From positions 1-51,583 of the IMG/VR virus record IMGVR_UViG_3300035180_001940: a DNA stretch of 51,583 nt. One strand, written 5' to 3'. Made by a program: the position numbers and the translations under genes. Shown here one piece after another: positions 1 to 51,583 of this stretch. This DNA is from a virus. Within the stretch, counting starts at the first letter, position 1. The number at the start of each line of letters is the position of its first letter. The notes under the pieces were generated by a model. The model saw only the letters and a program-made list of their open reading frames with translations. It was not told the origin of the DNA and did no database searches.

Positions 1-315
1 ACACCTCTAGGCTCATCTGCGTTCAATATGAATAACGGTGGGAAACTCATCCCTATTGATGCAAATCTTTGGAGTGTGACAAGTATAGTGTCTAATCGTC
101 GTATCGATGAATTGATGAAACCTCAAAGGGTTAAAATAAAAATTGAAAGTCTTCGCTGCACACCAACACTCTTTATTGATGGTGTTAGTATGACAGGATT
201 AGAGAATGGTGATGTTGTCACATTGAAAAAATGTGTTGATAAATTTAACATTGCATTTCTTAATCCAAAAGATTTCTTTGCAAAACGTATGAAACTACAA
301 CAGGAGAGACGATGA
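1..315 (+). CDS. nadK: NAD kinase, C-terminal part (5' end outside window)
   Basis: The frame is open from base 1, so the gene begins left of the window and about 104 codons remain. It opens with TPLGSSAFN followed by NNGGKLIP, matching the NAD kinase substrate-binding motif TPTGSTAYxxSxGG. It continues into the beta-rich C-terminal domain (SIVSNRRID, then FIDGVSMTGLENGDVV). NAD kinases phosphorylate NAD to NADP with ATP. The stop overlaps the next start (ATGA at 312-315), so the two are probably co-transcribed. A phage copy might boost NADP(H) for nucleotide synthesis or shift the NAD pool; that role is inference. The catalytic GGDGT region lies outside the window. Confidence 0.78.
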   Translation, partial: TPLGSSAFNMNNGGKLIPIDANLWSVTSIVSNRRIDELMKPQRVKIKIESLRCTPTLFIDGVSMTGLENGDVVTLKKCVDKFNIAFLNPKDFFAKRMKLQQERR

Positions 316-614
316 TAAAAACTATGCGTAAGGATTTATTTCCTTTAATGTTTCCTTTAATATTGATATGGATATTATTATTTGTTACTTATCATGTTTT
401 CTTTCATTTAAAAGAACATATTGATAAAGAGGTATATACAATTATAGATAATAATCAATCAATTACAACTACTCAAGGTGATTGTATTAATGGGTTATAT
501 TTTGTTTATGGTAACGGTATAGCACAAGTTATTGGACACGATGGTAAACCTGTTTCGTGTACATCAGAATTAATTAAAGGTTCAAAATTTAAATTGAATG
601 AATTATGGGATTAA
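312..614 (+). CDS. single-pass membrane protein, unknown function
   Basis: A 100-residue protein whose start overlaps the NAD kinase stop by four bases, preceded by AGGAGA. A basic N-terminus (MIKTMRK) is followed by a hydrophobic helix at about residues 9-32 and then a polar C-terminal part of about 65 residues holding two cysteines (GDC and SC). The arrangement predicts an inner-membrane anchor with an external domain, and the two cysteines could form a disulfide there. No family was recognised. Confidence 0.6.
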   Translation: MIKTMRKDLFPLMFPLILIWILLFVTYHVFFHLKEHIDKEVYTIIDNNQSITTTQGDCINGLYFVYGNGIAQVIGHDGKPVSCTSELIKGSKFKLNELWD

Positions 615-627
615 GAAAAGGAAAATA

Positions 628-810
628 ATGAATCAGACTGCAATTAAATTTTTTATAATCGCTTTAGTAGCGATGTTTATCTTATTCAATATACCATTAA
701 TTATCGGGTTCTTTATTATGATATTCATTATGATTGTTAAACTTACTTGGAATTTATTATGGATTATTGCTATCGTTGGTATTGCTGTTGCATTTATATT
801 AAAGAAATAA
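628..810 (+). CDS. small hydrophobic membrane protein
   Basis: A 60-residue protein, almost entirely hydrophobic after MNQTAIK, with two probable membrane helices (about residues 7-35 and 38-57) and a KK C-terminus. An in-frame ATG at 598 would overlap the upstream gene and has no ribosome-binding site. The ATG at 628 follows AAAAGGAAA and is preferred. It forms a small cluster with the preceding membrane protein. Small hydrophobic phage proteins of this size may be holin-like, superinfection-exclusion or defence-blocking proteins; nothing here decides between these. Confidence 0.55.
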   Translation: MNQTAIKFFIIALVAMFILFNIPLIIGFFIMIFIMIVKLTWNLLWIIAIVGIAVAFILKK

Positions 811-834
811 TTTAATCTAATTTTAATTTTATTA

Positions 835-843
835 TGATAAAAT
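835..843 (+). promoter_or_regulatory. early-type promoter -10 (TGATAAAAT)
   Basis: A TG-extended -10 box lies 27 bases ahead of the preferred start at 870. It also argues against the in-frame ATG at 834, which overlaps the box. Confidence 0.5.
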
Positions 844-869
844 ATATGTATCAAAAGAAGGAATATAAG

Positions 870-1223
870 ATGATTGAAATACCTCAATATCCAAATGTAG
901 ATACATGTTTTTATGTAACTAGTGCAGGTAAACCAAATATTTATGAATGTAAACCAATATCATTTGTATTCGACACTGTAACAACTATTGGTACTAGTAA
1001 TATAGTAATTAATGTTACCTTTAATTTCAGAAACGCATCTTCACAATGTATCAAAACACTTTATTATGATAATGACACTTGGCAATCTGCTGATAAACAA
1101 TTTTTTACTGATATTATAGATGCTATTTCATTTATAGAGAAACATGTAACATATAAAACCGAAGAATTATTTAAAAATGTAGTAAAAACGTTTTCAAAAA
1201 AATATCCAGAGATATTACTATGA
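870..1223 (+). CDS. hypothetical protein, first gene of the VWA operon
   Basis: A 117-residue soluble protein starting MIEIPQYPNVD. An earlier in-frame ATG at 834 lies inside the -10 box, whereas 870 follows AGAAGGAATATAAG, so 870 is used. The middle looks beta-rich (ISFVFDTVTTIG, NIVINVTFNF) and the C-terminus helical and basic. Its stop overlaps the start of the metallopeptidase/VWA gene (ATGA), which suggests translational coupling and perhaps a shared complex. No family was recognised. Confidence 0.55.
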   Translation: MIEIPQYPNVDTCFYVTSAGKPNIYECKPISFVFDTVTTIGTSNIVINVTFNFRNASSQCIKTLYYDNDTWQSADKQFFTDIIDAISFIEKHVTYKTEELFKNVVKTFSKKYPEILL

Positions 1224-2473
1224 AGATGAATAGATTTTATTTTGAAGAAATCATTGCTAAGATTTTTGGACATAAAGACTTCATGTTTTTTGGTCATATA
1301 CTTGCACAATGTGTGATAACTATGGATAAGACATTACCTGCACCTGCAGGAGTATATTTCCATTTATATAGTTATCATCTTGATATTAATCCAATATTGT
1401 TCAATAAATTTTCTGAGCAAGAAAAAATAGCAATTTTAATTCATGAGGCATGTCATATTGTTTATAATCATGTTACTATTCGTAAACAAGATGACCATGA
1501 GAGATGGAATTATGCTACTGATATTGCAATCAATCAGATGATTGAAAATATACCTGCATCAGGATTACATTATAATAATTATAATCTTCCTGAAAATCTA
1601 TCATCAGAACAATATTATATACTTCTTGAAAAGAATGATGAATATAAGAAAATGAAAGAAAAAGAAAAGAAAAATCGTGAAAAGCTACAGGACCTAATCA
1701 AAAAAGCATTTGAAGATGGTAAGTTAGATAGCGACAATACTTCAACAGATGGTAGCGAGATAGATATTGATTTTCCTGTTCCTATGGATGCACACGACTG
1801 GAAAGAATCTGTTGGTGATGAAGATTTTAGAAAAGAATTGACTAAAAATATGCTTGATAAGGCAATATCAAAAAGTCGTGGAAATACACCTTCTGGTTTA
1901 TCTGATATGTTGAATTTGTTTAAATCAAAAAATGTAGTTGATTGGAGACGTGAATTACGTAAGATTGTAGGAAATAAAAAATGCAATGTTAGACGTACTA
2001 TAATGCGTTCAGATAGACGTTTTCCTAACCGTGAGGATTTACGTGGTAAAACGAAAGATGTTTCATTTGATTTAGTTGTTATACTTGATGTATCAGGTTC
2101 TATGAGAAATGGATATATCATCAAAGGCCTAACAGAGATTAAAGAGATTTGTCGTCTTACGAATACTAGTTATAAAATTGTACAAGTTGACACTCAAGTA
2201 CACGGTGTTGATGATTTTGATACAAAAACAAAAAGATTTACACGCCTTGCATCAGGAGGTACTCGTATCTATCCTGCAGTAAAATATATTGATGAGAACA
2301 AGATACCATATAATGCAATGATTGTTATTACTGATATGGGTATTGAATCAATTCAAGATTGGAAAACAATTCCAAAAGTTCCTATGTTATTTCTTGATAC
2401 GCAAGGTGGTAATTCTGTATGGGATGGGTTTATGCACAAAAATTTCAAATATTTTGACATAAGCAAACATTAA
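1220..2473 (+). CDS. metallopeptidase-like / VWA-domain protein (partner of a MoxR-type ATPase)
   Basis: A 417-residue protein with two parts. The N-terminal part carries HEACH at residues 75-79, an HExxH zinc motif set in a helix (ILIHEACHIVYNH), as in the DUF2201 putative metallopeptidase family. A charged, lysine-rich linker covers about residues 135-180. The C-terminal part is a von Willebrand A fold with a MIDAS DxSxS motif (DVSGS, 290-294), a later GGT and ITDMG. VWA proteins of this type act with MoxR AAA+ ATPases as metal-binding chaperone pairs. The expected MoxR partner is present but split (3645-4007 and 6273-7220). The target is unknown; an assembly or remodelling role is inferred from family context. 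Confidence 0.75.
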   Translation: MKMNRFYFEEIIAKIFGHKDFMFFGHILAQCVITMDKTLPAPAGVYFHLYSYHLDINPILFNKFSEQEKIAILIHEACHIVYNHVTIRKQDDHERWNYATDIAINQMIENIPASGLHYNNYNLPENLSSEQYYILLEKNDEYKKMKEKEKKNREKLQDLIKKAFEDGKLDSDNTSTDGSEIDIDFPVPMDAHDWKESVGDEDFRKELTKNMLDKAISKSRGNTPSGLSDMLNLFKSKNVVDWRRELRKIVGNKKCNVRRTIMRSDRRFPNREDLRGKTKDVSFDLVVILDVSGSMRNGYIIKGLTEIKEICRLTNTSYKIVQVDTQVHGVDDFDTKTKRFTRLASGGTRIYPAVKYIDENKIPYNAMIVITDMGIESIQDWKTIPKVPMLFLDTQGGNSVWDGFMHKNFKYFDISKH

Positions 2474-2482
2474 GTATGTTTA

Positions 2483-2491
2483 TGTTATAAT
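2483..2491 (+). promoter_or_regulatory. early-type promoter -10 (TGTTATAAT)
   Basis: TG-extended TATAAT with AAG at 2472-2474, eleven bases upstream of TATAAT. It lies 24 bases before the ATG at 2516. Confidence 0.6.
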
Positions 2492-2515
2492 AATACAAAT
2501 AAAAAAGGAAATTAA

Positions 2516-2716
2516 ATGAAAGAAATAGTAGCATATAAAATTTTCAATTCAAGTGAAGATTTTGAGAATTGGCAAATACAAAATGATGAAGTTAAAATGT
2601 TGAATATAGTACCATTCGTTGGTACATTAAATTCAGACAATATAGAAACCCAAATAACAATGGAAACTAGTATATCAATTTTAGTTACATATTGGAAATC
2701 TGTAGAGCAAGAATAA
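2516..2716 (+). CDS. small hypothetical protein
   Basis: A 66-residue acidic soluble protein with a clear ribosome-binding site (AAAAAAGGA) and its own early-type promoter. It reads as alternating strand and helix segments (IVAYKIF, SSEDFENWQ, ITMETSISILVTYWK). It lies 26 bases upstream of the Thg1-like gene and probably shares its transcript. No family was recognised. Confidence 0.55.
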   Translation: MKEIVAYKIFNSSEDFENWQIQNDEVKMLNIVPFVGTLNSDNIETQITMETSISILVTYWKSVEQE

Positions 2717-2742
2717 TATAAACAAGTAAAGGAAGGAAAGAA

Positions 2743-3552
2743 ATGAAAATTGATAAAGACCCATTCGGAACAAGAATTAAACAATATGAAACTGAATGTG
2801 AAACATATCTCGATGATCAAAAATGGGCTATCGTTAGAATTGATGGTCACGGTTTTAGTAAATGGACTAAAGGTTTTGATAAACCGTTTGATGCATTACT
2901 CACTAAACTGATGTCAGAAACATCCCGTTTACTTATGGATGAATTTCATGCAGTAGCAAGTTATTCACAATCAGATGAGATTACACTTATTTTTGAACCT
3001 GCAAAATTAGTTGATGTAAAAGGTAAAAATAGATTCATCTATGCAGGTCGTGTACAAAAACTTACATCACTAATGGCATCATTTTCTGCAATGACATTTA
3101 ATCGATTATTACAAGATATTATAGATGCAACTCCTGATATTATGTCTATAGATCTATATAAATCAAAAGTTGGTTATGCATATTTTGATGCTCGTGTATT
3201 TCAAGTACCAACAGAATGTGAAGCATATAATTCATTTTTGTGGAGAACAAATGATTGTGAACGTAATTCTAAAAACGTATTCGCACAAAATATTCTTTCA
3301 CATAAACAATGTCAAAACAAAACAAGTAATGAGCTTGTTGAAATCTGTAAAGAATTAGGATTCGATTGGAATCTTCTTCCTGATAGGTATAAATTTGGTG
3401 TGCTTTGGAAAAAAGGAACTATGGAAGTTGATGCAATTGATTTTCATACAAAAGAACCAATTAAAGTAAAACGCTCTTATTTTATCGAAAATTCTAAACA
3501 ATGGAATTTTAACGACAGTGATGTTTCTTACGTTCTTAGAAGAAAAATATAA
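2743..3552 (+). CDS. thg1: Thg1-like 3'-5' RNA polymerase (tRNA-His guanylyltransferase family)
   Basis: A 269-residue protein close to the usual Thg1 length. The N-terminal catalytic core has RIDGHGFSKWTKGFDKPFD (metal-binding Asp34 and the GHxFSxFT-type motif), then SYSQSDEITLIF with acidic residues Asp78 and Glu79. Further on, FLWRTNDCERNSKNVFA matches the conserved WRxxDxxxN segment of the family. Thg1 adds nucleotides in the 3'-to-5' direction; bacterial and viral Thg1-like proteins mainly repair 5'-truncated tRNAs. No tRNA gene was seen in the window. A role in repairing host or phage tRNAs cut during infection is inference. Start ATG follows AAGGAAGGAAA. Confidence 0.88.
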   Translation: MKIDKDPFGTRIKQYETECETYLDDQKWAIVRIDGHGFSKWTKGFDKPFDALLTKLMSETSRLLMDEFHAVASYSQSDEITLIFEPAKLVDVKGKNRFIYAGRVQKLTSLMASFSAMTFNRLLQDIIDATPDIMSIDLYKSKVGYAYFDARVFQVPTECEAYNSFLWRTNDCERNSKNVFAQNILSHKQCQNKTSNELVEICKELGFDWNLLPDRYKFGVLWKKGTMEVDAIDFHTKEPIKVKRSYFIENSKQWNFNDSDVSYVLRRKI

Positions 3553-3571
3553 TCTATTTTTAAGTTTATTA

Positions 3572-3580
3572 TGATATAAT
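3572..3580 (+). promoter_or_regulatory. early-type promoter -10 (TGATATAAT)
   Basis: Perfect TGATATAAT with AAG at 3562-3564, ten bases upstream of TATAAT. The gene start is at 3645, giving a leader of about 60 bases. Confidence 0.65.
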
Positions 3581-3644
3581 TATTGTAATAAAAGAATGAT
3601 TAATGATGGTGACATATATTCACAGAAAATGAGGGAGGATTGAT

Positions 3645-4007
3645 ATGTTTATTGCAGAGGTACCTGAAATTTTAAAGATTTGTCTAGAGGCAAACGAAAC
3701 ATTGCTTATGGAAGGCTCACATGGTATTGGTAAATCACAAATAGCACGTGAATTTTCAGAAAAAGAAAATGTACATAATGAAACATTATTTCTATCACAT
3801 CAGGAAGTAGGTGACCTTATTGGTATGCCTAGAACTGTTGAGATTCATGGAGAATTTGTTACTACTTGGACAAAACCTATATGGTTACATAGAATGGAAC
3901 GTGCTGTTATGCGAGATACAATGAATTTTAATGATCTTGCATTTAAAGATGACGAGTTCAAAGAATACGTTGAATTATATTTAAGAGAAAAGAATGCAAA
4001 AAATTAA
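3645..4007 (+). CDS. MoxR-type AAA+ ATPase, N-terminal half (Walker A only)
   Basis: A 120-residue protein containing only the first part of a MoxR AAA+ module. Walker A is at residues 24-31 (GSHGIGKS), followed by the strand-helix region LSHQEVGDLIGMPRTVE and TTWTKPIWLHRM, which in full-length MoxR proteins leads into Walker B. It then ends in about 35 residues of acidic helix. Walker B, sensor and arginine-finger residues are absent and lie in the gene at 6273. Strong ribosome-binding site GGGAGGA before ATG 3645. It could be half of a two-chain ATPase or a remnant. The VWA protein at 1220 is the expected partner. Confidence 0.75.
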   Translation: MFIAEVPEILKICLEANETLLMEGSHGIGKSQIAREFSEKENVHNETLFLSHQEVGDLIGMPRTVEIHGEFVTTWTKPIWLHRMERAVMRDTMNFNDLAFKDDEFKEYVELYLREKNAKN

Positions 4008-4027
4008 TATTAATTTAATATAAAATA

Positions 4028-4036
4028 TGTTATAAT
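4028..4036 (+). promoter_or_regulatory. early-type promoter -10 (TGTTATAAT)
   Basis: TG-extended TATAAT directly after the split-ATPase N-half, 26 bases before the ATG at 4063. It gives the inserted genes their own transcription. Confidence 0.55.
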
Positions 4037-4062
4037 GATTATTCAACATACAAAGGATAAAA

Positions 4063-4335
4063 ATGTCGGGAATTAACAATGGTGGACCAACAGACTATTA
4101 CCAAATACCTGAAGGAACAAATGAGTTACAAGATTTAATTGAACATAAGAAAATGAATTTTTCACAAGGAAATATTTTAAAAGCAATATTTCGTGCAGGT
4201 GAAGAACATCATTCAAGTTATGAACGTGATTTACATAAGATAATCTTTTTTGCAGAACGTGAATTAAAGAGAATTGAACGTGAACGTAATAATTTACATA
4301 TATCAGTACCTGATGAAAGGTTTAAAGAAAAATGA
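4063..4335 (+). CDS. DUF3310-like protein (T7 gp1.7-type domain)
   Basis: A 90-residue protein matching the pattern of DUF3310: an N-terminal PTDYYQIP, then LQDLIEHKKMNFSQGNILKAIFRAG (the family's RGNxxKYxxR region), then a helix of the DLxKAxxYLxR type (DLHKIIFFAERELKRI). DUF3310 occurs in many phages, including T7 gp1.7, a nucleotide kinase. The gene overlaps the next one by ATGA, so a functional link with the P-loop kinase-like protein is plausible. It lies between the two halves of the split AAA+ ATPase. Confidence 0.65.
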   Translation: MSGINNGGPTDYYQIPEGTNELQDLIEHKKMNFSQGNILKAIFRAGEEHHSSYERDLHKIIFFAERELKRIERERNNLHISVPDERFKEK

Positions 4336-4862
4336 CTGTGATAAATCTTTATGGTGGTCCCGGAACGGGTAAAAGTACCACAGCAGCTGGATTGTTTCAT
4401 CTAATGAAAACAAAAGGTTATAAGGTTGAACTGATAACAGAATATGCAAAAGATTTAGTATATTCAGAATCATTCTTCAAGATGAAAGACCAATTGTACA
4501 TATTTACGAAACAACATCACAAGATATGGAAACTCAGGGATAAATTGGATTATGTAATAACAGATTCACCACTACCATTGAGTTTACATTATTTTGTTCC
4601 AGATGGACCTTATGACGAGAAATTATTTAAAGATTTAGTTATAAGCACTTTTAATGCATACAAGAATATAAATATTTTTGTCATTCGTGATTTGGAAACC
4701 CATTCATACCAAGAATACGGTAGAATCCAAACCGAGGCAGAGGCGGTTCTAATTGATTTGTCAATAAGAGATTTGTTAAACGAATACTCAATTGAATATA
4801 CCGATTTACTGGTATCAGATATGTTGCCTAGCGACATATTGGAACTTATCAAAAGAACTTAA
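4332..4862 (+). CDS. P-loop nucleotide kinase-like ATPase (AAA_28/NadR-like)
   Basis: A 176-residue protein beginning MTVINLYGGPGTGKSTTAAG, a textbook Walker A (GGPGTGKST, residues 8-16). It continues with LITEYAKDLVY, DQLYIFTKQHHKIW and a Walker B-like strand DYVITDSPLPLSL. This is a common phage family of small P-loop kinase-like ATPases resembling the NadR ribosylnicotinamide-kinase domain. The substrate is not known; with an NAD kinase 4 kb away, a nicotinamide nucleotide role is possible but unproven. Its start overlaps the DUF3310 stop (ATGA). Confidence 0.75.
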   Translation: MTVINLYGGPGTGKSTTAAGLFHLMKTKGYKVELITEYAKDLVYSESFFKMKDQLYIFTKQHHKIWKLRDKLDYVITDSPLPLSLHYFVPDGPYDEKLFKDLVISTFNAYKNINIFVIRDLETHSYQEYGRIQTEAEAVLIDLSIRDLLNEYSIEYTDLLVSDMLPSDILELIKRT

Positions 4863-4927
4863 TTTTAATCGTATAACGAAAATTTTGTGTTTATGAAAAA
4901 ATAACATAAGATTAACTCGATTGAAGC

Positions 4928-4942
4928 ACTTTCAAAGAAAGT
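4928..4942 (+). other. small hairpin in the leader of the SLT-like gene
   Basis: Perfect 6-bp stem ACTTTC/GAAAGT with an AAA loop in the 134-base gap between 4862 and 4997. No U-run follows, so it is more likely a leader structure than a terminator. The rest of this gap holds no convincing gene. Confidence 0.35.
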
Positions 4943-4996
4943 AGATAAATGAAGAAATTTATTTCTCATGAACGAAATTAGAAAAAGGAGCCCAAA

Positions 4997-5704
4997 TTGG
5001 ATAATCCATTTGTGAAGCTATCAAAAACAATCAAGAATTTGAAATTGTTGGTGATATTACTTGTGTCGATCTTGATTGGATCTGTGTTTGGTACAAAAAT
5101 GTACTTCGACAACAAGAATAATGATATCATCAATCAGAGTAAAGAATTTCAAAATAGTGCATTAGAAAATGCACAAAAATTAGAGCAAGCTGAAAAAGAA
5201 CTAAAAGAGAAAAACGTAAAGTTAAAGAATGTCTCGGTTATTGAGGATAAAATTACAGATTATATCCATCATCAAAATAACAAAGTATCGAACTCAGAGG
5301 CTCAACATTTAGCAGAAGCAATTATAAAAACATCAAATAAGTATGATACAGTTAAATGGAATATACTTACAAGTTTGGTTGATTCTGAATGTGCGTTTGA
5401 TACAAAGGTCGTACATAAAGCGGCATCATCAAGACATATTGATGTAGTTGGTGTTACAGGTGTCAGTACAACTACATGGTTAAATGAATTAAAACGTGAG
5501 AAGATAGTGACTTGTAGAAATGATCTATTAATTCCATCGAAGAATATTGAAGCATGTGGATATATTCTTAACAAGTATGGGGCAGGACATTCTACATTTA
5601 AAGCGCTTGCAATGTATAAAAGCGACTGCGAATTAGGCAGACGGCAAGCATCATTAGTCTTAAAAAAGGCTTACGACATAAAGACAAAGGATTATAATGT
5701 TTAA
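4997..5704 (+). CDS. membrane-anchored lytic-transglycosylase-like protein
   Basis: A 235-residue protein using a TTG start with an excellent ribosome-binding site (AAAAAGGAG). It has a membrane helix at about residues 15-33, a coiled coil at about 40-78, then an SLT-like globular domain. In the domain, NILTSLVDSECAFD places a candidate catalytic Glu131, GVTGVSTTTW occupies the usual GxxQ region, and NIEACGYILNKYGAG with ALAMYKSD fits the later transglycosylase motifs. It would face the periplasm and cut or bind peptidoglycan. The last codons overlap the bactofilin gene by eight bases, linking the two. The lysozyme-fold assignment is by motif only. Confidence 0.6.
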   Translation: MDNPFVKLSKTIKNLKLLVILLVSILIGSVFGTKMYFDNKNNDIINQSKEFQNSALENAQKLEQAEKELKEKNVKLKNVSVIEDKITDYIHHQNNKVSNSEAQHLAEAIIKTSNKYDTVKWNILTSLVDSECAFDTKVVHKAASSRHIDVVGVTGVSTTTWLNELKREKIVTCRNDLLIPSKNIEACGYILNKYGAGHSTFKALAMYKSDCELGRRQASLVLKKAYDIKTKDYNV

Positions 5705-6164
5705 TTACATATTAGTAATGATCAACTCAATTACTGGACTTTTCGGGAAAAAAGAAACTCCAAAAGCAACTGTTATATCAAAAGGTACAACTATTACTGG
5801 TAAATTGGAAACAACAGATTTATTATTTGTTTCCGGTAATATCTTCTCAGATAAAATTACTTGTACACAAATTGTAATTGAAAATACAGGTGATATCCGT
5901 AGTGATATATTTGCAGATATATTACATGTGTATGGTACAATCACTGGAAACATCCAAGCAAATGAGGTTTATATTTACGAAGGTGCTACGGTTCACGGCG
6001 ATATTACATATACAGAAAAGATTTCTATATCAACATTGAATGGTTCTGATACCATTATTAATGGAAATATAAAATATATGAATATTATTCCAGAAAATAA
6101 TTCTGCTAAAGTACGTGTTGCTTTAGCTCCTAAAGAACGTTCTACTACAGTACCTGCTGTATAA
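5697..6164 (+). CDS. bactofilin (phage-encoded cytoskeletal protein)
   Basis: A 155-residue protein with the bactofilin signature. The core of about residues 23-130 is built of repeated short strands with the pattern I.G.I...D.....G.I.G.I (TTITGKLETTD, GNIFSDKI, GDIRSDIFAD, GTITGNIQANEV, ATVHGDITYT, INGNIKYM), which fold into a right-handed beta-helix. A hydrophobic N-terminal stretch (MFNYILVMINSITGLF) resembles the membrane-targeting peptide of bactofilins. Bactofilins form membrane-bound filaments that position murein enzymes, as CcmA does in Helicobacter shape control. Here it overlaps a membrane murein-lytic gene, the same functional pairing. Ribosome-binding site ACAAAGGA precedes ATG 5697. 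Confidence 0.8.
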   Translation: MFNYILVMINSITGLFGKKETPKATVISKGTTITGKLETTDLLFVSGNIFSDKITCTQIVIENTGDIRSDIFADILHVYGTITGNIQANEVYIYEGATVHGDITYTEKISISTLNGSDTIINGNIKYMNIIPENNSAKVRVALAPKERSTTVPAV

Positions 6165-6166
6165 GA

Positions 6167-6188
6167 AGGAAGTGAGTAATCACTTCTT
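6167..6188 (+). terminator. hairpin terminator after bactofilin
   Basis: Stem GAAGTGA/TCACTTC (6169-6175 with 6180-6186) and loop GTAA, extendable by a G-U and an A-T pair, immediately after the stop codon. It is followed by an A+T-rich tract rather than a pure U-run. Confidence 0.55.
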
Positions 6189-6238
6189 AAATATTCATAA
6201 ACTAATATTAATATTTAAGTAGTTATTAAACATATACA

Positions 6239-6247
6239 TGATATAAT
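6239..6247 (+). promoter_or_regulatory. early-type promoter -10 (TGATATAAT)
   Basis: Perfect TGATATAAT, 25 bases before ATG 6273. The second ATPase half therefore has its own promoter, separate from the cargo genes by the terminator at 6167-6188. Confidence 0.6.
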
Positions 6248-6272
6248 ATATAAAATAGATTGAAGGATTGAG

Positions 6273-7220
6273 ATGGATAAGTTAAGTATAACACGTGATG
6301 AGTTACAAAAATTATACAATGAATTTTACGATAATGAGTATAGCTTGTTGAGTAAACAAAACACTCAAGTATATTGGACAAAAGGTAAAAATACTTCACT
6401 TCTACTTGATGAATTAAATCGTGCACCACTTGATGTAAAACAATCAGCACTACAACTTGTTCTTGAGAAAGAAATTCATCAACATTCGTTACCATTTTTT
6501 CGTGGTAAACCATCATTAATTATGGCTTGTGTGAACCCAGCAGATGGTAATTATCAAGTAGATGCATTAGATCCAGCATTACTTGACCGTTTCTTAACGA
6601 TTGAAGTACAAGCAGATGCGGAATCGTGGTTACGATGGGCTACTAAAAAAGGTTTACATAAGGCTGTATTATCATTCATTTCAAATAATCCTGATAAACT
6701 AAATTTTATGAGTGATGAAGTACAAGATTCTAAATTCCCAACACCACGTGCATGGGAGAAACTTTCTGATTTATTGAAGGTGTTAAAAGGAGGTAAAGAA
6801 AATCCTTTTGCATTGACAATTATTCGTGGAAAAATTGGAGAAAGTATAGGGTCACGATTTTATGAATTTTATACACGTTTCAATGAACAAATTACTTATG
6901 ATGATTTAAAAAAATTTATATACAATCAACAAGGTAATGATATTAAGGACATTACACGTAACCTTAAACTATTCCTTGCAAATCAGAATAGTATGTTTAA
7001 AACTGAAATGTTAAATCTCTTCTGTGAACGTGAACTAATAAAAGGAATTTCTGAGAAAGAAGCATTAGGTACGATTGCTATGTTACACGCAGTTGAATTA
7101 GAAATACGTGCATCAATTCTAAAAAGTATGAAAGTAAACAATGGGGATAGATTTAAAATATTTTTATCTATTGATAAAGATAGAGAATTAATCTGTTCAA
7201 TCACCGATCATATAGTGTGA
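6273..7220 (+). CDS. MoxR-type AAA+ ATPase, C-terminal half (Walker B, sensors)
   Basis: A 315-residue protein supplying what the gene at 3645 lacks. About 35 residues of acidic helix lead into VYWTKGKNTSLLLDELNRAP, with Walker B at residues 43-47 (LLLDE). Then come APLDVKQSALQLVLEKEIHQH, sensor 1 ACVNPAD (Asn88), and ALDPALLDRF with a candidate arginine finger Arg106. The helical lid follows (FPTPRAWEKLSDLL). There is no Walker A. Together with 3645-4007 it makes one complete MoxR module, cut in the stretch between Walker A and Walker B. It starts at ATG 6273 after GAAGGA and has its own promoter. Confidence 0.78.
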   Translation: MDKLSITRDELQKLYNEFYDNEYSLLSKQNTQVYWTKGKNTSLLLDELNRAPLDVKQSALQLVLEKEIHQHSLPFFRGKPSLIMACVNPADGNYQVDALDPALLDRFLTIEVQADAESWLRWATKKGLHKAVLSFISNNPDKLNFMSDEVQDSKFPTPRAWEKLSDLLKVLKGGKENPFALTIIRGKIGESIGSRFYEFYTRFNEQITYDDLKKFIYNQQGNDIKDITRNLKLFLANQNSMFKTEMLNLFCERELIKGISEKEALGTIAMLHAVELEIRASILKSMKVNNGDRFKIFLSIDKDRELICSITDHIV

Positions 7221-7223
7221 TGA

Positions 7224-7231
7224 TATAAATA
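7224..7231 (+). promoter_or_regulatory. late-type promoter (TATAAATA)
   Basis: Exact T4 late consensus TATAAATA, 28 bases ahead of the PhoH start. T4 late boxes of this form need the gp55 sigma factor; none is visible in the window. Confidence 0.5.
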
Positions 7232-7258
7232 AAATATATTCAAACAAAAAGGTTTATT

Positions 7259-8641
7259 TTGCAAAAAGAAATATTACAAGAACAAGTTATACGAGATTTC
7301 GAAAAAATATATGTACTCGACACTAATATTATTCTAAATGATGTTTCGAACATAGAAATTTTATCTCAGAATTCATCAAATCTAATTGTACTTCCCGAAA
7401 CTGTTATGGATGAACTTGATGTTAAAAAATCAGGTACTGAAGAGATTAACTTTCAAGCACGAAGTTTTGGTAAGTTATTGGAAAAAGGTGAACTTGTTTC
7501 AGTTACACGTCCTATTGCTGGTACAGTAATAACAAGGATTTTTATTAATTCAGAAAAGAATATTACAATTGATATTATATCAAGAGAAGAATATTCAATA
7601 TCAAGTAAAAACGTCGAGAGAGCGATTTTAAATGATAGAATGATTCTTGAAATAGCAAAGTTTGCATCAAGTCATTATTTGGAAGAAGTAGTGTTTATTT
7701 CTGCTGACGTAATGTGTAGACATAGAGCATTGGCACTTGGAATTAATATTGAAATTTTTGGTAAGAATACTCCTGATTCTATTGACCTTTATACTGAAGT
7801 TGAAATGAAAACAGATGAATTGCCAACAAGTATAGAAGCATCTAAATTAGATATCCCTTCGACTATTTTTGGTTTATGTTTATTCAATGAAGAAGGCAAT
7901 AGAAAATACTATTACAAATCAGGTATAACTTTCTTTGAGATTAATGACATTGATTTAAAACGTCAAAATATTAAACCAAATAATGTCGAACAAAAGATTT
8001 ACTCAAGTATGATTATCGACCCTTATTATGATGTTATTGTTTGTGATGCACCAGCAGGTTCTGGAAAAACAGCAGTTGCACTTAGTGGAGCTATGAGATT
8101 GATCGATAAAAACAGAGACAAATATAATAAGATTGTATATATTCGTAAGACAGTTGCATCAGATACTGAAGAACTTGGATTTTTACCAGGAACAGCAGAA
8201 GAAAAAATTGCACCATATCTAGCACCTTTGTTTTCAAACCTTGAAGCAATCATTATACAGAAATATAAAAAGAAGTTCACTAAAGATGAATTAGAAGCTA
8301 AAATTGGAGATTTAATTACGGATTATCAGATTACTCCAATGTATGAGGGATTCCTACGTGGTTCAAATATTCGAGATGCTATTGTTATTGTAGATGAGTG
8401 TCAAAATGATTCTGTAGCAAGTATTAAAACAATTTTGACACGTGTTACTGAAGGCTGTAAGATTATAGCAATTGGTTCAAACCGTCAAATAGATAACAAG
8501 TACATTAACAGACATACATCAGCTTTGACATATATTATTAATCGTATAGGTACAGATAATGGTGATGTAAATGTTGGTGCTATTACATTGACAAAAACAG
8601 TCCGTGGTAGAATTGCTGAATGGGCGGATAAGTTCAAATAA
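7259..8641 (+). CDS. phoH: PIN-PhoH family ATPase/ribonuclease
   Basis: A 460-residue two-domain protein starting at TTG with AAAAAGG upstream. The N-terminal PIN nuclease domain (about 15-165) has VLDTNIILND (Asp21) and LPETVMDELD. The C-terminal PhoH-like P-loop domain (about 245-460) has Walker A APAGSGKTA (Lys270) and Walker B IVIVDECQN (Asp379, Glu380), with the family segments FLPGTAEEKIAPYLAPL and FLRGSNIRDA. PIN-PhoH (PhoH2-type) proteins are RNA-unwinding ribonucleases; PhoH is also a common phage accessory gene. The long hairpin downstream probably ends its transcript. Confidence 0.88.
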   Translation: MQKEILQEQVIRDFEKIYVLDTNIILNDVSNIEILSQNSSNLIVLPETVMDELDVKKSGTEEINFQARSFGKLLEKGELVSVTRPIAGTVITRIFINSEKNITIDIISREEYSISSKNVERAILNDRMILEIAKFASSHYLEEVVFISADVMCRHRALALGINIEIFGKNTPDSIDLYTEVEMKTDELPTSIEASKLDIPSTIFGLCLFNEEGNRKYYYKSGITFFEINDIDLKRQNIKPNNVEQKIYSSMIIDPYYDVIVCDAPAGSGKTAVALSGAMRLIDKNRDKYNKIVYIRKTVASDTEELGFLPGTAEEKIAPYLAPLFSNLEAIIIQKYKKKFTKDELEAKIGDLITDYQITPMYEGFLRGSNIRDAIVIVDECQNDSVASIKTILTRVTEGCKIIAIGSNRQIDNKYINRHTSALTYIINRIGTDNGDVNVGAITLTKTVRGRIAEWADKFK

Positions 8642-8654
8642 TTAAAAAGTAATA

Positions 8655-8694
8655 TCTTGATTGGGAACATAAATTTCTCAATCAAGAATATTTT
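8655..8694 (+). terminator. strong hairpin terminator after phoH
   Basis: A 13-bp stem (8655-8667 with 8675-8687, one G-U pair) and a 7-base loop, followed by ATATTTT. It lies between phoH and the next gene, so 8707 would rely on read-through or a separate promoter. Confidence 0.75.
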
Positions 8695-8706
8695 GAAAGA
8701 TAAAGA

Positions 8707-9267
8707 ATGACTACTAATTTAAAAACAATTGATTATGGTATAATTTCAGAAGATGAGATTCGTATTAAGTTAGATGTATTACCAAGTGATATAAGAATTT
8801 TATCATTTGTGTGCAGACAATTAATATCAAAAAATAAATGTATTGATATAGTATATAATATAATCGATATTATATTCAAGAATCCTGATAGAACAAAATT
8901 CATTAGAAATATTACAAATTCATCATTAGTACAATCTCAAGACACTAATATTTTTAATTACATATATGAAAAACTAGAAAAAATAGATTTTAATGAACGT
9001 GAGTCTATATTGCAGGATGTTCTTCAGAATGTATGCACAACTGTTAGCAAGATTACATTATATGAACTGACTGAGAAGATAATAGATGTGTCTTTTAAAG
9101 ATAATATAATATGGTTTTTATTATATAATAGTAATAATAAAAATTTAGGTATAATAACAAACAGACCTGAAGTTAAAGCAAAAGCTATATTTAAAGGACA
9201 TATTTTAATATTAGAGTTATTTAGTCAGCAAAAATTCAGGAAGGAATATCCTGAATTTTGGTTATGA
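8707..9267 (+). CDS. hypothetical protein, helical
   Basis: A 186-residue, largely helical soluble protein (LPSDIRILSFVCRQL, DIVYNIIDIIF). It has no recognised motif and no signal peptide. ATG 8707 follows GAAAGATAAAGA, a weak ribosome-binding site. Its 3' end overlaps the convergent DUF1353 gene by six bases. No promoter was seen between the phoH terminator and this start. Confidence 0.6.
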   Translation: MTTNLKTIDYGIISEDEIRIKLDVLPSDIRILSFVCRQLISKNKCIDIVYNIIDIIFKNPDRTKFIRNITNSSLVQSQDTNIFNYIYEKLEKIDFNERESILQDVLQNVCTTVSKITLYELTEKIIDVSFKDNIIWFLLYNSNNKNLGIITNRPEVKAKAIFKGHILILELFSQQKFRKEYPEFWL

Positions 9268-9630
9268 TTTCTTATATGCATTATATGATGATGCACCAAA
9301 TAATCGTACTGCATTATATAATGTAAACACCTTCCATTTAGGTACGTTTAAAATTATCATTGCATTTTTAAATTCAAGATCTGCTTTATCTTTAGGAATA
9401 GAATCAGTTCTATAAAAATAATCGTGTAATACCGCTGCTTTTCCATATCTTCCATATGGTGGTATGATACTCCAGAAAATTCTAGGAACTGATGCGAAAT
9501 CAGTCTTGAACCCAGCAGGAACCTTATAAGTAATTCCAGAATCATCATAATAATCAAACTCTTCATATAATGTCCATTCTCCACCGTCGTCAGGTGCAAT
9601 TAAAATTAATGGTGTAGTAAATGTACTCAT
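9262..9630 (-). CDS. DUF1353 family protein
   Basis: A 122-residue protein with the DUF1353 signature: VPAGFKTDFASVPRIFWSIIPP, then YGKAAVLHDYFYRTDSIPKDKADLEFKNAM. The family occurs in many tailed phages and is usually near structural or lysis genes; its function is not established. The conserved D-F-A-S-x-P-R and HDYxY residues are intact. It has a good AGGAG ribosome-binding site on the minus strand and a late-type AATAAATA box at 9658-9665 facing it. Confidence 0.75.
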   Translation of the reverse strand: MSTFTTPLILIAPDDGGEWTLYEEFDYYDDSGITYKVPAGFKTDFASVPRIFWSIIPPYGRYGKAAVLHDYFYRTDSIPKDKADLEFKNAMIILNVPKWKVFTLYNAVRLFGASSYNAYKKS

Positions 9631-9657
9631 TTATAACTCCTAATATATAAATCTTAT

Positions 9658-9665
9658 TATTTATT
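9658..9665 (-). promoter_or_regulatory. late-type promoter (AATAAATA, minus strand)
   Basis: Late-type box reading leftward, 28 bases upstream of the DUF1353 start at 9630. It is back to back with the early-type ligase promoter at 9694. Confidence 0.4.
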
Positions 9666-9693
9666 TAATTTAATCTAAATCAAAGTTTATATA

Positions 9694-9702
9694 TGATATA
9701 AT
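9694..9702 (+). promoter_or_regulatory. early-type promoter -10 (TGATATAAT)
   Basis: Perfect TGATATAAT with AAG at 9683-9685, eleven bases upstream of TATAAT. It lies 20 bases before the ligase ATG at 9723. Confidence 0.65.
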
Positions 9703-9722
9703 AAACAAAATAAAGGATAACA

Positions 9723-11126
9723 ATGAAAGATATTTTATCGATTTTTAATGAATTAGATGAAACCAATTCAACAAAAATTAAAGAACAAACCCTTTTAAAA
9801 TATAAGGATGATGAATTGCTTAAGAAAGTAATTTATCTTGCATTATCACCTCGTGTAAAATTTTATATCAAGAAAATTCCTCAATATGAATCTATCAAAT
9901 CATTTAATGAAGATAATCTATTTGTAACTCTTGAAGAATCTATCACAAAATTATCACGATTATCTTCACGTGAGGTTACCGGTTCTAATGCATCATTATT
10001 TTTAAAACAAATTCTTGAAAATGTTACTACTAATGATGCAATCGTTATTGAACGTATTATTGGTAAGGACCTTAAGATTGGTTTAAACAAATCAACTGTG
10101 AATAAGGTATGGAAGAAACATATTGAATCTACACCTTACATGGGTGCAATTGCCTTCAATAAGAAAAAAGCACAGAATATATTCAAAGATAAAAATGGTG
10201 TAGTATCACAAGTAAAAATGGATGGTCGTTATGCCAACCTGATTTCCGCAGGTAATATTACATTAGAAAGTCGTGATGGTGAGATTACATATCTAAATGA
10301 TGTGTTTGATGATATCTTTACTGATGTAGAAGATAATTTCGTTTTAAATGGAGAACTAACAATTGATGGAATCCCTAGATATATATCTAATGGTATTATA
10401 GCAAGTGTCGTTAGTATTAACAAAAAATTAGAAGATGGAAAATCAATTGTATCTGAGATGTCTGATTTTATAAAAAAACATGGAATGACTGTACAAGAAG
10501 CAACAGATAAGATTGTATTCACTGTATGGGATATGATTACTATTGATGAATACAGAGAAGCAAAAAGTAATCGCATATATCAGAAAAGATTGGATGAATT
10601 AGAATTTTTCCTTGCAGGATTAGTTACTGATAAAATCAGACTAATCGAATCAAAACGTGTATATTCATATGAAGAAGCGATTTTAGATTTCAAATCTAAA
10701 TTATCTGCAGGTGAAGAGGGAACAATCATTAAAGGATTGTCTTGTATATGGAAAGATGGTAAACCAAATGAACAAATAAAATTGAAAATTGAATTTTCAG
10801 TTGATTTGAAAATCATTGGGTTTAATCAAGGCAAACTAGGAACACGTATTGAAAATACATTAGGTTCATTAATAACAGAATCTGATTGTAAATTACTTCA
10901 AACAGATCCAGGTGGAATTACAGATGACATGCGTAAATACATATGGGATAATCGTGATTCACTTTTAGATACATATGTTGAAGTTACATGTTCAGGGCTA
11001 AGTGTTACAGAAGATGGATATAGTTTGTTACATCCAAGATTCTCAAAACTGAGAGATGATAAAAATACTGGTGATACAGTTGCAAGTATTAAATTAATAG
11101 AAGAGGGGTTAAAAACCATTGATTAA
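9723..11126 (+). CDS. 30: ATP-dependent DNA ligase (T4 gp30-like)
   Basis: A 467-residue protein, close to T4 DNA ligase (487). The nucleotidyltransferase motif I is SQVKMDGRYANL, with adenylation Lys165 and DG at 167-168. It is followed by ESRDGEITYLNDVF (motif III region), NGELTID (motif IIIa/IV), GEEGTIIKG, and the motif V lysines in EQIKLKIEF. An OB-fold C-terminal domain follows (GFNQGKLGTRIENTLGSL). It seals nicks in replicating and repaired phage DNA using ATP. It starts at ATG 9723 after AAAGGA. The GroES-like gene overlaps its 3' end by eight bases. Confidence 0.9.
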   Translation: MKDILSIFNELDETNSTKIKEQTLLKYKDDELLKKVIYLALSPRVKFYIKKIPQYESIKSFNEDNLFVTLEESITKLSRLSSREVTGSNASLFLKQILENVTTNDAIVIERIIGKDLKIGLNKSTVNKVWKKHIESTPYMGAIAFNKKKAQNIFKDKNGVVSQVKMDGRYANLISAGNITLESRDGEITYLNDVFDDIFTDVEDNFVLNGELTIDGIPRYISNGIIASVVSINKKLEDGKSIVSEMSDFIKKHGMTVQEATDKIVFTVWDMITIDEYREAKSNRIYQKRLDELEFFLAGLVTDKIRLIESKRVYSYEEAILDFKSKLSAGEEGTIIKGLSCIWKDGKPNEQIKLKIEFSVDLKIIGFNQGKLGTRIENTLGSLITESDCKLLQTDPGGITDDMRKYIWDNRDSLLDTYVEVTCSGLSVTEDGYSLLHPRFSKLRDDKNTGDTVASIKLIEEGLKTID

Positions 11127-11418
11127 TAAATTAACAGATGATAATATCGAAACATTTAAACCAGTTGCCGATGTAGTGATGATTAAATGTGAGAAAAAGA
11201 AGAACACAACTGAAAGTGGTATTATACTCATTGAACTAGAAACAGTTATTGAACGTCCAGACCATGGTGTAATTACAGCAGTTGGTATTAATGTTAAGAA
11301 TGTTAAGGTAGGAAATATTGCATATTTCTCGCAACAAACTGGATATGATTTTTATGAATCAGATGACTTTTTGTACATTCTAGTACAAGAAGAAAAAATA
11401 TTTGGTATTATAGTATAA
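11119..11418 (+). CDS. 31: GroES-like co-chaperonin (T4 gp31 analogue)
   Basis: A 99-residue protein with the GroES outline: PVADVVMIKCEKKKNTTESGIIL (strand, basic mobile-loop region, SGIIL), then HGVITAVGINVKNVKVGNIAYF (matching GxVxAVG...VKVGDxVxF), then LYILVQEEKIFGII (matching the family C-terminus). T4 gp31 (111 residues) replaces host GroES so that GroEL can fold the major capsid protein. The start is TTG at 11119, inside the ligase gene, with AGAGGGG upstream. Confidence 0.72.
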   Translation: MINKLTDDNIETFKPVADVVMIKCEKKKNTTESGIILIELETVIERPDHGVITAVGINVKNVKVGNIAYFSQQTGYDFYESDDFLYILVQEEKIFGIIV

Positions 11419-11439
11419 GTATTTAATTTACTTATACTA
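11411..11439. terminator. bidirectional hairpin terminator at convergent genes
   Basis: Perfect 11-bp stem (11411-11421 with 11429-11439) and a 7-base loop. It contains the stop codons of both converging genes. Confidence 0.75.
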
Positions 11440-12013
11440 AAGGTGCTGTTATAGGTGCATTTTCTATTATGTCATTACCAATTTTAATATTATTCAATTC
11501 TTCTTCAGTTGTTGCTGCATCAATTAATTGATCTGTTTCTTGTTCTTTTGTAAATAATCCTTGAATATATACACCAATAGCATTTGCAACTATAGTAATT
11601 TCTTCAAGTCCAAGTGGTACAAATCCATTAGGACCTTTCCAATTAATAGTAAGTGTTGGATTATTAGTAAGATATGTAAACGCTGATGTAATCATAGATT
11701 GAGAATCACGATCAGTTGCAATATTCATATTATTAACAACAATACCTTTATTTTCCATTGCGTGTCTATATGATTTTGCATCTTCTTTTTTACGAACTTT
11801 TAATTCTGCAAGTGATATAATTGGTTGGAAATTAGTAACAAAATCATTAGCTATTTTAATTTCTTCCGGTGTCATAGGTGTACGGTTACCATTTGTTAAT
11901 TTGAAGCTATTGTATGGGTCAAGAATAAATGCATCACATACAATTGAATCAAATGTCTGTGTATAATGTATTCCGTTCTTATCAAATTCAAGTACGTTAT
12001 TTTGAAATCTCAT
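11432..12013 (-). CDS. DUF4376-like tail-fibre-associated protein
   Basis: A 193-residue protein whose C-terminal two-thirds resembles DUF4376 domains of tail-fibre-associated proteins: a helical ELKVRKKEDAKSYRHAMENKGI segment, DRDSQSMITSAF, INWKGPNGFVPLGLEEI, and a final TTEEELNNIKI. Its place beside fibre genes supports a fibre tip, base or assembly role. It is transcribed leftward from a late-type box at 12032-12039 with AAGGAAC upstream of the start. The specific function is inferred. Confidence 0.55.
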   Translation of the reverse strand: MRFQNNVLEFDKNGIHYTQTFDSIVCDAFILDPYNSFKLTNGNRTPMTPEEIKIANDFVTNFQPIISLAELKVRKKEDAKSYRHAMENKGIVVNNMNIATDRDSQSMITSAFTYLTNNPTLTINWKGPNGFVPLGLEEITIVANAIGVYIQGLFTKEQETDQLIDAATTEEELNNIKIGNDIIENAPITAPLV

Positions 12014-12031
12014 AAGGGTTCCTTTTTATTT

Positions 12032-12039
12032 TATTTATG
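12032..12039 (-). promoter_or_regulatory. late-type promoter (CATAAATA, minus strand)
   Basis: CATAAATAAAATA reading leftward, 18 bases before the ATG at 12013. The same extended string occurs on the plus strand at 14447 and 27619. Confidence 0.5.
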
Positions 12040-12080
12040 ATATGCATTATAAAATTCTCTAATTTTATATCTGCTGTTAA

Positions 12081-12377
12081 TTATGGTAGATTCCAAGTAC
12101 CATCAATATATTGATAAACAGCAACAATAATTTTTGGGTTATTACTAGTATATTGTATCCATATATTATTAGGTGGATTATTATCAGGATTTATAGGTGC
12201 TGAAGTACTAAAGATAAAAGAGCGTGATTCATTGAATTTATTAAAATAAGATGTAGTGATTGCAGAATTAGGTGTTAAAGGACAATCTAATCCTGTGATA
12301 AAACCTTCAGCTTGGATATCGCCTACAGTATCATCAACAGTTCTTCCTACTATAAGTTTGTTTGTAAACTTATCCAT
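12081..12377 (-). CDS. small fibre-cassette protein, unknown
   Basis: A 98-residue protein between two fibre genes on the same strand. It is beta-rich, proline- and asparagine-rich near the middle (TSAPINPDNNPPNNIWIQY), and ends in IVAVYQYIDGTWNLP. It has AAGGA upstream of its ATG and lies just ten bases after the S74 gene, so it is probably co-transcribed with it. The composition suggests a small virion or fibre-associated protein. No family was recognised. Confidence 0.5.
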   Translation of the reverse strand: MDKFTNKLIVGRTVDDTVGDIQAEGFITGLDCPLTPNSAITTSYFNKFNESRSFIFSTSAPINPDNNPPNNIWIQYTSNNPKIIVAVYQYIDGTWNLP

Positions 12378-12386
12378 AAAAAATCC

Positions 12387-13013
12387 TTATATTAGACTAT
12401 CTATTTTATCATTTAATTCCATAATTTTTTTGTCTTGTTCTTTAATTGCTTCTATCAATAATGCAACAAGATTTGCATAACCAACAGAAAGTATTCCACC
12501 TAAATCAGTTGATACTACTTCAGGAACAATAGGTAAAACCTCTTGTGCAATAAGACCTATATTTCTACTTGTCTGTCCATCTTTAATATATGAAACACCA
12601 TTAAGTAAAAGAACCTTATCAAGTGCACCCGTAATAGGTTCAATATCAGATTTAACACGTATATCTGATGTTTCTGTAATATTACCTGAAACAACTAAGT
12701 TTGCATTAATAATAAGATCTCCAGTCATTGTACCACCAGCAAGAGGTACTTTCGTGTTATCTTGTGTAGGATGTGACGAAGAAAATGTCGCTAATGCATT
12801 AGTAATAGTTGTTGAAACAAATAATGCATTAGCAATTTTCTGAGATGAATCGCCATTTGCAAGAGTTGGAACTATTGGTGAAGCTGAAAATGTTTTTATT
12901 CCATCAATATTTTCATTACCTGCCAATGACACTTTGTTTGAAATTTCCATGAAATTTCCGTCTAATTCATCACGAGTTAGTGGATTAGTTTTATCACGTC
13001 TTAATGTTATCAT
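12387..13013 (-). CDS. tail fibre with C-terminal S74 intramolecular chaperone
   Basis: A 208-residue protein. The N-terminus LRRDKTNPLTRDELDGNF is shared with two other fibres in the window (13433 and 23311). The middle has the fibre motif IDGIKTFSASP and a short variable part. The C-terminus is a peptidase S74 chaperone of endosialidase: SDIRVKSDIEPITGALDKVLLLNGVSY, NIGLIAQEV, then a terminal coiled coil. S74 domains trimerise the fibre and usually cut themselves off before a conserved Ser (here within TSDIRVKSDI). It is short for a fibre, so it may be a tip piece. Confidence 0.75.
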   Translation of the reverse strand: MITLRRDKTNPLTRDELDGNFMEISNKVSLAGNENIDGIKTFSASPIVPTLANGDSSQKIANALFVSTTITNALATFSSSHPTQDNTKVPLAGGTMTGDLIINANLVVSGNITETSDIRVKSDIEPITGALDKVLLLNGVSYIKDGQTSRNIGLIAQEVLPIVPEVVSTDLGGILSVGYANLVALLIEAIKEQDKKIMELNDKIDSLI

Positions 13014-13047
13014 TTATTTTTCCTTAAATTTTTGATGTATATATATA

Positions 13048-13055
13048 TATTTATC
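13048..13055 (-). promoter_or_regulatory. late-type promoter (GATAAATA, minus strand)
   Basis: Late-type box facing the S74 fibre gene, 34 bases from its start at 13013, within an alternating TA run. Confidence 0.4.
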
Positions 13056-13075
13056 TAATTAATATCAGTTAATCT

Positions 13076-13423
13076 TTACACAACTAATAATCTTGAAGCT
13101 GTTCTCTTTGCAAGAATATCAGCATATTTTTCTTTAAGAGCTGTATAAGCTACTGTATCATCATGAACCTCGCTTAATTTCATAGCTACAAAATCAGTGT
13201 CTCTAAGAAAACGTCTAGCTGTATTTGAGGCATCAAGTTTTTCTTTGTCACTTAATTGAGTTTTTGTGAGAACTGGGACATGAATACCTTTAGCTTTTGT
13301 CCACCATTTACCAATACAATCAAAATTATTTTCTTCTACTTCTACAAGAGTGTAATTACTCATTGAAGGTTCTTCTGAATGAGCTGCAACAATACTTTTA
13401 TTTTTATCTATTTCTATCCACAT
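13076..13423 (-). CDS. tail-fibre assembly-like protein
   Basis: A 115-residue protein directly downstream of the collagen-like fibre gene, the usual position of a fibre chaperone. The N-terminus (MWIEIDKNKSIVAAHSEEP) resembles the small beta unit of fibre assembly proteins. The C-terminus is helical with RRFLRDTDFVAMKLSEV, which resembles the LxxTDWxxxR pattern of Caudo_TAP-type proteins. Assignment rests on this motif and on position. Confidence 0.5.
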   Translation of the reverse strand: MWIEIDKNKSIVAAHSEEPSMSNYTLVEVEENNFDCIGKWWTKAKGIHVPVLTKTQLSDKEKLDASNTARRFLRDTDFVAMKLSEVHDDTVAYTALKEKYADILAKRTASRLLVV

Positions 13424-13432
13424 AATTTTCCC

Positions 13433-14407
13433 TTATTTTTGCCAAATTGTTGTATAACTTGCAATACCTGCTTGACGTTGTTCTGAATTTCCACATACAA
13501 TTCTAATACTAGAAGCTAATGCATAACCTTTACAATATAAAACATCATCAGCATTAACTACACCCGCAAAATAGATAGTCTGAATTGAAGCATTCCCACC
13601 AACAAAATTTGCCATTGTATAACCAGCTGGTGGAAAAATTTCTCCAAAGTCTTGAGCTGTGCCCCAAGGATCAAACCAAGGTGCTGTATAATATCCATTA
13701 CTACATAACAACGTTCCGCTCACAACTTTAGTAGTTACTGAACCACTAGCAGATAAACCCTGTGGCCCTTGTGGACCTGCGGGTCCTTGTGGACCTTGTG
13801 GACCTTGGGCTCCAGATCCTGATGATCCTACACCAGCAACAACTGCTTTTACAAAGGCTGTGGTTGCAATTTTAGTAGAATTATCAGTTGTTGTTGGTGT
13901 AGGTGCCAATGGGCTAATATTAAAAGTTTTTAAACCTGAGATTGTCTGGTCAGTGCTAATAGTACAAAAATTAGATTGATCTGCAGTTGGTAATTGAATG
14001 TCTGCAGTACCATCGAATACAACACCATTAATTTTTCTACCAACTTTTAATGCATTAGCAGTTTTTGAATTTCCTGATATATCAGTGATTAATCCATCAC
14101 TAAAAGTCTTCTCGCCTTTAAATGTTTGTGCAAAATCTGTAATGGTAACACCGCTAAGGGATTGTGCAGGTAATACAATATCTGTTGTACCATCAAATGC
14201 AACACCGTTAATTTTACGTGGAATTATTAATTTAGTTGCAGTTGTTGCATTACCAATAAGATTACCATTTATTGGTGCGCTAAATGTTTTCATACCTGCA
14301 ATAGTTTCATTTGACGTTTTATCTACTTTAGTAGTATCAAGATATACAAGATTGTTATCCATTTCATCATATGTTAAAGCAGATCCTTTTGTTGATCGTA
14401 AAATCAT
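13433..14407 (-). CDS. tail fibre with collagen-like Gly-X-Y segment
   Basis: A 324-residue fibre. The N-terminal motif LRSTKGSALTYDEMDNNLVYLD is the same attachment motif as in the fibre at 23311. It is followed by three fibre repeats with the KTFS and GRKINGVxFDGTxDIxLP patterns. Around residue 200 there is a run of about eight collagen-like triplets (GPQGPQGPAGP...), then a C-terminal globular domain containing WFDPWGTAQDFGEIFPPAGYTM, the likely receptor-binding tip. It is transcribed leftward from a late-type box at 14433-14440. Confidence 0.8.
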   Translation of the reverse strand: MILRSTKGSALTYDEMDNNLVYLDTTKVDKTSNETIAGMKTFSAPINGNLIGNATTATKLIIPRKINGVAFDGTTDIVLPAQSLSGVTITDFAQTFKGEKTFSDGLITDISGNSKTANALKVGRKINGVVFDGTADIQLPTADQSNFCTISTDQTISGLKTFNISPLAPTPTTTDNSTKIATTAFVKAVVAGVGSSGSGAQGPQGPQGPAGPQGPQGLSASGSVTTKVVSGTLLCSNGYYTAPWFDPWGTAQDFGEIFPPAGYTMANFVGGNASIQTIYFAGVVNADDVLYCKGYALASSIRIVCGNSEQRQAGIASYTTIWQK

Positions 14408-14432
14408 AGATATCTTCCTTTCTATTTTCTAT

Positions 14433-14440
14433 TATTTATA
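14433..14440 (-). promoter_or_regulatory. late-type promoter (TATAAATA, minus strand)
   Basis: Exact T4 late consensus reading leftward, 25 bases before the fibre start at 14407. It is divergent from the plus-strand box at 14447. Confidence 0.6.
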
Positions 14441-14446
14441 ATCAAT

Positions 14447-14454
14447 CATAAATA
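14447..14454 (+). promoter_or_regulatory. late-type promoter (CATAAATA)
   Basis: CATAAATAAAATAAAAAAGG leads into the gene at 14473. Together with 14433-14440 it forms a divergent late promoter pair only six bases apart. Confidence 0.55.
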
Positions 14455-14472
14455 AAATAAAAAAGGTATTAC

Positions 14473-14787
14473 ATGGAATTAAATTTACAAGAATATTTTT
14501 TACAACAACCGGAATTATATGAGACACGTAATGGTAAAAAATTTGAGGCAATATATAAGGACGCTGATGTAGTAATTGCACTCAGTTATCCTATTGAAGA
14601 AACAACTGAGGAAAATACTAAATTATATCCTAGGGTCATTGACGTTAATTATTTTAATAAAGAATATCAATTATTAAAACTACCTGAAGATTTTAAAACT
14701 ATTAATTTTAAACAAAAGAAACTGGCAATTCAACTTGTCATAAAACAACTGTCTTTACTGAACTTGGAAGGGACAGATGAGAATTAA
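14473..14787 (+). CDS. hypothetical protein
   Basis: A 104-residue acidic soluble protein (MELNLQEYFLQQPELYETRNG, then VVIALSYPIEE, then a helical basic segment FKQKKLAIQLVIKQL). It is preceded by AAAAAAGG and a late-type promoter, so probably a late gene. It overlaps the next gene by 11 bases. No family was recognised. Confidence 0.55.
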   Translation: MELNLQEYFLQQPELYETRNGKKFEAIYKDADVVIALSYPIEETTEENTKLYPRVIDVNYFNKEYQLLKLPEDFKTINFKQKKLAIQLVIKQLSLLNLEGTDEN

Positions 14788-15016
14788 TGATAATATAACC
14801 GAAGTGATTATGTTCATCGAGGAGGAAATGAATTTTGAAGAATTACTTGAAAAAATTTTTAGTGCAGATTTAAATGATGATGAATTCGAGAAAAGAATTT
14901 TTGAATACGTCGAATTTTTAATTAATGAAATTGCAAGAACGTTACATATAGATTACGAAATTGCAAAAACATTATATGATGATTATCTAACTAGAAATAT
15001 ATTAGAGGTTATCTAA
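14777..15016 (+). CDS. hypothetical acidic helical protein
   Basis: A 79-residue, strongly acidic, almost wholly helical protein (FIEEEMNFEELLEKIFSADLNDDEFEKRIF). It begins inside the preceding gene behind GGAAGGGACAG, implying coupled translation. It ends base to base against the convergent YD-like gene at 15017, with no hairpin visible between them. Unknown function; the charge pattern would suit a small binding or inhibitor protein, but nothing identifies a partner. Confidence 0.5.
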   Translation: MRINDNITEVIMFIEEEMNFEELLEKIFSADLNDDEFEKRIFEYVEFLINEIARTLHIDYEIAKTLYDDYLTRNILEVI

Positions 15017-15565
15017 TTATTCATATTCTACCATATACGTAATACCTTCAGATTCAAAACTAGTAACACCAAAAATGTCAAACTTAAATAAGTTATATTT
15101 AAGTCTGTCATTGTATCCAATAATTGTATCATTATCAGAATATAAAATATCTTTAAAATCATCTGATACTATATTTGTAGTGATACGTATATTCATTAAT
15201 TTATCTTCATCATCACGTGTATAAACCCATTCCCTAATTACAGAACCTGCAATCTCCTTAAATGATACAATCATAGAATTATTATACACAAAACTTATAG
15301 ACCTGTTATTAGAAATTAATCCTGTCAGTTGATTATTTGTATAAGTAGGTGAAAATATTTCAACAATATTATTATTAGTGTATATCATCTTTGTGAGATG
15401 ACGAATCTCTACCTCACTAAGAAACATTGATGATATGTTTAATCCCATATATTCTACTGAGAAAGATGGATATGTAGTATCAAAAACAAATTCTAATGAT
15501 TCTGTATCCGAGTAAATTCTCTTCAATGATTTTTTAATATTGTAATTTATTGTTTCAGTAATCAT
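15017..15565 (-). CDS. YD/RHS-like protein, fourth gene of the operon
   Basis: A 182-residue beta-rich protein with alternating hydrophobic strands ending in turn motifs (SFSVEYMGLNISS, NNRSISFVYNNSMIVSF, EWVYTRDDEDKLMNIRI), similar in style to the YD repeats of RHS proteins. It is the last of four minus-strand genes; its start overlaps the end of the 512-residue gene by four bases. There is no signal peptide or membrane segment. It may be a terminal fragment of a larger assembly built from all four proteins. Confidence 0.5.
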   Translation of the reverse strand: MITETINYNIKKSLKRIYSDTESLEFVFDTTYPSFSVEYMGLNISSMFLSEVEIRHLTKMIYTNNNIVEIFSPTYTNNQLTGLISNNRSISFVYNNSMIVSFKEIAGSVIREWVYTRDDEDKLMNIRITTNIVSDDFKDILYSDNDTIIGYNDRLKYNLFKFDIFGVTSFESEGITYMVEYE

Positions 15566-17100
15566 AAAATACCTCCTTTAGTTATCTCAAAAAAATCTGC
15601 TAATTTATAACTACTGATATTTGTCGCAACAGGTGAATCTGTTTCTGTTGAACAGGTTATAGGTTCATTATTTTTATCGTAAGTAATTGTTCCTATTTTT
15701 ACTTTTCCATAATCATCATATATATCATCTATTTGCATGTTATCAGAAAGTTTGAATGTAAAACTACCTAATTTATTAGCACCTGAAGCAATATAATTAT
15801 GATCAATTTTTAATGTTCTGTCTTTTTGGTTATATGGATTACGTATATAGTTAAAGGTTGAGAACAATATACTTGCATCATGCTTATCAGTATAATATGT
15901 TTCAATTTGTGATATTTTATTTTGATTATAAAAATATCTTATATATCCAAGTTTTGTTAACGTAGGATAATCAAGTATATCTAAACTTTTAATTTTACCA
16001 TAACTATAATTAGGAACAAGTTTATAATATAATATTCCATTGTATTTGAAATCTAATGATTCTAAATTTGTCTGCTCACCATTCATATCTATGTTAAATT
16101 TACATAGATTTACGACACTACCATCTTGGATAATCAATCCTGGTATAAAAAATCTATTTACATTTATTTTTGTTACATCATAATTATATATAAGATTTGC
16201 TTGTACACCATCAATATTCATATCAACTGATGTTATTAATTCAGGTTTAGCGTACCCATAAACAACTTGAGAATTTTGTATATCATTATATTCAATTCTA
16301 TTTTTAAGAACTTTAAACCATAATATTTTCAAAGTTGTAGTTCTATATGTTGCAACAAGATTACCAACAGAATTATATTGCATATCAATTCTTTTGTATG
16401 TGGTTCCTGTACATAAGATATATGAAAGTTTTTCACCAGCATATCTAAATGTAAATGTTGCATCAATAAGATATGATAATCTTCCTAATGCATCTTTACG
16501 ATAACTATATTCATCCATACGTTCAAGTTTATCACCATTATATGTATATATTACTTTCCATTGCACTGCAGGTGTATTTGTGTTTGTTCCTAGAACTGAT
16601 TGAATTTTTCCATTGACAAAAGTCGGTATTATCTGAATGGTAGTATCTGGTGATTGAATTCCAGTAATTTCTGATTGAACACCATCACATGTTATATTAT
16701 CCATACTAATCTCTCGAAGAATACTAATCGGTGTTCTGTTTACAACAGGAGTAGATTTATCAAATGTAAATTGATACATAATGTTTGTCTGCATATTGTA
16801 TTCAGATATTTTTGTATAATTATCAGGTCGTTTCCAAAATTCATTATACATTGAACTATCAGCTTGTGTAACTATATAATCAATTTTATTCTTATGATCA
16901 ATAATTTTTTTAGCCTCATCGTTTACATCACGTGAAAATGTGATTAGTTTTTCAAGAGGTTCAGAATTTGTATCTTTTACAGTAGTTAACTTTCCTTCAT
17001 TATAGATGAGATCATAGGTAATAGGTGTTCCTGCATTATCTGCAATTAATACTTGACTATAATCAGTATCTTTTACGTATGTATATACTCGTGTACCCAT
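15562..17100 (-). CDS. YD/RHS-like repeat protein, third gene of the operon
   Basis: A 512-residue protein made largely of strand-turn repeats in which Y-x-Y-(N/D)-x-(D/G)-(K/R)-(L/I) recurs: IYTYNGDKLERMDEYSY, RKDALGRLSYLIDATFTF, RYAGEKLSYIL, MQYNSVGNLVATY, IYNYDVTKINV, IRYFYNQNKISQIETYY. This is the rhythm of RHS/YD repeats, which wrap into hollow beta-cages or long fibres. Its ATG overlaps the stop of the 333-residue gene by one base, implying tight coupling. No toxin-like C-terminus or RHS core box was found. A virion or adhesion role is inferred from the late promoter. Confidence 0.55.
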   Translation of the reverse strand: MGTRVYTYVKDTDYSQVLIADNAGTPITYDLIYNEGKLTTVKDTNSEPLEKLITFSRDVNDEAKKIIDHKNKIDYIVTQADSSMYNEFWKRPDNYTKISEYNMQTNIMYQFTFDKSTPVVNRTPISILREISMDNITCDGVQSEITGIQSPDTTIQIIPTFVNGKIQSVLGTNTNTPAVQWKVIYTYNGDKLERMDEYSYRKDALGRLSYLIDATFTFRYAGEKLSYILCTGTTYKRIDMQYNSVGNLVATYRTTTLKILWFKVLKNRIEYNDIQNSQVVYGYAKPELITSVDMNIDGVQANLIYNYDVTKINVNRFFIPGLIIQDGSVVNLCKFNIDMNGEQTNLESLDFKYNGILYYKLVPNYSYGKIKSLDILDYPTLTKLGYIRYFYNQNKISQIETYYTDKHDASILFSTFNYIRNPYNQKDRTLKIDHNYIASGANKLGSFTFKLSDNMQIDDIYDDYGKVKIGTITYDKNNEPITCSTETDSPVATNISSYKLADFFEITKGGIL

Positions 17101-18101
17101 TAGTAAGTCTCCGTTATTTTATTGATTATTCCTGCACTATCATATTCATATGAAAATGTACTAATACGATTACTATCACCATCACAATAATCTACATGAT
17201 GAATTTTTGTCTTATCTGCTACATTATTTACAATTCCACCATAATACATAATATACATATGTTTTCTTTTTGACTTATCAAGAGTGAAAATTTCAATATT
17301 AACTATGTACGGTTGTATATCATTAGTTGGTTTAAAAAAGTATTGTAAAGGTCCATATTCACCTAAATAAAATGTATTTACTAGAACTTCATCAGGATTA
17401 TAATTAACCTTCACAAATTCATCATTCAAAATACATTCAGCGGTTGCACCGTATATTAATGATACTGGTGAGGTTGGCGAATCTGTTAACCATCCAGTAG
17501 TATTATATAAATCATTTACTTCTAGTGTTTGATTTCTTAAAGTATTATCATCTGAATAATCAAATTCAACATAATCATCTGTTACCAGAAGGGTATCAAG
17601 ATAATTCGGAATAACATTCTCAAATGTCGTATCATCCCAATAATCACTAAGAACGAATCCTCTATCAGTTAAGAGATGACCTGATTTTGCATATGCTTGT
17701 TGAACTTCATAATATTTTCCTTCTAAAGTGTATCCTCTTACAAAAGCACCTTCATACATAATATCAAGATGATTTGTTAGATTTGTAACAGATCTCATTT
17801 GATATATTGTATCAAGAACATTATCAGAATTAAAATTTAATAATTTATTATCATCATTTACAAGTCCAATATTTGTATCAAAATCTTTTGATAGAATATT
17901 ATCAAAGATATTATATTCCTGTGCAAGGGATAGTTGTTTCCCCACTAGAATACGAAATTTTCTGTTATAGACATCAGTATCACAGTAATTAAGATTACAG
18001 TAAGTTTCTGAAACATATAATTCTGTTTCAGGTCTATACGTTGATAATACTCCAGCTTCAGACAAATCATTAGACATTGTTAATTCATCATTAAATCCCA
18101 T
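17100..18101 (-). CDS. YD/RHS-like protein, second gene of the operon
   Basis: A 333-residue protein. The N-terminal part is acidic (LSEAGVLSTYRPETELYVSETYC); repeats of turn-rich sequence follow, and the C-terminus reads ISTFSYEYDSAGIINKITETY, a clear YD-style repeat. It has AGGAG just upstream of its ATG, preceded by a 7-bp hairpin (18115-18133) separating it from the 806-residue gene. Function unknown; likely structural, as judged from its operon partners. Confidence 0.5.
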   Translation of the reverse strand: MGFNDELTMSNDLSEAGVLSTYRPETELYVSETYCNLNYCDTDVYNRKFRILVGKQLSLAQEYNIFDNILSKDFDTNIGLVNDDNKLLNFNSDNVLDTIYQMRSVTNLTNHLDIMYEGAFVRGYTLEGKYYEVQQAYAKSGHLLTDRGFVLSDYWDDTTFENVIPNYLDTLLVTDDYVEFDYSDDNTLRNQTLEVNDLYNTTGWLTDSPTSPVSLIYGATAECILNDEFVKVNYNPDEVLVNTFYLGEYGPLQYFFKPTNDIQPYIVNIEIFTLDKSKRKHMYIMYYGGIVNNVADKTKIHHVDYCDGDSNRISTFSYEYDSAGIINKITETY

Positions 18102-18114
18102 TTTATGCTCCTGT

Positions 18115-18133
18115 CAAGATGCAAAACATCTTG
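18115..18133 (-). other. intra-operon hairpin before the second YD-like gene
   Basis: Perfect stem CAAGATG/CATCTTG with a 5-base loop. On the minus strand it ends two bases before the CAGGAG ribosome-binding site, so it could tune translation or mark an RNA-processing site. Confidence 0.4.
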
Positions 18134-18175
18134 AACTAATTTGTGTAATCAATATAACATATAGATCTGTACAAT

Positions 18176-20596
18176 CTATACAACAACGGGTGGACACATA
18201 TTTACATAAAATGTGTCGTATGTACAACCATCTTCCCAATAAATTGTATCACAACTTACATTATGTGAACACATATTTACATAGAATTTGTCATATGTAC
18301 AACCATCTTCCCAATAAATTGTATCACAATCTACAAAAGATAGACACATATTTACATAAACTGAGTCAGTTGTACAACCATCTTCCCAATAAATTGTATC
18401 ACAATCTACATTAGGTGAACACATCACTATGTAAAGTGTATCAGTTGAACAATCATCTTCCCAGTAAGATATGTCACAACTGTCAACCGGTGCACACATC
18501 ACTACATAAAATGTGTCGATTGAAAAATCATCTTCCCAGTAAAATGAATCACATTCATCACCTGGACATGGTTCACGCATAGGTATCTGATATGTACCAA
18601 TTGCTGTTACAAGATAATTATCTCCAACAAAATATCCAAGTTGACTATAACCATCATTTGCACGTGCAATGGTTGTAGCATAACTATTTTCAGAATTGAA
18701 ATATCCTGCTCTTGTAATATATGGTTTTGCGTACAAGAGCGCATATTCATCATTAGGCATCTCATATTTGAATGATCTTACTCCAAGGGTTTCAAGATAT
18801 TCTATTCTTTTTACAAATTCACCAACCTTGATATTTGATATTTTGTTGTATATATCAACATAATAAGGTTTACCATTATCAGAATAATGTGGAATGAAAA
18901 AATACTCATTTCCATCTTTTTTAACAATCATATATTTTAGATATGGTTGGCAACCTGTACCATCAGCAAAATTCCAATCAATATCAAGTGAAAAGAATCT
19001 GTGAACCTTTGGTCCATCATAATCATAAACAAAATCAATTGAGTTATATTCATCTTTGTATATTAGTTCAGTTGCTATTGCATCTGCAGGATCTGAGGTT
19101 CCTGTGATAACATTGTTACATTGTGAAGTTCCTAAAAATTTAGTCTCAGTAGTTAAGTTATCTTCAAAGAAAATTGCTGATGATATTCCATGATTATAAC
19201 AACCGTGTGTCCATTTTACAGATGGTTTATCTAATGCAACATATCTGTTTGCACCATCAAACGCTTTACTTACTGGTTTGTAATTTAAATCTAAATTAAA
19301 TCCGCCATTTATCATATCGACGAATCTATTAATTCTTTCACTTACAAGTCTATCAACAGTATAATGTTTTATTAGAATTTCATCTGCACTGAATTTCATT
19401 ACCTTATAAAGTTTTTTATTAATATCATAATAATAATTTAATATACCACCATATACAAATTCAGTATCATCATCACTAAGTACACTAAAGACTAAACTAT
19501 CAATAAGGTAATCAGGACGATAAACTGGCGTTGCTTTTTTAACAATTTCACCAATTTCGTTGAAATAACGTATTTCAGTAATGTATTTGTGATTTGTTTC
19601 AAATGCAAGATTTGTCAATCCATAATCTTCGAAATCAGTAAATGAATTAATATAATGTTTTGATTCATCAACATCAATTTCAATTCTTCGTGAATATTCG
19701 CTACTAACCCCATAATATTGTTCACAGAGAATAGCTGGATTTAAATTTGCAGGAGGTATTAAGAAAGGAACCTCTGCAAAATAGAATACATTACATGATA
19801 CAATTGTATTCCATTCAAGTACTTTTGAAATTATATGTGCTCTTCCATCAAGGTCAACACTAAATCTCATATATTGTGAATTTTCTTTATCGAAACCTGA
19901 AAAATATCTTGTTCTATTATTATACATATAAACAAGTTTCTGATAATCTATTACTTCATCTGCTGAATTATAGTAAGTTTGTTGCATATGAACATCATAT
20001 ATTTTTAATTGATCATCAACATTTACACTTACTACTTTTATAGCCAATCCATATGATATTCCATCAATACTTGTATATTCACTAACTGTAATTGTTTCAA
20101 TATCGTTATCAAGTGAATATTTAAACTGCCATTTTGTTGTAATAATATTTTTAGAAAAATCTGTATATTGTAGTTCTTGAATTCTTAATTTATCATCTAT
20201 CTCTTCATAAAGAGGATTATATTCACCTATAACTCTACCATTGTAGAATTTTCTAATTTTTGAGATGAAACATAATGATATTGTTTCATCAAAACTTGCA
20301 TAATAAAGCATATTTCTAAAGTTTGTAAATGGGCGAATTTTCTTTTTAGAATTATCATATTCAAACACTAAACCTACATCAAGTGTTCCTTCTTTACATA
20401 TTTCATAATGTACATTATTGCAGTTTTGAATATCAGGAATAGACTTTACTTTCCCTAGCGTTGTATCCACATGTACAGGAGGAGTTAGAACATATGGTTT
20501 ACTTGGTACGCCAAAAATTTGCTGGATATTTGATGAGGCATTTAAATCAATAAATTCGTATTCAAATATATTAACACTTGGGCTTAAAATTGTCAT
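18176..20596 (-). CDS. large YD/RHS-like protein with five C-terminal Cys/Trp repeats
   Basis: An 806-residue protein, first of the four-gene set. Residues 1-680 are beta-rich with YD-style turns (VFEYDNSKKKIRPF, QTYYNSADEVIDYQKLVYMYNN, EIRYFNEIGEIVKKA, NYYYDINKKLYKVMKF). Residues about 682-806 are five perfect-length 25-residue repeats of the form CDxxYWEDxCxxDxxYxxMC plus a variable spacer; the first repeat has Phe for the second Cys. The conserved Cys, Asp/Glu and Trp residues suggest disulfides or metal binding. No signal peptide was found. It is transcribed from a leftward late box at 20659-20666. The YD likeness is by pattern only. Confidence 0.6.
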   Translation of the reverse strand: MTILSPSVNIFEYEFIDLNASSNIQQIFGVPSKPYVLTPPVHVDTTLGKVKSIPDIQNCNNVHYEICKEGTLDVGLVFEYDNSKKKIRPFTNFRNMLYYASFDETISLCFISKIRKFYNGRVIGEYNPLYEEIDDKLRIQELQYTDFSKNIITTKWQFKYSLDNDIETITVSEYTSIDGISYGLAIKVVSVNVDDQLKIYDVHMQQTYYNSADEVIDYQKLVYMYNNRTRYFSGFDKENSQYMRFSVDLDGRAHIISKVLEWNTIVSCNVFYFAEVPFLIPPANLNPAILCEQYYGVSSEYSRRIEIDVDESKHYINSFTDFEDYGLTNLAFETNHKYITEIRYFNEIGEIVKKATPVYRPDYLIDSLVFSVLSDDDTEFVYGGILNYYYDINKKLYKVMKFSADEILIKHYTVDRLVSERINRFVDMINGGFNLDLNYKPVSKAFDGANRYVALDKPSVKWTHGCYNHGISSAIFFEDNLTTETKFLGTSQCNNVITGTSDPADAIATELIYKDEYNSIDFVYDYDGPKVHRFFSLDIDWNFADGTGCQPYLKYMIVKKDGNEYFFIPHYSDNGKPYYVDIYNKISNIKVGEFVKRIEYLETLGVRSFKYEMPNDEYALLYAKPYITRAGYFNSENSYATTIARANDGYSQLGYFVGDNYLVTAIGTYQIPMREPCPGDECDSFYWEDDFSIDTFYVVMCAPVDSCDISYWEDDCSTDTLYIVMCSPNVDCDTIYWEDGCTTDSVYVNMCLSFVDCDTIYWEDGCTYDKFYVNMCSHNVSCDTIYWEDGCTYDTFYVNMCPPVVV
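18179..18553 (-). repeat. five tandem 75-bp coding repeats
   Basis: Five consecutive 75-bp units without gaps encode the Cys/Trp repeats of the 806-residue protein. The string CATCTTCCCA/GT recurs at 75-base spacing (about 18229, 18304, 18379, 18454, 18529). The units nearest the 3' end are most alike, suggesting recent duplication. Confidence 0.85.
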
Positions 20597-20626
20597 ATAG
20601 ACCTCATGTAGTTTTAAGGTTAATTA

Positions 20627-20635
20627 TGATATAAT
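20627..20635 (+). promoter_or_regulatory. early-type promoter -10 (TGATATAAT)
   Basis: Perfect TGATATAAT with AAG at 20616-20618, eleven bases upstream of TATAAT, directed at the gene at 20677 and Dda. Confidence 0.65.
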
Positions 20636-20643
20636 GATATATT

Positions 20644-20651
20644 CATAAATA
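20644..20651 (+). promoter_or_regulatory. possible late-type promoter (CATAAATA)
   Basis: CATAAATA lies just downstream of the early box and 25 bases before ATG 20677. If active, it would add late expression of the same gene. Confidence 0.3.
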
Positions 20652-20658
20652 TTTCAAT

Positions 20659-20666
20659 TATTTATA
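20659..20666 (-). promoter_or_regulatory. late-type promoter (TATAAATA, minus strand)
   Basis: Exact late consensus reading leftward toward the 806-residue gene (start 20596). It shares an 81-base gap with the opposite early promoter. Confidence 0.5.
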
Positions 20667-20676
20667 AAGGATTAGA

Positions 20677-20997
20677 ATGAATTTTGATAAAATATCAAAA
20701 ATACCTTTCAACATTGCAAACCCAAAGAACATAATCGATATTAAAAAATTCGGTAAAAAAATCATAGTTAAATATGAACAGGAGATGTTATTTAATGATG
20801 AAAGTGTGCAATTAAAAGAGGATAGAATTATAACAATATTCTATCCAAGAAAAATCAGGGGCTTTGAGGTTCAAGTTGATGAAGATGATAATATCTTTGT
20901 CGCTGTTATATATAAACCATCATTTAATATATTTGGATGGAAATTTGTGAAGGAAAAAATAGATGACATTAACAGAGCACCAACAAAAAATATTTAA
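20677..20997 (+). CDS. hypothetical protein upstream of dda
   Basis: A 106-residue basic protein with alternating strands (IIDIKKFGKKIIVKYEQEM, RIITIFYPRKIRGFEVQVDEDD, IFVAVIYKPSF). It follows AAAGGATTAGA and an early-type promoter, and overlaps the Dda start by 35 bases, so its translation may control Dda. No family was recognised. Confidence 0.55.
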   Translation: MNFDKISKIPFNIANPKNIIDIKKFGKKIIVKYEQEMLFNDESVQLKEDRIITIFYPRKIRGFEVQVDEDDNIFVAVIYKPSFNIFGWKFVKEKIDDINRAPTKNI

Positions 20998-22282
20998 TGA
21001 TATAATCGATGGAATTGAGGAGTCCTTAAAATTAGGACAAAGATTTATTGGTTCATTATCAGGTCCTGCGGGTACAGGTAAAACAGTTATGACTGCAGAA
21101 ATAATTGAATACCTATTAAAACATTATCCTCATAAACATCTTAGAATTGCAACACCAACACATAAATCCCTTCGTGTTGCAAACAATTTTATTGGAAAAA
21201 CATTAAAGAAACATAAAAATTTCTCATCAAGTACAATTCATTCATATTTGAAATTAAAGATGGAACGTATAGAAGATAAAATTGTATTCACTGAAGATTT
21301 TGGCAATAACGCCAAAACAGATCATACAAAACATCTAATCATTGATGAAAGTTCAATGGTATCTGAATTATTATTTAATCATGTGAAAGCAAAAGCAATT
21401 GCTGTAGGTTTAGATGTTATATTGTTCGTTGGTGATAAAATTCAACTACTTCCAGTTGATGGTAAAACTAACCCAATCTTTAGTGACATCAACCAATACG
21501 AATTAACTGAAGTTGTTAGACAGGCACAAGATAGTCCTATACTCAAAAAAGCAACTGAGATTAGAAAATGTATTGAAGCAGAGAATTATGATATGAATGT
21601 CCTTACCTTCAATGAGTTTAAGGATTCAACTAATGGCATAATTGTTGTTGATGATGTCAAAGATCTTTTGAAGGAATATTTATCAAATGATGGTGATAAA
21701 ACACTATCTGCATTTACTAATAATTCAGTTAATACATATAATGACTTTATCAGGAAAATGGTAAATGGTAGTACTGCATTACCTATGTTAATTGAAGGAG
21801 AGCAAGTTGTCCTTCAAGAGGCATATGAGAACAATGGAAAATTCATTCAGAATGGTGATACTGTAACAGTATATTCACCTTATTTAGATCATCATCCTGC
21901 TCTTAAAATTAACTACTGGACATTTACTCCTAAGGATGATGATTTAGAAGATATTGATATTCGTGTTGTTGATATAGATTCTATTGCTCGTTATAACTCA
22001 CTGCTTGATAGAATTGCATTAAAAGCAAAATCGTTAAAATCTAATAAACAATATAAAGAAGCCAAGGAAATGTGGGAAAAATATTGGGAAGTTAAAAATA
22101 TGTTTGTTGATATCAAATATAACTTCTGTCATACTATTCACAAATTACAAGGAAGTACATATGAAAATGTATTCCTTAATTTAAAAGAAACTATCCAAAA
22201 TTCATCCGATAAAGATACATTATTTCGATTAGTATATGTTGCATTAACACGTGCTAGTAATAATGTTTTCATCTACAGGTAA
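20963..22282 (+). CDS. dda: Dda-like SF1 DNA helicase
   Basis: A 439-residue protein, the same length as T4 Dda. Motif I is LSGPAGTGKT (Lys40), motif Ia IATPTHKSLRVAN, motif II LIIDESSMVSE (about 126-136), motif III VGDKIQLLPVDG, motif IV/V TFCHTIHKLQGSTYENV-like (NFCHTIHKLQGS) and motif VI FRLVYVALTRASNNV. This SF1B (RecD/Pif1-like) 5'-3' helicase helps start T4 origin replication and displaces proteins from DNA. The start lies within the preceding gene. Confidence 0.9.
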   Translation: MTLTEHQQKIFNDIIDGIEESLKLGQRFIGSLSGPAGTGKTVMTAEIIEYLLKHYPHKHLRIATPTHKSLRVANNFIGKTLKKHKNFSSSTIHSYLKLKMERIEDKIVFTEDFGNNAKTDHTKHLIIDESSMVSELLFNHVKAKAIAVGLDVILFVGDKIQLLPVDGKTNPIFSDINQYELTEVVRQAQDSPILKKATEIRKCIEAENYDMNVLTFNEFKDSTNGIIVVDDVKDLLKEYLSNDGDKTLSAFTNNSVNTYNDFIRKMVNGSTALPMLIEGEQVVLQEAYENNGKFIQNGDTVTVYSPYLDHHPALKINYWTFTPKDDDLEDIDIRVVDIDSIARYNSLLDRIALKAKSLKSNKQYKEAKEMWEKYWEVKNMFVDIKYNFCHTIHKLQGSTYENVFLNLKETIQNSSDKDTLFRLVYVALTRASNNVFIYR

Positions 22283-22286
22283 ATAT

Positions 22287-22322
22287 TAATCCTACATAAA
22301 TAAAATAAAAAATGTAGGATTA
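22287..22322 (+). promoter_or_regulatory. hairpin-gated late promoter and ribosome-binding site
   Basis: Perfect 11-bp inverted repeat (22287-22297 with 22312-22322) and a 14-base loop. A late box CATAAATA (22295-22302) spans the left arm and loop, and the right arm holds the AGGAT ribosome-binding site for ATG 22325. Read-through RNA from dda would hide the site; RNA started at the late box would lack the left arm. T4 genes such as e and soc use this design. Confidence 0.65.
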
Positions 22323-22324
22323 CC

Positions 22325-22813
22325 ATGAGCAAATTTATATTTTCTGAATATTTAAAAACATTAGATAACAATGAAAATTATATGAAACTCTCCGATAATA
22401 TTATCGAGACATTAGTAAACCCTTCAATAAAATACTCCAAGCGATTGAGAAATCGTGAACTCTTCTTCATCGAATATAACATGGATTCCATTGCTGGTCC
22501 TGGTCTTATATGCAAAAATATATTAGAATCAATTAATGTTAATCGTAATAATGGTATGATATTTTTACCTATTAATCTCTTTAAGGTTTATCAAATAAAA
22601 GATGATGAAACTATAAATTCATTGAGAACAATTGAAGAATCTAAAATAATATTTGATACAGAATCTTATATTGTGTTAAATCCTGAAAGATTAATATCAT
22701 TTGCTAATCAAAGTAAATTTAATAAAATTCGTACAATTTCTAAATTAAAAACATATAATGATCTTATTAATTTACTTGAGGTGTATAAAAAATACTTTGA
22801 GTATAAGCAATAA
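22325..22813 (+). CDS. hypothetical late protein, hairpin-controlled
   Basis: A 162-residue soluble protein of mixed helix and strand (SKFIFSEYLKTLDNNENYMKLSDN, then RELFFIEYNMDSIAGPGLICKNILES). No family was recognised. Its ribosome-binding site lies in the right arm of the 22287-22322 hairpin and it has a late-type promoter, so strict late expression is expected. It is followed by another late-type box at 22809-22816. Confidence 0.6.
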   Translation: MSKFIFSEYLKTLDNNENYMKLSDNIIETLVNPSIKYSKRLRNRELFFIEYNMDSIAGPGLICKNILESINVNRNNGMIFLPINLFKVYQIKDDETINSLRTIEESKIIFDTESYIVLNPERLISFANQSKFNKIRTISKLKTYNDLINLLEVYKKYFEYKQ

Positions 22814-22816
22814 ATA
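22809..22816 (+). promoter_or_regulatory. late-type promoter (AATAAATA)
   Basis: AATAAATACATAAAAAGGATAC overlaps the stop of the preceding gene and leads to ATG 22834. The same context recurs before the gp5 spike gene at 35058. Confidence 0.5.
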
Positions 22817-22833
22817 CATAAAAAGGATACATT

Positions 22834-22965
22834 ATGAATGAAGAAACAACTGCAGGTGACATCGCTGGAGTAGACATGCCATTAGGTGTTAAAAATAAAT
22901 ATACAAAGATTATTAGACGTATCAAAAAATTAAAGAAAAAGGAAATCGAGGATGGACAAATTTAG
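22834..22965 (+). CDS. small basic-tailed protein (43 aa)
   Basis: A 43-residue ORF with AAAAGGA upstream and a late-type promoter. An acidic N-terminus (MNEETTAGDIAGVDMPLG) is followed by a strongly basic tail (KIIRRIKKLKKKEIEDGQI). It overlaps the next start at 22952. The split charge resembles small virion or scaffold peptides of T4-like phages, but no family was identified. Confidence 0.5.
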   Translation: MNEETTAGDIAGVDMPLGVKNKYTKIIRRIKKLKKKEIEDGQI

Positions 22966-23299
22966 TTCATTAGATGATTTATTTAATATCGTTATTGATA
23001 TTATTACAAATTATCGTGAAACAAAATTTGTTCTTGATAAAAGTGATCTCAATTATTATGAGTTACTTTATACAACATCGGGCACTATTGATGATATTGT
23101 ATCAGTTCTTGATATTGATATAAAAGATTTTGATACATCTGTTAACGCATCAGATGAATATATTGAAATATATGGAAAAGATGATTCAAAAGCAGAATTA
23201 GTATTACTTCAAAAATTGAAAGATAATGCATCTGAATTGATAGTTTACCAACAAGTAATTCTTCTTGCTTCGCTTGAAGATATAATGAAAATACAATAA
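22952..23299 (+). CDS. hypothetical protein upstream of the long repeat fibre
   Basis: A 115-residue acidic, mainly helical protein (SSLDDLFNIVIDIITNYRETKF, then DIKDFDTSVNASDEYIEIYGKD). It begins inside the 43-residue gene behind AAAAAGGAAATCGAGG and ends 11 bases before the fibre gene, so it is part of a late cluster. No family was recognised; position allows a fibre-linked role. Confidence 0.55.
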   Translation: MDKFSSLDDLFNIVIDIITNYRETKFVLDKSDLNYYELLYTTSGTIDDIVSVLDIDIKDFDTSVNASDEYIEIYGKDDSKAELVLLQKLKDNASELIVYQQVILLASLEDIMKIQ

Positions 23300-23310
23300 G
23301 GAAATAACAC

Positions 23311-24867
23311 ATGGCATTAATTTTAAGAAGAAATAAAGGTTCAGTTTTAACACATGATGAAGTAGATAATAACTTCGTTTACGTGGACACTACAGCAGTC
23401 AAATTAACAACAAATCAAACTATTAGTGATATCAAAACATTTACCTCTACAATCGTAGGTTCTATATCAGGTAACGCAGGAACTGTAACAAATGGTGTTT
23501 ATAATACTGGTAATCAATCAATTGATGGTGTTAAAACATTTACCTCTACAATTGTAGGTTCTGTTTCAGGTAACGCAGGAGCTGTAACAAATGGTGTTTA
23601 TACTGTTGGTGATCAGACAATTGCAGGTATCAAAACATTTACCTCAACAATTGTAGGTTCTGTTTCAGGTAATTCAGGAACTGTGACAAATGGTGTTTAT
23701 ATTGTTGGTAATCAATCAATTGATGGTGTTAAAACATTTACATCAGTAATTAATGGATCTGTATCAGGAAATTGTGGTTCAGTAACAAACGGTGTTTATA
23801 CAATTAGCGATCAGACAATTGCAGGTATCAAAACATTCAGTTCAACAATCGTAGGTTCTATCAATGGTAATTCTGCAACTGTAACAAACGGTGTTTATAC
23901 AACTGGTGATCAATCAATTGCAGGAAATAAGACATTTACATTACCTATCACAGGTTCAATTACAGGTAATTCTGCAACTGTAACAAACGGTGTTTATTTA
24001 GTTGGAAATCAGACAATAGCTGGTACAAAAACATTCAGTGCAGCAATCGTATCAGATATTACAGGTAATTCTGCAACTGTAACAAATGGTGTTTATACAA
24101 CAGGTAATCAAACAATTACGGGAATAAAAACATTCAGTACAGCAATTGTATCAGATATTACAGGTAACGCTGGAACTGTAACAAATGGTGTTTACACAAC
24201 TGGGTCATACACAGATCCTACATGGTTAACAATATCACAAACAAAAGTTGGTCTAGGAAATGTTAATAATACATCTGATATAACTAAAAATGTTCTTTCT
24301 GCAACAAAATTAACAACATCACGTACAATTAATAGTGTAGGTTTTGATGGTTCTGCAAATATCAATATTGAAACACGTTTAGGAACTGCAGTAGCATCAG
24401 CAGCAACTACAACTATTGGTACTGTTGGTATTGGTGAAGTTATGCACATTACAGGTACTACAACTATCACATCATTCGGTATTTCTACAACTGGTGTTAT
24501 GAGAACAATTATATTTGATGCTGTAACTACTGTAACATATAACGCAACTTCATTAATTATTCCTGGCGCATCAAATATCACAACAACTGCAGGTGATATT
24601 ATGGTTCTTGTTTGTGAAAATGGTGCAAGTGGTTATTGGAGAGTTTTAAATTATCTTCCTTCATCTGGTGTGGTTAGTGTTGGTACAGCACAAACTATCT
24701 CAGGTGCAAAAACATTCTCATCAGATGTTATTCAAACGCCTTCAGCATCAATAACCCCTGCAGTAAATGGACAAATGATATTTGAACATACAAATAATAC
24801 AACAGTAACTATCAAACTCAAAGGTTCTGATGGTGTTGTTCGTTCTGTAGCGTTAACATTAGCATAA
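23311..24867 (+). CDS. long tail fibre with eight 33-residue repeats
   Basis: A 518-residue fibre. The N-terminal attachment motif (LRRNKGSVLTHDEVDNNFVYVD) is shared with the fibres at 13433 and 12387. Residues about 35-303 are eight 33-residue units, each of the form IxGxKTFTSTIVGSxSGNxGTVTNGVY, typical of trimeric beta-structured fibre shafts. Then comes SYTDPTWLTISQTKVGLGNVNNTSD, a conserved fibre element, and a C-terminal Ser/Thr/Val-rich head (TTTIGTVGIGEVMHITG...). Ribosome-binding site AAGGAAAT. The head likely binds a host surface structure. A strong terminator follows immediately. Confidence 0.85.
   Translation: MALILRRNKGSVLTHDEVDNNFVYVDTTAVKLTTNQTISDIKTFTSTIVGSISGNAGTVTNGVYNTGNQSIDGVKTFTSTIVGSVSGNAGAVTNGVYTVGDQTIAGIKTFTSTIVGSVSGNSGTVTNGVYIVGNQSIDGVKTFTSVINGSVSGNCGSVTNGVYTISDQTIAGIKTFSSTIVGSINGNSATVTNGVYTTGDQSIAGNKTFTLPITGSITGNSATVTNGVYLVGNQTIAGTKTFSAAIVSDITGNSATVTNGVYTTGNQTITGIKTFSTAIVSDITGNAGTVTNGVYTTGSYTDPTWLTISQTKVGLGNVNNTSDITKNVLSATKLTTSRTINSVGFDGSANINIETRLGTAVASAATTTIGTVGIGEVMHITGTTTITSFGISTTGVMRTIIFDAVTTVTYNATSLIIPGASNITTTAGDIMVLVCENGASGYWRVLNYLPSSGVVSVGTAQTISGAKTFSSDVIQTPSASITPAVNGQMIFEHTNNTTVTIKLKGSDGVVRSVALTLA
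23425..24216 (+). repeat. eight tandem 99-bp fibre repeats
   Basis: Units of 99 bp within the fibre gene; for example, AAAACATTTA occurs at 23434 and 23533. Adjacent units are highly alike at the DNA level (ACCTC(T/A)ACAAT(C/T)GTAGGTTCT), which would favour repeat-number change by recombination. Boundaries are approximate. Confidence 0.8.
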
Positions 24868-24907
24868 TCTATTCGAAGAACTAGTTGTAGTTCTTCATAA
24901 TAGATTA
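24865..24907 (+). terminator. long two-part hairpin terminator after the repeat fibre
   Basis: Outer stem TAATCTATT/AATAGATTA and inner stem GAAGAACTA/TAGTTCTTC with a GTTG loop, starting at the stop codon. It is followed directly by the next early-type promoter. Confidence 0.8.
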
Positions 24908-24916
24908 AGGTTATTA

Positions 24917-24925
24917 TGATATAAT
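24917..24925 (+). promoter_or_regulatory. early-type promoter -10 (TGATATAAT)
   Basis: Perfect TGATATAAT with AAG at 24907-24909, ten bases upstream of TATAAT and touching the terminator's last base. It serves ATG 24958. Confidence 0.65.
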
Positions 24926-24957
24926 ATATGTAACAAACGAATGAAAGAAGGATTTTT

Positions 24958-25170
24958 ATGAAAGAATTATCAAAAGTATCGGATTTTATAGGGAAAGAAG
25001 TTATTATATATCCTGGTGATACAAATAAAAAGATGGGTATTGTATTAGATATTACTGATGCAGGTGTTATGTTTAAAATAACTAAAGGATTAGAATATGG
25101 TGTTGGTGATATTGTGTTTATATCATTCTCTGCAAGATTAAGTTTTTCTTGTAAAGAAACAATCAACTAA
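24958..25170 (+). CDS. small beta-barrel-like hypothetical protein
   Basis: A 70-residue protein with alternating strands and turns (GKEVIIYPGDTNKKMGIVLDITDAG, VMFKITKGLEYGVGDIVFIS), reminiscent of small SH3 or KOW-like barrels that bind nucleic acid or protein; this likeness is only by pattern. GAAGGA upstream and its own early-type promoter indicate early expression from an island within late genes. Confidence 0.55.
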   Translation: MKELSKVSDFIGKEVIIYPGDTNKKMGIVLDITDAGVMFKITKGLEYGVGDIVFISFSARLSFSCKETIN

Positions 25171-25180
25171 GATTGTTTTT

Positions 25181-25191
25181 CATAATATAAT
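25181..25191 (+). promoter_or_regulatory. early-type promoter -10 (CATAATATAAT)
   Basis: TATAAT at 25186-25191 without the TG extension, 25 bases before ATG 25217. Confidence 0.45.
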
Positions 25192-25216
25192 TATTGTATC
25201 AAATTAAGGAAAATTA

Positions 25217-25363
25217 ATGGAAAAAAATTCAAAAGATATATTACTTCTAGGATGTTTATTTATCTCAGGAGCAGCATTTGGTTTTGCTGCTAATGGTATT
25301 ATCGGAAGTAGTATAGGAATTGGTATTGTATCGACATTTATTGCCTTTATATTATTCGATTAA
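25217..25363 (+). CDS. small two-helix membrane protein (48 aa)
   Basis: A 48-residue ORF with AAGGAAA upstream and its own early-type promoter. After MEKNSKD it is wholly hydrophobic and glycine-rich (LLLGCLFISGAAFGFAANG, then IIGSSIGIGIVSTFIAFILFD), giving two membrane helices. It converges on the terminase small-subunit gene, overlapping by four bases. Early expression and size would suit a host-membrane modifier such as an exclusion protein; this is a guess. Confidence 0.55.
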   Translation: MEKNSKDILLLGCLFISGAAFGFAANGIIGSSIGIGIVSTFIAFILFD

Positions 25364-25893
25364 TTCTTATTATCACGAAGCATTTTTAGAATATCTGCAG
25401 TACTAGCAATAATGTTATTGGTCTGACTATTGTTAACAACACCAGGACCTTCATCTTTACCAAATTGCATTATTTCTTTTTGTACGTGTATGATGTCTTT
25501 ATAGATAGAACTAAGAAGTTTTAATGATTGATTTACTGCATTTGTTAATTCAGCAAATGATGTAATCATACTTGATTTACGCTCAGAATCTGATATGATT
25601 AATTCATCAGATAAAGATTGCAAAATCAAGCGTCCACTTTTTACTGTACTTAAAAGTGTTTCACGTATAGTGTGAAAATCTTCTTTAAGCAAACTCAGTT
25701 TAATTACACTCTCAACAACATCAGTATCTAACTCAATAGGATTAGATACAAATTTTTGTTCTGCAGGTAATATTTCAGAAATATAATCATTCATATTATA
25801 AACAGAACTTTCAGTAATATCAAATGTTGCAGTAATCTTATCTAATTTCTTAGCAAGTTGCTCACCACGTTTAATATTTTCTTCTAAACTCAT
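25360..25893 (-). CDS. 16: terminase small subunit (T4 gp16-like)
   Basis: A 177-residue protein (T4 gp16 has 164). The central helical hairpin (EDFHTIRETLLSTVKSGRLILQSL, then SFAELTNAVNQSLKLLSSIYKDIIHVQKEI) matches T4 gp16's YGVVRRNMHFQQQ and MTTTNREILKLHKDMKDI region. The C-terminal NNSQTNNIIASTADILKMLRD matches gp16's [21 protein letters not shown]. gp16 forms rings that recognise DNA and stimulate the gp17 packaging motor. It lies directly after gp15 with a 4-base overlap, as in T4, but gp17 is about 25 kb away in this genome. Confidence 0.78.
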   Translation of the reverse strand: MSLEENIKRGEQLAKKLDKITATFDITESSVYNMNDYISEILPAEQKFVSNPIELDTDVVESVIKLSLLKEDFHTIRETLLSTVKSGRLILQSLSDELIISDSERKSSMITSFAELTNAVNQSLKLLSSIYKDIIHVQKEIMQFGKDEGPGVVNNSQTNNIIASTADILKMLRDNKN

Positions 25894-26567
25894 AATTCGC
25901 CTTTAGGTATAATTTTTGATATATCATCATAAAGATTTGTGATAACATGATTAACAATTTTACCATCTTTAATAGGTGGGTAAAGGTTTGCATCAATTGA
26001 AAATGTTAATGTTGCATTACATAGACGAATATCATCATCCATTCCTAAATCCATATCAAGATCTGTTGTTATATCATTTAAACGAAGAGGAACTGATCTA
26101 TAATCATTAAGGAAATCCATATCTTTAATCATAATAGAATATGTTGGATTAAACATAGGAACTATCTGCTCAATAAGCATTGTTAATTCGGTAAATGAAT
26201 CTGTAAGAATGTAAATGGTAAAATCAAAACTATATGACACAGAATTATATGTGTACGTCATAGTCTGTCTATCATCATTAAATTTCATTGTTTTATTTAA
26301 TTTATTAGTCTCCCTCTCAGGTGACTTTGTTAATCCATCAAAACTTAGAGATAATCTTGGTAATACATTATATTTTTGTTCACGAAATTTTGTGAAATCA
26401 TCAGATGTCATTTCGAATGCTTTTTGCTTGGTAGCAAAAGTGATAGGAATTGTTACATCCCTATCTACAGTTCCATCATCTTTAAATCTAACAATATGCA
26501 TATCATTAAATGTATCAAGTATTGCAGCTGTATATCTACGAATAGAATAATGATGGAAAAATTGCAT
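25890..26567 (-). CDS. 15: tail sheath stabiliser / tail completion protein (T4 gp15-like)
   Basis: A 225-residue protein (T4 gp15 has 272). The N-terminus FHHYSIRRYTAAILDTFNDMHIVRF matches gp15's FYNSSFRRYATLMGDLFSNIQIKR, and VTIPITFATKQKAFEM matches VPITYASKEHF. The middle has FTIYILTDSFTELTMLIEQIVPMFNP, and the end has LTFSIDANLYPP. gp15 forms the hexameric ring that caps the tail tube and sheath and joins the tail to the head neck. It sits between gp19 and gp16 on the minus strand. Confidence 0.85.
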   Translation of the reverse strand: MQFFHHYSIRRYTAAILDTFNDMHIVRFKDDGTVDRDVTIPITFATKQKAFEMTSDDFTKFREQKYNVLPRLSLSFDGLTKSPERETNKLNKTMKFNDDRQTMTYTYNSVSYSFDFTIYILTDSFTELTMLIEQIVPMFNPTYSIMIKDMDFLNDYRSVPLRLNDITTDLDMDLGMDDDIRLCNATLTFSIDANLYPPIKDGKIVNHVITNLYDDISKIIPKGEL

Positions 26568-26578
26568 AGGTTACCTTC

Positions 26579-27073
26579 TTAATCTGCTGTCCAATGACTA
26601 TAAGCAAATGTTACAGTAAATTCAGTAATTGTATCTGCTGTTTCAGAACTAAGATCAATAGAACTCACAACCGTTGGATATGCATTATGCAATGTAAAAG
26701 ATTGAGTTGGTTGATTAAGTGAATCTAATTGTGATACGTGAAGATCTTTCATGTAATCAAGGTTACTTGTAACTGATTTGACTTCTGAATCATAACTATC
26801 GATTTTTGCAATCTCATCAATAAAAATTTGACGAAATTTTAAATCGTCAGTATTGTAAAATATAACATCCCAAGTACCAGAATATTGTGCCTCACCAGCA
26901 ATAGTCATCTTACGACCTTTGAACCAAACTTCAACGGTTCCTAATGTAACATCAGGTAATGTAGTTCCTTTTGCAAGAACGTCCATATCTGTATCGCCAT
27001 AGTTCAATTGTACTAAAAATTTATTTGCTCTAGCACCTAACCCTAGGGTACTTTTAAGTGTTTCTAAACTCAT
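26579..27073 (-). CDS. 19: tail tube protein (T4 gp19-like)
   Basis: A 164-residue protein; T4 gp19 has 163. Shared pattern: NKFLVQLNYGDTDMDVLAKGTTLPDVTLGTVEVWFKGRKMTIAGEAQYSGTWDVIFYNTDD, then a long loop, then LHNAYPTVVSSIDLSSETADTITEFTVTFAYSHW, matching gp19's LWPTNVGELQLDWDSNNEIQTFEVTLALDYW. It stacks in hexameric rings to form the inner DNA conduit. First gene of the gp19-gp15-gp16 leftward group, with late-type boxes upstream and GGAG before the start. Confidence 0.88.
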   Translation of the reverse strand: MSLETLKSTLGLGARANKFLVQLNYGDTDMDVLAKGTTLPDVTLGTVEVWFKGRKMTIAGEAQYSGTWDVIFYNTDDLKFRQIFIDEIAKIDSYDSEVKSVTSNLDYMKDLHVSQLDSLNQPTQSFTLHNAYPTVVSSIDLSSETADTITEFTVTFAYSHWTAD

Positions 27074-27088
27074 ACTATCTCCTTAAAT

Positions 27089-27096
27089 GATAAATA
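27089..27096 (+). promoter_or_regulatory. late-type promoter (GATAAATA)
   Basis: Late-type box toward the tail cluster, 35 bases before ATG 27132. It forms a divergent pair with 27113-27120. Confidence 0.4.
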
Positions 27097-27112
27097 TCAT
27101 AATTATTTATTT

Positions 27113-27120
27113 TATTTATC
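27113..27120 (-). promoter_or_regulatory. late-type promoter (GATAAATA, minus strand)
   Basis: Leftward late-type box (GATAAATAAAATA) before gp19, with an overlapping AATAAATA nine bases further along. Confidence 0.45.
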
Positions 27121-27131
27121 AGGAGAGAAAA

Positions 27132-27623
27132 ATGAGTGACGATTTTCAATTATTAAAACATGGGGTTGATAGTCCTACAAAATTCGAGGTTGAAATACAT
27201 AAATCTAATGGAGATTTATTATTTACACGTGATGAAATGATTCGATCATTAAAAGCAATCAATATTCCTCAATTTAATGATGAAACTCTTGATGCATTTG
27301 TTAATAATAATTACATATTTGCACGTGGTCGCCCAACAATATTTCAAATTCAAATTACGTTTAAAAATATTAACTCTATGTCATTATATCAGACATGCCT
27401 AAAACATATGCATGATAATATGTCAAAATATCCTGCAGAACAATATTTTACTATACATGTTAAATACACAGGCACATATAAGAATGATAATAAATCTAAA
27501 TCAATAACATTTACAAAATGTATGATGACTAACTTATCAGATCTGACATTTGACTACAGTTCTGTAAATAATACAATGGATTTCTCAATTGGATTTAAAT
27601 CTGGCAATATGTCTATGTCATAA
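27132..27623 (+). CDS. putative tail-tube-fold structural protein
   Basis: A 163-residue protein; the start at 27132 is chosen because AGGAGAG precedes it, while the upstream in-frame ATG at 27087 overlaps a late box. Its length and strand pattern resemble gp19-family tube proteins (KFEVEIHKSNGDLLF near the start; GRPTIFQIQITFKNI and VNNTMDFSIGFKSG at the end). It sits where a second tube or tube-initiator protein would be expected, just upstream of the gp26-family gene. Sequence likeness is weak, so the call is tentative. Confidence 0.5.
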   Translation: MSDDFQLLKHGVDSPTKFEVEIHKSNGDLLFTRDEMIRSLKAINIPQFNDETLDAFVNNNYIFARGRPTIFQIQITFKNINSMSLYQTCLKHMHDNMSKYPAEQYFTIHVKYTGTYKNDNKSKSITFTKCMMTNLSDLTFDYSSVNNTMDFSIGFKSGNMSMS

Positions 27624-27626
27624 ATA
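27619..27626 (+). promoter_or_regulatory. late-type promoter (CATAAATA)
   Basis: CATAAATAAAATA overlaps the preceding stop codon, 24 bases before ATG 27651. Confidence 0.5.
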
Positions 27627-27650
27627 AAATAATACAAATAAAGGAATATA

Positions 27651-28325
27651 ATGTTACCGAAAACAGAAACACGTTACTACGATTATGAAATCAATGGAAA
27701 AACAATTGAGTTCAGAGCTTGGAAAACAAAGGATGAAAAAGAATATCTAATCATGCAAGCATCAAAAGATGAGATGTCAGATCAAGATATTTTTGAAATT
27801 CTTGTTAAACCATGTTTGAAAGATCCTAATATATCTCTTACTGAAGGTGAAAAACAACTCGTTATGCTTGAGATAAGAAAACGTTCATTTGGTGAATCAG
27901 TTGACGTACAATTTTTGTGTGGTTCATGTAAAAAATACAATGAAACTAAATTAAATATTAATGAAATTGTTAAATATAAACCATTTAAACTTGAAGCAAT
28001 AACAAAAGATGGCATCACTGTTAATTTCAAAGATACAATCAATATAAAATTATTAAATGGTTTTGAAGGTACAAAACTTAATTATCAAAGATTTTTATTA
28101 CATATTGCATCATTAACTATTGATAATCAAGTCTACAAAGATTTTAATCTTGAGGAACTAGGAGAATATTTTGATAATATTGACGCAGAAACATTTGATT
28201 ATTTCTTCGCTGAATTACAAGAACAGATGGAACAAGTAACTTACGGTGGAAAAGTAAAATGTATGTTCTGTAATGTAGAACAAGATATTGGATTAGGAGA
28301 TCTCCCAAATTTATTTCCATGGTAA
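27651..28325 (+). CDS. 26: T4 gp26-family baseplate hub / tail assembly protein
   Basis: A 224-residue protein (T4 gp26 has 208) with the family outline: EYLIMQASKDEMSDQDIFEILVKPCL, QLVMLEIRKRSFGESVDVQFLCGSCKK, and a C-terminal GGKVKCMFCNVEQDI. The two CxxC pairs (CGSC, CMFC) would bind zinc. It lies between tube-like and tape-measure-like genes, the classical position of tail assembly chaperones. Six codons from its end is a C_CCA_AAT heptamer (28304-28310), where a -1 shift would enter the following 51-codon frame without a stop. Confidence 0.75.
   Translation: MLPKTETRYYDYEINGKTIEFRAWKTKDEKEYLIMQASKDEMSDQDIFEILVKPCLKDPNISLTEGEKQLVMLEIRKRSFGESVDVQFLCGSCKKYNETKLNINEIVKYKPFKLEAITKDGITVNFKDTINIKLLNGFEGTKLNYQRFLLHIASLTIDNQVYKDFNLEELGEYFDNIDAETFDYFFAELQEQMEQVTYGGKVKCMFCNVEQDIGLGDLPNLFPW
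28304..28310 (+). promoter_or_regulatory. candidate -1 programmed frameshift site (CCCAAAT)
   Basis: X_XXY_YYZ heptamer in phase with the gp26-like frame (codons CTC CCA AAT). The -1 frame is open from here through 28483. The layout matches the lambda G/GT tail-chaperone frameshift. Only a weak 4-bp stem is visible downstream. Confidence 0.5.
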
Positions 28326-28327
28326 TC

Positions 28328-28483
28328 ATGAGTACCTCGCTAAATAATCTCTATAATTATTATAATATAATGAAATTTTACGGTAATTATAATACATTTG
28401 AGATTGATGATATGTATCCATTCGAGCGAGAGATTTATCATGGGTTATTGTTTGAGACTCGTAAAAAAAATATGGAAAATTAA
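28328..28483 (+). CDS. small tail-chaperone-like ORF, possible frameshift extension
   Basis: A 51-codon frame from ATG 28328, two bases after the gp26-like stop and with no ribosome-binding site of its own. It encodes an aromatic, helical peptide (LNNLYNYYNIMKFYGNYNTFEIDDMYPFEREIYHGLLFETRKK), similar in style to the T part of G/GT tail chaperones. In the -1 frame relative to the upstream gene it stays open back past the CCCAAAT site, so it may be expressed as a fusion of about 275 residues rather than alone. Confidence 0.55.
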   Translation: MSTSLNNLYNYYNIMKFYGNYNTFEIDDMYPFEREIYHGLLFETRKKNMEN

Positions 28484-28489
28484 TAAATA
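28482..28489 (+). promoter_or_regulatory. late-type promoter (AATAAATA)
   Basis: Overlaps the end of the 51-codon frame, 20 bases before ATG 28509. Confidence 0.45.
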
Positions 28490-28508
28490 ACTAAAAAAGG
28501 AATAATAT

Positions 28509-28796
28509 ATGAGTTCAGCATTTACAGCAAAAATTTATTTAAATGGATCAAACGTTGAAGATGATACCCTTGTATTGAAAGGTGATGATGATTATCTAAA
28601 AATTGTTTTGTCACTTGTAAAAAAAGAATATGTATTATTTCCTAATGTTGCAAATGCTGCAGCCGTTGACAAAAGATTAAAGAATAAAGGACTTACTAAA
28701 CTTGTTCTTAGACTTGGTATGGTTGGAATTCCTAAAGAAGCATTGACTGCGGTTCTTGGATTTATTGATACACGTGATATCATTAATAAATCATAA
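28509..28796 (+). CDS. hypothetical tail-cluster protein
   Basis: A 95-residue protein starting MSSAFTAKIYLNGSNVEDDTLVLKGDDD, then basic and helical (VKKEYVLFPNVANAAAVDKRLKNKG, LGMVGIPKEALTAVLGFI). AAAAAAGGA upstream and a late-type box support expression. It lies between the gp26-family genes and the tape-measure-like gene and is probably a small tail component or assembly factor. No family was recognised. Confidence 0.55.
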   Translation: MSSAFTAKIYLNGSNVEDDTLVLKGDDDYLKIVLSLVKKEYVLFPNVANAAAVDKRLKNKGLTKLVLRLGMVGIPKEALTAVLGFIDTRDIINKS

Positions 28797-28805
28797 GGAT
28801 ATAAT

Positions 28806-29048
28806 ATGAAATATGAAATCAATGGAAAAAAGAAAGAGATAAAGATTACACCTTCAGGTGATGATGAAAAAAATTTATTAAAATTAATTGTTGCTTTCGC
28901 AGACCCAAAAGCAGTAAAATATCCTGTGATAACAGCCACTATATGGGGTTGGTTAGCAGGAAAAGTAATTAGTTATATTATAATTGATATGAATCATCCA
29001 AACATAACCAAAGCATTTATACAAACAATTTTAAGATTAAAAAAATAA
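28806..29048 (+). CDS. hypothetical tail-cluster protein with hydrophobic centre
   Basis: An 80-residue protein: basic N-terminus (KYEINGKKKEIKI), helical LLKLIVAFADPKAV, then a moderately hydrophobic central stretch (VITATIWGWLAGKVISYIIID) that could be a membrane helix or a buried core, and a basic C-terminus. It lies ten bases after the previous gene and 19 before the tape-measure-like gene. Unknown function. Confidence 0.5.
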   Translation: MKYEINGKKKEIKITPSGDDEKNLLKLIVAFADPKAVKYPVITATIWGWLAGKVISYIIIDMNHPNITKAFIQTILRLKK

Positions 29049-29067
29049 TAATAAAGGAGTTCATTCA

Positions 29068-32000
29068 ATGACAGATATAATATTAACGGAAAAGAATGAA
29101 CTCAAAGAAGTAATACAAAAAATTCTTGATAAACATGAAGGTAAAAATTCCTCACGTGTTGATGAAAAAGAAGATAAAGAACATGTTTCTATATGGTCTA
29201 AAATTACTGGTAAGAAAGACAAAAAACCTTCAAATAACATTGTTGCTGAGGCATTAAAAGAACCAATTAAAAATGACAAAACAATTATTAAGGAAATAAA
29301 AGAAAATAATATTCTCCTTAAGAAAATTGATATAAAACTTAAAAAACTATTAAATGGAAAAATAAAAGGTCATGACCCACGTCTTGATTTTGGTAAAGAT
29401 GGTACTGGTGGAAAATCAGCAGGCTCATTAATCAAAGCAGTTTCAAGTGTTGGAAAAGCAGATCAAACTATTAAAGATAATTCTGATGATGATGATTTTG
29501 GGTTATCAGATATGCTTGAAGCTGGTTCTGCTCTTAAAGGTGCAAAATCATTATTTAAAAAAGCTCCTAAAGTTAATCCAAGTACAATAGCTGAATCCGC
29601 ATCAACAGAATCAATTGTATCTAAAGCAGCAGCACCAGTTGCTGAAGATGCTGGAATGATGTCAAAAGGATTAGGCACTGCGGGTAAACTTGCAGGTAGA
29701 GTTGCTGTACCATTAACAGGATTAGTTGCAGGATACGACAAATATTCACAAGTAAAAGATGATAAAACTTTAAATGGTAGTCAGAAAACAGCTCAAGTTG
29801 TTGCAACAGGTGGTGGTGCAATGGCTGGCGCAGCAACTGGCGCAATGGCTGGCGCAGCACTTGGTAGTGTTGTTCCTATTGTAGGAACAGCTATTGGTGG
29901 TGTTCTAGGTGGTATAGCAGGTGCATACCTTGGTCAAAAAGGTGGTGAGGCAGTAGGTAATGTTGCTAGTGATGCATTAGCAGATGATCCTAAAAAAACA
30001 CTTGAGAAAACACCTGAAGGTGCTGCACTCCTAGGAATGCAAACATCACTTAATCGTATTGAGTCACAAGTAAATAAATTAGTTGGAAAAAAATCTATTA
30101 ATTTTGATGCAGGTAAAGATAATAAAAAATTAAATGATCTTACAAAAAAAACAACACCAGTTGATGTTACAACTAAAAAAGATGACGATGGAAAAGGATT
30201 CTTTGGTTCTATATCAAGTGGAATTCAATCATTTGCTCATAGTGCTGTAAACGTAGGAAAAGATGCTTGGGATGCAGCTAAAAAACTTGGTGGTCAAGGT
30301 ATTGATAAACTTTCAGGATATTTTGAATCTGGTGATAAAGGTCCTGGTACAATATCATCCGGCCGTGGTGATAATGGTGGTGCATCATATGGTACACATC
30401 AATTCTCATCAAAAAATGGTTCATTACAAGGTTATCTACAGAATTCAAAATATGGTAAAGAATTTAATGGATTAGCACCTGGTTCTGCAGAATTTAATTC
30501 AAAATGGAAAGATATAGCTGATAAAGATCCTAAAGGATTTGATGCAGATCAGGCACAATATACAACAGCAAAATATTATGTACCACAACAGAAAAAACTT
30601 TCAGATTCAGGATTCGATCTTTCTAAACGTTCAAAAGCATTACAATCTGCAGTATATTCAGCAAGTGTTCAATTTGGCGGAAATACAGATATAGTTTTAA
30701 ATGCTCTTAAATCTCAGAATATAGATCCTAAAACTGCAAAAGATGAAGATATTATTAATGCAATATATCAATATAAAATGGATAATAATTCTACATTATT
30801 CAAAAACTCAAGTCCTGCAGTTCAACAAGGAACATACAATCGTGCAGCTACTGAAAAACAAACTGTATTAAATTCTCTCCAGGATGAGAGGGCAAATCCA
30901 AATAAAAATGCTCAAACTCCTGCACAAGCATCAAAACCTGCAACTGTAGGATCTAATAGACCTAAAATGACGATGGGAACAAGATCATCTACACCTGTAC
31001 CAAAAAGAGGTTCTGGTGGTGGTCAAGGTTCAAGTATGTTTAGTAGTATTGGTTCAAGTATAAGTTCATTTTTCAAACCAATGGCTTCAGGGTTTAGTGC
31101 AGGTGTTGATAGAACAACTACCGCACTTGGTGCCGGATATGATGCAGTAAAAAGTTTCGTTGGTAATGCATTAAAACCTGCAGATAATAGTGTAGATATT
31201 AGTGGTGTTCAGCCTGCAGTTCTTGGTAATTTAAATGCTATGGCTGCTGATTATGCAAAAAGAACTGGTCAACCGCTACAAATAAATTCAGGTTATCGAG
31301 CATCAGGCAAACAAGCAAAACTTTATCAAGCAGATTTAGCTGCAAATGGAGGACAACCATCTGGTAAAGTTGCACCTCCTGGTTCATCATTACATAATTA
31401 TGGAATGGCAGTTGACGTTAATTCTACAGCAGGTAATTATCTTCAACAATCAGGAATGCTTGATGCATATGGTTTTACAAGACCAATGCCTGGCGAACCA
31501 TGGCATTTAGAACCAAAAGGTATTATTAGAACAAACGTTAAAAATAATCCTGCAGGTGAAGCAGCTAAAGTTCAACAAATCTCTAAACCTGCAACACCTA
31601 TTAAAAATGTAAAACCACCTCAATCAGGTGGAAATGATGTCTCCAAACGTAAAACAGAAAGTGATGCTCCTCCTGATAAGTCTTTTCAAGCATTAGTTGC
31701 AAAGAAAAAACCTCAGGCATCAACATCAACAGCAAGTGCATCAAGTGGTTCGCATGGGTCACCAGCTGCACCTACGCCAGTTGTTGTTAAACCATCAGGT
31801 CTTGCAGGTGGTGATATTGTTAAACCAACAGGTACACCTGGTGTAACACCAGTTGTTGTTGATAATACACCAACAGATGCATCTACAGATACATCTTCAA
31901 CAAATAATAGTTCAGTTGCTAATGTATGTACAGCTGGTAATATTTCAACCGCACCTACACCAGATATAAAAGTATCATCACAAAATGATAAAATGGATAC

Positions 32001-32145
32001 AACAGCATCTAAATCTCAGGCACCAGTTGTGATAAATAATAGTAACAATACAACTGGTAAAGACAGCAATAAAGGATCACCGGAATTTGGTATGAGTCAA
32101 GTTGCAGGACCAAATCCTTATACAGTTGCTTTAATGACATTTTAA
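29068..32145 (+). CDS. tape-measure-like tail protein with muramidase and M15 peptidase domains
   Basis: A 1025-residue protein. Residues 1-110 are charged and coiled-coil-like; about 245-298 form a Gly/Ala-rich hydrophobic zipper (GGAMAGAATGAMAGA...). Residues about 405-605 match the VgrG3-type muramidase C-terminal domain: FESGDKGPGTISSGRGDNG with candidate catalytic Glu420, GASYGTHQFSSK, then WKDIADKDPKGFDADQAQY. Residues about 713-815 are an M15/VanY-type peptidase with zinc ligands His776 and Asp783 (HNYGMAVD) and His813 (EPWHLEP). The tail end is low-complexity. Position after the tube and gp26-family genes fits a tape measure that carries cell-wall-cutting domains to the hub. Confidence 0.75.
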   Translation: MTDIILTEKNELKEVIQKILDKHEGKNSSRVDEKEDKEHVSIWSKITGKKDKKPSNNIVAEALKEPIKNDKTIIKEIKENNILLKKIDIKLKKLLNGKIKGHDPRLDFGKDGTGGKSAGSLIKAVSSVGKADQTIKDNSDDDDFGLSDMLEAGSALKGAKSLFKKAPKVNPSTIAESASTESIVSKAAAPVAEDAGMMSKGLGTAGKLAGRVAVPLTGLVAGYDKYSQVKDDKTLNGSQKTAQVVATGGGAMAGAATGAMAGAALGSVVPIVGTAIGGVLGGIAGAYLGQKGGEAVGNVASDALADDPKKTLEKTPEGAALLGMQTSLNRIESQVNKLVGKKSINFDAGKDNKKLNDLTKKTTPVDVTTKKDDDGKGFFGSISSGIQSFAHSAVNVGKDAWDAAKKLGGQGIDKLSGYFESGDKGPGTISSGRGDNGGASYGTHQFSSKNGSLQGYLQNSKYGKEFNGLAPGSAEFNSKWKDIADKDPKGFDADQAQYTTAKYYVPQQKKLSDSGFDLSKRSKALQSAVYSASVQFGGNTDIVLNALKSQNIDPKTAKDEDIINAIYQYKMDNNSTLFKNSSPAVQQGTYNRAATEKQTVLNSLQDERANPNKNAQTPAQASKPATVGSNRPKMTMGTRSSTPVPKRGSGGGQGSSMFSSIGSSISSFFKPMASGFSAGVDRTTTALGAGYDAVKSFVGNALKPADNSVDISGVQPAVLGNLNAMAADYAKRTGQPLQINSGYRASGKQAKLYQADLAANGGQPSGKVAPPGSSLHNYGMAVDVNSTAGNYLQQSGMLDAYGFTRPMPGEPWHLEPKGIIRTNVKNNPAGEAAKVQQISKPATPIKNVKPPQSGGNDVSKRKTESDAPPDKSFQALVAKKKPQASTSTASASSGSHGSPAAPTPVVVKPSGLAGGDIVKPTGTPGVTPVVVDNTPTDASTDTSSTNNSSVANVCTAGNISTAPTPDIKVSSQNDKMDTTASKSQAPVVINNSNNTTGKDSNKGSPEFGMSQVAGPNPYTVALMTF

Positions 32146-32155
32146 GGATTAATAT

Positions 32156-33025
32156 ATGGGTGTTGCTATTAAAGATGTAAAACAAGGGGCAAACAATTCA
32201 GATCCTAGAACAGTTCAAAAATTACAAGGATTTAGATTCCCTACAACAGCAAATGAAAATGATGCAAAACAATTAGGTATAATTATTGGAGCATTTAATG
32301 AGAAAGAAGTAGGAAGGAAAGGTGATAGAAAATATGTGAAAGAAGATACTGCAGAAAATTTTCAAGGTGCTGTATTATTACCTATGCCCAACTCAATCCA
32401 AGATGCTCAAGGTCATGAATGGTCAACATATTCTGTAACTGATATGATTGGTGAAGTTGTTGGTACCGCAGGTAATTTTATAGGTGGCTTAGGAGGGAAA
32501 ACAACAGGGTTAATTGGTAAAGCAATTTCAGGTGCAGGGGCAGCAATGCAAACAGATGGAACACCAAATAAACTTGCACGTCGAACTACAGGTATTGGAT
32601 TAGATCCAAATACTAGACTTGAATATACAGGTGAACAATTACGTGAATTCACATTTAATTTTGTAATGATACCAGAATCTGAGGAAGATTCCAAGGCTAT
32701 TCGTGATATTATTAGATTTTTTAGAATAAATGGAACTGGTGCAACATCATTAGGAGATGTACCAGGTACAGTTTCAACGGAACTTAATAATACGATTGTT
32801 TCCGATATACATGCATTTATTACTGAACCTGGTTGGTTTACAATAGATTTCAGAAATAAACATTTAAATACTATATACATGCCAACTCAGATGGTTTTAG
32901 TGTCATTCACTACATCATTATTTGAAGATGGTTATGCGGCTTTTTATGAGGACGATTCACCTAAGAAAGTGTCTATGACATTGGCATTCAAAGAAAGATT
33001 ACCTAAATATTCAAATAGTTGGTAA
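32156..33025 (+). CDS. 48: baseplate tail-tube cap / initiator (T4 gp48/gp54-like)
   Basis: A 289-residue protein (T4 gp48 364, gp54 320). The conserved C-terminal half reads GLDPNTRLEYTGEQLREFTFNFVMIPESEEDSKAIRDIIRFFRI, matching the gp48/54 pattern DPNVxxLFSGPxLRxFxFxF...E...I..II.FF. It continues NKHLNTIYMPTQMVLVSFTTSLFEDGYAAFYEDDSPKKVSMTLAFKE, typical of the tube-like fold. A Gly-rich segment covers about 98-127. In T4 these rings sit on the hub and start tube polymerisation. Only one such gene is present here, so it may do both jobs. Confidence 0.8.
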   Translation: MGVAIKDVKQGANNSDPRTVQKLQGFRFPTTANENDAKQLGIIIGAFNEKEVGRKGDRKYVKEDTAENFQGAVLLPMPNSIQDAQGHEWSTYSVTDMIGEVVGTAGNFIGGLGGKTTGLIGKAISGAGAAMQTDGTPNKLARRTTGIGLDPNTRLEYTGEQLREFTFNFVMIPESEEDSKAIRDIIRFFRINGTGATSLGDVPGTVSTELNNTIVSDIHAFITEPGWFTIDFRNKHLNTIYMPTQMVLVSFTTSLFEDGYAAFYEDDSPKKVSMTLAFKERLPKYSNSW

Positions 33026-33029
33026 AAAA

Positions 33030-33857
33030 ATGAAAACACGAATTAAATATAATAATACAGTTGTTGAGCATCAAAAGAAACAATATCAATTTACAAATTT
33101 CACACGTGATCTTAAACTGATACCTGATGAATTTTTTGGAACTGATATGTACAATAATGTTTTTGTTGAAGATGATCTAACATTTGAATTATGTTCTGAA
33201 GGAATATATAAGAAAACAGATTACTGGGATTTATTGATGTTATATAACAATATTACAAATCCTCTTGTATTACCTAAATCAGCATATATAATTGATGAAA
33301 TAGTTGATACACGTTTGAATAATTGGTTATCAAGATATCTATTAAAAGGAAATGATTTAGATATTCCAGATATTACAATTAAAGATAACGTATGGTATAT
33401 TTTTGTACCTGATCAATCTGCAACAGATGATACTAACGCAGATTTAATTCAAAAAGTTGCTTCAATAAACATGAATATTGATAATCTTGCTAAAGAATTA
33501 TCAAATATGGAAACTGAATATGAAACTATAAAAGATGATTCAAGTGATTATGGTGGATATAAAAGAAAACTGTTAAGAACAGATATTAATTCAACACGTG
33601 ATAAAATATTCAAATTTCAACAAGATATAATGGATATTGAGGAAGAAGGAATTGATATTAAAGGAAAATGGAATCCAATTCGTCAAAAAGATTTAGATAA
33701 AATTTTATCAAAAAATGCAAGCATTATGGTACAACAGGTTTATACTAAATTGATGAATGATGCATTAAAAGAAAATGAAAAATATAGATATCTAAAATTC
33801 CCTAAAATTGAATATATTGCACGAATGTTAGATTACATTAATAAAGGCATAGAATGA
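33030..33857 (+). CDS. 53: baseplate wedge protein (T4 gp53-like)
   Basis: A 275-residue protein (T4 gp53 196). The gp53 core is at the N-terminus: QYQFTNFTRDLKLIPDEFF, then YKKTDYWDLLMLYNNITNPLVLPKSAYIID, corresponding to the family's YWxLLxxNNIxDP segment. A LysM-like role for gp53 in clamping neighbouring wedges is known in T4. Extra C-terminal residues (about 150-225) form a coiled coil. The ATG follows the previous stop by a few bases without a strong ribosome-binding site. It overlaps the gp27-like gene by four bases. Confidence 0.75.
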   Translation: MKTRIKYNNTVVEHQKKQYQFTNFTRDLKLIPDEFFGTDMYNNVFVEDDLTFELCSEGIYKKTDYWDLLMLYNNITNPLVLPKSAYIIDEIVDTRLNNWLSRYLLKGNDLDIPDITIKDNVWYIFVPDQSATDDTNADLIQKVASINMNIDNLAKELSNMETEYETIKDDSSDYGGYKRKLLRTDINSTRDKIFKFQQDIMDIEEEGIDIKGKWNPIRQKDLDKILSKNASIMVQQVYTKLMNDALKENEKYRYLKFPKIEYIARMLDYINKGIE

Positions 33858-35062
33858 AAGCAAGTCCATTATCAGAATTATATACTAAAGATTCAGAATT
33901 ATTCTTCATGAGTAAGAAAGGTGAGAAATATACTATTGAACTTTCGTGGGTGGATAGAATAGAAATTCATTGGAATATGATATCTATGGCAGGAATTGTA
34001 GGTGCTACAATGACATTTGCTGATAACCTGTCTTTTAATGAAACTATTCCACTTGAGAAAGGTATATCTTTTGAGATGAATCTTGCTGATACAAGTAAAA
34101 ATAAATTTAAATATGTATTTGTAATCACTGATATTAGTGTAGAAACCGTTAATAAAACTAGAAAAAATATATCTATTGCAATGATGGATCCGTATTCATT
34201 TAACCTGATTAAAACATTTTATAGTAAAGGTTATAGTCAAAAAAAAACAGATGAGATTATTAATGATTTATGTGTACATAATCTTAATATTAAACTTTAT
34301 GATAAGATAAATGGGGTTCATGAATGGAATCCAAAGATAACTACTCAACAAACAGACAAATATTGCAAGACATATAGTTATGTGACTAGTGGTAAGAAAA
34401 GTTTATTCAGAAATATTAAAGAAAAATGTTATCAAGAAGGAATGCTTGCATATACAGATCGTACTTCACGAAATTATTGTTTTCTGAAAGATATATTTAA
34501 TGATAAAGAACCTAGACCTGATATATATCATCAAGTTGCTGGTAATAAAGATTATGTGTACAAGATTGATGAGATAAAAAAAATACCACCTGGTAATATT
34601 GATTTATTAGATCCTGCATTGAAAAAAGAATGGTTTTCACAATGGTATGCAATACCGCAAACTGTTGATATTGATTTACCAACATATGAACTTGATTTTG
34701 AATATAAGAAAAAGATTGTAAAACCTATCGATTTTCATGGATTAATTGGAAATAATCCAACAAGATTAAATGATATATCACCTGAAGGTAGAATAATTCA
34801 TTCATACCTTTCAAAGGCTCTTCAAAGAAATCAAATTTTGATTTTAATTTATGGTGATTTTACACTTAATGTAGGTGAGTTAATTGAAACTCAGATTTAT
34901 TCAACTGGTGGAAAAATTGATGAGATTGATCAAGAGACTTCTGGAGTATGGATGGTAACAGAAATTATTGATGCAATACATCCTCCTGCATTTTATCAAG
35001 TAGTTACGTTATCACGTCCAAGAATAATGAAAAAAAATCATCCAGTTGTAAAACCTAAATAA
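33854..35062 (+). CDS. 27: baseplate central hub (T4 gp27-like)
   Basis: A 402-residue protein (T4 gp27 391). It lies directly upstream of the gp5 spike, the usual pairing. The sequence follows hub-protein style: strand-rich N-terminal tube-like domain (FEMNLADTSKNKFKYVFVITDISVETVNKTRKNISIAMMDPYSF), a middle SLFRNIKEKCYQEGMLAYTDRTSRNYCFLKD segment, and a final ILIYGDFTLNVGELIETQIY, which resembles the second tube domain of gp27/gpD-type hubs. Trimeric gp27 links the tail tube to the spike. Assignment is from order, length and pattern. Confidence 0.7.
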   Translation: MKASPLSELYTKDSELFFMSKKGEKYTIELSWVDRIEIHWNMISMAGIVGATMTFADNLSFNETIPLEKGISFEMNLADTSKNKFKYVFVITDISVETVNKTRKNISIAMMDPYSFNLIKTFYSKGYSQKKTDEIINDLCVHNLNIKLYDKINGVHEWNPKITTQQTDKYCKTYSYVTSGKKSLFRNIKEKCYQEGMLAYTDRTSRNYCFLKDIFNDKEPRPDIYHQVAGNKDYVYKIDEIKKIPPGNIDLLDPALKKEWFSQWYAIPQTVDIDLPTYELDFEYKKKIVKPIDFHGLIGNNPTRLNDISPEGRIIHSYLSKALQRNQILILIYGDFTLNVGELIETQIYSTGGKIDEIDQETSGVWMVTEIIDAIHPPAFYQVVTLSRPRIMKKNHPVVKPK

Positions 35063-35065
35063 ATA
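35058..35065 (+). promoter_or_regulatory. late-type promoter (AATAAATA)
   Basis: AATAAATACATAAAAAAGG overlaps the gp27-like stop, 18 bases before the spike ATG at 35083. Confidence 0.5.
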
Positions 35066-35082
35066 CATAAAAAAGGGATACA

Positions 35083-36084
35083 ATGGATGATTTTCAAAGA
35101 TTAAAGGAAAACGTTAACCCTAATCATACATTTTATCGTGCGGTTGTTGAAGATAATAACGATCCAGAGATGTTAAATAGATGTAAAATACGTATAGTAG
35201 GTATTCACACATCAGATAAAAAATTAATGCCTACTGATGCATTACCATGGGCTGAACTTATGTTCCCTACAACACGTGGTTCACAATCAATTCCATTACC
35301 AGGCCAATGGGTTTGGATTTTTCTTGATCAAGGACGTGAAGATAGACCTATTATTATTGGTACTATAACAACTATTGGTGCTGGTAAACCTGATACAACA
35401 AAAGGATTCTGTGATCCTTCAGGAACATATCCTAAAGCAGATGATTATAATTCACCAACTACCCATAGATTTTCACGTGTTCAAGAACTTGATAAAACAC
35501 CAAATAAAACAATTAATGATTCATTATCAGAAACTAATACAACAGTAGGTTCTGGTTCTGATAAAATTAATGTTAAATTTAAACAAAAACCATCAACAAA
35601 TGATAAATCAAAATACCCATCAGTAAATGTTCAAGAAACAGCAGGTGGTCATATATATGAAACAGATGATACACCTGGAAATATGCGTATTCGTCAATTA
35701 CATACAACTGGAACATATTGGGAAATTGAGAATTCAGGTACATATACTTTTAAGTCAAAAAATAACTATGAACTTTATGTAGATGTAAATATGATAACAA
35801 AGGTAAAAGGCACAAATACAGTCCATATTACTGGTAATGTTATTGAAATTATGGATGCAAATGAAGTTACTCAAGTTCATGGAAATCAGACAAAATATGT
35901 CACAGGTAATGAAACAAATTCTATTACTGGAAATTTCAAAGAAACAGTAACAGGTAATGTTACAATCAATGTTACGGGTAAACATACTGAGAATATCAAA
36001 GGTGGTATAGACATTAATGGTAACCCAAAAGTAAAAATTCATGCATCATCAGTCTTTATTGACTCTATGGTTTATCTAGGATAA
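35083..36084 (+). CDS. 5: central spike protein (T4 gp5-like, without lysozyme domain)
   Basis: A 333-residue protein (T4 gp5 575). Residues about 15-105 are the gp5 OB-fold domain: NHTFYRAVVEDNNDPEMLNRCKIRIVGIH, then LPWAELMFPTTRGSQSIPLPGQWVWIFLDQGREDRPIIIGTI. A linker follows, then from about residue 205 short valine/threonine/asparagine repeats (VTGNETNSITGNFKETVTGNVTINVTG) forming the triple beta-helix needle. The lysozyme domain that T4 gp5 carries between these parts is missing; wall-cutting domains are instead in the 1025-residue tail protein. The PAAR gene downstream supplies the tip. Confidence 0.85.
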   Translation: MDDFQRLKENVNPNHTFYRAVVEDNNDPEMLNRCKIRIVGIHTSDKKLMPTDALPWAELMFPTTRGSQSIPLPGQWVWIFLDQGREDRPIIIGTITTIGAGKPDTTKGFCDPSGTYPKADDYNSPTTHRFSRVQELDKTPNKTINDSLSETNTTVGSGSDKINVKFKQKPSTNDKSKYPSVNVQETAGGHIYETDDTPGNMRIRQLHTTGTYWEIENSGTYTFKSKNNYELYVDVNMITKVKGTNTVHITGNVIEIMDANEVTQVHGNQTKYVTGNETNSITGNFKETVTGNVTINVTGKHTENIKGGIDINGNPKVKIHASSVFIDSMVYLG

Positions 36085-36093
36085 AGGTATAAA

Positions 36094-39000
36094 ATGGCAA
36101 CAGCAAAATTCGTATTAAGCATCTCAAGTCATATAAATTCAGGAACAATGACTGGACCATCATTGAACGGTCTTATTGATCTTAAGAACAAAGCCCAAGC
36201 TAGTTGTATGGCTGATACAAAATTCCTTACAGATGCATTAAAAGCATATAAACAACTCTCACATCTTTTGAACGCTACATCTTGTTCTATTCATTTAGGT
36301 TCATTTGAATTTGCTGGTAATATAGCAATGGGTGATTTTATAAATGATTCATTAATGGAACAATTTGGAACCAATCCTGAGGCAGCTTTAACTGATGCAG
36401 TAGGGATGATTAATTCAGCATGTTCATTGATAAATGGAATTATGGGTATGATTAATATGCTCAAAGATTTTCTACTTGCATTATATAGACTTATGGATTT
36501 TCTAAGAGGTTTAGGGTTTGATTTTTCTATTGAATGTGATTTTGGTTTACTTGAATTATTATTAAGTCAGACAGATAAACCGTCACCTGGTGTAACAACA
36601 TTTCCAATTTCTATACAAAATCATTATGATGCATCAGTAAGAATTCTTGGTAAATTATACGGAAATAAATCATCAGGTGTACCATCTCTGTTAAGTTATT
36701 CTGAGGTTCAATTAACACGTGATCCTACTTTAGCAGGTGATACTGTTGATGGTATTGAGATTACAAATGCAATGATTTTGCAAAGTAGTCTTGTTAATAT
36801 TAATAGCCATATGTATGATGCCGATATTGCCTTAATGTATGATAAAGGTGTGAGATACGGTCAACCATTAGTTGACATGCAATCACGTATTGCAAATGGT
36901 TTGATAATGGATGCCGGTGATATTGCTACTGCAGAATTAATGTCTATAGGTTCATGTAGTATTGATGGGTATTCTGATAAAACATCTTGTGAAGGTGCAG
37001 GTGGTGTATGGACAGTTGCATCAACAATGGCAAAGGTACCAGTTAAAATTCCTAGAACATTACAGGTAATATCAAATACAGATTTATTTGATACAAGTAT
37101 TGAGGCAAATGATAATGTTCTAAATACAACCTCAGGGATTACATATATTCGAACCAGTGAAATTATGCCTAGCGCCATTGGTTTAATGATGGTTCAAGGT
37201 CAAGTTGGTGCAATTCCACCATATCATTATACATTATCAATTCAAAGTAAAATTTCTGATAGTAGTTATATAACATTATTATCAATCCCTAATCTAGAAC
37301 AAAAATTAGTTACCGTTACAAATGATTATAATTCTTTCTTATTAAAATTATTAAATGCTAAAAAAGATCTTGCAGATGCAATTACAAATGCAGCTGATAT
37401 TGGTACAGATCCATCATTGCTTGCAACATATACAACTTTAATGAATTCATATGATTTAAAATCTGGAAATATTACAGACAAATATAATATTATTGATAAT
37501 AATCCAAATAAAATTGGTCAATTAAAATGGTTAATTGATTTAGGAAATCAAGCAATTACAAATAATGTAAATTATGCAACATTGAATGATGGTATCACAG
37601 GTCCAGTTACTTTGACATTTCCTATAAAAAGTTTTGATACATCATCAGGTGCATTTAATGATATAACTAATTCAAATGCATTTATAAGTACAGATATTAC
37701 AAATGTAAATTCATATCTTAATCAGATTCAGCAATTTTATAATGAAAATAATGTATTAGATAATTTTATAACAGATATTTCCTCAAAAACTAGGGATCTA
37801 ATATTGATGTATAATGATTTTCAATCAAAGAATACATTATCAAATCAAATCTATTATGGTGTACATAGAACGTATGATTTTCCTGGAAAAGGAACAATTA
37901 GAACAGGTGATGCTAAAGTTTATGTAGCATTTTCAAAACCTCATACTGAAATTCTAAATGATATTCCAAATAATATTACATTGAATTTATTTCATGGTGA
38001 TGTATTTTATGATAACACCGATGATAGTGGTACAAGTGTAAGCATGTACTTAAGGGTGTTAGGTTCTGTTCCTAATTATTATAACTATAAATGGATAAAT
38101 ATCGGTTCAATAGTTTCTATTGAAAACGATACAGCAGGTGCACCAATTCCAATAACTATAACAATTGATCCTACTGTGTTTGCATCAATTGACAATAAAA
38201 CAAATACATATACATCAGGCGATGGTATATTACCTTCATTGCATTGGAGTGCATATAAATCTTGGATTAATATTGGGGATATTTGGTTGGATTCAAGTAA
38301 TCTAGCAACAGGTATTGTACAAAAGGTTTATACATATGATTCAGGATTAACTTCATTTAAATGGGCAGCGTTATTACCGAATAATCCACCATCATTGGTT
38401 CCTGATAATATTACAACATTAGAAGATACAATGGTTACTGGTAATTTATTGTCCTCAGCATTTGATATGGAAAATGATACAATCACATTAGTTTCAGTAA
38501 CAGTTGCGGGTGTTGAAACAAATGCAATAAATGGAACAAATGTAAATGTAACATTATCTAATTCATTAGGTGTTTTTACATTAGTAAGTGATACAGGTGA
38601 TTATATTTTTACACCTACTTTAAATAAAAATACTAATACAACATTTAGTTTTACTTATAAAGCAAAAGATTCTAAAGGTGCGATATCTACATCAATATTT
38701 TCAATTGCTATAACACCGGCAAATGATCCTCCTCAAGTTTCAGGACCTATAGATATAACATATCTAACTAATCAGGCATCAACAACAATTGATCTATTAT
38801 TAAATACTACTGATGTAGATTTCGATATTATAAGTGTTGATGATTTAGGAAAAGTTTCAGGGGATGATTCAAATTTTGTGAATTATCACAAATACACACG
38901 GATCTTAGAATTTGATCCTACATATTTTGTAAATATTTTAAAACGTGATGAAATCAATAATGTATTATTAACATATTCAGTAACAGATAATAAATCAGCA

Positions 39001-39678
39001 AAAGTACCAACATCTGCATCAATTAAATTTAAAGGTATCAATCATGCACCTGTTGTATCAGGAGATATTAATAAATTAATATTGACATCAGATGCGACAA
39101 CAGATGTCAATTTATTACAAAATGCTACAGATTTTGATGGCGATACACTTTCTGTTGACACATTAAATTTTAATGCAACAGGAAATGAAATTGGTATTGT
39201 AAGGGTTCTTTCATCAAATAAGGTAACAGTTACACCACAACAATATTATAATATATTAAAACGTGATGAAACATTAAATGTTGTTTATACATATTATGTA
39301 CTCGATTCTTTATCGACTCGTTCTAATATGGCAACTACAAAATTAACATTAAAAGGTGTTAATCACCCACCTGTCGTATCAGCAGATATAAATGTAAGCA
39401 AATTAACATCTGATTCTACATTTGATATTATGTTAGATAAAAATGCTACAGATTTTGATGGTGATATATTAACTATTGATACATTGAATTTCAATGTAAC
39501 AGGTGATGAGGCAGGAATAACAAGAGTTCTTTCTTCAAATAAAATAACGGTTGACCCATCGAAATACACATTAGCAAAAGGTGTACAAAGTGTTATTACA
39601 TATACATATTATATACTTGATTCAGTTTTAGCACGTTCAAATCTTGCTACACTTACAATAACAATTACTGGTGCATAA
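36094..39678 (+). CDS. giant baseplate-region protein with cadherin-like repeats
   Basis: An 1194-residue protein placed between the spike and its PAAR tip. The N-terminal 165 residues are helical and partly hydrophobic (INSACSLINGIMGMINMLKDFLLALYRLMDFLRG). The centre (about 170-760) is mixed. From about residue 760 come four cadherin-like / tandem-95-type units, starting at about 760, 879, 983 and 1090, most opening NxPP or NHxPVVS and several containing calcium-site-like acidic turns (DFDGD at about 1013 and 1120). Such repeats usually act as calcium-stiffened adhesive rods. No T4 protein known to me has this layout. Confidence 0.6.
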   Translation: MATAKFVLSISSHINSGTMTGPSLNGLIDLKNKAQASCMADTKFLTDALKAYKQLSHLLNATSCSIHLGSFEFAGNIAMGDFINDSLMEQFGTNPEAALTDAVGMINSACSLINGIMGMINMLKDFLLALYRLMDFLRGLGFDFSIECDFGLLELLLSQTDKPSPGVTTFPISIQNHYDASVRILGKLYGNKSSGVPSLLSYSEVQLTRDPTLAGDTVDGIEITNAMILQSSLVNINSHMYDADIALMYDKGVRYGQPLVDMQSRIANGLIMDAGDIATAELMSIGSCSIDGYSDKTSCEGAGGVWTVASTMAKVPVKIPRTLQVISNTDLFDTSIEANDNVLNTTSGITYIRTSEIMPSAIGLMMVQGQVGAIPPYHYTLSIQSKISDSSYITLLSIPNLEQKLVTVTNDYNSFLLKLLNAKKDLADAITNAADIGTDPSLLATYTTLMNSYDLKSGNITDKYNIIDNNPNKIGQLKWLIDLGNQAITNNVNYATLNDGITGPVTLTFPIKSFDTSSGAFNDITNSNAFISTDITNVNSYLNQIQQFYNENNVLDNFITDISSKTRDLILMYNDFQSKNTLSNQIYYGVHRTYDFPGKGTIRTGDAKVYVAFSKPHTEILNDIPNNITLNLFHGDVFYDNTDDSGTSVSMYLRVLGSVPNYYNYKWINIGSIVSIENDTAGAPIPITITIDPTVFASIDNKTNTYTSGDGILPSLHWSAYKSWINIGDIWLDSSNLATGIVQKVYTYDSGLTSFKWAALLPNNPPSLVPDNITTLEDTMVTGNLLSSAFDMENDTITLVSVTVAGVETNAINGTNVNVTLSNSLGVFTLVSDTGDYIFTPTLNKNTNTTFSFTYKAKDSKGAISTSIFSIAITPANDPPQVSGPIDITYLTNQASTTIDLLLNTTDVDFDIISVDDLGKVSGDDSNFVNYHKYTRILEFDPTYFVNILKRDEINNVLLTYSVTDNKSAKVPTSASIKFKGINHAPVVSGDINKLILTSDATTDVNLLQNATDFDGDTLSVDTLNFNATGNEIGIVRVLSSNKVTVTPQQYYNILKRDETLNVVYTYYVLDSLSTRSNMATTKLTLKGVNHPPVVSADINVSKLTSDSTFDIMLDKNATDFDGDILTIDTLNFNVTGDEAGITRVLSSNKITVDPSKYTLAKGVQSVITYTYYILDSVLARSNLATLTITITGA

Positions 39679-39697
39679 ATAATCTAAAAGGATTATT
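39674..39697 (+). promoter_or_regulatory. late-type box with hairpin before the PAAR gene
   Basis: CATAAATA (39674-39681) overlaps the left arm of AATAATC/GATTATT (39678-39684 with 39691-39697), which abuts the ATG at 39698. The AAAAGG ribosome-binding site lies mostly in the 6-base loop. Confidence 0.4.
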
Positions 39698-39979
39698 ATG
39701 CCTCCAGTAGCTCGAGTAAATGACCCAGTACAACATGGTTGTTTCGGCGGACACATACTAAATTCCGGTTCAGGAAATGTATTCGCAAATGGTATCCCAA
39801 TGTCAAGGATAGGTGATACTGTAACAGTTCATTGTTGCGGTCCTTCATGTCATAGTGGTGCACATTGTGCTGGTTCAGGTAAAGTTTTTACAAATGGTAA
39901 ACCTCAAGCACGAATTGGTGACCCTATAGATTGTGGTTCTACAATCGCTGGTGGTTCTAGCAATGTATTCGCTAATTAA
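39698..39979 (+). CDS. 5.4: PAAR spike-tip protein (T4 gp5.4-like)
   Basis: A 93-residue protein (T4 gp5.4 97) with full PAAR features: PPVARVNDPVQHGC, GSGNVFANGIPMSRIGDTVTVHCCGPSCHSG, GSGKVFTNGKPQARIGDPIDCGSTIAGGSSNVFAN. His and Cys residues provide the metal site. It forms the sharp cone on the gp5 needle that pierces the outer membrane. It ends ten bases before the next gene. Confidence 0.9.
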   Translation: MPPVARVNDPVQHGCFGGHILNSGSGNVFANGIPMSRIGDTVTVHCCGPSCHSGAHCAGSGKVFTNGKPQARIGDPIDCGSTIAGGSSNVFAN

Positions 39980-39988
39980 AGGAAATAA

Positions 39989-40234
39989 ATGAAACCTGAA
40001 TATTCAGATATATGTAAAAATCTACCTGATATTAAAATGTCAACTGTACCTATGTCACGTGAAGAGAAACTTGACCAATTATTATCTATATTTGATGGTA
40101 TTGAAGAAATAAATGGTTATACTGTAATAAAATTTAATAAAAAAGTTATAATTGCATCAAATAGTGATCTAGCTATAGTATCAAGAAAAAATATTATGTT
40201 AAAGACAATCGATGGTGCAGTTTTTCTAAATTGA
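39989..40234 (+). CDS. hypothetical baseplate-cluster protein
   Basis: An 81-residue protein (CKNLPDIKMSTVPMSREEKLDQLLSIFDG, then strands GYTVIKFNKKVIIASNSDLAIVSRKNI). AAAGGAAAT upstream; it sits between the PAAR and gp25 genes. The small strand-rich C-terminal half could be a structural add-on or a chaperone. No family was recognised. Confidence 0.55.
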   Translation: MKPEYSDICKNLPDIKMSTVPMSREEKLDQLLSIFDGIEEINGYTVIKFNKKVIIASNSDLAIVSRKNIMLKTIDGAVFLN

Positions 40235-40241
40235 ATAAATA
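40234..40241 (+). promoter_or_regulatory. late-type promoter (AATAAATA)
   Basis: At the end of the preceding gene, 19 bases before gp25, followed by AAAAAAGGAG. Confidence 0.45.
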
Positions 40242-40259
40242 ATTAAAAAAGGAGTATCA

Positions 40260-40610
40260 ATGAAATTTGTAGATATGTCTCCCGACTTTCTTGGTTATTT
40301 GATCTCCGATAAAGACGCTATCAGAAATTCAATAAAAAATATAATTCTTATACGAAAATATTCTCTTATGGGTAATATATCATTAGGTTCAAACGCATCT
40401 AATATTATTTTTTCTGGATTTGATGACCTTGATGAGGCTATGTTCAAGATGGAAATCATGACTGTAATTAAAAACAAAGAGCCTAGAATCAATGTTCTTG
40501 ATGTAATAATGGAAAAAAATGATAATAACGAGATAAATGTTAATATTCTTTATAGCATAAAAAATTCGCTAATCGATTCAGTTGAAACTGTTCGTTTAAA
40601 TTTAAATTAA
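40260..40610 (+). CDS. 25: baseplate wedge protein (T4 gp25 / gpW family)
   Basis: A 116-residue protein (T4 gp25 132) with the gpW/gp25 pattern: DKDAIRNSIKNIILIRKYSLMGNISLGSNASNIIFSGFDDLDEAMFKMEIMTVIKNKEPRINVLDVIM, including the conserved EPR. In T4 gp25 joins gp6 and gp53 at the core of each wedge and starts sheath polymerisation. It precedes gp6 here as in T4-like clusters. Confidence 0.88.
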   Translation: MKFVDMSPDFLGYLISDKDAIRNSIKNIILIRKYSLMGNISLGSNASNIIFSGFDDLDEAMFKMEIMTVIKNKEPRINVLDVIMEKNDNNEINVNILYSIKNSLIDSVETVRLNLN

Positions 40611-40619
40611 GAGGTTACG

Positions 40620-42959
40620 ATGATAGAAGTTGTCCCATTCAATTTTGAGGAAATAAGTCTTGCTCTCAAAGAGAAGGTTAAAGCATCTAATGTCTTTACT
40701 GATGTAGATTATGAAGGTTCTAATATATCAATATTGATTAATCTTCTTGCAAGCGCAGCTCAAATTGTTAATGCTAATACTAACTTTGGTGTTAATGAGA
40801 TGATTCTAAATGATGCTGTAGAACGTACAAACATTTTGAAATCTGCAAGAAATATTGGTTATGAAGCTCTTCGTGCAAAATCAGCAGAATTTGAAATAAC
40901 ATTAGTTCCTGCTATTCCTATCGCTAATTGGCTTTCTGATACAATGACAATATCAATACATAAGTACACACGATTTACAACAAATAATGGAATGTATTGT
41001 TATTATATGGGAGATGATTTTGAAAGAATCATCTCACGTGAAGATGTTTTAAATTACAATGATAATTCACGTATAACTATCCGTGTAAAAGAGGGAACTC
41101 TTTTAATGCAAACAGATCGTGATGACTTCAATTATGTTATTGGTACATTTGTTGATTATAATGGTGAATTAAAAACAGAATCTTCAATACTTGTATATGA
41201 AAATTCTATTGAAGAAGATGGTATTGAGGTATTTGTAACTTCTTCTGAAGATATAAATGTCTACTTTCAACTTGATACTCCTACAATGGTTCCTAAAGGT
41301 TCGTTATGGGTTCAAACTGAATTTTCAAATGGTTTGATAAAAGATATTACTACAGACACCAATATCTATCTTGCAAAATCTGATGATTCATCTAGTATTA
41401 TGTTAGGAGAATGGGAATTTTTAAGTTCATGGCAAAATTCAACTAATAGTATTATCAATAATTACAAAAGTAATCCTATGCTTGATATACAAGCAGTTGA
41501 TCCTATGATTAATCGTCCATTCCATAAAAGAACATATTTTGTTATTGATGATGAAGTTGATAATAACAAAGATTCATTCCTTCCATTAATGGATTTTGAT
41601 ACAGGTTTTGTTCGTGTTTATTTCAGATATGGAAATACAGGTAAAAGTTTGTATCCTGGTTCACGTGTTGCTATTAATGTGTTAAAAACAAGTGGTTCAT
41701 TAGGCAATAATATCACTGCAATTGCTATTGAAGATCAAGATCTTCAAGCAAATGTAATAATAGAACCAGGTTCTGCTCCTAAAATGGTTTCAGTAGGAAC
41801 TGATGAGGAATCAGATCAAGATATTAAAATAAATGCACCAATTTTTTACAACACAGCTAATCGTGCGGTTACTGCAATGGATTATAAAGCAATTTGTGAA
41901 AGACGCACTGAGATTCAAAGATGTGCAGTTTGGGGTGGTGAGGATAAAATTGAAAAAGAATTAGGTAATGTTTACCTATCATTCTTATCATCAGTAGTGT
42001 CAAATAACTCAGATAAATTTACACATGATGTTAATGATAATGTATTCAGATTAATCAATAACGACATCTATGATAATACAACAGGAATTGCATTAGAACC
42101 AAATGCAAGTTCATTTTATGATGCAAATTTTTATCTAAGTAATACAAATGTTAATGATATTTTAAAATATCTTGAACGTTATAAAATTATGACTATGAAA
42201 CTTATTCATGTAAATCCAGTCTTTATTGATTGTGACATCATGATTAAAGTTATGCGCTATATTAATGATAGTAAATCAACACAAATATCATTATTCAATG
42301 TTATAAATTCATATTTTAAATCTGATATGGGTGAGTTTGGAGTTGAATATTTTAATTCAAATATTATAAGAATGGTTGATAATCAATTTGGTAATATATC
42401 AGGTGTAGATATCGATGTTGAATATTCAATTAATCTTAGCACAGGTAATATGATTAGTGTTGGAAATAACTATATGTTTCAATTTTATCTTGAATTGCCA
42501 TTCGAAGCAATGTATGATGAATCGACACCTGAAAAATTATTAATTGCTGAAAATATGCCTAATATTGATACAGTTGATTTTATTAAAAATCAAACAGCAT
42601 CATTGGATCATTCTCTAATTGTAGATTATACTCGTGTTAAGCATACAATTGATGTTAACGAAGTATATGATGTAAACACAATTTCAGAAATATCTGAACT
42701 TGATGTACTTCCTATTGTATATGCAGGTAAAGACGTAGGTCAATATATTATTAGAAATGGAATTCTTGACAGTGACAACTATATCAGAGTTGATATTTGG
42801 ATAAATAATAATACAACAGGCACTGATGTGTTTTCGCAATCATCATTAATGAAAAATTATTTTAATCAACCACAAAAAATTCGCTTATCTAATAAAACAG
42901 ATAATGTAAGATTTTTCAGAAATAGTATTCCAAGACTAAACAGTGTACAATTTATTTAA
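40620..42959 (+). CDS. 6: baseplate wedge protein (T4 gp6 / J-like)
   Basis: A 779-residue protein (T4 gp6 660). The N-terminus VDYEGSNISILINLLASAAQIVNANTNFGVNEMILNDAVERTNILKSARNIGYE is the classic gp6/baseplate-J opening. In the middle, INAPIFYNTANRAVTAMDYKAICERRTEIQRCAVWGGEDK matches the J-family AxxxxxRAVTxxDY segment. Two gp6 chains per wedge make the continuous inner baseplate ring. It ends ten bases before the next wedge gene. Confidence 0.9.
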   Translation: MIEVVPFNFEEISLALKEKVKASNVFTDVDYEGSNISILINLLASAAQIVNANTNFGVNEMILNDAVERTNILKSARNIGYEALRAKSAEFEITLVPAIPIANWLSDTMTISIHKYTRFTTNNGMYCYYMGDDFERIISREDVLNYNDNSRITIRVKEGTLLMQTDRDDFNYVIGTFVDYNGELKTESSILVYENSIEEDGIEVFVTSSEDINVYFQLDTPTMVPKGSLWVQTEFSNGLIKDITTDTNIYLAKSDDSSSIMLGEWEFLSSWQNSTNSIINNYKSNPMLDIQAVDPMINRPFHKRTYFVIDDEVDNNKDSFLPLMDFDTGFVRVYFRYGNTGKSLYPGSRVAINVLKTSGSLGNNITAIAIEDQDLQANVIIEPGSAPKMVSVGTDEESDQDIKINAPIFYNTANRAVTAMDYKAICERRTEIQRCAVWGGEDKIEKELGNVYLSFLSSVVSNNSDKFTHDVNDNVFRLINNDIYDNTTGIALEPNASSFYDANFYLSNTNVNDILKYLERYKIMTMKLIHVNPVFIDCDIMIKVMRYINDSKSTQISLFNVINSYFKSDMGEFGVEYFNSNIIRMVDNQFGNISGVDIDVEYSINLSTGNMISVGNNYMFQFYLELPFEAMYDESTPEKLLIAENMPNIDTVDFIKNQTASLDHSLIVDYTRVKHTIDVNEVYDVNTISEISELDVLPIVYAGKDVGQYIIRNGILDSDNYIRVDIWINNNTTGTDVFSQSSLMKNYFNQPQKIRLSNKTDNVRFFRNSIPRLNSVQFI

Positions 42960-42969
42960 GTAGAGAGAT

Positions 42970-45162
42970 ATGAAAAGAGATTTTGAAATTATTTTAAACG
43001 CATTAATACCAGAACATCTAAAGGAGAATAACCCAGTTGTTACTGAGTTGTTCAGAATATTCCTTGAATTTATAGATGAAACATCATACTCTAAAATCTC
43101 AAATATTTCAAATCTAGTAACAAGTATTCAGGAAGATGAATCTGAAGATAAATCATCATTCAGTTTTCAACCGATAAACAAAAGACAAAATATTGAATTG
43201 AAAATGGCGTTTGTTAATTTATTTGCAACTAACATAAATCATTTTTTTGATACAATAAAAAATGATAGACAAATTGATGCTGCTCTTACAAAATATGCAA
43301 AATTACTTGGTCTTGAAAAAAATGAACTATATGATATGAGTAAATTAAATATCAATATAGATGAAGAAATTATTTCATGTTCTAAACCTTTTGCAGAAAC
43401 AAAAGGAACTAAAGTACCTTTTGATTTTCTATCAAATCTTCTTGAGAACGAAAATTTAGATCCTGGTATATCACCTATTGGTGGAATAACTGTTACAGAT
43501 CATATTGACCATGATACTGAAGAACTTGTTCCATGTTCATACGAGGTAGAATCCTCATTACATAATGTTGTTTTTAATCGTGCTATAAGACCAATAGTGC
43601 ATCCTGTTGGATTCAATGTAATATATACTCGTGTTCTTCGTTTATTAATGGAAGATGCATTTAATCTTAAAATTGAAAATTATGGTTTTTCAGTTGTTAT
43701 TAAACAACGTAATGGTAAAACATATTCATGGAAAGATGAACTTGATGCAAGTGGTAACGTAACAAATCAATTAATCAAGACATTCAAATCAGATTTAAAT
43801 GAATATGGTATTGAGGAACTTGATATAAGATTCATGACGGGTGAAAGATTATATCGTACAACAAATGGCGATTTTGTTTATTATGATAAACAATCAATTC
43901 CTCATAGCTGGTCGAAAAAATTCTATGAATTGGAATATAATTTCAAAAAGCGTATAACTGTTTTAACTAAAGATTCACAGATGGCTGAACATACATCTTA
44001 CATAGATGATCAATATGATATCGTTTATCAAGTAATTAATGGTAAACTTAATATAATTCATGTTCCTGTATCTGATTATACAGAAAAAATTGACCATATT
44101 GACGATAATAGTTATTATGAAGATATCAAAGATTATAATGAACCTGATTTAACAGATCATAAAACAACATTTTATCCTGAGGAATTTCCTGAACCTGAAG
44201 AAAATAGTATAATACTTGAAGAAACAATATGGTTAAATAATTCAAAAATATTTGGTCTTCAAGGAAATCAATTTACATATCAACTAAAAGATGTAAAAGA
44301 AGGTAATGTTCCTAAAATTCAAGAAGATGATGAATTATTTTGGAATAATACAGATTATTATGTAAATCATTTCATAAAAATTCTTAGTGATCTTAAACTT
44401 GAACTTGCATATAATCAAGATATGTATGATACATATGCAACTCGTAAAGGAAGAACACGTATTGGTGCATGGAAAGGTTTTAGTGACCCGAGAGCAGAGA
44501 AAGATTGTCGTGATGTTCCTATGCTTACTGGTAATATACTTTTAGCAAAAATACGTGAATTAAAAAACCTTATTGTTTCTAATGAGGAAGATATAACCAA
44601 TATAAATGGAAGATTAAACAAAGTATTAAGTTCACGTGAAGAATTTTATTTTGTTATTCAAGGTGAAGATCTAATAGAGCCATATATTGTCGATGAACTT
44701 ATTGAACATATAGACGAAAAAGATATTTCTGATACAGTTATAACATCTGATTTAATTGAACGAACAACTATTCTTATTAATATGTCAAACGCAGATGGTA
44801 TGAGTGTAGGTTCTGTAGGTATTGGACAAAAACCATTAGGTTATGAAGATTCAATGGATACAGATGATGGTGCAGGAATATATACATATACATTAAATAA
44901 TGGTGTATATTCATTAGTTGATTATATTGGATTCCTTGGTGACGTTTTAACACTTGATTCAGACTTAATCAATGATTACAGAAATAACATTACTGAATTA
45001 AATAGTCTTATTGCAGAGAAAGAAACTGAAATTGCAGATGTTGTTGGTGTATGGGGAACCTATACTAGAATACAATTAAGACTTGAACGTGATGATTTAA
45101 TCAAAACACTTGAAACATTCCAACAAGAGTTAGATATAATTCTTAATAAATACAACAATTAA
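42970..45162 (+). CDS. baseplate wedge protein, gp7-like by position
   Basis: A 730-residue protein following gp6, where T4-like phages encode gp7 (1032 in T4). The N-terminus is helical (FEIILNALIPEHLKENNPVVTELFRIFLEFIDETSY), the centre strand-rich (HPVGFNVIYTRVLRLLMEDAFNLKIENYGFSVVIKQRNGKTYSW), and the C-terminus contains a coiled coil (about 680-728). In T4 gp7 forms the long clamp along the wedge. Sequence evidence for gp7 is indirect, so no symbol is given. Confidence 0.6.
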   Translation: MKRDFEIILNALIPEHLKENNPVVTELFRIFLEFIDETSYSKISNISNLVTSIQEDESEDKSSFSFQPINKRQNIELKMAFVNLFATNINHFFDTIKNDRQIDAALTKYAKLLGLEKNELYDMSKLNINIDEEIISCSKPFAETKGTKVPFDFLSNLLENENLDPGISPIGGITVTDHIDHDTEELVPCSYEVESSLHNVVFNRAIRPIVHPVGFNVIYTRVLRLLMEDAFNLKIENYGFSVVIKQRNGKTYSWKDELDASGNVTNQLIKTFKSDLNEYGIEELDIRFMTGERLYRTTNGDFVYYDKQSIPHSWSKKFYELEYNFKKRITVLTKDSQMAEHTSYIDDQYDIVYQVINGKLNIIHVPVSDYTEKIDHIDDNSYYEDIKDYNEPDLTDHKTTFYPEEFPEPEENSIILEETIWLNNSKIFGLQGNQFTYQLKDVKEGNVPKIQEDDELFWNNTDYYVNHFIKILSDLKLELAYNQDMYDTYATRKGRTRIGAWKGFSDPRAEKDCRDVPMLTGNILLAKIRELKNLIVSNEEDITNINGRLNKVLSSREEFYFVIQGEDLIEPYIVDELIEHIDEKDISDTVITSDLIERTTILINMSNADGMSVGSVGIGQKPLGYEDSMDTDDGAGIYTYTLNNGVYSLVDYIGFLGDVLTLDSDLINDYRNNITELNSLIAEKETEIADVVGVWGTYTRIQLRLERDDLIKTLETFQQELDIILNKYNN

Positions 45163-45181
45163 AATAAAGTAAGGAAAATAT

Positions 45182-45799
45182 ATGCTATCAGATACTATCA
45201 AATTCATTGGAGATTTTTCAATTAATCAATACAATGCTAATGACGAATTAATCTCAAGTTATTCAGATAAAAACCTTATCATGGATGCAGCTCGTAAAAA
45301 TATGGCTGAATTGATTGCAGGACTTGCAAATGGTAAAGTAATCAATCGTTTCATCTTGGGTACACGTGGGCACGTAGGAACAGACCTTTTAACACCTAAA
45401 ACTGTAGGTGGTTCATATACTGAAGGTATTTTTGATTCTACACGTCTTTCACTTTTCTCAGAAGTTGCACCTGCAGGAACACCATACTGGTTTGTTGATT
45501 TTACACCAAGTCCTTTGGGTGGTGCAGCAACTATTGCAGATGTAACCAATGTAGTAAATACTTCAGAAACATTAAATGATGTTGCTGTTTCAATTGCAGT
45601 ATCAGGAAAAGAAACAACTTATACAATAACTGTACCAGTTACTAGTGCAAATAACCCAGCTGGTCCAGTTGCATATACTGAAGCAGGATTGGTTTCTGTA
45701 TCAGGTGGTGATGTAGATCTTTTCAGTATGAAGTGTTTTCCCGCACGTGTTAAAGAAGATACTGTAAAATTAATAATTGTTTGGAAAATCATTTTTTAA
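45182..45799 (+). CDS. baseplate/fibre-connector-like structural protein
   Basis: A 205-residue protein with the opening FIGDFSINQYNANDELISSYSDKNLIMDAARKNMAELIAG, a pattern seen in phage tail proteins that begin G.l.l...d..G.v......NLI...A...la. A beta-rich body follows (VINRFILGTRGHVGTD, TPYWFVDFTPSP) and ends KLIIVWKIIF. It lies last in the baseplate block with AAGGAAA upstream. It may bridge the wedge and fibres. Family name uncertain. Confidence 0.55.
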   Translation: MLSDTIKFIGDFSINQYNANDELISSYSDKNLIMDAARKNMAELIAGLANGKVINRFILGTRGHVGTDLLTPKTVGGSYTEGIFDSTRLSLFSEVAPAGTPYWFVDFTPSPLGGAATIADVTNVVNTSETLNDVAVSIAVSGKETTYTITVPVTSANNPAGPVAYTEAGLVSVSGGDVDLFSMKCFPARVKEDTVKLIIVWKIIF

Positions 45800-45819
45800 T
45801 CTTGTTTTAAGGTAAAATA

Positions 45820-45828
45820 TGATATAAT
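45820..45828 (+). promoter_or_regulatory. early-type promoter -10 (TGATATAAT), orphan
   Basis: Perfect TGATATAAT with AAG at 45809-45811, eleven bases upstream of TATAAT, but the next gene begins 160 bases later and no ATG lies between. Confidence 0.6.
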
Positions 45829-45834
45829 ATACCT

Positions 45835-45890
45835 AATTAAAAGAACTAGGAAAAGTTTCAATAAAAAGAAATTTTTTCTTAGTATTTTAA
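45835..45890 (+). ncRNA. candidate small RNA or leader with long hairpin
   Basis: Downstream of the orphan promoter, 45845-45859 pairs with 45868-45883 (about 15 bp with one bulge and a G-U pair, 8-base loop), followed by ATTTTAAAC. The 189-base gap to 45989 contains no ORF starting with ATG. It may be a short RNA, or a structured leader for the fibre gene. The ends are guesses. Confidence 0.3.
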
Positions 45891-45955
45891 ACTACAATCA
45901 CCATAATTCTCTTCATTTTTTAAACTTCCCTTCAAAAATATCTCACTTCTTATTT

Positions 45956-45963
45956 GATAAATA
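45956..45963 (+). promoter_or_regulatory. late-type promoter (GATAAATA)
   Basis: Late-type box 25 bases before the fibre start at 45989. Confidence 0.45.
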
Positions 45964-45988
45964 TTGTAATAAGAAAATAGGATTAAAC

Positions 45989-47050
45989 ATGCCAGTAAAT
46001 ATTCAACTATTAAAACAAGGTGATCGCTCACCAGAAAATTTTAACACTCCTTTGATTCAACTTAACACTGGAAAGGAAGATAGATTATCATTACCTTATA
46101 ATCTTGGGTTAGTGCTAACTTCTGATCTTCAAGGTAATAAAACGTGGATTCAGAATCTAGAACTAGGTGTTACTGCAAAAAACGCATACAGAGGGGATTA
46201 TGGGCAGATTGCATATAATCACAGTCAATCATTTCACGATTATTACCCAAATCAAGGTGGTAAAATAAAAGGTGATATAGATCTAAATACACATAAATTA
46301 ATTCTTAGTACAACTAATACACTAGAAGTTATAGCAGCAGATACTGTTGTTACATCAAATGGATTTTTTAAAGTAAAAGGTTTAGGAATTAAGATTGATT
46401 CAACTGTAAATGCTCTAACAGTAAGAAGTTTCTCAGGAACAACAACATCAGGAATAGGATTATACATAGATGCTGATTACTTAGCTTTTGGTAAATGGGC
46501 AGCTGGTCAAGGACCTCAAGATGAAATGGTTATGACTTCAAGTCAACCAAAAGTATATGCTGGTGACCAAGTAAGAGCACAACGTTTAACTGCACCAGTA
46601 ATTGTTGCAGGTACATCTCAACTTGACAGCTCAGGACTAAAAATTAATGGTGTTTCTGTTATAGATGGTTCAGGTACTATATCAGGTGCGAATATCGATC
46701 TTGTTGCCGATTATGAATCTGCATGGATATATGTAACAGGTGGAGATTATAGAATTACAATCCCTCATAATATGGGTTCAAGACCGAGAATATCGCAAAT
46801 TATATTCTCATATGATAATTCTGTATCAGAAACAAAAACAGTATATACAATTCCTCATATTCAGACCGGTTACAATAATTATTGGTGGTATTGGTGGTAT
46901 GGTTGGTATGGTTATGGTGCAAACTGTCATACAATTGTTGAAAGTTACAACAATTCATCATATGTAATCAAAACTGGTTCAGGTGGTGTTTATTCAAATG
47001 GTGATTCACAATGGTATTCAGGCTATGTTAAAATAATGTTTTGGAAATAA
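45989..47050 (+). CDS. tail fibre with Trp/Tyr-rich tip loop
   Basis: A 353-residue fibre-like protein. The N-terminal 100 residues (NIQLLKQGDRSPENFNTPLIQLNTG, YRGDYGQIAYNHSQSFHDYY) look like a virion attachment domain. The middle holds shaft-like strands (GGKIKGDIDLNTHKLILSTTNTLEV). The C-terminal domain (about 235-353) begins DYESAWIYVTGGDYRITIPHNMGSRPRISQI and carries an extreme aromatic loop at about residues 296-310 (NNYWWYWWYGWYGYG), likely exposed and sugar-binding. The next gene is a fibre-assembly-like protein. GATAAATA late box upstream. Confidence 0.7.
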   Translation: MPVNIQLLKQGDRSPENFNTPLIQLNTGKEDRLSLPYNLGLVLTSDLQGNKTWIQNLELGVTAKNAYRGDYGQIAYNHSQSFHDYYPNQGGKIKGDIDLNTHKLILSTTNTLEVIAADTVVTSNGFFKVKGLGIKIDSTVNALTVRSFSGTTTSGIGLYIDADYLAFGKWAAGQGPQDEMVMTSSQPKVYAGDQVRAQRLTAPVIVAGTSQLDSSGLKINGVSVIDGSGTISGANIDLVADYESAWIYVTGGDYRITIPHNMGSRPRISQIIFSYDNSVSETKTVYTIPHIQTGYNNYWWYWWYGWYGYGANCHTIVESYNNSSYVIKTGSGGVYSNGDSQWYSGYVKIMFWK

Positions 47051-47059
47051 GGAGAAATT

Positions 47060-47410
47060 ATGTACGCATACTATAATGATAAAGGGGATATTGTATCCCT
47101 TTCAGAAGTTGAGGTTATAATCGAAGGTATGAAAGATATTAAGGTGCCTGATGATACAGACCCAACAAAATTTCAAATTATTAATGATAAATTAATATCA
47201 CGTGATGTGCAAATTCAATCATTTACAAAAATTGAACAACCTAAAGCACTTGATGAGAACATTATTTTTTTGAATTCAACAGATTATAAAGTTATTAAAT
47301 ATAAAGATCAGATTGATTTAGGAATTGCAACATCTATTACTGCAGATGAATATAAACAATTACTAATTCAAAGACAAGCGGCTCGTGAAGCAATCGCAGC
47401 TAGTAAATAA
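47060..47410 (+). CDS. tail-fibre assembly-like protein
   Basis: A 116-residue protein directly after a fibre gene. The N-terminus MYAYYNDKGDIVSLSEVEV and the C-terminal NSTDYKVIKYKDQIDLGIATSITADEYKQLLIQRQAAREAI match the STDWKVIRHxEQ...LTxxEYxxLLxxRQxxRxAI pattern of fibre assembly / Caudo_TAP-like proteins. Such proteins help the preceding fibre trimerise. Start after AAGGAGAAATT. Confidence 0.65.
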   Translation: MYAYYNDKGDIVSLSEVEVIIEGMKDIKVPDDTDPTKFQIINDKLISRDVQIQSFTKIEQPKALDENIIFLNSTDYKVIKYKDQIDLGIATSITADEYKQLLIQRQAAREAIAASK

Positions 47411-47421
47411 GTGAGAATAAT

Positions 47422-49059
47422 ATGACAAGATATTTAACAACTGAAGCAGAATTTTTAAATGATTTAGTACATAATGGTGATTGGATTTCTGAACAGAAAA
47501 TCAATGAGGGGTTCATTGTATTAAAACAAGAACAACTTACTATGAATTCTCGTACAAATATTATATTTGGAGAAAGACCACCAGCGTGGTTAGCGAATAC
47601 TTCATATGCACAAGGTGATCTTGTATCATTAATTGGCAGATATTGGGTATCATTACAACCACATACAAATATGCAACCTGATTATAATCCATTATATTGG
47701 GAAGAGATTCCTATTGATATTGATGCTGATCAAATTGCTTACACACGATATATTCTACAAGATACTAATCCTGGTACTGTAGATACAACTGTATGGACTC
47801 AACCACAAAACAGAAATCAGATTCTAAATACTTTCAAACCAGGAAATGTATTCACTGCAATTGATGGGCTTGATAGATTAAAAGCAAATATAAATGGTTC
47901 TATATATGAATATTTTATTATTTCTGATTCTGATAACCTAGATGCTGCAACAACAAAAAGATATGTACTTGCCCAACTTGATGCAAAAGCATCTATTAAT
48001 GGAAACAATTTAATAAAATTCAATGTTGCAGAACCTACAGCAATTACACATGCAACAACTAAATCTTATGTTGATAATGAAATTAAAGATATTAATAATT
48101 CTTTATTAAATTTTGCAAATATTAATGGTAATTCATCAGCATTATTTAATGTAGCAACTCCTGTTCTAAATACACATGCAGCCACAAAAGGTTATATTGA
48201 TGCAGAAATATCTAATAAATTTGCTGAAGGACAGAATAATGTAATCAAGAAAATTGATAAAATAATCACTCAACAAACCATTAATTCATTAAATGTTGGC
48301 GTTCCTATGATGGTAGGTCAAATTATGGTTTATTCAGGTTCAGCACTTATGTACGAGGGAACTGACTTTAACATTGATAGCCAAGATAATACTAATATTA
48401 TATGGCTTGAACCACGTAGAAATGGTGAGAGAATTACTGTATTATTTTTATCAGATAATGCATTACAAACAATACTTGACCCAATCTACGTTAAACAAAC
48501 TGGCGATATATTAAGCGGTGCAATTAAACAACCAGTAACACCTGTAGATGGACAAGATTTAACAAATAAGACATATGTCGATGCTAAACGTGATGAAGCA
48601 AAAAATTATTCAGATTCACAACTTGCTGCAAGTAATAATTATTCAGTACCACCAGGTGGAATTATCTCATATTCTGGTTCTGCAATTGATGTTGCTAATC
48701 TTGCACCTTATTGGTATCTTTGTGATGGTACACATAATACACCTGACTTACGTGGAAGATTTATTCTTGGCGCAGGAACATCAGGTGGAACAACATATAC
48801 TATTGATCAAGTTGGTGGTAGCGCAGATAAATCTTTAACAATTGATAATCTTGCACCACATACCCATGAGTTATTGATGGGTGAGGAAGGACCTTCTGAT
48901 CATACAGCACCTACTGGATATAATGAATTAACATTGAAACCAGTAACCCCAGGTGTATCAGGAAACACTAAAGTTGTAAATACTGCAGGTGGTGGACAAC
49001 CATTTAATATCTTGCCTCCATATTATGTATTATCATATATTATGAGAGCAAAAGCGTAA
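47422..49059 (+). CDS. short tail fibre with collar domain (T4 gp12-like)
   Basis: A 545-residue protein. An N-terminal attachment region contains PPAWLANTSYAQGDLVSLIGRYWVSLQPHTNMQPDYNPLYWEE, resembling a carbohydrate-binding-like unit. Repeated fibre motifs follow (DNLDAATTKRYVLAQLD, EPTAITHATTKSYVDNEI, PVLNTHAATKGYIDAEI), which are the ATKxYVD repeats of shafts. The C-terminal phage tail collar domain starts at about residue 410 (PPGGIISYSGSAIDVANLAPYWYLCDG), with TPDLRGRFILGAG and a PHTHEL metal site near residue 480, ending in ILPPYYVLSYIMRA. This is the receptor-locking short fibre of T4-type baseplates. Confidence 0.85.
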   Translation: MTRYLTTEAEFLNDLVHNGDWISEQKINEGFIVLKQEQLTMNSRTNIIFGERPPAWLANTSYAQGDLVSLIGRYWVSLQPHTNMQPDYNPLYWEEIPIDIDADQIAYTRYILQDTNPGTVDTTVWTQPQNRNQILNTFKPGNVFTAIDGLDRLKANINGSIYEYFIISDSDNLDAATTKRYVLAQLDAKASINGNNLIKFNVAEPTAITHATTKSYVDNEIKDINNSLLNFANINGNSSALFNVATPVLNTHAATKGYIDAEISNKFAEGQNNVIKKIDKIITQQTINSLNVGVPMMVGQIMVYSGSALMYEGTDFNIDSQDNTNIIWLEPRRNGERITVLFLSDNALQTILDPIYVKQTGDILSGAIKQPVTPVDGQDLTNKTYVDAKRDEAKNYSDSQLAASNNYSVPPGGIISYSGSAIDVANLAPYWYLCDGTHNTPDLRGRFILGAGTSGGTTYTIDQVGGSADKSLTIDNLAPHTHELLMGEEGPSDHTAPTGYNELTLKPVTPGVSGNTKVVNTAGGGQPFNILPPYYVLSYIMRAKA

Positions 49060-49068
49060 GGAGATAAT

Positions 49069-49539
49069 ATGGGAACAAAAGTAATTTTAGAGCGTCAAGA
49101 GCTTCAAGATTTAAGTGATTATTCAACTAAAGAAGATTATACTTATTTAATTAGTTTAATTAATGCTGCACACACACGTGCAGATGCAGCTTATGCAGAT
49201 GCAGAGGCAGTTAGAAAAATAGCATCAAGTAAATCACTCACATTTAACAGTGGAGGATTTAAGTCTGCAGGGACATATATATATGAACTATCATCTTTAT
49301 TAAGTATTGTTAATCCTGATGCATGGAATTTTTCAATAAGTGTTTCTGTTCTTGGTGCAACTACGGGTACAACAGGTTATGGTGGCGGTGTTCCTGTTGC
49401 TTCAGCTGCACCATCAGTTTCAGGTTATGTAACAGGACATTCGGCAGTAATTGTAGTTAGTGCACAAACTGTTTCTGGATATCATGCAACTCAGTCATCA
49501 TTATCATTTGGTGTTACTGTATCTGCAACTATGATATAA
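49069..49539 (+). CDS. small virion-like protein, unknown
   Basis: A 156-residue protein. A helical N-terminal part (KVILERQELQDLSDYSTKEDYTYLISLINAAHTRADAAYADAEAVRKIA) is followed by a Gly/Ser/Val-rich beta domain (LTFNSGGFKSAGTYIYELSS, FSISVSVLGATTGTTGYGGG). This reads like a short trimeric fibre tip. Start after AAGGAGATAAT, ten bases after the collar fibre, and ten before the U32-like gene. No family was recognised. Confidence 0.55.
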   Translation: MGTKVILERQELQDLSDYSTKEDYTYLISLINAAHTRADAAYADAEAVRKIASSKSLTFNSGGFKSAGTYIYELSSLLSIVNPDAWNFSISVSVLGATTGTTGYGGGVPVASAAPSVSGYVTGHSAVIVVSAQTVSGYHATQSSLSFGVTVSATMI

Positions 49540-49548
49540 AGGATATTA

Positions 49549-50520
49549 ATGTTTAGCATTGGTTATACAGAGGGATTGAGTGAGATATTTGAAGAAATTG
49601 ATACGTATGATAAAATTAGCGATGTTTATTTTTCAATACCAAATGCCTACACAGCATCAGCACGAGTTACCGGGTTTAATGAAAAGATGTTCTATGAATT
49701 GAAAAAAATTCAATCAAAAGGTGTAAAACTTCATCTTGTTCTTAATGGTGCAACATATAATGAAAATGCTTATACTGAATCTGGTTTAAATGATATTGTT
49801 AAAATTATTGATACACTTGGTGTTGAGATGTTAACTATAAACAATACTGCTATTATGAAATCAATTCAATTTCAAGAATTGAATGAAAAAATTATTATTA
49901 AAAATTCTGTTAATAATAAATTGAAAACGTTAGATGATGTTATTCAATATGTTTCGTTTTTTAAATTTAAACACATTATGCTTGATAGATCATTGAATAG
50001 AAATAAAGATGAATTAGAAAAAATTATACAATATTGTAAAACTAATGGTTATACAACAACATTGTTAGTTAATGAGGGATGTATTGCAAATTGTCCTTAT
50101 AAGCAATTTTGTGATGATGCATTATCAAATCATGATTTAACAAAAAACAATAATTTTGCTGTTCTTACATGTAGTTCAGATTTTGAAAGTAATAAATCAT
50201 TAACATTGAAATCACCATTTATCATTCCTGGTTATATCAATAAATATCGTGATATGGGTATAAATTACTTTAAAATTGCATGTAGAGGAAAAACAATCGA
50301 AGATGTGAGGTCTAGATTAAAAGCGTATATGTTTGATAATAAAAATATATCACTTTCAGTTGCATTGGATACAAATCCTCATTACATCTACAAAACTGTT
50401 AATGCACATGTGCTTGATGAATATAATTTTTTTGAACATACTATTAACTGTAAAAATAAATGTCATGAATGTAATTATTGTGATGTGTTACTTGAAAAAT
50501 TTTTAAAAGAGGAAAAATAA
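49549..50520 (+). CDS. U32-peptidase-like protein with Fe-S-type cysteines
   Basis: A 323-residue protein with TIM-barrel rhythm (VYFSIPNAYTASAR, VKLHLVLNGATYNE, FKHIMLDRSLNRNKDELEKIIQYCK, YTTTLLVNEGCIANCPYKQFC). NEGCxxNCPYxxFC (Cys178, 182, 188) resembles the conserved cysteine segment of U32-family proteins, and Cys208, Cys245 and a C-terminal CX3CX2CX2C (301, 305, 308, 311) add more potential ligands. U32 relatives UbiU/V, RlhA and TrhP bind 4Fe-4S clusters or act in RNA/quinone hydroxylation, while others are called collagenase-like. The substrate here is unknown. It lies behind fibre genes and overlaps the next gene by one base. Confidence 0.6.
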   Translation: MFSIGYTEGLSEIFEEIDTYDKISDVYFSIPNAYTASARVTGFNEKMFYELKKIQSKGVKLHLVLNGATYNENAYTESGLNDIVKIIDTLGVEMLTINNTAIMKSIQFQELNEKIIIKNSVNNKLKTLDDVIQYVSFFKFKHIMLDRSLNRNKDELEKIIQYCKTNGYTTTLLVNEGCIANCPYKQFCDDALSNHDLTKNNNFAVLTCSSDFESNKSLTLKSPFIIPGYINKYRDMGINYFKIACRGKTIEDVRSRLKAYMFDNKNISLSVALDTNPHYIYKTVNAHVLDEYNFFEHTINCKNKCHECNYCDVLLEKFLKEEK

Positions 50521-51164
50521 TGATTAAATTATATGAAACACAAGAAGAGAGAAATTCATTTCAACACATATTTGAATCTCAAAGAACAATACTTGTTGAT
50601 GAATACAATGAAAATAAATCTTTGATGATTTTTGTTAATGAACAATCAGGAATTATAAAAGGATATATGTATTCTGAACATCTTCCAATTGAGGTCTCTC
50701 ATAATGATGGTTTAAAAGATATTAATCTTGGTAAAGTTTCTAAAGAAGATTATCAATTAGCAATTATGTGCGTTGATGATTATTTAGATAGTTTTCCTGT
50801 ATATGATTTTACACGTAAAGAAATGGGATTAGTATTCCTTGCAGTAAATGGTGTGAATTGTACACTTGATGAACAATCAGGTAAATTTTCATTAAATGAA
50901 GGTGAAACATCATATAAGTTTTATCTAATAATTGAAGATCCTATTGATGATATTGATCATTTTAGTTCAACATATGTTAAACAACAAGATAAAAATCCTG
51001 AGACTATTAAAATTGGTGGTCAGAAAACATCTAAAAAAATAATCAAAAATAAAAGTACATTCACAATTGAAAATTTAAAAGGTTCAGAACAAACACTTAA
51101 AGTAAAATGTTCTTTAAATAATGAATCTGATATATGGTTAGTTAAATATATTACAATAATGTGA
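50520..51164 (+). CDS. hypothetical protein coupled to the U32-like gene
   Basis: A 214-residue protein whose ATG shares one base with the U32-like stop (AATAATG). It is beta-rich and acidic (TILVDEYNENKSLMIFVNEQSGIIKGYM, KEMGLVFLAVNGVNCTLDEQSGKF), and its C-terminus is basic, ending ESDIWLVKYITIM. The tight coupling suggests a partner or substrate of the U32-like enzyme, or a virion protein. No family was recognised. Confidence 0.55.
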   Translation: MIKLYETQEERNSFQHIFESQRTILVDEYNENKSLMIFVNEQSGIIKGYMYSEHLPIEVSHNDGLKDINLGKVSKEDYQLAIMCVDDYLDSFPVYDFTRKEMGLVFLAVNGVNCTLDEQSGKFSLNEGETSYKFYLIIEDPIDDIDHFSSTYVKQQDKNPETIKIGGQKTSKKIIKNKSTFTIENLKGSEQTLKVKCSLNNESDIWLVKYITIM

Positions 51165-51167
51165 TGA

Positions 51168-51189
51168 AATTGTGAATAAAATCACAATT
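51168..51189. terminator. bidirectional hairpin between convergent genes
   Basis: Perfect 8-bp stem AATTGTGA/TCACAATT (51168-51175 with 51182-51189) and loop ATAAAA, between the 214-residue gene and the terminase gene. Confidence 0.6.
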
Positions 51190-51191
51190 CA

Positions 51192-51583
51192 TTAACCAAA
51201 ATTACTATCTACATATACATTATCAATCTCACGTAATGAATTCCAATCTGCGAATTCATTTCTGTGAATACTATCATCCATTTCATCAAATGAACCAAAT
51301 GCAAAAACATCTTCAAAAGTTGTATCCTCTTTATCATCTTCATTGTCCTCTTCAAATAATGAGTCAATAAATTTTCTCTGATCTTCAAGGTTTCTTATAT
51401 CTTTAATAGGTGCAAAACTAATTGCTAATGCCATTACAAGATCATCATGATAACCATCATCTGCCTGATATTTTCCTTTTATATCGATAAAATGATAGAA
51501 TTCATCAATCGTTGCATGATCTTTTAGTATTAATCTATCATTTTCAAGAAATGTACGTAACAAACTTAATGTTACCTTACGTG
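51192..51583 (-). CDS. 17: terminase large subunit, C-terminal part (T4 gp17-like; 5' end outside window)
   Basis: The minus-strand frame is open to the window edge, giving about 130 C-terminal residues. LLRTFLENDRLILKDHATIDEFYHFIDIKGKYQADDGYHDDLVMALAISFAPI is the end of the gp17 nuclease domain, with the conserved GxHDDLVMAL segment whose aspartates bind the catalytic metals. A variable acidic tail follows (FEEDNEDDKEDTTFEDVFAFGSFDEMDD). It cuts and pumps phage DNA into heads. A TTG at 51561-51563 lies in frame but inside the domain, so the true start is upstream. gp16 is about 25 kb away. Confidence 0.85.
   Translation of the reverse strand, partial: RKVTLSLLRTFLENDRLILKDHATIDEFYHFIDIKGKYQADDGYHDDLVMALAISFAPIKDIRNLEDQRKFIDSLFEEDNEDDKEDTTFEDVFAFGSFDEMDDSIHRNEFADWNSLREIDNVYVDSNFG

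Follow-up and report, generated by a model that had tools for sequence, protein, structure and literature searches.

The closest described counterpart of the locus reported here is the lmdC-bacA unit of Hyphomonas neptunium and Rhodospirillum rubrum, which has a 17-bp gene overlap in H. neptunium (PMC10945521). LmdC consists of a short cytoplasmic tail, a transmembrane (TM) helix, a coiled coil and a periplasmic M23 enzyme domain, and its N-terminal peptide binds BacA directly, at about 15 μM (PMC10945521). Bactofilins organise ParABS in Myxococcus (PMC5703909), the sequence MFSKKKK is a membrane-targeting consensus (PMC12448750), and in viruses bactofilins occur in Imitevirales giant viruses (PMC12192438). 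A literature search found no paper on a phage bactofilin, and none describing a gene pair of bactofilin and transglycosylase in cells or viruses. Phages make tubulin-like filaments.

The window, which is the whole stretch of DNA analysed, is an IMG/VR virus record of 51,583 bases. It contains T4-type baseplate genes (tube cap, hub/lysozyme and wedge subunits) together with genes for PIN-PhoH, an ATP-dependent DNA ligase, a Dda-like helicase, a Thg1-like protein and a MoxR/VWA pair, and the baseplate genes and the PhoH, ligase, helicase and MoxR gene content identify it as a fragment of a T4-like myovirus. Its nearest reference relatives are remote (about 31% in a baseplate protein, to Campylobacter and Vibrio phages), and its DNA ligase resembles those of Cellulophaga phages (44.5%). 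The gene pair described below is located in a neighbourhood of ligase, PhoH, kinase and MoxR genes. A misbinned bacterial contig was ruled out, since the contig also carries baseplate and tail genes and since its gene block recurs in two other IMG/VR lineages.

The first-pass annotation of this DNA had placed two overlapping ORFs in the window, and their coordinates (4997-5704 and 5697-6164) and eight-base overlap (5697-5704) were confirmed. The features of the locus are shown in Table 1.

Table 1 Features of the bactofilin locus, in window coordinates
Feature	Position	Strand	Remarks
Extended -10 promoter-like motif TGTTATAAT	4028..4036	+	35 bp upstream of ORF 4063
Leader of the pair	4863..4996	+	No other stretch of the region is as conserved; predicted to fold into a multi-hairpin RNA
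Predicted Shine-Dalgarno AAGGAG	4985..4990	+	6 nt before TTG; from sequence; kept in L002 and L006
TM-anchored, coiled-coil, SLT/GH23-like protein	4997..5704	+	TTG start, 235 aa
Predicted TM helix (aa 15-33)	5039..5095	+	Kyte-Doolittle 2.35; helix in model
Coiled-coil-like helix (aa 41-95)	5117..5281	+	62% hydrophobic a/d positions; modelled, at low confidence, as a single long helix
SLT-like domain (aa 110-207)	5324..5617	+	Pfam SLT 0.009-0.019 (below cut-off); top seven Foldseek matches MltE
Glu131	5387..5389	+	Falls on the catalytic Glu in an alignment with E. coli lytic transglycosylases; the same in all three phages
Predicted Shine-Dalgarno AAAGGA	5686..5691	+	5 nt before ATG, within the SLT ORF; from sequence
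Bactofilin	5697..6164	+	ATG start, 155 aa; initial 8 bases within the SLT gene
Bactofilin beta-helix core (aa 25-112)	5769..6032	+	PF04519 profile 1-88 of 98; pLDDT >80 over most

The pair and its overlap are kept in three diverged IMG/VR phage lineages, represented by the window and L001, by L002, L003, L007 and L008, and by L006, and the overlap is of the same eight bases in L002 and L006. Both starts are credible, with the AAGGA core before the bactofilin ATG also conserved in the two diverged relatives and with the overlapping ATG being, in L006, the sole start ahead of the conserved bactofilin core. Both ORFs are under purifying selection, and the overlap is therefore not a chance ORF pair. 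Among lineages the SLT-like partner is 85-89% identical (dN/dS 0.12) and the bactofilin 53-62% identical (dN/dS 0.26-0.44); given this several-fold higher rate of evolution in the bactofilin, tight co-adaptation of the two is not obvious. The dN/dS of the bactofilin is also high for the region, neighbouring genes giving values of 0.05-0.22 with the L002 PhoH comparisons excepted.

The downstream ORF is a true bactofilin. It matched PF04519 at 7.8e-16 (58.6 bits, the cut-off being 27.9), the copies from all three phage lineages exceeded that cut-off, and the closest solved structure was Caulobacter BacA (2n3d, 2.3e-5). An AlphaFold2 model, built from an alignment of three sequences only, had a confident core, with which Foldseek ranked three bactofilin structures first to third in the PDB (prob 1.00), including the Thermus bactofilin 6ria at a target-normalised TM-score of 0.92 and 1.1 Å over 91 columns, while the matches below these three fitted poorly (most with prob <0.4). 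The Foldseek E-values were modest (0.02-0.05) and are therefore read jointly with the Pfam result. Because structure prediction and Foldseek ranked bactofilins first, ahead of every spike or fibre, the earlier identification as a bactofilin was upheld against assignment to another beta-helix family. A spike or fibre beta-helix was ruled out, with Foldseek and Pfam both leading to bactofilins and the best PHROG match being weak (0.003, 'virion structural protein').

The phage protein has the same beta-helix core as Caulobacter BacA (2n3d) and the Thermus bactofilin (6ria, 6rib), as judged by sequence and predicted structure, at about 13-26% identity, and differs from them in an extra N-terminal hydrophobic stretch in two of the three phages and in a C-terminal tail of varying length. 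The tail is variable among the phages, L002 and L006 sharing an LK-LM-LEP motif that is absent from the window copy. At the N terminus F-x-K-K-E is invariant in the three phages, following a hydrophobic stretch, and its likeness to the MFSKKKK consensus (PMC12448750) agrees with the putative membrane-targeting stretch noted in the first-pass annotation. The bactofilins of this phage clade are monophyletic in a tree with too little resolution to place them at depth. A recent copy from a known host was rejected, as no bacterial relative above about 32-36% was seen and the tree assigned the clade no position.

The upstream ORF encodes a protein with a short, lysine-rich tail of about 14 residues on the predicted cytoplasmic side; the lysine-rich N side of the TM helix leads to an expected N-in/C-out orientation. 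Pfam SLT matches were obtained for two of the three members at E 0.009-0.019, and a single-genome search gave 2.8e-5; the PF01464 scores of 14.9 and 16.9 bits were below the curated cut-off of 21.3. The structure model was poor (pLDDT 53), and the top seven Foldseek matches obtained with it, all to MltE, had prob values of 0.13-0.33. When the partner profile was compared with a joint alignment of five E. coli transglycosylases (Slt, MltC, MltD, EmtA and MltF), it scored 19.96 against 18.33 for the best of 100 column shuffles, with a reported probability of only 2.7%. The partner has in common with E. coli MltE/EmtA, Slt, MltC, MltD and MltF the aligned Glu in an E-[CS]-x-[FW]-like context, as well as N-I-x-x-[GC] and A-x-x-Y stretches, but it is unlike them in falling below the family cut-offs, in having a few extra residues after the Glu motif, and in having Lys in place of the Asn of AYN that follows the conserved Tyr. 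No M23 domain was matched in the phage partner by Pfam, and no homologue of the partner was found in INPHARED at E up to 10. The sole plasmid match at E <10 had an E-value of 2 and is annotated as a lytic transglycosylase. From these several weak, mutually consistent results an SLT-like fold of the C-terminal domain is considered likely, and the protein is a candidate wall-cutting enzyme. Of the earlier description of a TM-anchored, coiled-coil, SLT-like protein, the TM helix and a heptad-like region are borne out, and the SLT assignment is retained as probable on mutually consistent evidence that lies below cut-off.

Bacterial counterparts were sought in a sample of 398 Pseudomonadota genomes, and the profile of the phage bactofilins found matches in 140 of them. 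At 20 of the 30 best bacterial bactofilin matches, the gene immediately upstream, on the strand of the bactofilin and overlapping its ORF, encodes an M23 peptidase (recognized by motif), and Pfam found M23 in all six upstream neighbours tested. The parallel with cellular bactofilins and their murein enzymes, drawn in the first-pass annotation, is strengthened by the gene order at these bacterial loci. The phage pair shares with lmdC-bacA a two-gene unit of a membrane-bound hydrolase-type protein and a bactofilin, overlapping as in H. neptunium, and the hydrolase-upstream gene order is that of the 20 bacterial loci. The architecture of the partner (tail, TM helix, coiled coil, enzyme domain) is likewise that of LmdC. 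It differs in that its enzyme domain is SLT/GH23-like and not M23, in its length of 235 aa compared with about 360-460 aa for LmdC-type hydrolases, and in its location in a T4-like phage. The LmdC-type motif FPER..RS.G..RF of the BacA-binding region, present in most bacterial neighbours, was not found in the phage tail MDNPFVKLSKTIKNLK. With the same order, overlap and architecture and an SLT-like enzyme, the phage pair is therefore lmdC-bacA-like in layout and probably in function, and its enzyme lies outside that hydrolase family.

That the pair represents the lmdC-bacA unit in phage form, in which a bactofilin-clustered SLT-like protein locally remodels the host wall during infection, is judged plausible and a little short of probable; polymerisation, binding, catalysis and the effect on the host wall are all steps that we infer. 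The reading builds on the bactofilin fold, the layout of the operon and its retention in three lineages, which are established, and on the TM helix, the SLT-like domain and the type of promoter upstream, which have support. Against it count the sub-threshold SLT match with its poor model and its Lys for Asn, the missing LmdC-type tail motif, the faster evolution of the bactofilin and a late-type TATAAATA within the kinase gene. The bactofilin would polymerise along the cytoplasmic membrane on its inner side, anchored by its hydrophobic, lysine-containing N terminus, and its polymers would concentrate the co-translated partner. The partner would have its tail in the cytoplasm, its TM helix across the membrane, and its coiled coil and SLT-like domain in the periplasm, where the clustered lytic domains could cleave or restructure glycan strands at a selected location, and the outcome would be an alteration of host wall growth or shape during infection, with no terminal lysis. 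That a phage-made bactofilin cytoskeleton aims a membrane-tethered lytic transglycosylase, and in this way exerts spatial control over host wall growth, is advanced more tentatively. If true, a phage would spatially reorganise host wall synthesis with a scaffold of its own, and the bactofilin-hydrolase principle would reach beyond M23 peptidases. The pair represents a small, translationally coupled two-gene system for studying how bactofilins recruit membrane enzymes.

Promoter motifs were found by de novo inspection and picked after the sequences had been viewed. In L002 and L006 the TGTTATAAT motif lies 37 and 35 bp, respectively, ahead of the orthologue of ORF 4063, and motifs of the TGnTATAAT type also precede DNA-metabolism genes, among them the DNA ligase and the Dda-helicase region. 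The copy at 4028 likely heads a unit of the ORF90, kinase, SLT and bactofilin genes. A second motif, ATAAATAAnnTA, is likely a T4-type late promoter; all seven of its occurrences fall 23-46 bp ahead of a gene on the same strand, where about 6% of positions would be expected, a count that is descriptive because the motifs were chosen after inspection. The occurrences are at window positions 7225, 12038, 14448, 22296, 27119, 27620 and 39675. No ATAAATAAnnTA was found directly upstream of the pair. The late-type TATAAATA is depleted in the window (4 against 17 expected), and one copy at 4667, within the kinase ORF and conserved in the three phages, could give late expression of the pair. Taken together, the promoter context suggests early or middle expression.

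Early or middle-type promoters argue mildly against terminal lysis, and thereby bear on the possibility that the pair is a lysis module, in which the SLT protein would be a membrane-tethered endolysin of the signal-anchor type that the bactofilin holds or positions until lysis, giving a localised burst. An N-terminal TM helix that contains Gly/Ser residues and leads into a lysozyme-like domain would suit such an enzyme, as would the conserved TATAAATA 330 bp upstream of the pair, but the long coiled coil of the partner is unlike small SAR endolysins, the pair lies outside the late tail-gene region, and the late motif that precedes genes at each of its seven occurrences does not precede the pair. 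This explanation is considered unlikely.

The statement in the first-pass annotation that bactofilins are rarely reported in phages was found to hold for reference phages, as INPHARED contained no record matching three different bactofilin queries and PHROG no family matching any phage bactofilin well, but it needs qualification for IMG/VR. A scan of IMG/VR with a degenerate DNA motif identified 26 records, 16 of them with a bactofilin above the Pfam cut-off; the scan finds canonical motifs only, and 16 is therefore a lower bound. With 16 further records, phage bactofilins are uncommon rather than unique. A genome scan with peptide patterns from the phage bactofilin profile gave no match. The IMG/VR bactofilins include those of siphophage or prophage-type contigs (L034, L036, L038, and also L026, L028, L029, L031, L032, L044 and L045). 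In the inspected contigs of this type the gene lies antisense within the head-tail cluster, followed in L038 by an SNase gene, and these bactofilins are likely morons expressed in lysogeny. The L034 gene has its bacterial relatives mainly among Rhodobacteraceae genomes. In L049, a 112-kb virus record, a bactofilin gene in the region 581-1712 overlaps a gene for a YfbR-like HD nucleotidase by 17 bases. The siphophage-type and L049 proteins have the bactofilin domain in common with that of the window and form a separate clade in the tree. On proteobacterial plasmids (regions L020 2324-3351, L022 2064-3471 and L021 2196-3336) bactofilins are located beside small hypothetical genes, one of which encodes a TM-like stretch; L021 has a second bactofilin, and no SLT was seen at the plasmid loci.

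Among the inspected neighbours of the other phage-record bactofilins no hydrolase partner was found, which would be consistent with a role of the window's bactofilin in intracellular organisation, that is, as a scaffold attached to the membrane on which the phage replicates or assembles, with the SLT protein separate in purpose. Bactofilins also organise non-wall cargo, as with ParABS in Myxococcus (PMC5703909), but retention of the overlapping pair in all three lineages, mirroring the hydrolase-bactofilin operon, makes this role improbable. Superinfection exclusion, in which a periplasmic, perhaps inactive SLT-like domain on a bactofilin membrane scaffold would hinder the wall-piercing lysin of incoming phages, accords with the non-canonical SLT motifs, the early or middle promoter and a fast bactofilin evolution consistent with an arms race, but is judged less probable still, the catalytic-type Glu being invariant in the three phages. 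Local remodelling of the host wall by a bactofilin-clustered SLT-like protein is accordingly the reading retained here. The first-pass observation stands, and its functional interpretation, which allowed for each of these roles, is borne out in part.

The pair is preceded by a leader of 134 nt that is 96-99% identical in the three lineages, whereas the genes on either side show differences at 34-46% of their synonymous sites. Synonymous divergence drops towards the leader from both sides, and the adjacent codons are depleted in it as well. The leader folds somewhat better than shuffled sequences (z -1.6 to -2.4). No Rfam match was obtained in the window, and a search of other viral contigs found the conserved leader only in the same lineages. 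The leader may be a regulatory RNA or a recombination tract, the latter of which would give a similar gradient.

Further genes of the window include a Thg1-like tRNA-His guanylyltransferase at 2743-3552 (2.4e-30) and a 1025-aa protein (29068-32145) with a VgrG3-like C-terminal domain, a VanY peptidase domain and matches to tail-lysin PHROGs, which suggest a probable virion-associated lysin that combines two enzyme domains. A MoxR-type ATPase is encoded in two pieces, at 3645-4007 (Walker A half) and 6273-7220 (Walker B half), both of which match a single PHROG (phrog_1297). They are separated by about 2.3 kb containing the ORF90, kinase, SLT and bactofilin genes. L002 and L006 share the identical split, and purifying selection acts on both halves.
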